Assembly: GCA_028583605.1 (NCBI GenBank) | Contig: CM053332.1 | Coordinates: forward strand, 10,404,442-10,468,441 | From: Dastarcus helophoroides | Taxonomy: Eukaryota > Arthropoda > Insecta > Coleoptera > Bothrideridae | Reading direction: 5' to 3' | DNA length: 64,000 nt | Shown: piece after piece, positions 1 through 64,000 of the stretch | How the letters are laid out: each line of letters starts with the position of its first letter | How positions within the stretch are numbered: position 1 is the first letter of the stretch | The notes under the pieces: generated by a model | Database searches by the model: none | Told to the model about the DNA's origin: nothing | What the model saw: the letters and a program-made list of their open reading frames with translations, nothing else | Program-made: the position numbers and the translations under genes

Positions 1-215
1 TTTTCAAATGCAATAATTGACTCTGGCACTAACAGGTAAAAAGAATGAGTCCAAATAGAATAGTCCCCATCGCACTGGAATGGAAACCGGAAGGATAGCG
101 CCACCCTGGAAGACCACCCAAAAGATGACGAGACAGCTATAACAAGAATAACCATAGAATACGGTTAAAGAACAGATCAGCAAGATCTAATAGAAGAAAG
201 AGAACAAGAAGAAGA
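1..215 (+). pseudogene. 3' tail of an RTE-type LINE (C-terminal region of the polyprotein)
   Basis: With frameshifts ignored, positions 40-190 read as a basic stretch of the kind RMSPNRIVPIALEWKPEG followed by HPGRPPKR. This is the usual C-terminal region of RTE-like LINE polyproteins, downstream of the reverse transcriptase. An in-frame stop follows WKPEG. The DNA ends in a GAAGAAAGAGAA-type purine tract at about 150-215, closely matching the 3' end of the larger LINE that finishes near 5135, so both probably belong to related families. The window starts inside the element, so its 5' part lies outside. It is non-coding today. Confidence rests on motif resemblance only. Confidence 0.55.
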
Positions 216-1440
216 ATATGGCGTGTGACCCCTCATTGAACAGGTGATAAAAGACGAATCCAGCATACTTATATTAAAACCACTCGCAGAAAAATCTTTT
301 TTTTTTTCAAGCAATCCAGTATTATATTTAAATTGCATGAGGTTACAAAAAAATATTGGGCGAAATACCAATATATATAAAAAGTAAAACTGGAACCACT
401 AAGTTATTTATACTTGCGGTTTTGAATGTGAAACCATTCTTGGATGTGGATGGATATTAAATTAAATTTAATAAGTAAATAAGGAGAAATTGTCTAGCAT
501 TTCCTAAAAACAATTGTTACCTGGTAATAAATAGTACAACCCGTTTACAAATTATTGAAAGGTAGCAATTATTGATTTTAATTAGGAACACGTACACAAT
601 CTGCCGATAAAAATATTCCCGTCTGATTTAAATATTTAAATAATGCACAACCTTTGTAATTTATCCGTGCTTTTTCTATTTTTTATCTAACCTGTTATTA
701 TAGTACCCCGAGGTCGTCGCTTACAATAAAACTACCGTAACATACTGCACAAAAATGTCATAAAAAATTCCACAATTCTTAATTACGCACAGTAATAAAC
801 AGAACATTTTAATCGGCAAATTATTAATTGCCCATTTTTATTGATATTTTTCCTCGGAGGTCATATAAGTTTTTTGACAACACCAGTAATCAGTGTGTAC
901 TATGGCAATTAAATATAATTTTATTTCGTAATGAACACAAGCCTTGAACAATCGCTGTAATCACAGAGTTAACTGCCCTTATGATAGTCGCTTATTTTCT
1001 TTTGTATAATCGTGGGAATATACGACAGAATTTTTACAAATGTTCCACTATTCTGGGACCATTGCGAAGATTAGAGTTAATGTACATGAAATTGTTAAAA
1101 TTTGTAAACGAATACATTTTAGAAACGTCCTGTAAATCGTACAATCAAATGCTATGAAAACTCTCCGTGGCGGAAGGAAGCGAATTAAATCTGGTTTTCC
1201 AATTAGATACTAATTTACTTAAGATATAACTAATGCTTTTAGTTTAATGGTTAAAGTAATTCCGACTTAGGCAATTCCAAACGCATAGAATTATCTCATG
1301 AAAGAATAGTACATTTTGGTAATTTATTATATAACATTATAGTGAACCAAAAGAACTTTAAAAACTATCTTGCCAGAATTTAAATCTACTGCTAATTTAA
1401 ACCAAACGAGTACCTAAGATCGTAAACGCTATGGGAAAAT
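216..1440. other. AT-rich DNA with no recognisable feature
   Basis: Both strands are full of stops and I see no domain, RNA gene or clear repeat. Confidence 0.5.
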
Positions 1441-1881
1441 GTTATAAATACATGTTGAAGGGTTGTAGGGGCTGTATTAGAGAGGTAGTACCTTTTATCA
1501 AAGTCGGTGGCACCCACTGGAATTCAGTGAGTGGGCGGCGATAACTGGTCTCACGGAGCACCCAATTCTCACTTATGGCACCACACCCCGGTAAACTGCA
1601 TCCACCTGAAGGCTATTTAAGTGAGGATAGCCAGATATGGTGAGCAGCGTCTGATCTCTATGTTAGGATCGACTGTATTAAAACTAGGAAGGCAACAGGA
1701 AACCACCTAGTAATTACTCCCAAGAGAACCACAGGAATAAAGGAATAAATTAAAGTCAAAATTTTTCGGAGGTAAAAATAGTCCCCTGATCGGATCTCCG
1801 GGGAGGGACTGACTTGAATGTTACAGAAAAAAGACACAACATACGAAACCTATAAGAATTGAAACCTGAAAGGTAAGGAGT

Positions 1882-2684
1882 TTGCTTCAGGTTGGAAAAC
1901 TAGCAAATCTTGTCCAAGAAATGAGCAGACTCAAACTGGACATTCTGGGAGTAATAGAAACCAAATGGCCTGACTCCGGATCATGTAGCATCGAAAACGG
2001 TACATTTTACTACTTCGAAAATAAGGACAGAAATCACAGAAATGGTACAGAAGTAATAATTTCGAAGAAACTGATGAAATCAGTCGTGAACTCCATTTTC
2101 TATTCCGATCGCATTGTCATGATAAAAATTAAAACTAAACTTGTCGACCTAAATATAATTCAAGTATATATGCACCAATAGCAGACCATAATATAGAACA
2201 GTTTTACAGTGATACAAAGGAACTACTAAAATTAATTAAGAAGTAAGAGGTCAATATAATCATGGGGGATCTAAATGCTAAACTAGGAAAAAGTAGATTT
2301 CACAACATCATTGGGCCCTTTGGGTTAGGAACAAGAAAGGAAAGAGGTAGTACCAAGAAGAAAGCAAGACAGTCAGTAATACCTGGTTTCAACATCGCCC
2401 ATCGTCCTCTGCATACCTGGAAGTCACCAAGAAAACCGACAGAGAATGTAATTCGTAACCACATAGATTATATACTTATAAACTCTAGATTTTCTTCTTC
2501 CATAAAAGCGGCATGCACATATTCTGGTGCTAATATAGGAAGCGATCACATACTACTTATGGCAGTATTGAGAATAGCGATCTCGAAGCATAAAAAAGAA
2601 GCACCAAGACGTTTAATGGCATTAAATTCGCAGATGCAAAATTTGTCTTCCAAAATCGAAGGAGGTGACATTACACAATCATGA
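1882..2684 (+). pseudogene. LINE 1 endonuclease domain (broken)
   Basis: This is an exonuclease-endonuclease-phosphatase type nuclease, which in LINEs nicks the target DNA to prime reverse transcription. The first piece (1882-2181) carries the IETKW motif, with the conserved catalytic glutamate, and ends in IIQVYMHQ where the family has IIQVYAP. After a stop and a short unreadable stretch, a second piece (2262-2684) carries GDLNAKLG, then NHIDYIL and finally GSDHILL, whose Asp-His pair is the family's catalytic end motif. The order and spacing fit an RTE endonuclease. At least one stop (near 2181) and internal deletions around 2340-2400 remove activity. The upstream N-terminal TWN motif is not clear here. 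Confidence 0.75.
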
Positions 2685-2899
2685 AGAGAAATAGCAAATG
2701 CGCTAAAAATCTCCTCCCAAGATGTGTTAGGATGTAGTTCCAGAAATGAAAAACAAAAATGGATGACCAATAAAATTCTACTACTCATGGAAGAATGCAG
2801 AAAATTCAAAAATAATCAAGACAAGTATAGAAATCTGCAATAACGGATAAGGTCAGAAATCGAATTTGCAAAAACGAATGGCTCAAAAATGCAGTGAAA

Positions 2900-5095
2900 T
2901 AGAACAACTTCAACATAAACATGATGATTTTAACCTACATAAAAGACTCAAAGAAACTATTGAGTTATTTAAAAAAACGGAACTTAGGTATAATAGTCAA
3001 TGAAGATAACCAGATAGTCGTAAACAATTCTGAAAAATGTAAGATATTGAAGGACTCCGTAGAAAATTTTTTTTATGACAACAGACCGACTAAGAAATCT
3101 AGAGATCGAGAACAATATGGATGGCCCTTCTATTACTAAAGAAGAGATAAAAAAAGCTATAGACATCTCAAAAAATAACAAAACAGCTGGATCAGATGAG
3201 ATACCAGCAGAAATACTCAAACTCCTAGATGACAGAGGCATTGCAGTACTTTACAAGTTATTTAACCAAATATATGACACGGGTCATTACCCAGAACAGT
3301 GGCTCTTTTCCGCTTCTATTTCTCTACCAAGGAAGATCAACGCATGGAAATGTGAAAGACTTATTAGCCTCTTGAGCCATTCCCTAAACATTTTCCGAGA
3401 AATATTACATCGGAGATTGTATAAAAAGTGTGACAACGCTATAAGTGACCCTCAGTTTGAATTTAGACAAGAGCTTGGCACAAGAGAAGCACTAGTTGCA
3501 ACGCAAGTCCTAATAATTCAGTTATAACCAGCAAAAAACGCATGTCTATACTTCATAGACTACGAAAAACCTTTTGACAGAATACAACATCACAAACTCA
3601 TGCAACTTCTCAGGAGACTTGATTTGGATCAAAAAGACATCCGGTGCATCAAAAACTTATATTGGCTCCAATCAGCAAGAGTAAGACTAACTAGTGGCCT
3701 ATCAAACCAAATATATATCCCTAGAGGAATGCAGCAAGGGTCTATATTATCGCCACTTTTGTTTAATTTGTATTCAGAAACTGTATTTCAAAAGTCGCTT
3801 GAGGGCAGGGGAATTGGAATCAGAGCCAATGGAGTTTGGATAAATAATATAAGCTATGCGGACGAGACAATTCTGGTTGCAGATAATATGGATGATCTGC
3901 AACAGTTAGTCAATTTAGTAGGAGAATATAGCCAGGACATGGAACTAGACATAAACACAAAGAAAACCAATTTATGACTATCACAAAAGAAAAAGATAAA
4001 TTTGGAAATGCCAATTTAGCATATAAGGGAAAACCTTTGGAACGGGTATAAAGATTTAAATACCTGGGAACATGGCTTTAAGAGAAATGGTCATCAAACA
4101 AAGGAATTGAGTGCAGAATCGAACAAGCCCGAGGCGAGTTCTTGAAACTTAAGAAAGTGTTCACTTGCAGTGACTTCGATCATGGTCTTTGCCTGATGCC
4201 GCCTCCACACTCGCGCGCGAATCGCTGCGTGGATTCGCGCTGTGATTCGCGCGCGATTTTTGCACGAAAAACATGCCTCTCCACACTCGCAAACTTCGCA
4301 GTGTAGTTCGCGCTTCCAAGAGAAATGGACCCACAGGTAGCCACTGCTGCTGCCGCTGCACTTTGCGCTATAGCATATTATAATTATCTGTATATTAAAA
4401 ATAAACACCAAATAAAGAAAAAGAGAAAATAGTCCTCTCTGAAACCACACAATAATCACTAGAAAAGACAAACTGTGACTGAATTCACGCCACGAGAGTA
4501 GATGCATTCGCGCTTGCTCCATGCGAAAGTCCCGCGAACCCTTTGACGCGGACCAAAAAACCGACTTCGAACGGAGAACAGCGCAAAGCGCGAACGCGAA
4601 GACGCGAAAGCCTCCACACTCGCGTTCGCGCTATTTCGCGGGCTTTCGTGGCGCGACTGTGGAGCCGGCATGAGATATTTGAGGTGTTTTTCTGGTCAGT
4701 ACTCCCGTACGGTATGGAAAGCTGGACCCTAAAAGTAAAGGCTATAAACAAATTGGAAGCATTCGAGGTGTGGATATATCGCAGAATCTTTAAAATACCA
4801 TAGACAGCCAGGATAAGAAACGAGGACGTTCTGAAATGTTTCAATTAAGATCGAGAACTTTTTAACACTATAAAAAAAAAGAACTACAGCATACCTGGGT
4901 CACATTATGCGCAACAATAAATATCAAATTCTCCATCTAATTATGGAGGGCAAAATTGGGGTAAAAGAGGAGTAGGACGAAGAAAAATGTCATGCTGAGA
5001 AGCGTGAGACAGTGGATAAGCATACACGATATACAATCATCGATTCGCAAAGCCAACGACAGAGAAGTAATGGAAAATGTGGTCGAAAACATCCA
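2900..5095 (+). pseudogene. LINE 1 reverse transcriptase and C-terminal domain (broken, interrupted)
   Basis: This is the LINE RNA-dependent DNA polymerase. Pieces at 2921-3139, 3075-3527 and 3600-3977 lie in different frames. They show, in order, the KAGSDEIPAE-like finger motif (here NNKTAGSDEIPAEILK), FVDYEKAFD-like residues around 3552-3580, RGMQQGSILSPLLFN and the catalytic box SYADET. The family has YADD, so the second catalytic Asp is Glu here and the copy would be weak or dead even if in frame. The thumb continues to FLKLKKVFTCSDFD at about 4184, is interrupted by the 4198-4669 element, and resumes at about 4672 with GMESWTLKVKAINKLEAFE. A basic tail ends near 5095. Confidence 0.8.
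4198..4669. mobile_element. CpG-rich inverted-repeat (MITE-like) transposon nested in LINE 1
   Basis: The ends are imperfect inverted repeats: the left starts GCCGCCTCCACACTCGCG and the complement of the right end starts GCCGGCTCCACAGTCGCG. The flanks are AT on both sides (4196-4197 and 4670-4671; ATG is equally possible with a one-base shift). Excising the element together with one copy of the duplication brings the two halves of the LINE reading frame back into phase, which fixes the boundaries well. The interior is full of CGCG and TTCGCG words, in sharp contrast to the AT-rich surroundings. It has no transposase and the ORFs that cross it are fortuitous. Superfamily unresolved; PIF/Harbinger-like or another cut-and-paste type are candidates. 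Confidence 0.8.
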
Positions 5096-5139
5096 TTAAT
5101 GGATAAGAAGAAAGAGAAGAAGAACAGCTTTGTTCTCAC

Positions 5140-6158
5140 GTTAACATGTACAGTAAAAATATTTAAATAGGTAAAAAAAGTAGCAAGGTTCCAAAAGATT
5201 AGTCTGTTCCTAATGTGGAAGGTTTGATGTACTTAATTGCAGTCAACTTCGAATATAAGTAACGAACTTTGTATATAACGAATGACCGCTTATAACGAAC
5301 AAGCTCCATAAGAAAGTAAGTATTTCTTCTTCGTTTATAATGAACACCTGATTATAACGAACTATTTTGAGATCTCCTTGGTGGTTCGTTATTTTCAAAG
5401 TTACGTATTTGACGAAAATGAAACGATGTTAATATGCCAAGCAAGTTGGACAATAATTGTATAACTGCAACTTTTATTAAACACCTTAACCTTCTTAAGT
5501 AAATATCTGATATTAAAAACTAAATTAGATTCAAATTATATACAGATTTGCCTAGTTAAAGACTTATTATGTAAGCATAGCTGTTATTAGAGTAATCTTT
5601 ATGTCCATTTTAATGTCAAGATCTTAAAACGTTTTTATAAATGAAGGAATAATGTGCAACTTCTTAAGTATATGCCAAATTAACCTGCGAGGTTTGATCT
5701 GGTGATACGGTAAATGGATAATTAAAGTTAAAGAAAATGATAAATGTTGTAATTGTATTGACTCGTGCACAGTTATTTCTACAGTCCAACAATCTGAAAA
5801 GGGCTAAACTTCGAACGTATGACGGCTTTCGCATGAGTAGTTCATTATCAGTGAAAATACTGTCCGTCAGGAGGTCAGGACATTACTAAATTTTACAACA
5901 AATGTACTAGCCACGGAAATTAAAAATAAAAGTAATCCTAAAATTTCAGGTAATTTTCAAAATGCTGTAACCCAAAGAACAATGGCCGCAGAGAAAAAAA
6001 TGCCAGTTATGGGGACTACCCACAGAAGTGAAAACTGAAAAACTTGATATAACAGTTGTTTTTTTAGTTTCCAAATTAATTGTAATATCCAAAATCAAAA
6101 TTTCTTAATTTGTAAATTGGATTTATTATAAGTCCAGTTTTTACATCATTTGTATTTG
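5140..6158. other. Non-coding stretch with possible pogo-like repeat fragment
   Basis: Around 5238-5395 the motif TATAACGAAC or close variants recurs several times, beginning at CAGTCAACTTCGAATATAAG. This resembles end regions of pogo/Tigger-type elements, but no matching opposite end was found. Positions 5996-6055 (core CAGAAGTGAAAACT) recur at 60335-60390. The rest shows nothing recognisable. Confidence 0.35.
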
Positions 6159-6160
6159 TA

Positions 6161-6575
6161 TGCGAGGGTCGTTCAATAAAGCAATTTTTTTTTTATTTCT
6201 CAACATAATCTCCTGTCAACTTTATACATTTTTCCAAATGTTTTTTCAAATTTTGTATGCCCTCCGAAAAATAGGATTTCGGAAGTTCATCAAAATAATC
6301 ATTCGTTTGCGCAATGATCTCCTTGTTGGAAGTGAACCATCGTTCGCCAAACCAGTTTTCCAAATTCCGAAGCAAGAAAAAATAACTTCGGCTCAAGTCT
6401 GGTAAATATGGTGGGTGTTGAAACAATTCGATTTCTAATTCCATAATTTTGGCCAGCGAAATAGCGCAGGTGTGCCTACTCGTACTGTCCTGATGCAAGA
6501 GGATTTTTTTCTTCTTAAAATGTGAAACTGAAACTATTCTTTGCATGATCGACATAGTGTGAATGATGTTCATTT
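6161..6575 (-). mobile_element. Mariner remnant: C-terminal half and one terminal inverted repeat
   Basis: Read on the minus strand, 6573-6193 encodes the C-terminal part of a mariner transposase: KKKKILLHQD (second catalytic Asp), HPPYLPDLSRSYFFL and a typical final stretch ending GDYVEK. The third catalytic position, PSDFF in active relatives, reads RSYFF, so the Asp is lost. The terminal repeat GCGAGGGTCGTTCAATAAA lies at 6162-6180, next to a TA at 6159-6160. The N-terminal half and the other terminal repeat are missing, so the copy is dead and truncated. Some substitutions (NAPS to STSR) suggest it is old. Confidence 0.85.
6193..6573 (-). pseudogene. Mariner transposase C-terminal fragment
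   Basis: The 126-residue open frame covers roughly the last third of a 345-residue mariner transposase (D34D DDE recombinase). It contains the HQD motif around residue 48 and the YLPDL motif around residue 78. The last catalytic Asp is replaced by Tyr. The first 20 residues do not match the family and probably come from fused DNA after deletion. Confidence 0.8.
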
Positions 6576-6579
6576 TCCC

Positions 6580-7796
6580 GGATTTTGTTAAATATGAAGT
6601 AATTTAACCGTTCTGGAAGTAACGTAAAATTTTTATATATTTTGATAACTGCAAGGAACATAACTAACACAAATCACAGTTTTTTAATTCTATTACTCGT
6701 CTTACTCATATCTACATAATACTGTCAACATTAGAGCATCTTGGTAATAAGAATTAGGAATGGTGATGCGAATTAGCGTAATGGTCACGCCAAACCATAA
6801 GTTCCCCCCTCCCCCCTATGAAAAGTCTCTCAACGAGCCTAAAGAAATGTTCACTTCAAAAAGCAAATTTAAATCCAAGTATCAAGTTTTTAAGTTAATA
6901 TAAGAAAACCATCGACCAAATATCTTTCAAAATTTTTGCTTACCCTTAAAAAGGTCCACATACTTCAATTTTTTTTTGTAGTGATCTGATTTCAAAGCTC
7001 TTCTAGATAGTTTAACCCTTTTAGATTTGATAAAGCTGAAAATTTAAACTGTATCCTTTGAATGTCAAAAGACTCCAAAAAATCGCTGGAAATTTCAAAG
7101 TGCTGCAATTTGTTTTTTATTTTTAATGTCATTTTAAGCGGAATAAAAAAAATTGCAGTCCTTTAAAACAGAGTTACTTTGCGATGCGTTGAGTTCGAAA
7201 ATTTATAAACAATAACCCTTAGTCTATCCATTATTTTTAAAATTGCGGCCCTTAAGCAAATATCCCTGATTACGGAATTATTTAATCCTTTTTTTTTTAA
7301 TCAACTTCGTCACACTAATCACTTCTTATCCAAAAATAATTACTAGGGCGTAGAGAATGCTTTGAAATGTTCAAAATACAACTCTCGTTTACTGTAGGAT
7401 CACTATTGCCCATCATTACTAAAATCAAAAATAACTTTTTTGTTTTGACAGACGATAACTAATTTAGAGAAAAATCCTAGTACAGGACTCGAAGAAAAAT
7501 CAAATCAAACAGGAATTTAGAGAATTTAAGAGAAATTATCCAGAAGGGGTTTATAATGAAATTCTTGGAATAAAATTGAAGAACGTGGACTTTTTTAAAG
7601 GTAAGCACAATTTTGGAAACAATTTTGGCCAATGCTTTCCTTATAATTACTCAAAAATACCAGAAGTGAAAAAATTTAAACTCGAGATCTTGATAACTAG
7701 AAACTTAAAGCTCTAATTTACCTTTTTATTTTTTTCTTATGGCCATTTTACTTTCAGTTAGTGTCTTTTAAAATTTACCTAAGAATATACAGTTGT
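6580..7796. other. AT-rich DNA with a SINE-tail-like patch
   Basis: Positions 6765-6870 contain ATTAGCGTAATGGTCACGCC followed by GAGCCTAAAGAAATGTTCACTTC. The second part resembles the tails of the SINE-like copies near 60985 and 62880 (TGCCTAAAG...TTTTCACTTC). The rest is AT-rich with no coding signal. Confidence 0.35.
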
Positions 7797-7863
7797 CATG
7801 GCTATTAAACTTTATTAACAATTAAAACAACAACAGATATTAAATGTTTCTATAAATATTTGC

Positions 7864-7908
7864 TACGACCGGACCCGGTTTCGCTTTACCGCATTATCAG
7901 CGATTATA
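7864..7908 (-). ncRNA. Hammerhead ribozyme motif (family B, left arm, minus strand)
   Basis: On the minus strand the order is TATAATCG, CTGATAA, TGC-GGTAAA-GC, GAAA, CCGGGTC, CGGTCGTA. The core base G8 is A here, which should abolish or strongly reduce cleavage. Pairings of stems I and III are otherwise kept, so this is a decayed version of the motif in the right arm. Confidence 0.5.
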
Positions 7909-7950
7909 CCAACTGATTGTTAGCATAACAACGGCTAACCAAATTGCTGG

Positions 7951-7995
7951 TATAACCGCCGATGATGCTGTAAAGTGAAACCTGGTCCGGTCGTA
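7951..7995 (+). ncRNA. Hammerhead ribozyme motif (family B, right arm, copy 1)
   Basis: Stem I is TATAACCG (7951-7958) with CGGTCGTA (7988-7995), 8 positions with one mismatch and one wobble. The core CCGATGA (7959-7965) differs from the consensus CTGATGA by one base. Stem II is GCT/AGT around loop GTAA, then GAAA (7977-7980), a tiny stem III CCTGG, and cleavage triplet GTC at 7985-7987. The C-for-U change in the core would weaken activity. Confidence 0.6.
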
Positions 7996-8074
7996 GCAAA
8001 TATTTATAGGAATATCGTGGAATTTTTAATATCTGTTTTTGCTTTAATTATTAATAAAGTTTAACCGTTATGAT

Positions 8075-9157
8075 ATACTTTTTAAATTGATCGTGCTGCA
8101 ATTATTTCTGAATCTGTTTTGTTGTTGTTCATGCGCAAAACAAACAAACCACCAAGAACAAGAACAAGCAAGATTCTTGCTAGCAAAAGTCAAACCATCA
8201 AGAAATTTGTAAGGCAAGAAATAAAACAACTTTAAACAAAAAAAAACAACATATAAGGTTAGATAATGAGACAAGAAATCTTGCCCAATATTTATTACAC
8301 AGGACTGGATTGCATTAATTATATTAACCATCAGGAGTCCATGGATCCCAGGTTAAGTAACCTTGCTTTACTCGTTGAAACAATGTTTTCCAAAATTAAT
8401 GTCAAATAACATGACATGGTGATAATTTTAGGTCTAAATGCTACTGTAAACCATAAATATTTTGTTTTATTACTATTCTTAAGATTCGTCGAAATTTTTG
8501 AAAACATGCAACATATCATCGAAGGATCAGGTTCCCGCCGATACATTTACGTATAAAAAGAATCAACCTTAGTTTCAAAAACTAATCCTCAGTTTTACAA
8601 GGTAAACGAAACGAACCCAATGATTCTCCATGGCGGCACATGAATTTCAACACAATCAGCAGTGGTAGTAGTAAATGTTATTCATCAATGCATCTAACTG
8701 AATCTGTTATTATAGTTCTTTGTCTAAGTTTCGTGAAGAGAGAGGGAAGACCTTGACTAACCTCGTTGGCTTTATTTCTAATGGCGGAACAATTATTAAC
8801 GAAACTCCATTTTATTGTTGTTTATGAGAAAAGTTTTGATATTCTTTTAAGCGCGAAACTCTCGACTTCATTCCCCTCTCGAATCGCCCAGGAAGCAATT
8901 TAAAACCATCAAGACGCAATTTGACGCTCAAAATAATGCGATAAAATCCACGCATGAAATCCTTTATTTCTTTTAGAGTTAATTATATTGCGGCTTAATG
9001 TTTCGAAATAATTGTGTGTAAACTTGGTGTTACAATTAAACAAAATATTAAAAACAAATAAGCCGGTAGCGTATCCAGAATTCCGGGAAGGGGAGAACGG
9101 GGGTAAAAGTAACCTCTTGTTATATACCAAACCCAATCTACTAATTTTTATTCATAC
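8075..9157. other. No recognisable gene
   Basis: Short open frames on the minus strand (8068-8546) show no family resemblance. A patch at 9063-9110 (GTAGCGTATCCAGAATTCC then G-rich) resembles the GGCGTAGCTAG-type ends seen at 19559 and 39653 but is not clear enough to call. Confidence 0.35.
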
Positions 9158-9485
9158 TGTGGCGCGTTATCAGTTCGAATGATTAACACTTGGTGAATTG
9201 TAACCACTTTATTTCAAAATTGAACTCGGAACACTACAATTGACTCACTAAACTAACCAACTAATTAACACTGTTTAATTAACTAATTTATTCTTTGACT
9301 TCTAATTAACTGAGGCAAGGCCGACCCGCCTTATATAGGTCCCTCTTCGGGTTCTAGAAGTAACTAGCAGATAAGTCTTATCGTTTGCAGAAATTTGTGC
9401 CGCTTGATTCAATACCGTGACCGTTTCCCCTTAACAAATTTTCTAGAAAATTCCTAACTAAATTTTATTATTACATTTTGTGACA
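9158..9485 (-). repeat. Probable solo LTR
   Basis: Read on the minus strand the segment starts TGTCACAAAATG and ends CGCGCCACA, i.e. TG...CA. It carries CCTATATAAGG as a TATA-like box (complement of about 9330-9342) followed downstream by GAAATAAAGTGG as a polyadenylation-like signal, the arrangement expected of an LTR. The flanking tetramers ATAC and ATAA are only a near match for a target duplication, and an alternative right edge at 9475 is possible. No internal gag-pol lies on either side. Confidence 0.5.
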
Positions 9486-9689
9486 ATAAGTTAATAGTGT
9501 CCAGCGCCGCGCGGTAAAATTTTTCAGCCTGATGCAACTATTCGAAATGCCGCCCCATAAAAGTTTTTTCTTTAAAATAAAACAAACCAATCTTCGATTA
9601 TGAGTTAAATAACCGATGAAAAGCTGAATGTAAGCGTAACACAGAACTGTCAACACATATGCGGCAATTATTTCAAAATTTCAATTAAA

Positions 9690-12373
9690 ATATTTAATTT
9701 TTGTAACATCCTATAATACAAGATATCGAAGTCTATGTCGAAATTATGACCTCTTTGAGGTAATTTCAAAGTTGACAATTTTCCTCAAATTTTGGCTTTG
9801 AATTTGAAATTTCCACTTTTTCCTTAAGATTTGACAACAGTTCATAAATTTAATTTTTTTTTTCAAAACAGTCATATTTTTAAAATTACGAAAATAATAA
9901 AAATTGAAGGTGAATTAAAATAAAAATTTTTACAGAAAATATCACTAAATACTTTTTAATTTGATCCTGTTTATAATTCCCAACAATCTAAAGATTTTTT
10001 TCGAAATAAAAAGTTCGCACTTTTAGTTTTTACACGTTTATCTAAAATTTTGATCTTAATATCAAAATATAGACTCTTTTCTCGAAATTTTATAGTCTTT
10101 TGTAATGCAATTTGAATTTTACTTTTCAAATTATTCCCAAAATGTTGGGATTTTTTATTTGTGTATTACTAACATCGCTTGTGGTCGAAATTTGACCAAA
10201 ACCAAATAGGTGTTTGTATGCAATTCTCAATTCTTACCTTGACGATTCGAGCAAAGAAGTGGAATATGAAAAATTCTACTCTTTTTGTAAATCTATGTTT
10301 TTTTATCGACAATTTTGGTCGGTTCAAATATTTCTACTTTTTTTTTGAAAACTTCAATTTTTTCTCAGAATTTCGAACATTCCTTGAAATTTCGACTTAT
10401 TTTTGAATACCACGAATTTTTATTGCAAAAAATTATGAACTTGCAACCTTTTTAAAATTTAAAGTTAAGAAAAAACACTTCGACATTATTTTTCAAAATT
10501 TAAATACATTTAAAATATTGAATTTCTTAAAAATGTTTACTTCATAATTGGGCTTTTTTTTGAAAATTTTGATTTTTTTCTATATTTCGGCTTTTTTTTC
10601 GAAATTTTTATGTTGTTATAATTTTCTGTTTTCTTTGAAGAATTCTACTCTTTTGAAAATCTCAGTTATTTATAAACGTCGTCTTTGAAAATTTCGATTC
10701 TCGAATTTTCGACTTTGTGAACATTTTGACTTCAATAAATCTTACTATTTTTTTTTAAATTATGCCCTTTTGATCATTCTAACTTTTTTAAAAATTTTGA
10801 CCTTTAAAAATTGCGATTTTTAAAAGAAAATTTGATCTTTTTTTGCCAATTTCCATCCTGTTTGAAAGATTTGACTTTTTTGCGAAATACTACTTTTTTT
10901 GAAAATGTTATTTTTCAAAAATATTGACTTTTATTTGAAGTTTTTTTTAAATTTATTGATACTTTTCTTAAAAGGAATTAATCCTTTTTCAAATTTCAAT
11001 TTTTTTTGAAAAATGTTACCTTTCGAAATATCGACTTTTTTTGAGATTTCATTTTTTTTGAAAATTTTGTCATTTTGATTTTCTTTGTTTGATTTGAAAT
11101 TTTTGTAATTCTATTTGATTTTTAAATCTAATCTAAAAATTTCGAGGTATTTTTTGAAAATATTGGTACTTCTATTGAAAATTTTAAATTTCAGTTTCCA
11201 CTTTTTTCAAAATTTTGAGTTTTTTAAATATGACTTTTTCTTAAATTTTAGATTATTATAAAAATTTTGATCTTCGATTTCAAGTTGCAAAAATTTTATC
11301 TTTTAAAAAATTTTACTTTTGAAAATTTCGACGTTTTTGATTATTTTTACCTCTACTTTTTTCAAAATTTTGACTTTTTCAAAATATTCTACTTTAAAAA
11401 AAAACTTATTAAAAATGTTTACTTTTTGTTTCAATTTCGATTTTTCTTAAAGTTCGAATATTTCAAATTTTTGACCATCTTCAGGATTTTGAGTTTTTTT
11501 GAACATTTCAAATTTTCTTCAGAATTTTTATTTTCATAGTTTACTTTTTGGAGAAATTCCACTTGTTCTGAAATTTTTGATTTTATCGTAAAATCTCGAC
11601 TTGGTAAAATATCGCGATCTTTTTTTTTAGTAATTTCCACTTTTTTAAAAAAAATTCGATCGATTTTCAAAATCTTGATTTCTCAGTTTTTATCTTACTT
11701 AAAGATTTTTTTTTCGAACTGTTGACCACATTAAAATATTTACTTTTTATGGAATTTTTTTTAAATCAAGTATATATTTTTCAAATATTTTTTTGGATTA
11801 TGCCTTTTTCTCAATAATCTTTTGTTATTGTTTCAAAATTTCGATTTTTCTTCAGTGCCATATTTTTCTCTTTGAAACTTACGAAATTTTGAAAATTGAA
11901 ACTTTTTTCTTGGTAAGTTTATTGCAATTTTTTATCTTTTCAAAATGTCGACTTCGAATATTTTGTTCCCTTTCGTAATTTTCACTTTTATCAAAAATTC
12001 ATATCATTTTCGATTGTTCCTTAAAGTTTAGACTGTTTTTTGAAAGTAATGTATTATTTTCGAAATTTCGACTTTTGATCTAAATTTCTAAAAAAAAATT
12101 TAATATTTCGGTTTTTTTAAGTTTCAACCCTTTTTAAAGTTTTTTCTTGGTTTCATTATTTTTAACTCTTTTAAAATAACTACTTTTTAAACCTAGTTTT
12201 TTTTTTCAAATTTTAACTTTCTTGAAGTTTTTGAATTTTTTTTTTTCGACCTTTCAACCTTTCAAAATTTTGTCTTATGGAGCCAAAATTGCGTTCGAAA
12301 ACTTAATCATTAGCTTATAAAACAAAATTTAAAAGTTTTTTAGTCGATCAGAAGATCTCTCTTTATAATATTA
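9690..12373 (+). repeat. Degenerate 18-bp minisatellite, T-rich on + strand (block 1)
   Basis: The block is an irregular succession of units like CGACTTTTTTCAAAATTT, usually 17-20 bp, diverged by substitutions and small indels. The T-rich pyrimidine strand is the plus strand throughout. It produces Phe-rich and Lys-rich open frames that are not genes. The clearest undiverged units of the family are at 45843-45925. Confidence 0.8.
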
Positions 12374-12381
12374 GTCTAGAT

Positions 12382-15300
12382 CAGGGGTCGGCAACTTTTT
12401 TTTTGAACACGTCAACCAATCTGTGAGTATTAAAGAGACCTTTGGGTCAGATATATTTCCATTGATCCTATATCAATACTTATATGTATAAGATCCTTAC
12501 TAATCAAACTAATGGGTTGTTCTTAGTACATAGGTGCAGTAATAATAGGGCTGGGAGGAACAATTGCCCCCCCCAGTCTTATACAGTCACGCAAAAAACA
12601 TGTATTCAGTAGGAAAGACTTTTTTAAATAAACATTTCCACTTTGTTGTAAAAATCCGCCGTTTTCTCGAAATTTCGACTATTTTTGCTCTTTTCTATTC
12701 AAAATATCGATTGCATTTTGGTGGAATCTTGGTTATCTTCAAAAATTGAAATACAAAACTTGTCCCCTGACAAGTTTTGTATTTCAATCGATTGCATTCT
12801 TAAAATTAGCCTTTCTGCTAAAAATGTTAGTTTCTGTAGCAACTCTACTTTTTTCTCAAATCCTACAGTTTTACTTTAATTTTGACAAAAAGTTACGATT
12901 TCAAGAAATATTTTTCCAAAATTTTTGATTAATTTGTATTAACATTTTGAAAAAACACATGAAATTTGGAATTTCCAGAAAAAGACCAATTTGGGAAGTT
13001 GAAATTTTTAAAAAATATTTTTCTCATGAATTTTACTTTTTTATTTGCAAATTTTTTAAAATCTTGAGATTTCGTGAAAAAAAAGGTGAATTACTGTTTG
13101 TGGGAAAAAAATCTAAATTTACAGAAACGACAAATATCAAAGGTCGAAATAAAAGCTGTAATTCCCAGAGAAAGCCAAATTTTGAAAAAAAGAGATTTCG
13201 AAAAAATTGAGAAAAAGAGACTTCGAAAAAATTGAGAAAAAGAAATAGATTTCGAAAAAGGCATTTCTCAAAAGTTCTCGATAAAAGATAAAATTTAAAA
13301 GAAAAAATGTAGAATTTCGACAATAGATTGAAACCCAGCACTAATTAAAAACCTGAAATTTTTATACAATTTTGAATTTTTTGAGACATAGTAAAATTTC
13401 AAAAAGAGAAATTGTAAAAATTAACTGGAAGCTTAGAAAAAATTGTCGATTTCTAAAAAAGTCGAAGTTTTTCAGTGAAGAAGAAAAAAGTTTAATTTTA
13501 GGAAGAATTTCATGGTAAAGTTTAGAATAACTCGAAATTTTGATAAAAAATTGCAATTTTCTATAAAAAGCCAAATTTTGAAATTAAATTTGCAATTTCC
13601 AGAAGAAAACGAAATAAAAAAACTCCAAAGTTTCAGATAAATTTGAATTTTGAGAAAATTGGTAAAGTAATTTCGGAAGAAAATTTCGAGAATTGTTGAG
13701 CTTTAAGAAAAGGTCAAGATTTCCCAGAAAAATCCAAATTTTAACAAAAAGGAAGAGATTTCGAAAAAAATTGGGAAAAATGAAGAGAATAATGAATTTG
13801 TCTAATTCGGAAAAAACGAGAAACTTGGAAAAAAAAATTTACAAAAAAAAGTGGAATTTTTATAATAAATTGAAACCCAAAACAAATTTAATAACCTAAA
13901 ATTGTTAAATAATTTTGAATTTTTTGAAAAATTGCAAAATTTTGAAAGGAGAAATGGTAAGAATAAATTGAAAGCTTAGAAAAAATTTTGAGAAAAAGGA
14001 AGACATTTCGAAAATAACTGGAAAAAATGATTTAAAGAAAATGAATTTGTCCAAAGTTCTCAAATAAGGGCAAAATTTGAGAAAAAAAAACGTCGAATTT
14101 TGACAATATATTGAAACCCAAAAAAAATTAAAAAACTTGAAATTCTTAGATAAAAGAGAAATTGTAAAAATAAACTGGAAGCTTGAAAAGTGTTGGATAG
14201 TCAAAGTTTTTCAGAGAAGTAAAAACAAGTCAAATTTCAGGAAAAAATTCAAGGAAAAAGTCAACATTTTAAGAAAAGTTCCAAATTTCGATAAAAATTT
14301 GGAATTTTCCAGAGAAAATTAAATTTTGAGAATAAATTTTAAATTTCGAAAATAAGATGATTTGAAAATAACTCCAAATTTGCATATAAAACGAATTTTG
14401 AGAAAATTGGTATAATAATTTCGAAAGAAAAGGGAATGTTAATAAAACATCCAATTTCGGGAAGTGTTAAACTTTAAAAAAAGGTGAAAATTTCCCAGGG
14501 AAAGTCGAATTTCAAGCAAAAAATCAAATTTTGAGATTTAAAAATAGATGAATTTCGTTCGAAATAAAAGTTGATATTTCCGGAAAAATTTGAATTTTGA
14601 AAAAAGGAGATTTAGAAAAATAGGAATCTGTCAAAAATTCTCAAAAAGGCAAAACTTTTTAAAAAAAAAACGTCAAGTTTTTGTCAATAGATTGAATCCC
14701 AGAACAAATTTAAAAACCTAAAATTTTTAGACAAATTTGAATTTTGTAAAAAATTGTAAAATCTGGAAAAGAGAAATTGTAAAAAAAACAAAGCTTAGAA
14801 AAAATTATCGAACTTTAGAAAGTCGAAGTTTTTCAAAGAAGAAATAATTTGGAATTTTCCAGAAAAACTCGAATTTTGAGAAAATTGGTTAAATAATCTC
14901 TAAATAAAAAGGAGGTGGATAAAACTTCCAGTTTCGAGAAAAGTGTCGAACTTTAAAAAAAGGTCAAAATTTCCCAAAGGAATTCAAATTTTAAGAACAA
15001 AATCAAATTTTTTGATAAGGTCAAATATTCTGATAATGGATGAATTTCGTCGATAAAATCGCAGCTTGCAGAAACATAATAAAATGTCTAATTTTCAGTT
15101 AAAGGTTGGAATTTCGAGAAACACCTAATTTTGCGAAACATGTCGAAATTTCCAGAAAATAAAAGTTTAAATAAGAAACGTAATTTAAAAAGAATAGAAA
15201 TTTCGAGAAAAAAATTGCAATTTAGAACAAAGTCAAAAAAATGTAATTTTGGCAAAAAGTCTAATTTAAGAGTAGATTTAAATTTCGAAAAAAGAAAATT

Positions 15301-15818
15301 TGAGAAAAAGATCGAAATCTCCAAAACCGTTTTATTTAACACCTCCAAATTATTACTTCAAATCTTTACTTTTTTTATTACGAAATCGAAAAAAAAGGTG
15401 AATTTTTGAGAAATAAGTCGAATCTTTCAGTAAGTCGAATTAAAAAAAGGTAAACATTTTCACAGATTGTAGAATTTTGAGAAGAGAGGAAGATTTAGGA
15501 AAAAAAGTCTAAATGCATAGTAAAAAAAAAGACGAATACAGAGAAGGGTTGAAAAAGTCGAATTTGCGAGAAAAAGACAAATTTTGAAATAAGGTTCTAA
15601 ATTTTGAGAAATAAAAGGTCTTTTGGGCTCAATATGTTTTCGTTTGACTACATGAGTCAAAGGGATCTCTCCCTGTCCCATATTTTGTCCGATTTATCCG
15701 ATTAAATTTTAAAATAAAATGTAAAATCAGAAATAAAAATTTGTGACTCTTTGAAATTCACGAAACCAATTTTTTCATTGCGCATGGTTCTTTTGGCTTA
15801 AAAGTTTGCCGACCCCTG
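12382..15818. mobile_element. hAT-like shell with 8-bp target duplication and minisatellite interior
   Basis: The left end starts CAGGGGTCGGCAACTTTTTT and the complement of the right end starts CAGGGGTCGGCAAACTTTTA. Flanking octamers are GTCTAGAT (12374-12381) and GTCTAGGT (15819-15826), one mismatch apart. Terminal CAGGGGTCGGCAA repeats and 8-bp duplications are hallmarks of hAT elements. The 3.4-kb interior has no transposase; most of it (about 12890-15600) is the 18-bp minisatellite in the opposite orientation (A-rich on plus) to the block on its left. It is therefore non-autonomous, either a capture of satellite DNA or a satellite that grew within it. Confidence 0.8.
12745..12788. repeat. 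Perfect 19-bp hairpin, relic of the 48.3-kb MITE family
   Basis: ATTGAAATACAAAACTTGT is followed by CCCCTG and then its exact complement. The left flank (GGTTATCTTCAAAA) also matches the flank of the larger copy at 48250-48422, so this is an internally deleted member. Confidence 0.75.
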
Positions 15819-15829
15819 GTCTAGGTCTT

Positions 15830-17285
15830 AGACGTAGCAGTGACTAACATATTATAGAATAAAGACAGTGTACGCCCTATATTAGCCATGTATAAAATGC
15901 GCCTAGAAAGTGGAGTAGCTTCGACTATTTCTTCTTTCTCTCTCCTGTTGAAAATCACTTGTCAATCAATGGTCATGTATGGGCGCGTAAGCGTGGATAA
16001 ATCAGCGGTGCAAGATATCTTAATGGCAATTGCAGCTCAGTTATTCTGTCAAAAGACTACAAAAAACCCATCCGAAACATTTTTAGATTCCTCCTACACC
16101 ATGAATACCCTAAGAAATGACATTTAAATTAAACGAAATCAGCAAGTTTTGACATTTCTCAACAACTGTTTAGTAGCCATATTTATTTACTTCGTTCCTC
16201 ATTGGTAGTAGAATTCCACCACTCCTGATATCAGAAGAACGCACTACCCACTCTCTAGACGTTTTTTGACACCGTTTTATACGATCGTGCTCTATCCTCC
16301 TCGGTAGGTACCGAGATTGTGCAAGAACGGATTTTCGGTTGTAACAACCCCTTCTTGCCGATAGTAATCAAATCGAGAAATTGGTGTAGAAGTAACTCTT
16401 CTTATCTCATTTCCCTTCTTATTTCCACTAATTATATGAACTTGAAAAAAAAGTAGCACTCCTATAATATAATGTGATGGAAGAACGAACACTGATGATC
16501 GTTGATCAATAGCAGCACGCAGCACACCGTGAACTGAATCACCAATGGAAAGTTGTGATGTTTTGCTTTAACCCGAAAAGACTGTCTCTAGCGATCTAGT
16601 TAATGTAGGAAACAGGTAATAGACCAGTTTGAATATAGATCAGATCACCCTAAGAGTAGATAAGAGTAGTTTTTAAGATGTATTTTATTTTAAAGCTGTT
16701 GATTTAAATGATACATACCGTCGACAAATAATCCTGTATAAAGCCATTTATCTCGTAATGATGAACATAAGGAAGAGGCACGATAAGGAAAATGGGACAA
16801 CATTTAAGTAAAAGCTAGAGTTATTGGGCAAGCAAGCAATGTTGGCGGATTAACGAATAGGTAAATAAACTATCAATTGCACAATTGATTGTATTCACAT
16901 TTGCAAATATCTGTTTAATTCACCATTATGGGAAGTCAAGGCAGCGACAGAGACATTATTTTGTTTGTCTGGGCTGTGCTGGTGTGGGTTTGTTTAGCAA
17001 TGATTTGCACGATGTGAGCGAGTCAAAGAGCACCAAGGACACACAACTCACATTTCGCAACGTAAAACTTCGATCGGCGGCGGCGACTATGGAAAAATTG
17101 ACAAACTAAACTGCATCGAGTCATCTGTTGCCGCATGCTCTTGCTTAAATGTGTTGTTAAGTGTCATAAATGAAATCTCAACTTGGGTAATACCGAGAAT
17201 AATAAAATTTAGCATTCCGGAAAATAACAAAAAAAAAAACAACTTCGAAGCAGCAAATACAGCAAACTAAAACTAAATTGATTCG
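15830..17285. other. Mixed unique DNA, no supported gene
   Basis: Base composition is more balanced than in the flanking satellite. Short open frames at 15888-16127 (+), 16292-16525 (-) and 16885-17109 (+) have no recognisable domain and no splice context that I can defend. Confidence 0.4.
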
Positions 17286-17289
17286 AAGA

Positions 17290-18280
17290 TAACAATTATG
17301 CGGGTATTAGAGTTTTACCACCTTAAACTTTGTTTTCTGATAAAGTGTGGAGGCAGGACCCTGACCAAGAATTTCACAAAATATACTCTCAATTTTGACA
17401 AAAAAAGGCGATATTTCCATATTAAAGTCGAAATTTTTAAAATTAACAAATGTACGAAAAATTTTGAAATTTGGAGCATAAATTCGACACTTATTTGAAT
17501 ATGGTATATGAGATTAGCTTGAAATTAAAAAAAAACACTAAATTTTTGTATTAAAATAATAACACCCTTAAAATAGAAATTTAAGAAAAAAAAAAAGAAA
17601 AAAGTAACAACTGGCAATGGAATCTTCGAATTATTAAGTCCCAATTTTCAATAACCGAGGGATTATAAGGAATTTTAATTAAGTCCCAATTTTCAATAAC
17701 CGAGGGATTATAAGGAATTTTAATTAAGTCCCAATTTTCAATAACCGAGGAATTATAAGGAATTTTAATAAGTCGTAATTTCGAAAATGAGCCCCAAACT
17801 TTTAAAAAATGTTGCAATTTAGAGTTTATAAGCAAACAACTGGAAAAAAAAGTAAAAACTGAAATCGGAATTGTTACAAGAAAAGTTCTTTTACAAAGAT
17901 TTAAAAGTTTCAAAATATATTTTTCAAAATTTCCAGATAAATATTTTTTTATAACATATTTACTTTTTTATCATTAGATCGATCAAATTTCGGGGAAAAT
18001 TTGCAGAAAATCAGATTTAAAGAAATTCGAAATTTTCAGAAAAAGTCGAATTTTGATAAACGGCCAGATTTGGAGAGAAAAAAAAACGAATTTTTGAATA
18101 AAACTTTTTTTACGAATATGCATATCCGAAATTTCAAAAGAAAAAGATTAATTTGTTGAAAAAAGATGAAATTTAAGAAAAAAATCGTAATTTTGAAGAA
18201 TTCTTTCAGGGAAAGGATGGATTTTGATAAAGGGAAGAACATTTTTGGAAAAAGCCCCTCAGTTGAATACATATGAGTTT
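17290..18280 (-). repeat. Degenerate 18-bp minisatellite, A-rich on + strand (block 2)
   Basis: Same degenerate unit as block 1 but with the purine strand on plus, so the repeat runs on the minus strand. It is interrupted by the 45-bp triplication at 17634-17768. Around 18321-18340, GCTACGCCTATG matches the complement of the CATAGGCGTAG-type termini at 19559. Confidence 0.75.
17634..17768. repeat. Three tandem copies of a 45-bp unit
   Basis: The unit begins TTAAGTCCCAATTTTCAATA and contains ACCGAGG(G/A)ATTATAAGG. Copies start at 17634, 17679 and 17724 and are nearly identical, so the expansion is recent. Confidence 0.9.
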
Positions 18281-18396
18281 TCGATTTCCTGCATGAACCA
18301 AAGGGGGAATAAGTGCCTCAGCCTGCCTTAGCTACGCCTATGTTGTAGCCCTATTTCAAATTTCTTTGATAGAACTGTAACATCCCTATGCAAGTA

Positions 18397-18852
18397 GGTA
18401 TTTGGTTTCCAAACTTCGAATCTAATAAATGTTCAAACCTATTGGTCTGTGCATTAGAATCCTTGTCTTCTGGGAGCTTTTTCCTAGAGAGCAACCGCTT
18501 CGCTAGGTGGCAAAGTTTCAACTGTTGGTAGTTAAGCAGCTACCTATGATTCAGTATATACGCCTGGAGGGCTGCATGAATTTGTAGCCTAGGTTGCATT
18601 CTACTTGCATACAACATTGTTGGCGATGGCTATAGTTTCTCTATGGACCAATAGGTGGCGGTAGTACTAAGAAATCACACGCTTGACGTCCGTGAATTCT
18701 ATAGTATTTACTTGTTGGAAGTCGGAACAGTTGTTAGCATTCGAGTTGGATAAACCAAACTGACGAGATCTAACAAGATCGAAACCGGTATTTGGTGTCC
18801 AAACTTCGAATCTAATAAATGTTCAAACCTATTGATCTGTCATCAGAATCCT
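18397..18852 (+). mobile_element. Retrozyme-like hammerhead element with target duplication
   Basis: Terminal direct repeats (18397-18464 and 18787-18852) share GGTATTTGGT then TCCAAACTTCGAATC. A single hammerhead motif (18754-18796) lies at the start of the right repeat and would cut GTA^TTTGG at 18790/18791; the equivalent position in the left repeat is 18400/18401, so one cleavage unit is 390 nt. The element is bounded by TGTAACATCCCTATGCAAGTA on the left (18376-18396, written here as one 21-nt-long site in two parts: TGTAACATCCCTA + TGCAAGTA) and TGTAACATCCCTA + GCAAATA on the right (18853-18872), a target duplication with one indel and one substitution. There is no open reading frame. 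This fits metazoan retrozymes: circular RNAs reverse-transcribed by a helper. Confidence 0.8.
18754..18796 (+). ncRNA. Hammerhead ribozyme (family A)
   Basis: All conserved parts are intact. Stem I is ACCAAA (18754-18759) with TTTGGT (18791-18796), 6 of 6 pairs. Core CTGACGA (18760-18766). Stem II is GATC/GATC around TAACAA (18767-18780). GAAA follows at 18781-18784, then CCGGTA: with the last A of GAAA this forms self-complementary ACCGGT, a stem III with no real loop, as in retrozyme and Penelope hammerheads that cleave best as dimers. The cleavage triplet is GTA at 18788-18790. Confidence 0.85.
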
Positions 18853-19916
18853 TGTAACATCCCTAGCAAATAAAATAAATATTACTTTATTTTGACACAA
18901 CGTACTTTTTTTCAACAACCAGTATACTTTACTAGTATCACTTGTGATCGAAATTCGACAAATTGAGTCTGTAAAGCACCGAAGTACCGAAATTTAAATT
19001 CGCAATTTAGACTTGAACGTTTTCCTTTCTTTGAAAATTTTGAATATTATTCAAAATTGGCTTTTTCTAGAAAATTCGACTTTTCCTTTAGAAATTCTAA
19101 TTTCTTGTTATATTCGACTTTTTGAATTTTTAAGATTTGTGATTTCTAAAAACTACCGAATTTTGAAAATTTTAACTGTTTTAAAAATTGTGACCCCGAA
19201 GTATACTAATTATTTAGAATTTATTTGTATCCGAATTGTTAACTTTTAACTAGGCGCTATGAGAAAGCAAAATGGAGTATAAAAATGTTGATTTCTTTTG
19301 CAAATTGCAACTCTTTGAAAATTTGACTTTTTTTTCATTTTAACTTTTTTCGAAAACTATGATTTTTTTCATAATTTCGACATATTTTTAAAATTTCTTT
19401 TTTTGAAAACCGCGACTCTTTTGTAAAAATCCCTTTTATGTGAAAATAATCCCTTTAATCTGAAAAGTTTAATTGAAAATAATATTTTGTTTTGAAAATT
19501 TTCACATTAATTCAATCGATATTTTTTAAATTTTGAATTTAAAATATTCTATTTAAGTTCATAGGCGTAGGCTAGAACAGGGTAGGGTGGGGCACTTGCC
19601 CCGCCCCTGGCTCCTGAAGTCGCCAAAATTTTACATTCAATTTTTCGATTTTTTCTTCAAAGCTATTTCCTTGCAATTTCGACAATTTTTGATAATCTCA
19701 AATTCCTTCTCATTCCATGATTTTCCACAAAATTTGCATTTTTAATTTATGTAGGAATAGCAAATGTTGGCTTTTCTCTGAAAAATTTCGAATTTCGATT
19801 TTTTTCTCCAAAATTTGATTTTTTTTTAAATTTCGGGAAAAAGATTAAGATTTCAGAAAATAAAATCAAAATTTTGAGAAAAACTAAAATTCAATATTTT
19901 TTTTTCAAAATCGTTT

Positions 19917-20210
19917 AAACTACAAAGAGGCCAATTTTGAGAAAACTAGCGACATTTTGAAAAAAAGACTAATTTAAAAAATCGTAAACCGATTTTGAAA
20001 AAGCAAATATTGAATTTGAAATTTATTCTCAAAATTTTGATTTTTTTTTTAAATTTCGAGAAAAATATTTAGATTTCAAAAAAATCAAAATTTTGAGAAA
20101 TAATTTGAAATTCAATATTTCTTTTTTCAAATTTTGCGATTTTATAAATTAGTCTTTTTTTCAAAATGTCGCTAGTTTTCTCAAAATTGGCCTCTTTTTA
20201 GTTTTAACTT
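19917..20210. repeat. Long inverted repeat (fold-back) within the satellite
   Basis: The left arm contains AAAGAGGCCAATTTTGAGAA then CTAGCGACATTTTG; the right arm contains the complement (CAAAATGTCGCTAG then AAAATTGGCCTCTTT). Arms are about 125 bp with few differences, centred near 20064. Confidence 0.85.
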
Positions 20211-20763
20211 CATTATAAATCCAATCCTTTATGTTCCTGAAAATGTCAGTTTTTTTCCTCGAAGTTTCTCTATTTGTCAATAAATGTTCAGTTTTTTTTT
20301 TCAAAATATGTCTTTTATAAACAATTATTTACGAAATTAATCCATTTTCTTAAAATTTAAATTTCTGTGCAAAATTTTCATTTTTTATTTCTCGAGGTTT
20401 CGTCTTCTTCCTCGACGTTCGACATTTTTCTCTAGATTTTCATTACTATTGTTGTAAAAGTCTTTCTTCATTAATTTTGACTTGTTCGGCGAAATTCGAC
20501 TTTGTTTCTTGACATTCTCTGAAAGATTTCGAATCTCCTCTCAATTTCGAAGTTTCACTTGAAATTTCAAACCGATTTCTCAAAATTTCGCCTATTTCTC
20601 CAAATTTCTTCCCTTTTCCTAACATTGAGGTTTTTCTAAATATGTCAATCTTCTAGAATCTAGCTTTTCAAAAATTTTGACTGGTTTCTTAAAATTTGCT
20701 TCTTTCTCGAAATCTTCATTTTTGACATTTCCAACCTTTACTTTGTGGAATTCTTTAATATTT

Positions 20764-20840
20764 ATAACTATTAAACTTTATTAACGATAAAAACGCAAAT
20801 TTCTGTTGCATTTTTATCGTTAATAAAGTTTAATAGTTAT
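20764..20840. repeat. Perfect 30-bp hairpin with the termini of the fold-back hammerhead element
   Basis: Left arm 20764-20793 begins ATAACTATTAAACTTTATTA; right arm 20811-20840 is its exact complement; the 17-bp spacer holds no ribozyme. The termini are those of the elements at 7797-8072 and 44832-45094, so this is probably an internally deleted member. Confidence 0.8.
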
Positions 20841-21896
20841 GAATCTTCATTTTTATCTCAAAACTCGATATTTAGTATTTCTGGAAATAGGGACTTTTTG
20901 CTTGAAATTTGCTTTTTTTAATGAAATCCTGCCTTTATTTCTTAGAATTAGTCTTTCCTAAAATTTTCCTCTTCATCAAAAATTCAAAATTTCGCCGTTA
21001 ATCTCAAAATTCCCTATTTTTGGAATGTTCTTTCAAAAATCGATTTTTTTAATTTCCAATAATTTTTTTTTAATTTGCCTCTTTCCGAAAAATTTTCCAT
21101 TTGTCTTAATATTCGTCGATTTCTGAATATTTTGACATTACATTAAACTTTCCAAATAGATCATCTTTTATCTTAAAATTCGCGTTATTTTCGAAATTTC
21201 GATTTTTGTCTCGCAATATTTAATGTTTCTAGAATTGAAGATTTTTCCTCCTTCTTCCTGAAATTCTACTTTCCCAAAATTCGTTTATGTTCTCTAAATT
21301 TGATCGGAATATTAATAAAAAAGTAAAAGTGTTTAAAAAAAAATAGTTCTGTGTTTAGAGAAAAAAATTGAGCTTCTCTACCGAAATTTAAATATTATGT
21401 CGACATTTAAATAAAAAAATAAAAATTCGGGAAAAACTATTTTTGGCAAATTGCAATTTTTTTTAAACTCAACTTTTTCCGAAAACTGCAACTGTTGTTT
21501 GACCTTTGAATATTTGGACTTTTTTCGATTTTACGACATTTTACAAGTTTCTCCAAAATGAAATTTGATTTTCTGAAAATTCTGACTTTTCCCTAAATTC
21601 CCCTTTTTCGAAATTTCTATTTTTACTTTTTCAACTTCCTTCTCTTGTAAATTCGGATATTATATAACTTGATTATTTTCTCGAAATTTTAACGATATTT
21701 GTGGAAATTCATTTTTCTTAATATTAGGCTTTTATTGAATTTTCGTTTCATTTGACTTTCTGGATTTCTACTTGTTTCTCCAAATTTATCTTATTCCCGG
21801 AACATGTAGGTATCACAAAATTTTAAAAATATCTGCCTCTTCCTAGTTTCGGCTTTTTCTCAAAATTCATTTATTTTTTCGAAATTGGTGTTAGCC

Positions 21897-22390
21897 CTCG
21901 GAGTAGTTGTTTCTTGTGGATTGGGCTTCAAATATTTAAATTTTTAACACAGTAAATTGGTGATGAAACGTCTATTTATGTTAAAATTTCTTTATTTTTC
22001 TTTTTAATATTAAAAAAAAAATATTTTTAAATATTTCTTCCTCATTGTTCCCTTTCCATGTTATGCACTGCTGACGAGCTCAAATGAGAGCGAAACATCG
22101 ATGTCCAGTGCTACAACCTTTTTTATGTATTTTTTATATTTTCCTAATTTATCAAAAAAAAAACAAATTTTTATTTTTTCCATATCTAATTTTTGGTCTC
22201 CTATTTTTCATTATTCCTATTCTATGTAAAATAAACTAACCTCTTAATTTGTGAACTGTCATAAAGTGACGTTTTCAATAAATTTAAATATCACGTAGTC
22301 GCATTTCAAAAACTGTTTTGAAAATTGTCAACAAACCATAAAAAATTTAAACATTTCCAAACTGGGCCGAAGAAATGTTAAATAAATTGA
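21897..22390 (+). mobile_element. Hammerhead-bearing repeat, family C, copy 1
   Basis: The segment shares long stretches with 43300-43770: a 5' part ending TTCCTCATTGTTCCCTTTCC, the ribozyme, then CTATGTAAAATAAACTAACC, TGTCATAA(A/G)GTGACG and a 3' part ending AATATTTCCAAACTGG-type sequence. The 3' part alone also occurs at 32832-33047 (as an inverted pair) and 37262-37378 (minus strand). It has no reading frame. Such a layout suits a Penelope-type pseudo-LTR or a retrozyme, but no target duplication was found. Confidence 0.6.
22065..22111 (+). ncRNA. Hammerhead ribozyme (family C, copy 1)
   Basis: Stem I is GCACTG (22065-22070) with CAGTGC (22106-22111), 6 of 6. Core CTGACGA (22071-22077). 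Stem II is GCTC/GAGC around AAATGA. GAAA at 22092-22095 is followed by the palindrome CATCGATG as stem III, and the cleavage triplet GTC ends at 22105. No conserved core base is missing. Confidence 0.88.
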
Positions 22391-25019
22391 AAAAAACAAA
22401 ACTTTGTAATTCTGAGAATAATAGAATATTTCGAGAAAAAGCTTTCTTGTTAATTTCGTTTATGTTAAAATTTAAATATAAATATAAAATTCTGAGAGAA
22501 ATATTTTTGAATACTTCAATTTAATTTTACAAAATTCATTTTAGGAAACTTCGACCTTTTTAGGAATCCCAGCATTTTTCAAAATATTTTGAAAGGTTTG
22601 GGTTTTATTGCAAATTCAATATTCTGACTTTTTTCTAGAAATTCCGCCCTTTTTCGAAATTTAGACTTTAATTTGAAAATTCGATCCCCTAATTCCGTGC
22701 AATTCGGTGAAAATATACAATACAGTTAGCCGGAAATTGTTTGATTTTGTTTTGTTTTGCGAATCAATTCTCAAAAGAATTGTTGCCCCCCCTCTAAATG
22801 AACTCCTGTCTACGCCCATGGTTTAAAAAGTAGAACTTTTTTTATAAATTTTGACATTTTTCTTGTTACTTTTTTTTAAATTTCGATTTTTCTCAATATT
22901 TAGACCTTTGAAGATTTTGTTTGCTATTGAATGCTTCGATTTTTTTTGAAAAATCTGAAACATTTTATGAATGCATCTTTCGATTTCCCTCAATGTCTCT
23001 TTTATTTGAAAAATCCATTTTTGTTGAAAATTTTGAGCTTTTTTCAAAAAGATTTTTATAATTCCACATTTTCTTAAAAGGATTTTAAAAAAATTTTGCC
23101 ATTTTTAAAAATAGCAATTCGAGATTTTCAAAACAAATTTTGAATTTTTTTATATTCTCACTTTTCTTTAAACTTCATCTTTTTTTTAAAAATCGATTTT
23201 AGTAAAAAAACATTTTTATTTAGTTTTGTCTTAGAAAAACTGATTTCTTTTAAAATGATGAGTTCAAAAAGTGTTTTTTTTTAATTTCGACTAAATTTTT
23301 GTTTTTGTTTTGATTTTTTTGAAAAATATGTGTTTTCTCTTTTTGTTTAAAATTTCGACTTTTCTTAAGTTTCGACTGGTTTCTAAGGATTCAACATGGT
23401 TGAAAATAAAAACAATTATATTTTTAAAAATTTTAAGCTTTTACCGTTTTTCAAAAATTTTAATACTTTAGTCTCGAGCTTTACTGAAAGGTCCGTTATA
23501 AGAAATGTGTCAAATTAATTTTTTTCAAATTTAATTATTTCGGTTTTGACTGTTTCAAAAGAATCGCTTTTTTTAAAATCTCAGTTTTTAATATTTTTGC
23601 TTAAATTTTCTTTGAAAAATGTTGCCCTTTTAACAATTTTGATTTCTTTTAAATAACTCTTTTTTTAATGTAACAACAACTTTTGAATTTGTGACTTTAA
23701 ATTTTAAACCTTTTAAAATTTGGTTGAAAAATTTTAGATTTTAAAGAAAATAAATGTAAAAAATTTGACTTTTTCAAAAATGATATTTTCTTTGAAAAAT
23801 GTTAACCTTTTAACAATTTTGATTTCTTTTAAATAATTTTTTTTTTAATATAGCAACTTTTGAATTTGTGACTTCAAAATTTTAAACCTTTTAAAATTTG
23901 GTTGGAAAATTTTAGCTTTTAAATAAAATAAATGTAAAAAATTTGACTTTTTTAAAAATGATGTTTTAGAATTTCGAATTATTCTTAAAATTTTAAATTT
24001 CTTTGAAAATCACACCTTTTTTGAACAACTCAATGTTTTATTTGAACACTGAATTAAAAAAAATATATCTATTTAAAGAAAAATCATTTTTCCCGAAAAA
24101 TGTCCACTTTTTTCAAGATTTAGATTTTTTTCGTTTCGACTTTTTTTTAGAAATCACATTTTTTCAGAATTCGACATTTTTTACAATTTATAGTTTTTAA
24201 AAAATAGACTTTTTTGACTTTCCTATTTTGGCCTTCGTAAAAATTCGCTTTTTTTTTAATATTTCAACGTTTTTTAAAATTTATATTTACTTTCGCCTTT
24301 TGAAAATGTTTATCTTTTTCTCGAAATATGACCATTTAAACTTTAAAAAAATGTCAATATTTTTAAGATAGTTTTGTCGTCTTTCAAAATTTTGGTATTA
24401 TTTAGAAAATCCTAACTCCATTTGAAGAACTCCGCTATTTTAGATTCCTAATTTTTTCGAAAATTTCAATTATCTTGCGCATTTTGGTTTTATTTTTAAT
24501 ATGTTGACATTTCTAGGAAATGTTGGGATTTTCGCTATTTTGGAAAATTGGGCTTTTTCTCGATATTTCTTTATACTTTTTTTATGCATTTAGATTTTCT
24601 AAAGCATAACTTCTTGAAAATTTCTATGTTTCTTTTCCAAATTTTTTATTTTCTGGAACCATGCCTATTTTCAAAATTTACTTTTTCAAAATTTCCACTT
24701 TCTTAAAATTGTAACGTTTTTTGTACATTTAAAATTTTTTCCAGATAAATTCTATTTTTTTCACAAATGACTTTCTAAGAATTTAAAATTTGGATTCACA
24801 ATTACAAAAATCTTTTTGTAAATATTGATTTTGTATAAAATTGTCTTTTTCTTGAAAATTCAACTTGTCCTTTAATAATTTGCATTTTTTTCTTGTAAAT
24901 TTCGATTTTTTTCTAAATTTAAAGGTGTTTGTAACTTCGATTGTTTTCAATAAACTGCTATACGTTTTAAAAATTGTAACTTTTTAAAACATTCCGAACC
25001 TGAAAATTATATCTAATAT

Positions 25020-25330
25020 TTAATTTTTTATACCAACTGTGACACCCTTTTTGGTCCACTTAGTTGAATTGTTAAAATCAGCGAAATATTTCATTATTTT
25101 TTTCATAGAATACTTTATACAAAATGTCAGGCTATAAAACGCATTACATCGTTCCATACTTATTTCGAAGCTATGTTTTGCCCCTTTTACCCCCTTAAGG
25201 GTTGAATTGTTAAAATCAGCCAAACACATGTCCAATTATCTCATTTGTAGATTATTGACACAACATTTTGGGTTACATGTTCCATGCTAATTTCGAAACA
25301 CAATTTCACCCCTTTTTTAGCCCCCTAGAG
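25020..25330. repeat. Two diverged tandem copies of a roughly 160-bp segment
   Basis: TTGAATTGTTAAAATCAGC occurs at 25062-25080 and 25203-25221; each copy continues with a conserved TTTCGAA patch and ends in a CCCCTTTT..CCCC(TT)A run. It is an old duplication, otherwise unrecognised. Confidence 0.55.
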
Positions 25331-26018
25331 GACGAATAAATAATAATCTCTTCTTGCTCTTCAGCGATACCATGGGAGGAGGAACCTACTGTCCAAATTT
25401 CGTGTTCTTGACTAGTAATTTCGGCTCTGAGTTGATGATTAGCTTTTATCAGAAGTTTTCTCTTCATAATACTAGTATAGATTTGTTAACTGAAATTGTC
25501 AGAGATACGTTTTTATAGGGTCAACTGTTTGAGAATTATTTAAGGTGTTAGTTAGACATTTCGCCTGGCGTCACAAAATCAAATTAAATAAATAAATAAA
25601 CAATACCACCGCTAATGAAGCTCTTCTGACGTGAAAGTATACACAAAAAATCATAGCAGAGAAGGATCTCTTCTATCCAAAACGCTATGCTATGATTTGC
25701 TGCTAAATTACCCAAAATATAACTAATTTTATAGTAAAAAGTAACCTTTTGGCAACCAGTACGTCAGTCATAAATATCAAAAACACATATAAAGTGAAAC
25801 TAAAACTAAATTCATAATGCCGGATATGTCATACTATTTTCTGCAATTTTCTGTTCCACCTTTCGTCAGTTTTCTGTTCCAGCTTTAAATAATTTTCTGC
25901 TAAAAGAAAATGTTCACCTTTGATGTTCATTACTCTTCCTTTCGTTATTTGGTTATGAAGAAACTCTCTTCCTTGAGAACAAAATGTTGAACATTAAATA
26001 ATGCCCTGAGGTAGCACA
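25331..26018. other. AT-rich DNA with no recognisable feature
   Basis: No domain, RNA gene or clear repeat seen on either strand. Confidence 0.45.
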
Positions 26019-26827
26019 CTGTGTCAATTCGAAAACCTACCACCTTTAATATTTCAATTGTTTTAAAAAATATGGAATTATGCAAAAGCACGTTAATTTT
26101 ATTTTCAAGGGGAACATATTTTCAGCTGACTTTAAATTAAATTACAACAACCCTTGAGCTGGGGCGGAGACAACCTCTACAGTCTTAAATAGAAAGGGGG
26201 GAGGTTGAGCGATACATCGTTTGAAAGGTCGTTCAATTGCCTTTTTAAGTATACCATATACTTGACCTTTCTGTTCAACAGTTTACAAAAAATCAAGAAA
26301 AACTCCTAAACAAGCTAGGTAATAAATGTAATTGTAATGAAACCTAAACAAATTGGTAAAAAGTAGTTTACTTAATAACGTTCTCAAAATGTGGTCCATT
26401 ATTTTCGAAACAGTTATATAGTCTGCCCTCGAATGCCTCCTTCGTGTTCTGAAAAATTTCTCTACGCGCAGGCTGTATTCTTCCTTTAAATTCTTCCAAA
26501 TCTCTAGGCGGTGTTTTATAAATAATTGATTTAAGGTATCCGCACAGGAAAAAAAATCTAGAAGGCGTTAAATTGGGTGATCGCGGTGGCCATTAGATTG
26601 CTCCTCTTCTACCAATCAATATGCCAGGAAATCTGTTATCTAACCAATTGCCTAATCCGGAACAAAGTAATGTGGTGAATGCTCCATCTTGCACATGTGG
26701 AAGACATGCAAAACAGTATTACCAGCATCATCAACTTGATTTCCTAAATTATCTGTTATTAAGGGGTCTATTATATCATTAAGAAAATTTAAGAAGCGCT
26801 CACCAGCTAGGTTTCCCTCAATGAATA

Positions 26828-28114
26828 CGAGGGTTGCCTTTTATATTTTGGGATTAGAGAACAAAAACAAATATTAATCATCGAAAATCACTTTATTGTT
26901 TTTCAAAATATTCCCCATGAAGATCTATACACTTTTGCATGCGTTTGAACCAATTGTCGAAGCACTTTTCCACTCTAATTGGGGTATTTCCAAAACATGC
27001 ATTCTGAATGCAGCAACCGCTTCTTCAGATGTCGAAAAACGTTGACCTCTCAGTTTGTTTTTACGTACGGGAATAAAAAGAAGTCATTCGGTGCCAAGTC
27101 AGGACTATACGGCGGATGACTCATCAAATCGATGTTTTGGGTGCTCAAAAATGCAGTTGCTTGAGCCGATGTGTGAGAGCTCGCATTGTCGTGGTGAAGA
27201 GTGATCCGTCTTCGGCGGTTGTTTTTCCTGATTTCTTGGAAGACAACTGGCAAACAAATGGTTGTGTACCACTCAGAATTGACTATTCCGCGTTGTTCTA
27301 GTGCTACGGTTGCGACATGTCCAGTTCTTCCGAAAAAACAGGCGACCATTTGCTTGGAAGTGCTTCGTGCACGAACAACTTTTGTTGGATTTAGCTCATC
27401 TTGAAACACCCATACAGTCGACTGCTGTTTACTTTCGGGCTCATACGCGTAAATCCACGATTCATCACCTGTCACGATGTCGTAGACGTGTTTCGAAGCA
27501 CCGCGATCGTATTTTTTGGGCATTTCTTTCGACCAATTGACACGAGCCTTTTTTTGAGCGATTGACAAATTGTGTGGGATCCAACGCGAACAAATTTTGT
27601 TAACAGTCAAATGTTTATGCAATATTGACTGTATGCTGGTTTTACTAATGCCCAAGGTTGTCTCAATCTCACGATAGGTCACATGACGATCTTGCAATAT
27701 CAGTTCGCGCACAGCATCAATGGTTTTCGGAACAATTGATTTTGGACGACCTTCACGAAATTCGTCTTGGAGTGAACTACGACCACGATTGAATTTACCA
27801 TACCATCGATAAACACTAATCCTTGATGGAACTTCATCGCCAAAAATTGAATTAAGTTCATCCATGCACTGTTGCTGAGTTAATCCACGTCGAAAGTTGT
27901 AAAAAATAATCGCACGAAAATGTTCATGATTTAATTCCATTTTTGGGCCGAGATGAATCTTTTAAGTTACTGTAAACAACACAAATAGCGCTCCTATGTC
28001 AAAACGTTCTGAGTACGTACAACCTCAGAAATGTCCAACTTTACGATAGAGCTGTCAGTTGCCAAATTACAACACTAGGGTTGCCAAATCCCGAAACATA
28101 AAAGGCAACCCTCA
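26828..28114 (-). mobile_element. Full-length mariner nested in the rosa-like element
   Basis: The element is 1287 bp with terminal repeats CGAGGGTTGCCTTTTATATT on the left and, on the complement of the right end, TGAGGGTTGCCTTTTATGTT. TA duplications are at 26826-26827 and 28115-28116. The length and TA target are exactly those of mariner. The transposase is mostly intact, with two single-base deletions near its C-terminus, so the insertion is younger than its host. Confidence 0.92.
26893..27940 (-). pseudogene. Mariner transposase, D34D, two late frameshifts
   Basis: This is the cut-and-paste transposase of the nested mariner. The open frame of 296 residues starts MELNHEHFRA and holds the N-terminal helix-turn-helix, the GRPK hook around residue 64, RWIPHNLS around 119 and a DDE/D core: GDESW (Asp159), HHDNASSH (Asp251) and PDLAPND (Asp286), with 34 residues between the last two. 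A one-base loss at about 27055 in an A-run stops the frame after FPYVKTN; reading on in the next frame gives the usual SEEAV..FRMHVLEIP, a second one-base loss at about 26962, then NWFKRMQKCIDLHGEYFEKQ and a stop at 26893. All catalytic Asp are present, so only the C-terminal 55 or so residues are damaged. Confidence 0.92.
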
Positions 28115-29269
28115 TATAGGTCCAACAACTGCATTTCAAAGTATACCAGCCCAGACGTCAATTTTTTCTGGATACTGTGAATTATCTTCTTTAAAAGTCG
28201 CGGATTTTCATCGCTCCAGTATCGGTAATCCCGTTTGTTGACATGCCCATTAAGAAAAAACGCACACTTATCACTGAAGCAAATGTTGTTCAAAATATTT
28301 TGGTAGTTATTTATGAAATCTGTCATTGTTTCTTAAAATTGAATCCTTCTGTCAAAATAGTCATCAAAAAGTTATTGAAGAATTTGCATTTTGGATGGAA
28401 TTTAATGTTTCGTGTGACATTCCTACTTCGCGAGCTACAGTACGAAGTGAGGTGGTCAGGTCCGCAGTGGAGGTGCCTAAAACTTCTATTTAAACTGCTG
28501 CACGTCTATTTCTTCTTTTTTTTTTTGGCGGAAACGTAACCGGTTTCAGGAAATTTTGCAACTAATTCCAAGACATACTTGTGATTTAAATTACTATGGG
28601 GATTTCTCTCATTGAAAATTGCTGCCGTTCTTCTAGCACATCTTCCAGATTTTCATAAATGAAAATAATATCTGCTCTTTGTTGACGTGTGTACACCCTT
28701 TTTGCAAACAATTTAAAGAACGCACAACCTTAAACTCGCAAAACTGAATTTATAGTAAAGGTAAATAGTAAAAAATTGAACAAAAGCTAAAGAATGCCTT
28801 AGGTTCTTTTTACCTCTGCAGATTTGGTACAGACTGATTAACATTTCCTTCTTTATTTTTACCAAATATTCTTTCGTAGCAAAAAGCAAAAGGAAATTTT
28901 AAACAGCTCTTTGACTTCAATTTCATTTATTCTAACCAATTAATTTAAATAATATCGATAAAATTACTGTTTTTCGCACATATGTCTTGTTTAGGGGTTT
29001 TCCCTCATTTTTCGAAAAAAAAAAGAAAGGTCAAGAATGTATACTTAAAAAGGAATTGAACTACCTTTCAAATGAGGTATCGCCCAACCCCTCTTCCTAT
29101 TTAAGATTTTAGGGGTTGTCTCAGCCCCAGCTCAAGGGTTGATGTAATTTAATTGAAAGTCAGCTGAAACATGTGCTCCTTGAAAATAAAATTGCGTTTT
29201 GGCCTAATTCTGTATTTTATAAAGCAACTGAAATATTAAAGTTGTTACGTTTTCAAATTGACACTGTAT

Positions 29270-31150
29270 AATTTTACACCTACTTTGGACATGGAAAGGC
29301 TTTTGGACTTATTAAGAGTAACAAATTAATTGCAATAATTATTACTTAATGATGTTGCATTTGTTTATTTTTAATAATTATTTTCTTGATTTATTGCTCT
29401 CAATGGTTTTTATTTTTAATAAAAATGGCAGAACGGCTTACCTGGTAAAATATTTTCAGTTGCCATGAGAAATTCAATTTCTATTTACACACGATATCAG
29501 AAAAATCACCGCATTATTCCATTTTGTAATCTTGTCTCGAGCTAATAATGTTACTTAATGAAAACGCACAAAAAAATATATTTTGATATTGAATTTTTTA
29601 TCAGTTTATCGGTAATGCGTCCAACAGCATGAAATTATTCAGGTAGGTTAGGTACATTGCAATTCCGCCGATAAGATTAGAACGAATGCATTTTAGCGCA
29701 CGACTCAAAAATATTTTGTAAACAAAAATATATTTTTTCATTCTGAAATAGATAATTTTTCAAAGAAAACATTGTACAGTGTTTTTGTTAGTATCCACTT
29801 TTTAAAAATTTACTGCTGATTTATCAGCAATAAAGATATTATCTAAATGCTTAGGAGGTGAATGAATTCGTAAAATGCTTACAAATAATAGTATTAAATC
29901 TAAAAAAATGATAAATTTATGGGTGTTAAAAAAAGTACGGTATTCTTGTGAAAACATTAACACTAATTTATGGCCAACCATTCGAGAACGATTTTCTTCT
30001 AATGGAAAATTAGTCACCGCAGTAGCATTACAAATGATATTAATTAACCTAAAATATCTTATCGGGCAATTAAACCGCATATACAATAGAATAATTCTGC
30101 CTGAAGTGGAAGGCATTATTTGGAATAAATTGGTCAACTGCTTGCAAATTTCGCCGTACAAGAAGTTTTAAAACTTTCTCCTTTGGATTAGATATATTAA
30201 ATAACAGTTGTTTGAAAATTACAATGATTCTAAGTGTGTCCTACAAAATTTCTCTTCATTTCAATTGACTGGATTATCAAATACACGGCAGACCATCTCA
30301 TTATTTCCTTTATTGCGACTCTAACCTTATTATTTACTTTATTACTTTGGTTTGTTCCAGAGCTGAAATTTAACCGACACCATATTATTACCAATCTTCT
30401 GGACATTAAAATAACATTATGCACGCTGAATATGAATACTCTATCAGCTAGACCACAAATTTTTTCCAGAGAATAAGGAATTTGAAATGCATAACTTATT
30501 TATGTACGTCCATGTATTCGAAAAAGTTGATTTCATGTTGTAATTGTTAATGTTGTAAGTATTTAAAGAGTATTTTACAAAGGTTACATTTGCGAAAAAT
30601 AACAGCAAATTAACTTTGCGCAAAACAAGAGCTAAGTCTAATAGCCTTTCTTTCTTTTAAATGTCAAGCAAGAATGGTAAAAAGGAACATCAAGCAAGAA
30701 TGATAAAAAGGAGCAAACGACATTTATGGAAGTAAGTTGAAAGAAAACAAATGAGGTAAATCGTAGTGTTAAGGTTATAAATTTCAAACAAAAAAAATGA
30801 CACAGCTGCGAATATTCGCTTGATTTGAGTAGACGAAGGTTGAAAAACTAAACGATGCAAGTTTTGCCGCTACCGCGGTCAAAGTACTGGTTTTCTTCCT
30901 GTCAAAATAAAAATCGAATAATTAAGCAATAAAAAAGCGAAAAAGAAAAACAATAAAATATCTGATAAAGAGGAAAATGTTCGAATAAGTAATTTGTTTT
31001 AGAATAATTTGGAACATTCCTTGTCTTTTAATAACCAAACGATTTTTAGACAATGTTGTTAGTTAAAAGTGTTAAGGACCAACTAGTGCTGAAAAAAAAA
31101 TCAGTCTAGGGAAGCTAGAAATGGGGGCCAAGTAAAAACTTAAGCTCTTT
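29270..31150. other. AT-rich DNA with unassigned open frames
   Basis: Open frames at 29875-30171 (+, 98 residues), 29802-30161 (-, 119 residues) and 30234-30476 (+, 80 residues, with a hydrophobic segment LIISFIATLTLLFTLLLWFV) show no family I can name. The last might be a membrane exon, but there is no convincing splice site or partner exon. Confidence 0.3.
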
Positions 31151-31152
31151 TT

Positions 31153-31437
31153 TTGGTTCTGTCCATAGGACAACCCTATTTTACCATTAGACCTGCGTTA
31201 AGTTCTTTGCTGAATTGGGAAATAAGGCGACATAAAGGAGTGAGACTCGTTGAGAATCATCTTAAGAGGTTCACTTTTTCAGGATCTTCTTTATCTGTAT
31301 CTAGTTTGAAATATTTTTCTGAGATATTTTTGGGTGGCTCTCCGGCAAAAAGTTGTGAGAACGTTGTATCTCCCATGCGTAAACGCCAGACTGCCATCAC
31401 TACTCGATTTTTGTCATAGACTATTCGCGTGGATACA
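31153..31437 (-). pseudogene. Unrecognised coding-like segment shared with 58195-58240
   Basis: On the minus strand about 31437-31258 reads openly as VSTRIVYDKNRVVMAVWRLR, then MGDTTFSQLFAGEPPKNISE and KYFKLDTDKEDPEKVNLL before a stop. The first 22 residues recur, diverged, on the plus strand at about 58167-58232 (VSTQAVYVENRVVVAV). Substitutions such as Asp/Val, Lys/Glu and Met/Val, with the frame kept, suggest a coding ancestor inside a repeat. I do not recognise the family. Confidence 0.35.
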
Positions 31438-31710
31438 ATAGTACAAATCAGTAGATTTTCTGAACTGCGGTGCTTATGCGATAAAATTTACGTAAGGGAG
31501 CTTTTGCCAAAGGCACCTAGGAGTGCCAAAAAGAAATACAAAATTATAAATAAATACATTTACATGGCAATCTAAAACAGATTGCCATTCCTTAATAGAA
31601 GGTACTGAAATTTAGGTTTGTGAAAGGAGTGACCGGCGAAGAAAAAGCCAATAAACTGAATAAAAAAATATGAATACTTCGCAAATAAATTACAGAGAAT
31701 ATTTTAAATT
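31386..31710. repeat. Two-block repeat around a TGGCAATCT hairpin (copy 1)
   Basis: Block A (31565-31710) begins with the palindrome TGGCAATCT-AAAAC-AGATTGCCA and continues TTCCTTAATAGAAGG, GGAGTGACCGGCGAAG; it is almost identical to 57763-57900 in the same orientation. Block B (31386-31520) is the complement of 58058-58240. The relative orientation of A and B therefore differs between copies. Confidence 0.75.
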
Positions 31711-31839
31711 TGTTTATTGGAGATTAAGAAAAATTAGTAACACAAAGATAAAAAATGATTAATCATGATAAATTAAGGTGCATTAATGTCTTAAAAGAAT
31801 CAGAGATTCAGAAATAATGTTTGCGGCTTTTTCTAGGAC

Positions 31840-34240
31840 TAAATTGATTAATTAAATCATAATAAAATTTGAAAATGTCGACTTCAAAGTTTTGACTTTT
31901 ACGAAAATTTAATACTTTTTTTAAAATTTTGCCTATTTTGAAAACTTTCACTCTAACTGAAAACTTCGAATTTCACCTTTTTGATAAATTTGACTCATTA
32001 AACACTTCAATTTTTTAATTTCCAATTCCTAAAATTTCAACTTCTCTAAAAAATCGAAATGTCGAGTTTTTTAATGAATTTTATGTATCCGATGTTTTTT
32101 GAAAGTTTTGAAATTTTTATCAAAATTTCGCCTTTTCAAACCTTTCGCATTAACGTTTTCAACTATCCAAAAGTTTGACTTTTTCAAAATTTTTTGAAAA
32201 TTTCAACTGAATATTTCGATTTTTCTGATAATTTCGACTTTTTTTTTAATCCTTCTCTTTTCAAAATTCAAGATTTTTTGGGAAGCTTGACACCGAAAAT
32301 TTTTGAAAATGTCCATTTTTTTGAAAATTCAAATTTTTAAAAATTTTGATTTCATTTCAAAATTTAGACTTTATTCAGAAAATTTCGACTTCTCGTCAAA
32401 ATTTAGGTCTTTTAAGACTTTCGACTTTCAAAATTTGGACTTTGTTTGAATATCTTTTTTGTGTTTTTTTTTAATTTTGGCTTTTGAAGATGTAGATTTT
32501 ATTTTCCAAAGTTTCGACAACTTTTGAAATTTTGACTTTTTAAAAATACCGACGTTTTTATTAAAATTTCACTCAAAAAATTCTAACTTTTTTAAAATTT
32601 AATCTCTTTCTAAATTTCGACTTTTCCAAAAATTTCTAGCTTTTTTGCAAACTTTGAATTTTTATTAAAAATGTCTTTCAGATTTCGACTTTATTTGAAC
32701 ATTTCGAGTTGTTTAAATCGCGACATTTTCTTAAAATGTCGACTTTTTTTGATATTATGCACTCTTTTACAAAATTTCAATTTTTCTTGGTACCTCTTCT
32801 TCATGGTGGACTCTTATTGGTCGGAAACATTATGTTTATTAATTTTATTTAATACTTCTACAACCTAGTTTGGAAATATTCAAAATTTTATTAATGTTTG
32901 TTGACAATATTAAAACAGTTTTAAATAAATTTAAATACCACATAGTCATATTTCAAAAACTGTGTAGAATATTGTCAACAAATATTAATAAAAATTTAAA
33001 TATTTCCAAACTGAGTCGTAGAAATGTTAAATAAAATTAATAAACATTTTCTTGATACTTTCGCTGCTTTTTAAGATTTTCGATTTTTTCTTAAATTGCA
33101 ACTTATTTCAAAGTGGCGACTCTGCAGCTTTTTTTAGATTTGATATTTTTGAAAATGTTAACACTTTCTCAAATTTACAATCTTTCTGAAAATATTTATA
33201 CAAAAATGATGACTGTTTAAAACATGACACTTTAATATTAACCAAAAATAATTTTCGGCTTCTCAACATTTTTACTTTTCTTTCCTAGTTTATTTGAAAG
33301 TTTAGAATTTTTTGAAAATTTTCACTTTTCTTCAAAAATTAGGCTCTTCTAAAATTTCGGCTTTTTTTGAAAATTTAACTGAAAATGCTTCATTTTTTTA
33401 AATTTCCACATTTCTTCAAAATTTTGATTATTTCTGAAATTCGGATTATTTTTCAAACTCTCAACTTTTTTAAAAGTGTATTTGAAAATTTGTTCATTTT
33501 ATCAAAATCCTTTAAAATGATGACATTATTTTTCAACAGTTTAATTTTTTTAAATCCTAATTTTCAATAAAAATTTCGAAATCTTTCGAAATTTTGTCTT
33601 TTTTTAAATATTGACTTTTTCACTTTCTTTAAAACTTCGCTTTTATCTGAAAATATCGATTTTTTTTAAATCGACTTGTGATAAAACTTTGGATCATTTC
33701 GCTTTTTAAATTTTTTGAATTATTTCGAAAATTTGAACTTTTTTCAGAATGTCAATTTTTTTTAACTGTTTTACTATTTTCTTGAAAACTTCGTAATTTT
33801 TTTCTTTTAATTGAAATTCTTCTTAAGATTTGTGACTTTTCAGCTTTTTCCTCAAAGTTTTAACTAACAAAAATTTTGAAACTTTTTGATAATTTTGATT
33901 TGTTTTCGAAATTTGGGCTTTTCAAAAATTTAGGTTTTGAGATTTCACTAAATATTCATTTTTTTTAAATCTCGACAATTCTTCATGATTTCGAATATTT
34001 TTTAAATTTTAGACTTAAAATTTAAACTTTTATTTCGAAAATTTGGCCATTTTTTAAAATGTTGATTTTTTTGAAATCCTAAACTTGTTTGGAAGTTTAA
34101 CTTTCTATGAAAACTTGGATATTGTTCAAAATTTTGACATTTTTGGACTTTTCGACTGTATTGAGGGTTTCCACTTTCTTTAAAATTTCAACTTATTTTG
34201 AAATTTCAACTTGATTTCAAATTTTCATAAAAAGAAAAAA
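31840..34240 (+). repeat. Degenerate 18-bp minisatellite, T-rich on + strand (block 4)
   Basis: Same minisatellite family. It is interrupted at 32832-33047 by an inverted pair of the family C 3' segment and passes into alternating orientation after 34230. Confidence 0.75.
32832..33047. repeat. Inverted pair of the hammerhead family C 3' segment
   Basis: The left arm starts ATGTTTATTAATTTTATTTA and includes TTTGTTGACAATATT; the right arm includes AATATTGTCAACAAA and ends with the complement of the left start. Arms of about 80 bp flank a 56-bp centre. The preceding GGACTCTTATTGGTCGGAAA (32810-32829) also precedes the copy at 43300. Confidence 0.8.
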
Positions 34241-35345
34241 AATTTCAAAAAATTGATGTTTTGAAAATATTTAAATTTAATTTTCAAAAAAATCGAAATA
34301 TGAAACAGTCAAAATTTTGAAAAAGAAGAAAAATTTACCAAAAAGTCGTCGGCCTTGAAAAAAACAGCTAAATTATCGTCATTTCGAAAAACAGATGAAT
34401 TTGGAAAAAAGTCGCAAATTTTAAAAGAGCCACATTTTTCAAAATGATAATTTTGCTGTCTTTTTGTTTTTTAAAAATGTAGATTTCTTAAATTGTGTTT
34501 TTTCCAAGGTCGACGACCTTTCGGTAAATTTTTATTCTTTTTCAAAATTTTGACTGTTTCATATTTCGATTTTTTTGAAAATTAAACATAAATATTTTCA
34601 AAATTTCAATTTTTTAAAAATTTTGATTCATTTGAAAATTTTTACTTTCTATGAAAATTTGAAATCAAGATGAAATTTCAAAATAAGTTTAAATTTTCAA
34701 AGAAATCAAAATTTTCAAAAAATTAAAATTTTGAAAATATTTAAATTTAATTTTCAAAAAAATCGAAATATGAGAGTCAAAATTTTGAAAAAAAATAAAA
34801 TTTTACCGAAAAGTTGTCGGCCTTGAAAATAACACGCAATTTAAAAAAACTAAATTTTTAAAAAACAAAAAAAGAGCAAAATTATCGTCATTTTGAAAAA
34901 TAGATAAATTTGCAAAAAAGGTCGCAAATTTTAAGAGCCAAATTTTTCAAAAAAGTAAAAATTTGAAAAAAAAGTAGAAATTTTAAAGACAATTTTGAGA
35001 AACATACAATATTATAAAAAGTTAAAAAAAAATCGGTCGAAATTCTGAACAAAAATTGAATATTTTAAAAATTTAAAAAACCAAAATATTTAAAATTGGT
35101 TAAAAAAAACTCGAAAAAACCTCAAAATATGCAAGTCAAAAATATTCGAAATTAAAAAAATGTTTCAAAAAATATTTTGAAAATATTTACGAATTTTTAA
35201 GTCAAAATTTGGAAAAATAGATAAATTTTAGAAAAAGGTCGAAATTTTTTAAGGCCCTTACAAAAAAATCAGCATTTTGAAAAGAAATGCGAAAATTTGA
35301 AAACAAAGGTCAAAATTTTGAAATTTTAAAATAAACATTTAAAAT
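34170..35345. repeat. Satellite in alternating orientation: palindromic triplication, then A-rich
   Basis: A landmark GTCGTCGGCCTTG occurs at 34345 (plus), as its complement near 34505, and as GTTGTCGGCCTTG at 34813 (plus). The surrounding 200 bp or so match as well, giving direct-inverted-direct order with turning points near 34431 and 34665. From there to 35345 the minisatellite stays A-rich on plus. Confidence 0.8.
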
Positions 35346-35349
35346 CTTC

Positions 35350-35760
35350 GATGAAAGTAGTCACACCGAGGACGTTTGTATCTATGGATGTTGCCATGCA
35401 ACCCGTGATACAAGCTTTGCCTCATCTACGTGAACTTTGCAATTACAATTTAGATTTCATTAGATTCTAATGAAATTAGATTTCAATTGCATCGTAATAA
35501 GCATGTGGCGAAAATGTTTGCGTAATAAACAGTTAAAAGTCAGTTACAAGTCACTCAATGGAGGTTTGCTCTCTTGGATACTTATACGACTGACTAACGG
35601 CTTTAAATTGAAAGTGTATACAACCACCGTACCAGGCTGATGAGGCCAAGGAAGGCCGAAACTAGTCTATGGTTGCGGTTGTACATATTTTCAATTTTAA
35701 ACACGTTTAACTGTTTAATTACAGAACATTTAATTGGTCATTTGTAAAAATTTTTGTTTC
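35350..35760 (+). mobile_element. Hammerhead-bearing repeat (family D)
   Basis: The segment has ordinary base composition within satellite. It begins near GTCACACCGAGGACGTTTGT (complement recurs at 47331-47350), contains AATAAACAGTTAAAAG and its inverted partner TTTAACTGTTTAATTA, and carries the hammerhead at 35619-35683. The part after the cleavage site recurs at 47427-47505. No reading frame. The organisation suits a Penelope-type pseudo-LTR or a retrozyme. Confidence 0.65.
35619..35683 (+). ncRNA. Hammerhead ribozyme (family D)
   Basis: Outer stem I TACAACC (35619-35625) pairs 7 of 7 with GGTTGTA (35677-35683), and inner ACCA (35631-35634) with TGGT (35670-35673), separated by an internal loop as in natural fast-cleaving hammerheads. 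Core CTGATGA is at 35637-35643. Stem II is GGCC/GGCC around AAGGAA. GAAA (35658-35661) is followed by CTAG as a tiny stem III, and the triplet GTC ends at 35667. The core is complete; the two positions next to the core on stem I are a G-U and a G-A. Confidence 0.85.
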
Positions 35761-37300
35761 AAAATTTGAAATTTTTTAAAAATTGTTACTTTTTGAACAT
35801 TTTGATTCTTAAAAATGTCGACTATTTTTTAAATTTAAATTATTTCTAAAAATTTCGACTTTTTGTAAACTTTCGAATTCTTTAAAATTTCGTTTTTTTT
35901 TCAACTAAAACTTTTTTAAAAAATATGGATGCTATATCAAAATTTGTTTTTTCTTTACAAAACTCGACCTTTTGTCATATTTTAGACCTTTTTACTTTTT
36001 CTTAAAATTTATATTTTTTTAAGTTTAAATTTTTTCAAAAATTTGTATTTTTTCGAAAATATCGATTTTTTTCTAAAAATTTTGACTGCAAGGCTTAGAT
36101 TTTTTTAAAGATTTAGGTTTTTTTGAAAATTGTGTACATATTTACATTTTTTGAAAAAAATTTAATTTTTTTAAACTTCTTTTTTCTTTGTTCAGTTTTT
36201 GATCAACTTTTTCAAAAATTTATAGGTTTTTGAAAATTTCGCTTTTTTAAGGTGCAACTGTTTTCTAAACTTTAGCCTTTTTAAACTCTTGGCTTTTTTT
36301 AAAAATGTTGACATTCTTTTTAAATTTTCGCTCTGAAAATTCGTAATTTTTTAAAAATGTAGAATTTTTGAAAATGTCAGTTTTTAAATTTTCGAATTTT
36401 GAAAACATTTTGAAATTTTTTAAAATTTGTTACTTTTTGAACATTTTGATTCTTAAAAATGTCGACTATTTTTTAAATAATTATTTCTCAAAATTTCGAC
36501 TTTTTGTAAATTTTCGATTTTTTTAAATTTCATTTTTTTTTAACCAGAACCTTTAATTGAGAATTTCGATTTTTTTAAAGCATCGTATTTTTTTTATTGC
36601 TGATTTTGTTGAAATTGTCGATTATTTTGAATTTTTCTATTTTTTTTTTCAAAACGTAGACTTTTTTCAAATTTGTAACTTTTTTAAAAGTTTCGACTTT
36701 TTAAAATATTTCGATAATTTTTTTAATCTTTTGAAGATTTTTAGTTTTTTAAAAAATGTTTGACTGTTATTTTGAAATTTTACCATTCAAAACTTGGCCT
36801 TATTTCAAATATTATTTCCTTAAAATTTGGTCTTTTTTTGAAAATTTCGATTTTTATAATAATTTTGGCTTTCCTTCAAAATTCAGGCTTCGACAATTTT
36901 GACTTTATTAAAAGTTAAATTTCATGGAAATCAACATTTTATTTCAATTTCGCCTATTTTTAAATTTCGAAATTTTTTTTCATATTGAGATTTTTCAAAC
37001 AGTTAATTTTGTGTTTTCTTAAGTAAAGTGGCCTTTTGAAAATTTAAATTTTTTGAAAAGTTCATTAAAAATTCTTCAATTTTTTTAAATATCGTCACTT
37101 GAAATTTTAGATTATTTCCGAAAATATTAACATCTAGGAAAATTTCGTCATTTTTTTAAATACTCGGATTTTTTGAAGTATGTCAAAATTGTTACATTTT
37201 TTAACTTTTTAGAAAATCTTAATTTTTTTTGGAAATTTTAACTTTCTCTGAAAATATTTTTTAATTTTATTTAACATTTGTTCGGTCCACTTTGGAAATA
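35760..37300 (+). repeat. Degenerate 18-bp minisatellite, T-rich on + strand (block 5)
   Basis: Same family. Near 35800-35900 and 36440-36530 there are two similar segments (TTTTGATTCTTAAAAATGTC in both), an internal duplication with an offset of about 650 bp. Confidence 0.75.
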
Positions 37301-37378
37301 TTCAAATTTTTATTGTTTGTTGACAATATTCTAGGTTTTTGGAATATGACTACTTGATATTTAAATTTATTTAAAAAG
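37262..37378 (-). repeat. Hammerhead family C 3' segment, minus strand
   Basis: The complement reads AATATTGTCAACAAACAAT then AAATATTTCC-type sequence and TTAAATAAAATTAA, as at 22260-22390 and 43640-43770. No ribozyme core is retained. Confidence 0.7.
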
Positions 37379-37379
37379 T

Positions 37380-39360
37380 CACCTCAGCGGCGATTAAAAA
37401 CCGATTACATTTTTACTTACTCGTGCAGGTCTCTAGTAGAAATTGAGCCACAGTTTATCGTTATATTGTAAAAGTTTTAAAGATTAATTGTCTGAGGTAA
37501 ACAGTACAGATCAAATTTGGTATTTGACATTATTTTATTTAGATGCCTAGTTTAGGAGGGATTCAGATCAGCCGTCTATATTAGATATATTGTCCATACG
37601 TCACAACTTACTTGAGCTTCGTTTAGAGTCCATTTCTTTTACAGAGATCTTAAAACTCGTTCTTTGGAACGAGTTTGTAGATAGCAAAGCTAACAACAAA
37701 CACAAGGGGAAACACAGCAATGGGGAAAGTAATTAAGCTTATTTATTAATGTTTCACTAGCGTGGATTCATTTGTTCACTTTTAGCTAAAAAAATTTTCG
37801 GTGGATCAAATTTTCATTGTACGCAAGTAAAAATTAATTGAATTTGATTTACTGATTGCTCACTGCAGCACTGATAGGGAACCGAAATTGTGTGAGGCGC
37901 ATTCGCTCTTGGCCGGTTTTTTTTGTATTTTTTGATGATGATAATTTAGCAACAAATCATCATTTTATGAATCTCGACGAGCAGTCAAATTAATAACAAT
38001 TAAATTATCTGGAAGGGGTTTATAGTGAAATCACTGAAAAGTTATTTAAATCCATTTAGATTTAGAAGAAAATTGGGAAAATTTTCTTTCAATTTTCCTT
38101 TTGATTAATCACTGACGCTGAAAAGTTATGAACTCAAGAAAACTAAAATCCTAGGGATTTAATTTGATTTTTTTTATTTTCTCCATGACAATTTTTGGAG
38201 TTATTTCCTTTAAAAATCAATTAAAAATTTGAGATTTTTTTTATATGTGCTACTTTCTGAACCTAGCGTAAATTAAAAATATCAAAATATCAATTTAAAA
38301 CATGGCTGACCTTTCTCATATTTGTCGGACTTAAGAACAGCGAGTACTTTTGCGATTGTTGCATTTGTGGAATAAAAAATAATAATTTCCTGATAACTGT
38401 TACGAAAAATGTTTCTGTTTGTTATTTTCGTAAAAGCGTTTGCCAATTAAACTTACCTAAATATACATTTGTAAATTGCCACTAAACAAGACAATTAAAA
38501 TTACGGCAAAAGCTTATTGCAATATGCTAATTGACAAATTATTTTAGGAAAATAAACAAGAAATGCAATGCAACGCAGATATAAACATGCAAATTATAAA
38601 TGGGTTCTGCGTAATAAATTTAAAAACGAAACCTAAACAATTAACTATTAGTAATTCTTCGAAATTAAAACATAATTGATAGCAAAATGCTATTCGGTTG
38701 ATAACGAAACTTAATTATTCGACCAATAAACTTTATTTTCGCGATGTATGAATAAATAAATATCGGGGATTAACCACAGTAAAATTCGTCATGCTAGAAA
38801 CTACTTATATTACCGTGACAGTCACAATAGCTTAAAACTTTATGGAATTTCAGATTAGAAAAAAATTAAAACCGAATAAACTGATTTTGGGGCAGTAGAC
38901 GACAATGTCGACAACTAATAGCTACCTATTTTGTACGTATATGACATATGAGTTATCAGAATTTTAAGACATTCTTCGAACTGAAGAGAATACACATTTT
39001 TAACAAAATATTTTTCCTACAAGCACTAACAATATAAAGCACCTAAAATCTTACAAAAAAGCAAAGGTCATGCAAAGATCAGGAATTAGTTATGAAGTAC
39101 ATATTAACTTATCCAATGAAGACTGTAGTAGTAACTCATTTGCAGCATGAGATAATTCCAATTAAAATGTTTATATAATCAGGAAGAACCAGTACGTTAA
39201 AAATATATTTTTTGAAATATCTCGAAATTTGCTATGCAAATGGAGAATTTGAAAATTGTGGCAGGTTTTTTAATATGCAGTACCTCAAAATACGACAATT
39301 TTTAACGGAATATAGAGGGTGAATCCTAAGCACTAATGTCATCGGTGTGAATTTTGTTGG
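37380..39360. other. Unique-looking AT-rich DNA, no gene recognised
   Basis: Stops are dense in all frames. A short patch GGAAGGGGTTTATAGTGAAAT (38011-38031, here in one 21-nt-long site) resembles 7535-7560 and 40155-40175. Nothing else can be supported. Confidence 0.4.
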
Positions 39361-39383
39361 AAAATATTTTATTTATTATTATT

Positions 39384-39870
39384 ATTATAAATATGATATT
39401 CTTCAATCAAAACTATCATAGACGTATCTAGAATAGAACAATGTAGGGCGCTTGCCCCTCTCTTGGCTCATCCAGTTAAGCAAAAATTTGTATTCAACTG
39501 AGACTTTCTCTAAAAAATTTTTATTCGATAAAATTCGTCATTCTTTAAGCTATTGACATTTTCTCGAAATTTCGACTTACTTCTCAAAATTCGTCTTTTT
39601 TCATAAATTCCTTTCGAAATTTTAAATTATAAATATGATATTCTCCAATGAAAACTATCATAGACGTAGCTAGAACAGGACAGGGTAAGGCGCTTGCCCC
39701 CCCCCCTGGCTAATCCAGTTAAACAAAAATGTATACTCGACTGAGAAGACTCTCTAAAAAATGTCCATTCGACAAAATTCGTCCTTCTACACTTTCTCGA
39801 AATTTTGACTTATTTCTCTAAATTCGCCTTTTTTTATAAATTTCTTTCGAAATTTCAAATTTATTTCTAA
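39384..39870 (+). repeat. Two tandem copies, 242-bp offset, with CGTAGCTAG-type heads
   Basis: Both copies run ATTATAAATATGATATTCT, ACTATCATAGACGTA, a G-rich then C-rich patch (GGGCGCTTGCCCC), CCAGTTAA, and then into minisatellite. The head resembles the 19559 terminus. Confidence 0.75.
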
Positions 39871-40180
39871 AATCGAATTTCTTTCATCATAATTCGATTT
39901 AGTTAAAATTTCGAATTTTTATCTCAAAATCCATCGTTTCATTTTTCGAAATTCTACCATTTCTCAAAATTCGTTTTTGCCAAAAACTTTGGCTCTTCTT
40001 TAGAATTTGATTTTCTGAAAATGTTGACTTATTTATCAAGATTTACAGTTTCCCTCAAAATTTAATAGATTATTTGATAAAATATTTATCTGGTAATTTT
40101 TATAATGACATTTTTAGAAATTTTGTAAAAAAACAAAAATTCTGGGAACATTTTCCCTGGAATGGTTTATAACTGAAATA

Positions 40181-41205
40181 CTTAGGGTAGGACAGATCAG
40201 GGCGCATGTCCGCCTCTGATTCAAGCGATCAAGAGAAAATTCTAGAAATTACATTTTTCTCAAAATTTCTCCTTTTTCCAAAATTTCAATAAAATTCGAC
40301 TCTCTCTGATGAATTTTCAGTGTCTACTAAATTTCGACTTTTTTCTCAAAATTTCGATCTTTTTCTTGTTTTTCAAGGGAAAAAAATCGAAATTTCCAGT
40401 AAAACAAATTTAGAACAATCGAAATTTGGATATTTTACTCAAAATCAGTCTTTTCCGCAAATTTGAAATTTATCCTAAAATCCCATCCTGTATGTTCCCG
40501 GAAATCTAAGTACACATTTTCTGACTTAGGGTAGGACAGATCAGAGCGCATGTCCGCCTCTGATTCAAGCGATCAAGAGAAAATTCTAGAAATTACATTT
40601 TTCTCAAAATTTCTCCTTTTTCCAAAATTTCAACAAAATTCGACTCTGATGAATTTTCAGCGTCTACTAAATTTCGACGTTTTTCTCAAAATTTCGATCT
40701 TTTTCTTGTTTTTCAAGATAAAAAAAATCGAAATTTCCAGTAAAAAACAAATTTAGAACAATCGAAATTTGGATATTTTTCTCAAAATCAGTCTTTTTCC
40801 GCAAATTTGAAATTTATCCTAAAATCCCATCCTGTATGTTCCCGGAAATCTAAGTATACATTTTCTGACTAAGGGTAGGACAGATCAGGGCGCATGTCCG
40901 CCTCTGATTCAAGCGATCAACAGAAAATTCTAGAAATTACATTTTTCTCAAAATTTCTCCTTTTTCCAAAATTTCAACAAAATTCGACTCTGATGAATTT
41001 TCAGTGTCTACTAAATTTCGACTTTTTTCTCAAAATTTCGATCTTTTTCTTGTTTTTCAAGAGAAAAAAAATCGAAATTTCCAGTAAAAAACGAATTTAG
41101 AAAAATCGAAATTTGGATATTTTTCTCAAAATCAGTCTTTTTCCGCAAATTTGAAATTTATCCTAAAATCCCATCCCGTATGTTCCCAGAAATCAGAGTA
41201 TTTTT
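40181..41205 (+). repeat. Three tandem copies of a 344-bp unit
   Basis: Units start at 40181, 40525 and 40869 with GGGTAGGACAGATCAG near the start. They contain CATGTCCGCCTCTGATTCAA and end in minisatellite-like sequence and CCCATCC(T/C)GTATGTTCCC. Copies differ by only a few bases, so the expansion is recent. The similar open frames at 40550 and 40894 are a by-product of this duplication. Confidence 0.9.
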
Positions 41206-42460
41206 CCAGGCAATTCATAACTTTCTTAAAATTTTGACTTTTTTCAAGATTCATTTTTTTTTTTATAAATGACTATTTTCAAAATTGTTCTTTTTCTTAA
41301 GGTTTGAAATTTGGCTGGAAAATTTCGATCCTTAATGCTTCATTTTGTAGTTTTTCTAGAAATGTCGACTGTTTTTTCAGAAATTTCGTTTTCATTAAAT
41401 TCCTTTATTTTTATCAGCTTTCTCTAAAGATTTTAATTCTTTAAAATTTGATTTTTTAAAAATGTTGAAAGGTTTCTTAAAATTGTCCTTTTCCTCGATA
41501 TTTTTATATCAAAAATTGATATTCAATTTTGCTAAAAATTTTCAGTTTTTCTCTTAAAATTAGTTTAAATTCGTCTTTTTCGAAATTTCGACTTTATTCT
41601 CAAAATTCTACTTTTTGGACTTTTCTTTCGGAAATCATTTTTTTAATCAAAATTTTGCCATTTTTCTGAATATGTCTTTTTTGAAAATTTTAACTTTTTT
41701 AAATTTCGATTTTATATTTCGCCTTCTTTTCGAAATTTTGACTTTTATTTCAAAATGCGATGTTTTAGTTTCTGGAACTTTCTGGATTTTTTCCTCGAAT
41801 ATGGCTTTTCCTTTAAATTTCAATTTTCTCAAAATTTGTCTGTTTTCTCCGAATTAGATCGGCATATTATCGAAAATTAAAAATGTTGAGAATAATATTT
41901 TTGGGTAATTTCGAGAAAAGGATTTCTTGTACACTTAATTCCTTCATTGAAATTTAAATATTATGTCAATTTTGGAATAAAAAGTAAACATTTTGAGAAA
42001 AATGTTTTTGAAAATTGCGAATTTTTTCATAATATTTGACCTTTGGAAATATTTTGGCATATTTAGAATTTTCAAATTTTTCGAGTTCTTCCGAAAGTTT
42101 GAGTTTTTATACAATTTTGGTTTTCTAAAAAATCCTTCCTAAAATAGGGCTTTTTCTCAAAATTCGTCGCTTTCGAAATTACGACTTTATTCTACTTTTT
42201 TCTCTCAAAATTAAACATTCATTTTTTGAATATTCGGTTTTATGTGATTTTTTTTAAATTTCAATAGTGTGAAAATTTCACGTTTTTAAAAATTTGTCTT
42301 ATTCTGGAAATTTTGATTCGTACTTCAAATAACGCGATGTTTTACGCTCCAGGAAATCTCCACTTACAGTGAACAAATTTTCTTAAAGTTCCAACTTTCT
42401 CTGAAAATTGCGTCTTTTTTTTTCACAAAACTCCACCTTTACAAATATATTTTTTTCGAA

Positions 42461-42524
42461 AATTGAAATACAAATCTTTTTCCCTGAAACCAAGAAACTT
42501 TCTTCTAGATTTGTATTCTCAATT
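42461..42524. repeat. Deleted member of the 48.3-kb MITE family
   Basis: ATTGAAATACAAATCT and the near-complement AGATTTGTATTCTCAAT enclose CCCTGAAACCAAG; the right flank TTTTTGAAGATAAC also matches the larger copy. Confidence 0.7.
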
Positions 42525-43299
42525 TTTGAAGATAACAAAGGACTAGTCCGTTCCACCAAAAAAAAGATGATTTTTTCGAGTTTTGAACATTTTTAAAGAT
42601 TTTTCAAAAGGTTAGGATTTTATTTTAAACACGATTTTCTAATCATTCCAAGTTTTTCCCAAAATTCGTTTTTCCTCGAAATTTGTCTATGAAAATTAAA
42701 CTTTTTCTTGAAAATTTTCACTTTTCTTCAAGAGATTTCAACATTTTTCTAGACATTTCGATTTTTCAAAAATCGTTATTTTTCGAATTCTTAAATATTT
42801 GGATAGTTTCTGTAGTTTTCCGAAAGGTTCGGTTTTTATTGTAGATTCAATTTTTTGACTATTTTCGCAAAGTTCAGCTCTGTTTCCAAATTTCAAAGTT
42901 AATCTGAAAATTAGAATTCCTCAGTTCATGTAGTTAAATGAAAATTTACATATACTCAACCGGAACGTTTTCCAGTTTTCTATTTTCTTATCTAACTATT
43001 AAAGAGCTTTAAATGTCTGGTAAATTGTAACTCAAAAAGTGCCAAAATTGTAGACAGTCTACGTTGGATGAGTAGATAGATATGTACAGATTTTATTCGA
43101 CAATTTCAAACTGTTTTAAACATTTTCACTTTTGTGTAAATTTCGTCTGTTGAAAAATTCAATATTTTAAAATTTACCCTTTTTCTTTTAAAATAACTTT
43201 TTTCAAGATTTCTCATTTTATAAAAATTTTGACTTTTAAAACTACCGACTTTTTTTGATAATTTAAACATTTGAACATATCACTTTTATTCTTCATGGT

Positions 43300-43770
43300 G
43301 GACTCTTATTGGTCGGAAACATTCTCGGGCTTTAAATATTTAAACTTTTACCACGTGAATTATTGATGAAATGTCTATTAATGTTAAAAAAAATTTATAT
43401 ATTTAATTTTTTTATTTCTAAGTATTTGTTCCTCATTGTTCCCTTTCCAAGTTAAGCACTGCTGACGAGCCCAAATGAGAGCGAAACATCGATGTCCAGT
43501 GCTACAACTTTTTCTATATTTTCATAATTTATCAAAAAAATATTTTTTTTCACATCTAATTCTGGTCTTCTATTTTTCATTTTTTTTTCTATTCTATGTA
43601 AAATAAACTAACCTATTTTTTGTCAACTGTCATAAGGTGACGTTTTAAATAAATTTGGATATCACGTAGCCATATTTAAAAGCTGTTTTAGAATATTGTC
43701 AACAAACAATAAAAATTTAAATATTTCCAAACTGGGTCGTAGAAATGTTAAGTAAAATTAAAAATTATAG
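43300..43770 (+). mobile_element. Hammerhead-bearing repeat, family C, copy 2
   Basis: Same organisation as 21897-22390 and collinear with it over its whole length. The 5' edge shares GGACTCTTATTGGTCGGAAA with 32810. Confidence 0.6.
43456..43502 (+). ncRNA. Hammerhead ribozyme (family C, copy 2)
   Basis: Stem I GCACTG/CAGTGC, core CTGACGA (43462-43468), stem II GCCC/GAGC with one mismatch, GAAA, palindromic stem III CATCGATG, cleavage triplet GTC. It differs from copy 1 within the motif only by the one stem II base. Confidence 0.82.
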
Positions 43771-44908
43771 TCACTTTTCTTCAAAAAATTCACTTTCTTC
43801 ATAATTTCGACCTTCTCAAACTTTCTACTTTTTCTGAAAATTTGTCTTTTTTTGTGACTTTCGATTTTTTAAAACATTCTACATTTTCGAAATTTCGACT
43901 TTTATGAAAATTGGGACTTTTAGGAAAATTTCGGTGTTTCAGTTTGAACCCTTTTTTTCCAAATTCTCATAACATTGACTTTTTCTAAAAATGATAAGTT
44001 AATTTGAAAATTTCACCTTTATTATATTATATATTTGTTGTGAATTTGGACTTTTTTGAAAACATTTGCAAATTTCACCTTTTATGAACATTTCGACTCT
44101 AAAAATGTCTAGCTTTTTAACGATTATATCATTTCAAAATTCGACACTTATTTCAAAACTTATCATATTTTCAAAATTTTGACTTTCTCTCAAAGTTTTA
44201 ACTTCATTTAAATACGTCGCATATTTCAACATTTCTGTTCTAACTCAAAATTTGATTTTTCCTGCAAATTTCGATTTTTTCTTTTTTCGGTCCCTAATAT
44301 TTAGACCTTTTTGAAAAGTATGACTTTATGAAAATTAACACTCTTGAAATTTCAACTTTAAATTTCGATTTTTTAAAATTTTGGTCCTTTGAAATTTAAG
44401 CTTTTTTCAAACTCTTTACTTTTTTATAAATTTGGACTTATTTTTTAAAAACTTTTGACTACATCATGGCTTTATTTACAATTTTATACTTTTTCTCGAA
44501 ATTTGCCCCTTTTGTAAATTGATATTTTTTTTCAATTTACTACTTTACAAAAATTTCGACTTTTATCAAAAATTTGTATCTCCATTTTTAAAACTGCTGT
44601 TACTAACTTTCGTCTTTTCAGCAAAAGTTTAAACTTTTTTGTAAATTTCTCCTTTCTTGAAATATTCCACTTTTTTGAAAATTTGAACTGTCCAAAGGAT
44701 TTTTAAAAATTTTAACCTTTCCATAATTTACATGTTTATTCATTTCAAGTTTTTCTCAACAGTTTGCCTTTTCGACTTTTTTGCAGGTTTGACTTTTTTA
44801 AAAATTTGCCTTTTTTGAAAATTAAAAGTTTCATAATTAGTAAAGTTTATTAACAATTAAAACAACAACAGATTTTAAAAATTCCACGACATTTCTATAA
44901 ATATTTGT

Positions 44909-44950
44909 TACGACCGGACCAGGTTTCGCTTTACAGCTTGATAGCGTAAC
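44909..44950 (-). ncRNA. Hammerhead-like motif (family B, left arm, copy 2)
   Basis: On the minus strand CTATCAAGCTGTAAAGCGAAA is followed by CCTGGTC and CGGTCGTA. The CTGATGA core is damaged, but stem II, GAAA, stem III and the GTC triplet are kept. Confidence 0.45.
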
Positions 44951-44971
44951 AACGTCTAAACAAATTGCTGG

Positions 44972-45016
44972 TATAACCGCCGATGATGCTGTAAAGCGAG
45001 ACCTGGTCCAGTTGTA
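44972..45016 (+). ncRNA. Hammerhead-like motif (family B, right arm, copy 2)
   Basis: TATAACCG, CCGATGA, TGCTGTAAAGC, GAGA (usual GAAA), CCTGGTC, CAGTTGTA. Two core changes make cleavage unlikely. Confidence 0.45.
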
Positions 45017-45272
45017 GAGAATATTTATAGAAATATCGTGGAATTTTATAATATCTGTTGTTTTTTTAATTGTTAATAAAGTGTAATAGTTATGAATATT
45101 AAATAATCTCAAGGAAGGGTGAGAAATGTCAATTTAAGCTTTGTTTAAAATTATGACTTATTTTGAAAATATGTATCGACGTTTTTTTCAAAGTTTTCAT
45201 TTTTTGTTAAATGTATGCTTTTTAATTTAGCGTTTTCTCGCAATTTTAACCATTTTCTTGAAAGGTGCGATT

Positions 45273-45462
45273 TGTGAAAATTTTGACATTTTTTTGAAAA
45301 TGTTCTCTTGTTATATTTACATTCTGATCTTCTTTTAGGATTTTGTTTTTTCTTCAAAATTTTGACTGTTTTCTTAGTTTGAGGTACATTCAAAATCTTA
45401 AAAAATGAGCAGAATGTAAATATAACAAGAGAAAATTTTTAAAAAATGTCAAAATTTTCACA
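45273..45462. repeat. Inverted repeat, arms about 54 bp
   Basis: TGTGAAAATTTTGACATTTT and GTTATATTTACATTCTG (left) face CAGAATGTAAATATAAC and AAAATGTCAAAATTTTCACA (right) across an 83-bp spacer. It marks another local inversion in the satellite. Confidence 0.85.
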
Positions 45463-46909
45463 AAATTAATTTTTTTTTCTTAATTTTAAGTTTTTCTTCG
45501 AAAAATTCACTTTCTATGAACATTATGACTTTTTTCAAAACTTCGACATTTTTCGAAATTTCGACTTCTTTTTCTCAAATTATTGGCTTTTTCTGAAAAT
45601 TTCGGCTTCTTTTTTAAAAGCATTCGCCTTTTTTATAAAAGTTGATTCCCCTCCTTTTATAATAAGTCCGTAGGGGACGTAAAGAGGTCATAAGGGGGAC
45701 CCTAATGTGTATTCGGGCACATTTTGACTTTTTTTAAAAGTAGAATACTTCCGAAATTGGATTTTCCCAAAATTTCGACTGTTTTTCATCATTTCGTTTT
45801 TTTCAAATTTTTTACTTTTAAAAAAAAATCTTTATTTCAAAATATCGACTTATTTCAAAATTTCGACTTATTTCAAAATTTCGACTTATTTTAAAATTTC
45901 GACTTTTTTCAATACTTCGACTTTTTCAAAACTTTAACATTATTGAAAAAATTCTGCTTCTGTTCAAAACTTCCATTTATTTTTTAATTTGTGTTTAAAA
46001 ATTGCATTTTTTCATACGGTTTTGGAGCTTTCAGTTTTTATTTATTTTAAACTGCCCAGTTTTTTTGAAAGGTTGACATTTTTTCACCATTTTATTTCCA
46101 AAATTTGCACCTTTCTAAAATTTTCGACTTCTTATAATTTCGATGTTTTTGACAATTTTTACCTTTTTAAAATTTTGACTTTTTGAAAGTTAGATCATTT
46201 TGAAAATTTAATTAGACGTTAAGAAAAAATGTTGTATGAGGCTTTTTTTGATATATTTAACCACTTTTCAAATTCTACCTTTGTTTGAAAATCTTCGTCG
46301 TTTTCGAAAGTTTTAAATGTTTATTAAAATTTTGACATTTCTCAAAATTCTACTTTACAATTTCTATTTTATTTTCAAATTTTCACCTTTTTCTCATCAT
46401 TTTGTTTCTTTAAAATTGTCGGAATTTTTTGAAAATTCATCTATTTTTCAAAATCTTGAAAATTTTTCGGAATTTTCGAATTATTATGAAAATTTTGTTT
46501 TTGAGAAAAAATCGAATTTATTTTTAAATTGCTCCATTTTTAAGTTTTTGGATAAATCGGAAAAAAATTGTTTTTTTTTTCGAATTTCACCTATCTTTTT
46601 TTTTGAAAATGTTAACTTCCTATAAGAATCTCGACCATTTTCAAAATTTCGACCTCTCACAAAATTATTGCATTTATTCGAAACTTTACCTTTTCTGAAA
46701 CATTTCTACTTTTTAAACCTTCGATTTAAAAAAAATTTGGGATATATTAAATGTCTCACCTTATTTTTCAAATTTTTGTATAAAAGATTTAGACTACTTT
46801 TCAAAATTTCGACTACTTTCCAAGATTTCAACTTTTTGACTTTTTTTAACTGTCAGCTTTAATTCTAATTTTCGACATTTATCCTCGGGCCAAAAGTGTC
46901 ATTTCAGAT

Positions 46910-47200
46910 TTGCATTTATCTCTATGATATATTTCAAGCAATGTTTTGTTTCTCCCAATTCTAGATTGGACAGCTGTTGCACTCATTCTTCTTCTTAGGT
47001 AGCAATGTCGAAAGCGTTTGCAGTCAGTTACAAAAGAGTAATTTATGATTTGAACTTTTTAGCATAAACAAGAATTCATCGCGTATTCGTATCATATGTT
47101 CATTTTTTTCTCCAACTTCTTTTAAAATTAAAGACTTATAAGAAACAGATAATCCTGAAAATTCCCCAAGGTGGGATCATTTTTAGCATAGCGGTATATA
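46910..47200. other. Unique AT-rich DNA, nothing recognised
   Basis: No motif seen. Confidence 0.35.
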
Positions 47201-47330
47201 CATACTGCACAATGATCGACTTATTTCCATCCAAAAGCCCGATGCAATCCCAAAATGTTTCAAAGGTCACTGTGTGAGGTAACTTATGCTAATACTCTCG
47301 GATTTGCCTCGTAGCAAATCCCATTAAATA

Positions 47331-47505
47331 CAAACGCCCTCGGCGTGACATGCGTCTAGGTATGTTAAAATTAACAAATAATGTCAATTAAATGCTCTGT
47401 AATAAAACAGTACGAACGTGGTATGGTTGTGGTTGTAAATGGCTTCAACTTTTAGCACATTCGTACTGTTTTATTAGAGAGCATTTAATTGACCCAATTC
47501 CTTTA
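47331..47505. repeat. Inverted relic of hammerhead family D
   Basis: Left part (complement) matches the start of 35350-35760 (GTCACGCCGAGGGCGTTTGT). An inverted repeat of about 38 bp (TCAATTAAATGCTCTGTAAT left; complement at 47478-47500) flanks GTATGGTTGTGGTTGT at 47429-47444. The ribozyme core is absent: similarity on the plus strand starts at the base after the cleavage site of the 35.65-kb motif. Confidence 0.6.
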
Positions 47506-47519
47506 AAAGAACAGTCATT

Positions 47520-48245
47520 TGATATTTTACAGTTATCGTAAATCTAGAGAATTCTTGGGATGAGATGATTTTAAAATATTTTTTTAATTCAATATGAAAA
47601 AAAAATCACCAACTTTTGCAGTTTGAGATATCTTATCTGGGGGCTGGATAAATGGAACTAATACTAATAAGATATTTTGTTGGTTCGGTTTTTTTTTTCC
47701 TGCTACTATGCTAAGGCCACAACGCACATGAAGGAGAACAAAAGCAAGCAATTATCGAACAGCCGAAAAGGAGCATTCTGTACTTGCTTTCGTTACGGAT
47801 AAAGTCGACCAAATTTTTGCAAAACTCAGTTTCGAGGAGGACGCCTCTCAATCCCCTTCTCAGTAGATCCACTCCAGCTAACTTTCATGTTATTATTTCT
47901 TTGACCTAATAATAATTTTAATTTGCATCGTGTTAAATTATTAAACTGTACTTTTGCATCAAAACAAAGGTTGTTCTAAACAATAACATTTTAAAATTAT
48001 GATTTACCTGATGGCATGTAGTGCACTGCGGAAGATAGACACAAATGCTAAGACTATCAGGAATTTAACCCGGTAATATATTCGGGAGAAGAAACGTTAA
48101 TATCGAGAGATCAAATGAAAAAGTCACCAAGTTGACAACTAAATATATGTATGTTTTTAACGTATGTCTTAAATAGCTCATCAGTAAATGACGACTGCAA
48201 GGTTTTGATACATTTGAACTACTATTATAACCATAAAAAATCTAC
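47520..48245. other. No recognisable gene
   Basis: A slightly GC-richer patch (47700-47880) has no open frame of note. Confidence 0.35.
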
Positions 48246-48249
48246 TGAT

Positions 48250-48422
48250 ATTGAAATACAAATCTTATCTCCTGAAACCAAGAAAGATTAAAAAACACAA
48301 CAAAGGTTGCTCGTACTGTATCTCCCTGAAAATAATAGCTTGACTATTGAAACGCGTCAGACCAACATTTGTTGTGTTTTTTAATCTTTCTTGGTTTCAG
48401 GGGACAAGATTTGTATTTCAAT
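48250..48422. mobile_element. MITE-like hairpin element, 59-bp inverted repeats
   Basis: Left arm ATTGAAATACAAATCTTATC through AACACAACAAAGGTTG; right arm complement with few differences (GGGGACAAGATTTGTATTTC near its end). The 55-bp centre is unique. Deleted relatives sit at 12745-12788 and 42461-42524, and the outer flank TTTTTGAAGATAACCAAGG is shared too, so the true element may be somewhat longer. Confidence 0.8.
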
Positions 48423-48479
48423 TTTTGAAGATAACCAAGGACCAATCTGCTTCTCACCAAAACCTACTGATGGAAAGCC

Positions 48480-49285
48480 CCAGTCTAATAAAGACCGCAG
48501 TTGTACGAAGACCTTAAAGCTAGTCACTATATTATGAATTGTCTCATTAATTCGAATAATACTTCGTCAAAGAAAATAAGATATTTTTTGCCTTAGAAAA
48601 TTCTAACCTTTTTGCATAAGTAGACGTCAAAGTGACACTTGACAGATAAAGCAAAACAATAAGTAATTGCATGTCTTCTTCGATACGTCCTATTCTAACA
48701 AAAAATTACAGCACACTGATGGTTTTTTAACTGAACACCCGATAGCTCTTAGGTTGTTATTGGGCTGAATCTAATAATTACTTCAAAATATTAAATTCTG
48801 ACATTTTCTAAGGGAGAAATTTCAGAGCTTGTCAGGTTCGATAATGAAACCACGGTTTTTAATTATTTGAAGCAACAGGACTTAAAATGCAATCAGCTAT
48901 TTCGCAATTCTGTTTGCGATTATTTCGTAAATAAACCCGTAGCACAAAAACCAGGCGCAGACTTACAAACCGTACATAAATTGTTTGAATTATCTAGGTT
49001 ATGATCATAACAAGTTTTATTTGAACTGGAATGATATTATGAATGGAAAGAGAGCAGATTGTGGAGTTTATTGCAGTTAAACATTTCCCTAAATTCTATT
49101 TGTACGTTACTAACATGCATATTTAATATTTGAGTAACGCAAACAAACATTAAATATAACGTTTCATCTATAAACAAAGTTTTCTTCAAATGTGTTATTT
49201 AAAATATAATAAATGTGGGATTCGGTTTTTTTAGTTTAATTTCCAATAGTTTTAGTTTAATTTCCAATTGTATTAAGTATCAAAA
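48480..49285. other. AT-rich DNA, no recognisable feature
   Basis: No domain, RNA gene or clear repeat seen. Confidence 0.4.
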
Positions 49286-49294
49286 TTCTATGAA

Positions 49295-49745
49295 TTGTAA
49301 AGAATGCCGTGCAGGGAAAGGGCAAAATTATTCCTACAACTCTCAAGGAGTAATCTCAGGAAACTTGTAGGGATATGGACAGGTCACTGTCGATTAGACA
49401 AACACCTCCACATAATGGGAATTATAAACGATCCGAGTTGCAAAGGGTGTTTAGAAAAAGATGAGAGTGTCGAGCACGTGATGTGTCACTTGCCCGGCAC
49501 TAGCATCATTCAGAGGATCCACGCTGGGGGACTTCTCGCCTAGTGTGGCCAGTTTGAGAGAGGCGCATCCAAGGGACGTTCTTCAGTTTCTCAACAAGGT
49601 TGGGTGGCTGAATGAATGACCAAGGACACCTCAATCACGGGGATAGCACAATGGGCCCGGAAAAGGTGGTCTAAGTGCTGGCCTAAACTTCAGGCCACCC
49701 ACAACGAATCCAGAATCTATGATTGTAAAAAACAGATTGTTCGTT
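49295..49745 (+). pseudogene. 3' fragment of an R1/Jockey-like LINE (C-terminal zinc-knuckle region)
   Basis: The open frame 49304-49543 reads LSRSNLRKLVGIWTGHCRLD, then KHLHIMGIINDPSCKGCLEK and ESVEHVMCHLPG. This is the C-terminal Cys-rich region, after the RNase H-like domain, of R1/Jockey-type polyproteins: a CxxC pair, then His and Cys. A frameshift after residue 73 disrupts the usual ending; remains of it (a FLNKVGWLNE-like stretch) follow in another frame at about 49582-49620. The 3' untranslated part runs to about 49745 with relatively high GC. Only this 5'-truncated end was inserted, as is usual for LINEs. Confidence 0.8.
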
Positions 49746-49749
49746 GACA

Positions 49750-50630
49750 GGGACTATAATTTTTGTTGTTTAATAATAAATAAGGAGAAAAGAGTAGACG
49801 AAAGACGCGAAAAAGAGGAGACGCTGATTTTCTCTTAGACGCTTAGCTAGATGATTTTTCTTTGTAATAACAAATACAAATTGATGAATAAAGAGTCGCT
49901 CGATGTTAAATTTCATTAGTTAAACATTCCTACAAAAGATGTGTAATAATCAGGACTGATTATTGAATGGAATATGAATTTTTATTGACATTTTATGACA
50001 CCACTTCATTTTTTTTCGGGGTTTAAGACATTGAGGTTTGCAGCAACTATTGCTAATATAGATTCTTAATTACAGATTAAGTCGAACATATCAGAAACGA
50101 CGCCCCAGAAAAAAATCGATCCTCCAAACTCGAAGGCAGTTAGCCTCAAAAAACATATACTAATGGTACAGATTTTATTTTATTTATTTTTTTTTCAATA
50201 TTCGTGATTGTGGACACTTTGTAATCTTTAAAAAATATTAGACAAGGTATATTAAGAGTTTTACAATTCTTACAAGGTTTAAAACGATGTTCAATGATTT
50301 GCACAGATTTTCCAGAAATTTTAGAAGAATTCAAAAGATTTAAAAGCAGTTTGAGATTTTTTTCAATGTCACCGTTTTTTAGATTTTAGTGCACAACATA
50401 TGTATCAGAACTATAAGGCTTTTTAAAGAACCTGATCCGTTGCTTCAAAGTACTTCTATATTAATAAAATTGAAGGGGAGGCAAAGGTTGGTAAAATTCT
50501 CAGAAGCTGTACAGGCTGCCAATGCTTATACAGTAATAAAAATCTGGGAACTGCTTACTGTTTTCCGATAAATGAGTCGGAGGTTCGATTTTTAAACTCA
50601 GCTCTGCTAACAAATCCTACTTTCACGTCC
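49750..50630. other. AT-rich DNA, no gene supported
   Basis: The open frames at 50146-50334 (-) and 50389-50571 (+) have no recognisable domain. Confidence 0.35.
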
Positions 50631-50929
50631 AGGTAGACTGTCGCGTGCCCCTTGGATTATGCATGGCGTATAATAGGTGTACGTTATGTAGCATACGGAA
50701 GAAGGTAAAAGGCGAATCTTTGACGCCTTAAAATCGAAGCATATTGGCTAGGGGAGTAAACCCCAACAGAAAATATTGGCCCTCCGGATATGGGGGTTGA
50801 GGAGCTAGACTAGCTCACTGGCACTCGGAAAAAAGAAAATGCTAAAAAACCGAACGCTAAGCCTCGAAATATAGACGGACACACCACAGGATGACAATGG
50901 TTACGTAAAAGGAATTTAATTATCGGTAA

Positions 50930-51656
50930 CTGGAACATATAAGCTACCTCAACGAAAAAAGAACTAATAAGAGAAATTACAAGATTCAACATTAACGTGG
51001 TATAGCTATCCGAAACTAAAAAGAAAGGACAAGGAACAGAGAAGTTAAAGGGATATGTACAGTCCCGAGTAAATAAACACGAAAGAAGTAAAGCAGAAGT
51101 TTCTATCATGATTAGACAGAAAATCGCAGAGAACACAAGCGAGGTCAACTATGTTAATGAAAGAATTATTAAAATTACTATCAAACAATATGGAAGAGAC
51201 ATATCAATAATAGCAATATGTGCTCCAACTAGTCTCTAGCTCCAACAGAAGACTCTCCCCACCAAGAAAAGGACGAATTCTATTGGTCTCTTGGTGAAAA
51301 ACTAGAGGAAAGTAGGATACAATCTCTCATCTATTAGCATTAGCAGAAGACTTTAATGGAAAACTGGGTACTAGAGACAATGACGAAGTTCTGGGGAAAT
51401 ATGGAGATCCTCAAACAAATAATAACGGAGATACGAGTTATTGAACTCTGTAAACAATATGACCTAAAAATAAACAACACTTTTTTCCAATCCAAGAAGA
51501 TACACTAATATACTTGGGAAAGACCTTCTCTAAATCAAAAATCGATAATAGACTTCATGATAACAAAACAAAGGAGCACAGAAATAATAACAAATGTAGC
51601 TGTTAAGCGAGGTGCTAATTGAGGATCAGACCATCATCTGGTAAGGTCAAAAATCA
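50930..51656 (+). pseudogene. LINE 2 endonuclease domain (broken)
   Basis: Read across frames: GNWNI at about 50930, then LSETKKKGQG with the conserved Glu, IMIRQKIAENTS, DISIIAICAPTS, a GDFNGKLGTRDND-like stretch near 51350-51380 (changed to EDFNGKLG), CKQYDLKINNTFF, and finally GSDHHLVRSK at about 51620-51650. The order is that of LINE endonucleases. Several stops (for example near 50952, 51005 and 51238) and frameshifts are present. Confidence 0.7.
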
Positions 51657-51708
51657 ATTATCCATTCATAAATAAAGAAAAGAAAGAAGATAACACAGGC
51701 ATAATATA

Positions 51709-52996
51709 ACAGTCCTTCCAAAAAGTCCATAGGATGACACATATATGGCGTTAGTAGAATTTTTTCCATATGATTTTTATTTAGTACTAACCTTCAAACA
51801 ATACGTGTATAAATTTGACAGCAATCTAACTATTGATTCGTGAGTTATAGCATTTTGTGTGAAGCAACTTTTGTCATTGAAAAAAAAAAATATGTAAAAA
51901 TGTGAATTTCGAGTTTCGATAAAGCATTGCTTTTTGATGAAAAAAAAATACAGCGGAAACCAAACAATGGCTTGATAAACCTTATCCCAATCTAGACAAC
52001 TGATAGAGAAGTGGATTGCTGAATTTAAACGTGGTCGTATCAGCACAAATGATGCAGAGCGCAATGGACGCCCAAATGAGACCGTTATTCCAGAAAACAT
52101 CAAAATCCATAAATTGGTTATGGACGATCGCAAATTGAAGGTGCACGAGCTAGCTGACATTGTAAAGATATCAGATGGTAGCGTTTTTACCATTTTACAC
52201 GAACATTTGGGTATGCGAAAGCTCTGTGCAAAGTGGGTGCCGCGTGAGCTCACAGTTGACCAAAAATAACAACGAATCGATGCTTCAGAGGAGTGTTTGG
52301 CGCTGTTAAACCGCAATTAAAATAGAATTCTATCGCCGATATGTGACAATGGATGAGACATGGCTTCACTATTTCAAACCAGAATTCAAAAGACAGTCAG
52401 CTAAGTGGACAGCAGTCGACGAACCGAATCCAAAGCGAGCAAAGACGCAACAGTCGGCCGGTAAGGTGATGGCTTCTGTATTTTGGGATGCGAACGGAAT
52501 AATATTCATCGACTATCACCAAAAAGGAACCACCATCAACAGCGACTATTACTGTGCACTTTTGGATCGATTGAAGGCTGAAATCGCAAAGAAACGGCCA
52601 CATTTGCAAAAGAAAAAAGTGTTGCTTCACCAAGACAATCCATCTGGTCACAAATCGATGAAAACGATGGCAAAATTGAATGAATTGGGCTTCTAATTGC
52701 TTAGCCACCCACCGTATTCTCCAGATTTAGTCCCCAGCGACTTTTTCCTGTTTTCATATCTCAAGACAATGCTTGTTGGGAAGAAATTTAAGTCCAATGA
52801 TGAAATAATCGCTGAAACTGGGGCCTATTTTGATGAGAAAGAGAAATCGTACTATAAAAGTGGTATCGAAAAAGTTGGAAAACCGCTATACTCGTTGCAT
52901 CGCCCTTGAAGGCAACTATGTTGAATAATAAAGTCGAGTTTTGTCAAAATTTTGTTTTGTTTCTTACTTATCTTACGTACTTATTGAATGACCTGG
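51709..52996 (+). mobile_element. Irritans-type mariner nested in LINE 2
   Basis: The element is 1288 bp between TA duplications at 51707-51708 and 52997-52998. Terminal repeats are diverged: ACAGTCCTTCCAAAAAGTCC on the left against CCAGGTCATTCAATAAGTAC on the complement of the right end. Linker residues of the LINE resume directly after it. The transposase is broken by several mutations, so the copy is older than the one at 26828. Confidence 0.88.
51904..52928 (+). pseudogene. Mariner transposase, irritans-subfamily-like (broken)
   Basis: Fragments in three frames follow a mariner transposase: EFRVSIKHCFLMKKK, EKWIAEFKRGR, ERNGRPNE (GRP hook), VKISDGSVFTILHEHLGMRK, KWVPRELTVDQK, then the open piece 52343-52696 with MDETWLHYF (first Asp), KSAGKVMASVFWD-like SAGKVMASVFWDANG and HQDNPSGHKS (second Asp). 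A stop replaces Glu in the GFELL motif at about 52694, followed by HPPYSPDLVPSDFFLF (third Asp, 34 residues after the second) and a C-terminal part that returns to frame as RCIALEGNYVE with a stop at 52926-52928. The wording of these motifs is closest to the irritans subfamily. Confidence 0.9.
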
Positions 52997-52998
52997 TA

Positions 52999-55178
52999 CA
53001 ATAACGAGTTGTACCCGGAATGTAACATACATTTGTTAAACGAGGAAAGCATTAGGAACCTGTATAGAAGAAGACTAAAAGAAAAACTAAAGGAAACTGA
53101 TACACAAGATAATATAGAAGCCGAACATGAAAGAATTATAAAAGCAATACACCAAACCTCAAAGGAAACTTTTGGATTGAATGAGAAAAGAAATAAAAAG
53201 AGAAGTAACAAAAAATGGATGTCAGAAGAATTAGAGGTGTTAGTACAAGAAAAGAATAAAGCATACAAAAACTGGCTAAGCCAACGAACTCAGAGGAATA
53301 GAGACAAATATAATGAAATTCAAAGGGAGATGAGAAGACGTATAAAAACAGACAAGAATTTCTGGTGGGAATGTAAATGTGCCGAAATAGAAAGCAAAAT
53401 AGAAGGATCCTAATCAACGGAAGCATGGAAATGTCTTAAATCAATGAAGACTAACAGAAATGAAAAAAAAATAGAAACCCAATAATTATGAGGAACTGGA
53501 CAACATACTATGAATCCTTATTAGTAGAAACTCGAGAAGAATATAAAAAACTTAGGGCTGATGTACAACAAGAAGAGGGAAGAAACAGAGATGAAAATCT
53601 AAGGATTGCAAGACAGGAAGTTACTCAAACCTCAAAAGATATGAAGAACAACAGAGCTCCAGGACGGGGAGAAATCATGACCGAAATGCTCAAATATGGT
53701 GGAAACATCCTATGGGATCAAATTACTAATTTAATAAATATGTTCTTAGGAGAAAATCGACTATCGCATGCATGGAAAACGGCATACTTAGTTTTAATAT
53801 TTGAAAAAGGCAAGCGCTCGGAACCTAAGAGCTATAGGGGACCACGTATTAATAGCACGTTGAGCAGATTATTTGGTAGATTTATTAAACTGAAAAAACA
53901 AGAAAATATAGGACACATAATAAATGAAGATCAGAGTAATAACGAAGGCTTCCATGGCCAGAGTCAGTACAGGATATACTTCTTCCAAGATTGGACCGTG
54001 TCAAAGATCTACTAAAAGTGTTCGACGAAGATCAGAGTGGATTTAGAGCCGGCCGGTCATATGTGGACAATTTATTTATAATACACAAATTGCAGAAAAA
54101 AGAAATGAATATTCCGAACAAACCCATTTAGCGCTCATAGATGTTGAAAAAGCTTATGACTCAATTTCCAGGATAAAATTATGGGATGCACTAGAATTTG
54201 CGGGTACGGACCCGCAAATAATCAAAATAATTAAGGAATTCTATAAAGACAATAACGCATATGTAAAGAATGGAAAGGCATTATCACCTGCAATTAAACT
54301 AACCAAAAGATTGCGCCATGGATGCTCTCTTTCTCCTTTATTGTTTAACATATATTTAGAAATAGCACTAAAAGAGTGGACACATAGATGTAAACCAATG
54401 GATATTCAAGTGGGAGATGAGTTTCTCTTCAACATTAACTTTGCTGATGATCAAATGTTAGTAACCCAAAATGCTTATGGCTTCGAGTTTATGCTCAGAA
54501 GATTATACAACACCTACAGTGAATGGGGACTCAATATTAATATTGATAAAACTGAATACCTAGTATTAAATTCGGACACTAAATTTCAAATCATGGTTAA
54601 TGACAACTCAACCATTAAACAAGTAGAAACAACTAGATACTTAGAAGTTACCATCACTAAAGAAGGGATAGGACATGCAGAAATTAAAAACAAGAGATTA
54701 GAAAGAGAGAGAGTATAAAGATCCTAGGAGCACCCAACCCAGTATGGTGGGATAAAAACATATCTAAGCAAACAAAAGTTCGAGTGGGTAAAACGCTAGT
54801 GGAACCACTACTACTGTATGAAATTGAAATTTGGACTTTAATGCGAAGTGGAAGAGAAGGCTCAACACCATTGAGATGGATTATCTAAGAATAAGCCCCA
54901 GGATATCACGATTAGACAGAAAAAGGAACGAGAATATTCGAAATATAATGAACGTAAGGGAAACCATAGTGGATAGAGTGAAAAAAAGAGGGCAAAAATG
55001 GTTCAGCCACGTACTTCGAATGGATGAACAACGGTGGCCACATCGAATACTTAAATGGAAACCCACAGGAAAAAGGGAAAGGGGACCTCCGAGACGATCG
55101 TGGAATGAAGGAATGAGGAAAGCCATGGAAAGCAGACAGAAGACGAAGATTCACAAGACAGAAGTAGATGGCGTTTAG
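52999..55178 (+). pseudogene. LINE 2 linker, reverse transcriptase and C-terminal domain (broken)
   Basis: The linker piece (52999-53413) is rich in charged residues and predicted helical (NKKWMSEELEVLVQEKNKAY). The polymerase starts at 53488: NNRAPGRGEIMTEMLKYGG, then WKTAYLVLIFEKGKRSEPKS, INSTLSRLFGRFIK, and after a frameshift with a short partial duplication near 53930-54040, EDQSGFRAGRSYVDNLFII and LALIDVEKAYDSI (first catalytic Asp). The piece 54311-54718 holds HGCSLSPLLFNIYLE and the catalytic NFADDQMLV, intact. The C-terminal part (54831-55178) has MDYLRISPRISRLDRKRNE and GKRERGPPRRSW. At least three frameshifts separate these pieces. Confidence 0.82.
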
Positions 55179-55204
55179 GTGTAATAGGAATGCAGATATA
55201 ATTA

Positions 55205-56335
55205 ATTTAATTTAGAACCCTTACATTAAAGCCTCTAAGTGTCTCTCTCATCGACTGGTCATTTGTCTGAACTAATCTCGGAAACTGCTAAATTGATTTT
55301 AATGAATTTTTTACTAAAATATAGAGTATTTTTAGAGGTACCTTTTAGACTATTTTTATTCCAGTAAAATTCAAACCTTCCAACTTTAAGAATTCAATTG
55401 TGCTAACAATTTTATTTGAGATTATAACACAGAACATTAAAACAAACAAATCCACAATCTCTATGACTGCTGCTAATATTGCACTCCACCTAAAATTCTA
55501 GCAGGTACTAGAATAAGAGGAGCGAACCTTTCGAATCTAATTATCCTATTTAAATGAGAATTTGGGAGACGCTCACAGAAACTAATAGGATTTATCCTCC
55601 CAAGGGCTAGATTTTTGAAGCATACAAGACAGTCGGAGACAGCAAATTCCTGTGCGGACCGGTTTGACATAGTGAGGACTTCTCTCTGCGGCGAATCCTT
55701 TCTCTACAGAACTTCCAAGTTATAGAACTGGTTACAGAAAGGAATTTACCCCAAAAAGTACAACCTATCTTTGCTTAAGAAGGCGGTTCATCGCCATCTA
55801 TCCGTGTTTCCGCATCCTACTCGAGGTGCTTTGAAGGTATAATAGGGTTACCCTTTGCGAGTGGATTAAACATAAAAGAAATTGTTTTATTTTGAAATAT
55901 GACGTTATTGGGCGTTATGCAAAGTTGCGGGGGTCAGCTAGCCGTTCTGCTCGTAGACTGCACCTAGCGGCGTGAGAGTTTATAGGGGATTCCCTGATAC
56001 ACGTAACGTCACTTCACGACGGGTATACGAAGATGATGAAATAAAATGTTGTTTGTGTTTTGTATTTGTTATGTCTTAGATCTAATTGCATACAGTGTAT
56101 TTAAAAAAAAAGTTTTTTGATTTTTTTAAAACCTACTTTTATATAGCGGATTTTCAGCTCTAACAAGCAGCCCCTCTCCCCAATTAGTAGGTTATATCGA
56201 GGTTTTACTGTACTTTCTGTAAAAAGAGATAAATATTATTTCTTTTTTTAATAAAAAAAATGTGTTTATCAAAATAGGCAAAATTTGCTTAAACATTTAT
56301 TTTGAAAAATTAGCTACCTAATTTTTAGAAAACCC
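55205..56335. other. Mixed DNA with a pogo-like terminus
   Basis: Positions 56189-56214 read GTTATATCGAGGTTTTACTG, whose complement CAGTAAAACCTCGATATAAC is the typical end of pogo/Tigger-type elements; the matching end was not found. 55470-55860 is closer to 40% GC and has no recognisable frame. 55900-56050 has no hit to any family I know. Confidence 0.4.
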
Positions 56336-56339
56336 CCTG

Positions 56340-57310
56340 GGCAAGTCGAAATTTCTCAAAATAGTCGAAGTGTCCAAAAATAGTCGAAGTGTCCAAAATT
56401 ATCTACCTCGTAATTTTGACTTTTTATTTAAATTTTGACATAAGCTTTAAATTTCGAGCGAAAATAGATATTTCCAAAAGCAACTTTTTCGAAATGTTTG
56501 CCTCTTATGAACATCTTGACCCAATTTTCAGAAAATAAACAAAAAAAAAGTGGGAGATTACAATGACAAACTTCGAAAAGAGTCAATTTTTTTAAACATC
56601 TTACTCGTAATTTTTCCGCTTTTATATAATTTTGAAATTTCAAAATAAAAGTTGAAAAAGTTTCATATTTCCAAAAATAACCTTTATTTATATTTTTATT
56701 TTTGGTTAAAATTGCATAATAATTAAAATAACACAAACAGGTTTTCAGAAAATCACGATTTCCAAATAAAGACCGTTTTTACAAAGCGAAATTTCCAGAC
56801 CCACAAAACCTTGAAAATTGAGATAAAATTCTTTTTAATTTTTGGATCATTATGAAGACTCGTCTTAAATTATTTCAAGAATTTAATTTAACTTGCCGAG
56901 CACAGTTTGTAGGATATTTAAATTTTTATTTAGATAATCAAAATTGTTTCCTTTTGAAAACATTTTTGGCACGCGACTATAAGATATTAAAAAATTTAAA
57001 AACGTCACCACATGACATCTGACAAAAAATTGATTGGTAGTTCTTTTTTAGATAAAAATCCAAATTTGTAGAAAAAAATTGAATTTTAAAAAGTGTATTT
57101 CAGCGACAAAACCAAATTTAGAAAAAAGTCTAAATTTTGAGAATATTGAAATTTAACGACATATTTGTGAAAACTCGTATTTTGAGAAAGTTTGTAAACT
57201 TTTGAAAGAAAGAACGAGTTTTAAAAATAAACTGAAAACCCTTAAAAAATCGATAGTTTAAAAAAAAAGAGTTAATTTTTCAAAATTGTCCAAATAAGCG
57301 AACCAGAAAA
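56340..57310. repeat. Diverged minisatellite, mixed polarity (block 7)
   Basis: AAATTTCGA- and AAATTTTGA-type words continue with weaker periodicity. 56340-56400 has two copies of a roughly 20-bp unit (AATAGTCGAAGTGTCCAAAA). Confidence 0.55.
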
Positions 57311-57587
57311 CCTTCGACCAAGAACAGGCGATTTTTCTTTAAGCTGGTTCATTGGTTTTCTATAGATTTTCTTTAAATTTCTGTCAAAAATTAACAATGT
57401 TATCCAAAGCCGGAGTCGCGAATCAGAGATATTCAATATTAAACTTACGATTTTCACCAGCTAAGATATAGGCGATTGTTTACGAAGAGATTTTAATTTA
57501 TTGCCGTTGAACCCTTTTATAGATTTTCATAACAAAGTAACATACTAGGTAGCTTACAAAAAAATTTGTAAAGGAATATATTTGAAT

Positions 57588-57640
57588 TGGTTTTCTGACG
57601 ACGGGCAGAGAATAACACTGCCCGAAACGTTAAAATTTTA
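57588..57640 (+). ncRNA. Hammerhead-like motif (family E, weak)
   Basis: CTGACGA (57595-57601), stem II GGGCAG/CTGCCC around a 9-nt loop, GAAA (57624-57627), then CGTT: with the preceding A this gives self-complementary ACGT as a loopless stem III and GTT as cleavage triplet. Stem I is only TTTT (57591-57594) with AAAA (57632-57635), possibly continued by G-U pairs. An extra C sits between core and stem II. Confidence 0.5.
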
Positions 57641-57761
57641 AATAATCTTGTTGTTATTTATTTTTTACGTCGTTTAAATTTTAATATAGTTTTAAGTGTT
57701 TTTCAGTGTTGAGTCCCAAACAGCGATTGACAAACCAAGATCCAACGCAATCTCTGTTTGC

Positions 57762-58245
57762 GGCAATCTAAAACAGATTGCCATTCCTTAATAGAAGGTA
57801 CTGAAATTTAGGATTGTGAAAGGAGTGACCGGCGAAGAAAAAGCCAATAAACTGCATACAAATATTAATACTTCGCAAATAAATTACAGAGAATATCATA
57901 CGAGGTAGGGTGTGAATGAAACAGTAAAATATGAGGATTTGTAGCAGTATTATTTTAGCGGCATCGCAATTAGAAATTACACATCTGACGGAATTTCGAT
58001 GCTTCATTACGCACGTTAGGGAAACATCTTGAAGTAATGGCAACCTAGCAACTCTACTACTTCTTTTGGATGCCTTCGGCTCCGCTGTGTAAATTTTATC
58101 CCATAAACGTGCAGCGTTGTCGGTTCAGAAAATCTAGAGTAAAGCTTCTTGGGGATTTGTATTATTGTATCTACGCAGGCAGTCTATGTTGAAAATCGAG
58201 TAGTGGTGGCAGTCTGACGTCTCGCTTGCGTAACGTTCCTAACCT
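57762..58245. repeat. Two-block repeat around a GGCAATCT hairpin (copy 2)
   Basis: Block A (57763-57900) matches 31565-31710 in the same orientation. Block B (58058-58245) is the complement of 31386-31520. Here A and B are on the same strand and separated by about 160 bp. Confidence 0.75.
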
Positions 58246-58249
58246 TCTA

Positions 58250-60230
58250 AAAATTTTTTGCTGCGATTACGACAGAATTTTATTCTTGAAATTCTCCATT
58301 TTTTCTTAAAATCTGCTTCTTTCCTAAATTTCGATGAAATCTCCTTCTTTCGAGGAAATTTCGAATTTTCACTTCGATTAAACGCCTTTTCTCAAAATTT
58401 ACATCTTTTTGATCATTTTTTCGTAATTTCGTCTTTTGCTCAGAGTTTTGACTACTTTTTTCAAAATTTTGACTTTTGTCTTAAAATTCGACTTTCTCTG
58501 GAAAATTTTGAAGTTTTCTCGAAATTTCGCTGTTTTTTCAAATGCCAATACATTTATATTAGTTTATACGAAAATTTCAATCTTTGATTTGATTTTTTTA
58601 GAGATTTTAACTGGTTTCTTAAAATTTGCCAGTTTTAAGAAATTTTAACTTTTATCTCAATATCCGATAATTATTTCTAAAAATTTCACCTTTTTCGTGG
58701 TAAATTCGTCTTTTTCCCTTAAAATAGTTGTCACTTAAAATTGTTTTCACTTAAAATAGTTGTCTTCCTAAAGTTCGCTGTTTCCTCAAGATTTGTCCTT
58801 TTAGAAATTTAGCTTTTATTTTCAAAAGCCTCCTTTTTAGACTTTTGTTTCAAAAATTCTTTACTAATTACAAAATGCTGCCATTATTTTGAATATTTGT
58901 TTTTTTCAACAAATTACGACGAAGTGTTAATAAAAATGTTGAGAAAAATATTTTTGGTGATTTCGCGAAAAAGATTTCTTGTGAATTCAATGTCTTTACT
59001 GAATGTTAAATTTTCAGAACAATGTTTTTGAAAATTGCGTTTTTTTTTCTCAAAATTTGACTTTTTCTGAACATTGGGCCTTTTCACAGGAATATACCTC
59101 TGAAATGTTCGACTTTTTTCGAAATTTCGAAAAAATGTTTCCATGGAAAGGATAAATTTTAAAGTTTTCTCGAAATTTCGCTTTTTATTCAAATTCCAAA
59201 AAAACATTTATATTAGTTTTTTTTGAAAATTTCAATTTTTTAGAATTTGATTTTTTTAGAGATTTTAATTGTTTTCTTAAAGTTTGCCTCTTTCAAGAAA
59301 TTTTGACTTTTATCTCAATATCTGATAATTATTTCTAAAAATTTCGCCTTTTTCGTAGTAAATTCGTCTTTTTCCCGAAATGTTGATTGTTTTCTCTTAA
59401 AATAGTTGTCTTCCTAAAATTCGCTGTTTCCTCAAGATTTGTCCTTTTAGAAATTTAGATTTTATTTTCAAAAGCCTCCTTTTTGAAGAAGTTATGTTTA
59501 AAAAATTCTTTACTAATTGCAAAATGCTGCCATTATTTTAAATATTTGTTTTTTTCAACAAATTAGACGAAGTGTTAATAAGAATGTTGAGAAAAATATT
59601 TTTCGGGATTTCGAGAAAAAGATTTCTTGTGAATTCAATGTCTTTACTGAATGTTAAATTTTCAGAAGAATGTTTTTGAAAATTGCGTTTTTTTTTCCTC
59701 ATAATTCGACTTTTTCTGAAAATTGCGTCTTTTCACTGGATTAGACCTTTGAAATGTTTGACTTTTTTCGAAACTTCGAAAAAATGTTTCCATAGAAAGG
59801 ATAAATTTTGAAGCAGTTTTTGAGAAAGGTTAGATTTTTATTTTTAATCCGCAGTTTATTAAAAAATATAAATTTCCAAACTGACGCTTTGAATTTTTAT
59901 AACGAGTTTTTCTAGGTCGAAATTTTGGGAAACAGTTTTTTTGATAAACCTTTCTTGAATTTTTTTCTCTTTGACTTGAAGCTTCGACTTATTCCAAAAA
60001 AAAATACTTACCTTTTCTATCGAACTTTTTTTTTAATAATAAAGATTACAAGTTTGAACTTGGGATTTTGAAAAACATTTAAAAATTTGGAAAAGGCTTT
60101 GAAATTTCGTCTATATTTCGCTAAAAAATTGAAAATTTAAAAAAAAACATAAATATGAGAAAGCACTTAAAAATTTTGATATTTTCTAAAATTGTTGAAA
60201 TTTTTCTTAACATTCGACTTACATTTAAAA
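58250..60230 (+). repeat. Degenerate 18-bp minisatellite, T-rich on + strand (block 8), with 658-bp duplication
   Basis: Two tandem copies of a roughly 658-bp segment lie at about 58508-59160 and 59160-59830; landmarks GATTTTTTTAGAGATTTTAA (58591 and 59249) and TGTCTTTACTGAATGTTAAA recur once per copy. Both copies are themselves made of minisatellite. Confidence 0.8.
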
Positions 60231-60479
60231 CTGTTATAGTTGACATTGTCTTCAGATAATATTTTTAGCGATTAAACAGGTGACTTACTTTAATGTATTA
60301 GTTTAAATTTCGTCATACAAAAAAAAAACTGGGCAGTTATGAGGACTGCCGACAGAAGTGAAAACTTAAAACTATGATACAACAAATTTCAAGGTATTTA
60401 AAAAAATATCTTTTTCCAAACTTTCGGCGGTTTCTCTCAGTTGAGAAGACAAATAAATGAGGACGGCGACTAACAGCCA

Positions 60480-60775
60480 CTCGCCCCCCCCCCCCCCCAA
60501 ATATCCCCCAAATTTTATTTCTTATATAGGTTCATTTTGCCCCCCTCTCCAAATTTTCCTTCCTTTTCCAATTTTTCTTTTTTATATATTTTCATGGTGC
60601 CCTCCTCATTTTACCCCCCCCCCAATTTTTTCTTTTTATGTATTTTTAAGGTGCCCCTCCATTTTCTGACCCCCCATTTTACATCTTTAAATTTTCATTT
60701 TGCCCCCCCCCCCCCATTTTTCTTTTTCATATTTTCATTTTACACCCTCCAATTTTTCTTTTTTATATTTTCACC
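60480..60775. repeat. C-run minisatellite (copy 1)
   Basis: Runs of 7-16 C alternate with AATTTTTCTTTTT, ATATATTTTCA-type spacers at intervals of roughly 40-60 bp. The plus strand is almost purely pyrimidine, so the complement has matching G-runs. Confidence 0.8.
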
Positions 60776-60852
60776 AGGATTAGCGGGTGCCGGATTAGCC
60801 AGATGTCGGATTATCCGAGTGTTGGACAGGTTTTAAAAATTGTCATTAAATG

Positions 60853-60915
60853 TCCGGAGTGGCGCAGGGGTTGACCAATCTACTAGTAATTTAAGTAGTT
60901 CAAATCGCCCTTTTT
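60853..60915 (+). repeat. tRNA-derived SINE head (copy 1)
   Basis: Box A-like TGGCGCAGGGG (60860-60870) and box B-like AGTTCAAATCG (60897-60907) are spaced as in a tRNA gene's internal promoter. There is no 3' acceptor strand, so this is not a tRNA gene. The tail TCGCTTAGCGTGCCTAAAG follows at about 60970. Confidence 0.7.
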
Positions 60916-61404
60916 GGTAACACAATATTCTAAGTATATTACATATACGGCAATTCCATGTCTTTTTTCCCCTCTTTAGTCGCTTAGCGTGCCTAAAGAA
61001 GTTTTCACTTCAAAAAAAAAAATAAACAAAATTCGAAGGGAATTTTGTAAAAACCGAATATTTCATTGTTTGAGAGAAACTTTCAAAATGTCAACAAATA
61101 TTTGAAATTTATTGATTAAAGTCGAAATTTTTCTAAGTTTCAAAATATAAATATATTAGTTGTAGTTGTTGCGTAATAATGGGTTTTACAGTAAAAGAAA
61201 AATATCCTCAAGTAAATTTTCATTTGTAAGAAAACTACGGAAAGACGCCACTGGGACATGAGAAATTGTCGCCAATTTTGGCGATTTGATTGAACGATTG
61301 GCAACACTCGTGGTAAAGAGTCTGACATTCCCAAGTTGAATAGTTTAAAGGCCCAATTTTCTATTTTCATTTTAAACTAGCCGGAAGTTCTCAATTTTCT
61401 TATT

Positions 61405-62295
61405 TGAGAAAAATTTAAAACTTTCCAGAGAAATTCCAATTTTAAGATAGAAAACAAATTTTTGAAAAAAGTAGTTAACACTCCAAGCAAAAGCCGAAAT
61501 TACGAAAAAATGATCGAAGATATACGAAATAGATGTAAATTTTGAAAAAAAAAGCATTTACTCGTAGTGAAAATTCGAAATTTCCTCGAAAGAATCAGAT
61601 TTCATCAAAATTTAGGAAAAAAGCAAATTTTAAGAAAATTATTGAGATTTTAAGAAAAAAATTGAGATTTTAAGAAAAAAATCGACATTTCCTGGGTCAA
61701 TATTTATTTTCTCTTGACTACTCGAGTCAAGGGAAGGCAGGCGCCCTAGCTTGCATTAATGTGACGTCAGAAAATGTTCAATATTGCGATACACGTCAAA
61801 ATTTTGACAAACAAGTTGAAATTTCCAGAAATTTCAATTAAATAAGAGTTGAAAGTTACAAATGAAATTTTTTCATAATTTTTGTCCTTTTATAAGAATT
61901 TTAATTTCCAAGAATATCCTTTTTTTATGAGAATATCGACCAGATTTCAAGGAAAAGGCAAATTTTGATAAACAAGCTGATATTTACGGAATTAAAAAGA
62001 AATTTTCAAAAAAAAACGAATTTCGAGAAATGGCAAGATTTTAAAAAAAGCGACGAACTTTTAAATAAAAATTTGAAATTTTGATTAAATGTTTGATAAA
62101 AGAAGTCGAATTTTATGAATAATTGCAAAATTTCAAAAGAAAAAGACAAATATTGTAAAAAAAAATACAAAATTGCAGAAATGAGTCGAAATTTCGAAAA
62201 AATATTTCCATGAAAAGGATGAATTTTGAAGTGGAAAAAAAATGAGAAATTTTGGGTGTAAAGCGAACTTTTATCCAAAATATTGAGATGAAATT
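61405..62295 (-). repeat. Degenerate 18-bp minisatellite, A-rich on + strand (block 9)
   Basis: Same family in reverse polarity, between the two copies of the segmental duplication. A short GC-richer patch at 61705-61775 contains CTTGACTACTCGAGTCAAGG, a near-palindrome also seen diverged at 15640-15665. Confidence 0.7.
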
Positions 62296-62299
62296 TTGA

Positions 62300-63290
62300 G
62301 GTTAAAAAGAAAATAAATTGGGCGGTTCAATACATTTCAAAAAAAATCTTTTTTCAAACTTTTAGCGGTTTCTCTCAGTTGAGGAGAAGTACAAATAATT
62401 GAGGGCGGCGCTCGTCTCCCCCAAATATACCACCCAAATTTTCTTTTTTATATATTTTCATTTTCCCCCTTCAATTTTTTTATTCCTTCCCATTTTTTCT
62501 TTTTTATATATTTTCATAGTGCCTCCACCCAATTTTTCATCCTTCCCAATTTTTTAAGTGTATTTTCACCCCCTCTCCCAATTTTTCTTCTTCATATTTT
62601 CATTTTGCCCCCCCCCCCATTTTTCTTTTTCATATTTTCATTTTGCCTCCCCCCTATTTTTCTTTTTTATATTTTCACCCGGATTAGCGAATGCCGGATT
62701 AGCCAGATGTCGGATTATCGGAGTGTTGGAAAGGTTTTAAGAATTGTCATTAAATGTCCGGAATGGCGCAGTGGTAGAGCAATCGACTAGTAATTCAAGT
62801 AGTTCAAATCGCCCTTTTTGATAACACAATATTCTAAGTATATTACATATATGGCAATTTCTTGCATTTGTCGCTTAGCGTGCCTAAAGGAGTTTTCACT
62901 TCAAAAAAACAAAATTCGAAGGGAATTTTGTAAAAATCGAATATTTCATAGTTTAATAGAAACTTCAACATGTCAACAAAAATTTGAAATTTATTGATTA
63001 AAGTCGAAATTATTCCAAGTTTCAAAATATAAATATATTAGTTGCAGTTGTTGCGTAAAAATGGGGTTTACAGTAAAAGAAAAATATCCTCAAGTAAATT
63101 TTCATTTGTAAGAAAACTACGGGAAGACGGCACTGAGATGTAAGGAATTGTAGGGAATTTTGGCGACTTGATTGAACGATTGGCAACACTCGTGATAAAC
63201 GAGTCTGACATTCCCAAGTTGAATAATTTAAAGGCCCAATTTTCTATTTCCATTTTAAACTAGGCGGAAGTTATCAATTTTCTCTCTATG
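62300..63290. repeat. Segmental duplication, copy 2
   Basis: Counterpart of 60335-61400 with an offset of about 1910 bp. The C-rich tract spans 62410-62670; pogo-like GGATTA words lie at 62683-62720. Confidence 0.88.
62756..62820 (+). repeat. tRNA-derived SINE head (copy 2)
   Basis: Box A TGGCGCAGTGG (62764-62774) fits the consensus exactly, followed by TAGAGCAATCGACTAG and box B-like AGTTCAAATCG (62801-62811). The D-arm is recognisable; no acceptor 3' strand. Better preserved than copy 1. Confidence 0.75.
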
Positions 63291-63294
63291 TATG

Positions 63295-64000
63295 GACTGT
63301 ATTGGCATATAATTTAATAATCATATTTTAAAAAAAAGTGTATAATATCTGGTCAAAAATAATGCATTATTTATATTTATTAGATAGTTTTAATTTTTGA
63401 TTTTTTTGTTTCTAGCAGCGAATTACTATTTTTATTTATGAAAGGTCGCGGAATCGTTTCTTATTTTGTTTAAAGAGGGTAAACGTTCTGCTAAATAAAG
63501 CCAAATATTCATTGCGCTAACTGCAAACACGCTAAACACAAGAAGCACTAAAAGCTCAAGGACTCGGGGGGAATTCTAGAAATCTAATAAAAAGTGAGCA
63601 TAAAACGACTTACATGTATCGTCACCATTAAAGACTAAAAAGAAAAAGAATTATTAAATACAGAACTAACAACCACAAGTGTCGAAAACTTCTCATGCAC
63701 ACAAATCATTACGAACAGGATTCACAGGAAAACAAAACATAAATCGAACCGAAATAAGGCAACATCGGTGCCTCTATAAATATTGAAAACTGAGCGTAAT
63801 ACTACAAAGAGAACCTACTTTCATGTGTATGCCCTTTTGGCCCGATTTAGGGCAAAGGGAGACCTACTCGGCAATGTGCACTGGACCGACTGTTGGGTAG
63901 GTCAGTTACTGCATATGCGCGGTGTAAGTCTGGCCAGCGTCTGGCGGGTGCGGCACATTTTCACGATTGCACTCTTGCGTTGCAGCGGAAGGTTTGTGTG
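63295..64000. other. Unassigned; GC rises toward the window end
   Basis: 63300-63800 is AT-rich with no frame. 63830-64000 is close to 50% GC (GGTAGGTCAGTTACTGCATA, GTCTGGCGGGTGCGGC), which could be the start of another LINE 5' region or a host gene, but the window ends before this can be judged. Confidence 0.3.

Follow-up and report, generated by a model that had tools for sequence, protein, structure and literature searches.

In the consulted sections of PMC7229834 (Cervera and de la Pena 2020), metazoan non-LTR retrozymes are non-coding units of about 170-400 nt with a type I hammerhead and a highly self-paired predicted circle, which occur as tandem dimers or multimers of low GC and are bordered by duplications of more than 4 bp. 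The same sections describe a longer helix III in invertebrate hammerheads and an axolotl hammerhead, HHR_Amex1, that cleaves well only as a dimer. The machinery that moves these elements, LINEs or Penelope-like elements (PLEs), is left open there with PLEs favoured, and the mover of animal retrozymes is also left open in the consulted part of a 2024 review. Canonical PLEs are defined by the combination of a reverse transcriptase (RT) and a GIY-YIG nuclease (PMC11167929). A purified PLE starts internally at two adjacent sites and cleaves and extends both strands (PMC11167929, Frangieh 2024), the start site being alike on both strands; mutation of the hammerhead left insertion in vitro unchanged (PMC11167929). 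Target duplications of 8-10 bp are reported for some PLE copies and none for others in the consulted part of PMC3846280 (Arkhipova 2013).

We analysed a window of 64,000 nucleotides, the whole stretch of DNA under study, from the 538.9-Mb genome of Dastarcus helophoroides (contig CM053332.1, positions 10404442-10468441). The window holds 1.18 copies of a 390-nt unit carrying a type I hammerhead (Table 1), and the element is a retrozyme. It shares with the metazoan non-LTR retrozymes, as far as the consulted sections of PMC7229834 describe them, the type I hammerhead, the non-coding unit in the size range of about 170-400 nt (390 nt in the window copy and 376 nt in L008, frames of at least 120 aa being considered), the multicopy and tandem occurrence, a GC content below 50%, duplications longer than 4 bp and the highly self-paired predicted circle. 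The unit GC is 41.8% versus 26-33% in the flanks of the window copy. Hammerhead-processed non-coding RNA is also found in plant LTR retrozymes, whose circular RNA intermediates have a predicted counterpart here, but those elements have type III hammerheads, LTRs with a primer-binding site and a polypurine tract, and 4-bp duplications (consulted part of PMC4918200). PLEs encode a reverse transcriptase and a GIY-YIG nuclease, whereas the frame listing contains no frame of at least 120 aa in the window element, which thus has no RT/GIY-YIG reading frame of that length.

Table 1. Parts of the retrozyme copy and its insertion site, in window coordinates
Feature	Position	Strand	Remark
Left target duplication TGTAACATCCCTA	18376..18388	.	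13 bp; family median 12
Inverted arm TATGCAAGTAG	18387..18397	-	inverted match to site B, 11 nt
Direct arm	18397..18855	+	1.18 units in 459 bp; 3' end at site A
Complete 390-nt unit, cut to cut	18401..18790	+	highly self-paired as predicted circle
Start site A, internal copy	18448..18466	+	unit about 48-66
Start site B (GCATTCTACTTGCATA)	18596..18611	+	predicted pairing partner of site A
Type I hammerhead	18755..18796	+	predicted cut 18790/18791
Second overlap copy	18787..18855	+	ends at site A
Right target duplication TGTAACATCCCTA	18853..18865	.	

The hammerhead proposed in the first-pass annotation was confirmed by a match to Rfam HH9 at 18742-18813 (30.4 bits; E 1.2e-5 in 601 bases and 1.3e-3 in the whole window) and by its fold (z -4.6; none of 200 shuffled sequences folded as well). 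Because this score lies below the gathering score of 52, a scan at the gathering threshold reports no hammerhead. Stem I is formed by 18755-18760 and 18791-18796, followed by CTGACGA, stem II (GATCT-AACA-AGATC), GAAA and a CCGG loop. The motif had been described as fully paired, which overstates stem III: by eye, this is a single A-U pair with a palindromic CCGG cap, a weak amphibian-like form resembling that of HHR_Amex1 and differing from the longer helix III of invertebrate hammerheads, as described in the consulted sections of PMC7229834. Across the retrozyme family, 58 of the 69 hammerhead pieces retain the catalytic letters (counted in 40 unmerged pieces, among them L007). The 390-nt unit with terminal direct repeats was likewise upheld, the copies at 18397-18466 and 18787-18855 being spaced by 390 with 94% identity over a 70-bp overlap. 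Folded as a circle, the window unit reaches -126.5 kcal/mol (z -6.4), which none of 100 shuffles equalled.

The element belongs to a large family in this genome. A search of the genome with the window-copy interval, the check suggested in the first-pass annotation, gave 3301 first-look candidates, and the best 40 scored yielded 105 matches, mostly of about 90% identity and many in head-to-tail arrays of about 376 bp, in line with the further units and tandem copies expected. Insertions were mapped in 43 loci (30 from one genome search and 13 from another) on a real genomic unit, with position 1 as the first base after the predicted cut. As the insertions derive from the 40 scored loci closest to a query of 1.18 units, the sample favours long direct arms, and the direct-arm span exceeds 376 in 38/38 insertions, two of them counting an interruption. 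L004, L020 and L028 were excluded by hand as overlaps, and a script removed pieces within 60 bases of a locus end (for example L016:3275). Four of the 44 stored pieces (L007, L037:151 and two of L041) were discarded because they duplicated a flank or were repeats, and the two pieces each of L010 and L037 were merged into one insertion each, so that hand removal of duplicates and merging left 38 flank-distinct insertions. These replace earlier counts of 39 unmerged pieces (site A 21, site B 16; reciprocal 24/26; duplications 24/39) and a Fisher p of 2.7e-6 obtained from a hand-read table of unmerged pieces. The interruption in L037 (1167-1472) is about 306 bases with long inverted ends (CATATATGTAATACTTCTATATG) and ATTCTACT on both sides; it splits the retrozyme copy and is probably a small DNA transposon.

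The 3' ends of the insertions fall at two fixed internal sites, as in Penelope-type insertion. Site A, 56-66 nt after the cut, is used in 21 insertions and site B, at 202-216 nt, in 15, so that 36 of the 38 3' ends lie at A or B; the other two are at 139 (L006) and 122 (L034). The overlap of about 62 nt in the window copy, which had been taken as an accidental overshoot of one turn, thus ends at a start site common to 21/38 insertions. In contrast, the 5' ends of the direct arms are spread over the unit, and two of the 38 come within 5 nt of the cut, where 1.1 would be expected. This scatter gives no sign that the cut sets the edges; the left edge four bases before the cut is real in the window copy but is not a rule of the family, and the earlier expectation that edges follow the cleavage site was not borne out at the 5' edge (n=38). 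Six of the 38 direct arms (L005, L009, L036, L037, L038 and L039) begin at unit 343-348, where the hammerhead core starts and where reverse transcription may have stopped.

Further examination of the left edges revealed an inverted arm, a feature pointing to the mechanism that the first-pass annotation had missed. Left edges were scanned for inverted matches to sites A and B with a cut-off score of 22, and an inverted arm starting at A or B was found in 25/38 insertions, the controls scoring 9-17 (n=37, taking only left-flank controls wholly inside the locus). All 12 inverted arms starting at B are accompanied by a direct arm at A, and the 13 starting at A by a direct arm at B in 11, at A in one (L021) and elsewhere in one (L006). 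Therefore, the two arms use the two sites reciprocally in 23 of the 25 insertions (Fisher p 9.6e-6, 24 insertions classed at both ends), both strands being extended from common starts with one arm per site, as in Penelope-type insertion. The L010 edge shows by eye a 10-nt B stub, which fell below the cut-off after merging and was not counted, with its direct arm at A. In addition, the direct arms of L013 and L033 begin at unit 196-199, within site B, at a point where this site and the reverse complement of A have ATTCTA in common; these edges are possibly microhomology joins of very short inverted arms.

Most insertions are thus arranged as duplication, inverted arm, direct arm and duplication. 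Compared with swapped pairs, the left and right duplications are significant (p<0.05) in 26/38 insertions, about 2 being expected by chance; the significant ones have a median of 12 bp and measure 9-14 bp in 22/26, and longer ones may take in arm bases or a gap. L014 lies inside a repeat with a paralogue in the window, where the 11 bp are present as a single copy (22354-22364), so that this paralogue is an unoccupied site for that insertion. In the window copy, the inverted stub comes from B and the direct arm ends at A: TATGCAAGTAG is the exact reverse complement of site B with its outer position at 208, as in L002, L014 and L030, and scores 22 versus 9-17 in the 37 valid left-flank controls. 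On these grounds we rejected the gapped duplication of about 20 bp that had been said to meet the direct repeats. The gapped alignment does give 21/20 bp, but the family comparison leaves TGTAACATCCCTA as the duplication and assigns the rest to the inverted arm, so the left bases that come next would resemble the right flank by chance. TA is common to TGTAACATCCCTA and the inverted stub on the left, and TGT (18853-18855) is common to the RNA-derived right end and the target, a microhomology. The inverted arm would have been primed by the top DNA strand. The broader statement that this is a retrozyme-type element in which more than one unit turn was copied between target duplications remains supported.

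Sharing of non-majority variants was compared within and between insertions (40 unmerged pieces, L007 included). Such variants are shared in 217/686 direct-direct comparisons within insertions, a figure that gene conversion could inflate, in 47/232 comparisons of the direct with the inverted arm, and in 6118/110733 comparisons between insertions. The within-insertion sharing fits the use of one RNA, or of one homogeneous source array, for both arms. Sites A and B are predicted to be the strands of one RNA helix. In circular folds of three units, two from the L008 array and one from the window, A (48-60) pairs with B (195-208; +3 in the window unit) at pair probabilities of 0.67-1.0, with start A immediately 3' of one predicted helix strand and start B immediately 3' of its partner strand; an equally good placement is reached by 2.6-2.8% of random position pairs (tolerance 6 nt). 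Hammerhead and A/B helix positions vary less (0.024-0.030; 0.026-0.027 for the helix) than the remainder of the unit (0.047-0.048), in the same 40 unmerged pieces including L007, but the low variability of the helix is thus shared by the hammerhead stretches. No clear compensatory changes in the A/B helix were found among the copies, which are too alike.

We compared these insertions with PLEs of the same genome. A GIY-YIG search gave 1070 first-look candidates, of which 150 were scored, with 91 matches over the cut-off. Family P1 has the GIY-YIG domain, and its longer copies L050 and L073 carry upstream RVT_1 pieces (28.1 bits, which is below the cut-off, and 37.5 bits, which exceeds it), a PDB sequence search with the P1 reverse-transcriptase piece giving no match; for family P2 the domain evidence is the nuclease only. 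P1 ends in eight loci lie at 536 (L050), 546 (L047) and 572-576 (L045, L049, L060, L070, L073 and L048, the last by pairwise comparison). In L045 the arms are split between 538 (inverted) and 576 (direct), and in L047 between 576 (inverted) and 546 (direct), whereas in L048 and L060 the inverted pieces derive from the coding region. Among the 20 P2 loci compared, ends lie at 502-508 in five (L056, L059, L064, L071 and L072) and at 538-546 in eight (L046, L052, L053, L055, L057, L066, L067 and L069), with others at 523 (L065) and 389-390 (L054 and L058); the end of L063 is unclear, and L051 and L068 represent another family. The P2 query L061 has its own end at about 540 and an inverted arm at 508, L056 shows a rough split (inverted arm 522, direct end 505) and L063 has an inverted arm at 539. 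Inverted pieces start elsewhere in L052, L058 and L064 and are unconnected to a mapped direct arm in L046, L066, L067 and L069. Both families thus have two end sites about 36 nt apart, downstream of motifs that look like hammerheads by eye: with putative cuts at about +481 and +439, the starts lie about 57/93 and 66/102 nt beyond, versus about 60/208 nt after the predicted cut and a spacing of about 148 nt in the retrozyme. P1 copy L045 has a 14-bp duplication with one mismatch. The P1 tail fold does not clearly place the two starts on opposite strands of a single helix, and therefore the helix geometry is claimed for the retrozyme only. The predicted hammerhead-like motif of P1 elements, about 440-482 bases after the GIY-YIG codon in L048 for example, has TTGAAAA in place of CTGANGA, i.e. 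U3-A8 for C3-G8.

Taken together, the insertion signature suggests that retrozyme RNA is copied into DNA from both broken target ends in a Penelope-like manner, and we consider it likely that the window element is a non-autonomous metazoan-type retrozyme inserted by Penelope-like machinery. It resembles the PLE of PMC11167929 in two internal reverse-transcription starts downstream of a hammerhead and in extension of both strands from the same starts, and the PLEs of the consulted part of PMC3846280, with their inverted pLTR, a tail on one inverted pLTR and short duplications in many copies. The optional PLE tail measures 30-40 bp in the source sections consulted, whereas the retrozyme starts are about 148 nt apart and bridged by a predicted helix. 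Several findings count against this explanation: 12/38 insertions lack a significant duplication and 13/38 lack an A/B inverted arm at score 22; the unit is more variable immediately beyond start B (0.071 versus 0.047-0.048); the starts are about 148 nt apart in the retrozyme but about 36 nt apart in P1 and P2; PLE duplications are weak, reaching p<0.05 in 2 of 20 copies, with uncertain left edges; split arms in P1 and P2 are few (P1 L045 and L047; P2 L061 and, roughly, L056), and inverted pieces of P1 L048 and L060 and of P2 L052, L058 and L064 start away from the two sites; and comparison of the unit with 30 GIY-YIG loci found no similarity beyond two 14-15-nt matches.

In the mechanism that we propose, a multimeric retrozyme transcript would cleave itself and the unit RNA would then be circularised. 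A PLE reverse transcriptase-endonuclease could bind the A/B helix and make a target cut with 3' overhangs of about 12 nt. Each DNA 3' end, pairing through a few nt of microhomology, would prime cDNA at A or at B, and joining of the inverted and direct arms would complete the insertion. A more specific version, which we put forward tentatively as somewhat short of probable, is that one retrozyme RNA, probably a circle, bridges both DNA ends, a PLE dimer holding the single A/B helix, each strand of which offers its 3' edge as the priming site for one DNA 3' end. Both arms would then come from one RNA, and the reciprocity would be the scar of this complex, common to retrozymes and PLEs. Fixed starts, inverted arms and reciprocity are family features that the consulted sections of PMC7229834 do not mention, and no description of a two-site reciprocal insertion signature for retrozymes was found in the literature searched, part of it consulted in sections. 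The signature is a more direct link between animal retrozymes and Penelope-type reverse transcription than the argument from co-occurrence in those sections of PMC7229834. It points to PLEs as the movers, a question left open in the literature, names the RNA sites A and B, and suggests a way in which a single small RNA could be primed from the two ends of broken DNA.

Other routes could yield parts of this anatomy. Target duplications of similar length, and 5' inversions, are likewise seen with LINEs, and by eye the window has reverse-transcriptase-like frames that do not look like PLEs, so a LINE might borrow the retrozyme RNA and insert it by target-primed reverse transcription with twin priming (5' inversion). 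With twin priming, however, the 3' end is fixed at one place and the start of the inversion varies, whereas both retrozyme arms begin at two common internal sites, mostly reciprocally, as for PLEs; judged against this general pattern of LINEs, we regard LINE insertion as unlikely. The account of the first-pass annotation, in which a cleaved 390-nt circle is copied slightly past one turn from one end and the cleavage site sets the edges, explains the overlap, the unit length and the left edge at -4 in the window copy. We rejected the setting of the left edge by the cut given the scattered 5' edges, near the cut in 2/38, and with inverted arms in 25/38 and 3' edges at two sites at least 56 nt from the cut, this account is hardly credible.

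The element might instead be a PLE remnant, either a solo pLTR or an internally deleted PLE, rather than a retrozyme. The insertion anatomy is alike, and PLE pLTRs also carry hammerheads, as the element does. The unit was nevertheless rejected as a piece of the 30 GIY-YIG loci, a part of the PLEs of this genome, for want of real similarity; moreover, the element has no frame of at least 120 aa, its unit closes as a predicted self-paired circle, and unit arrays occur, which makes such an origin very unlikely. The preferred explanation thus remains a retrozyme moved by Penelope-like machinery.

Other hammerhead families also occur in the window. A second family is present on the + strand at 22056-22128 and 43447-43518 (HH9 39.2 and 35.7 bits) as part of elements of about 470 bp that are 80% alike, with fragments at 32835-33044, whose inverted arm ends at the same site, and at 37257-37384 (- strand). 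A third, diverged family is represented at 35618-35690 (+ strand; HH9 21.9 bits). A stretch of this family with a repeat of about 1.2 kb by eye (L049:65-1467) lies inside a P1 element at P1 position about -35, with sides overlapping by at most 3 bases. In the window fragment of the third family at 47385-47491, the inverted and direct arms end, by eye, at the same site.
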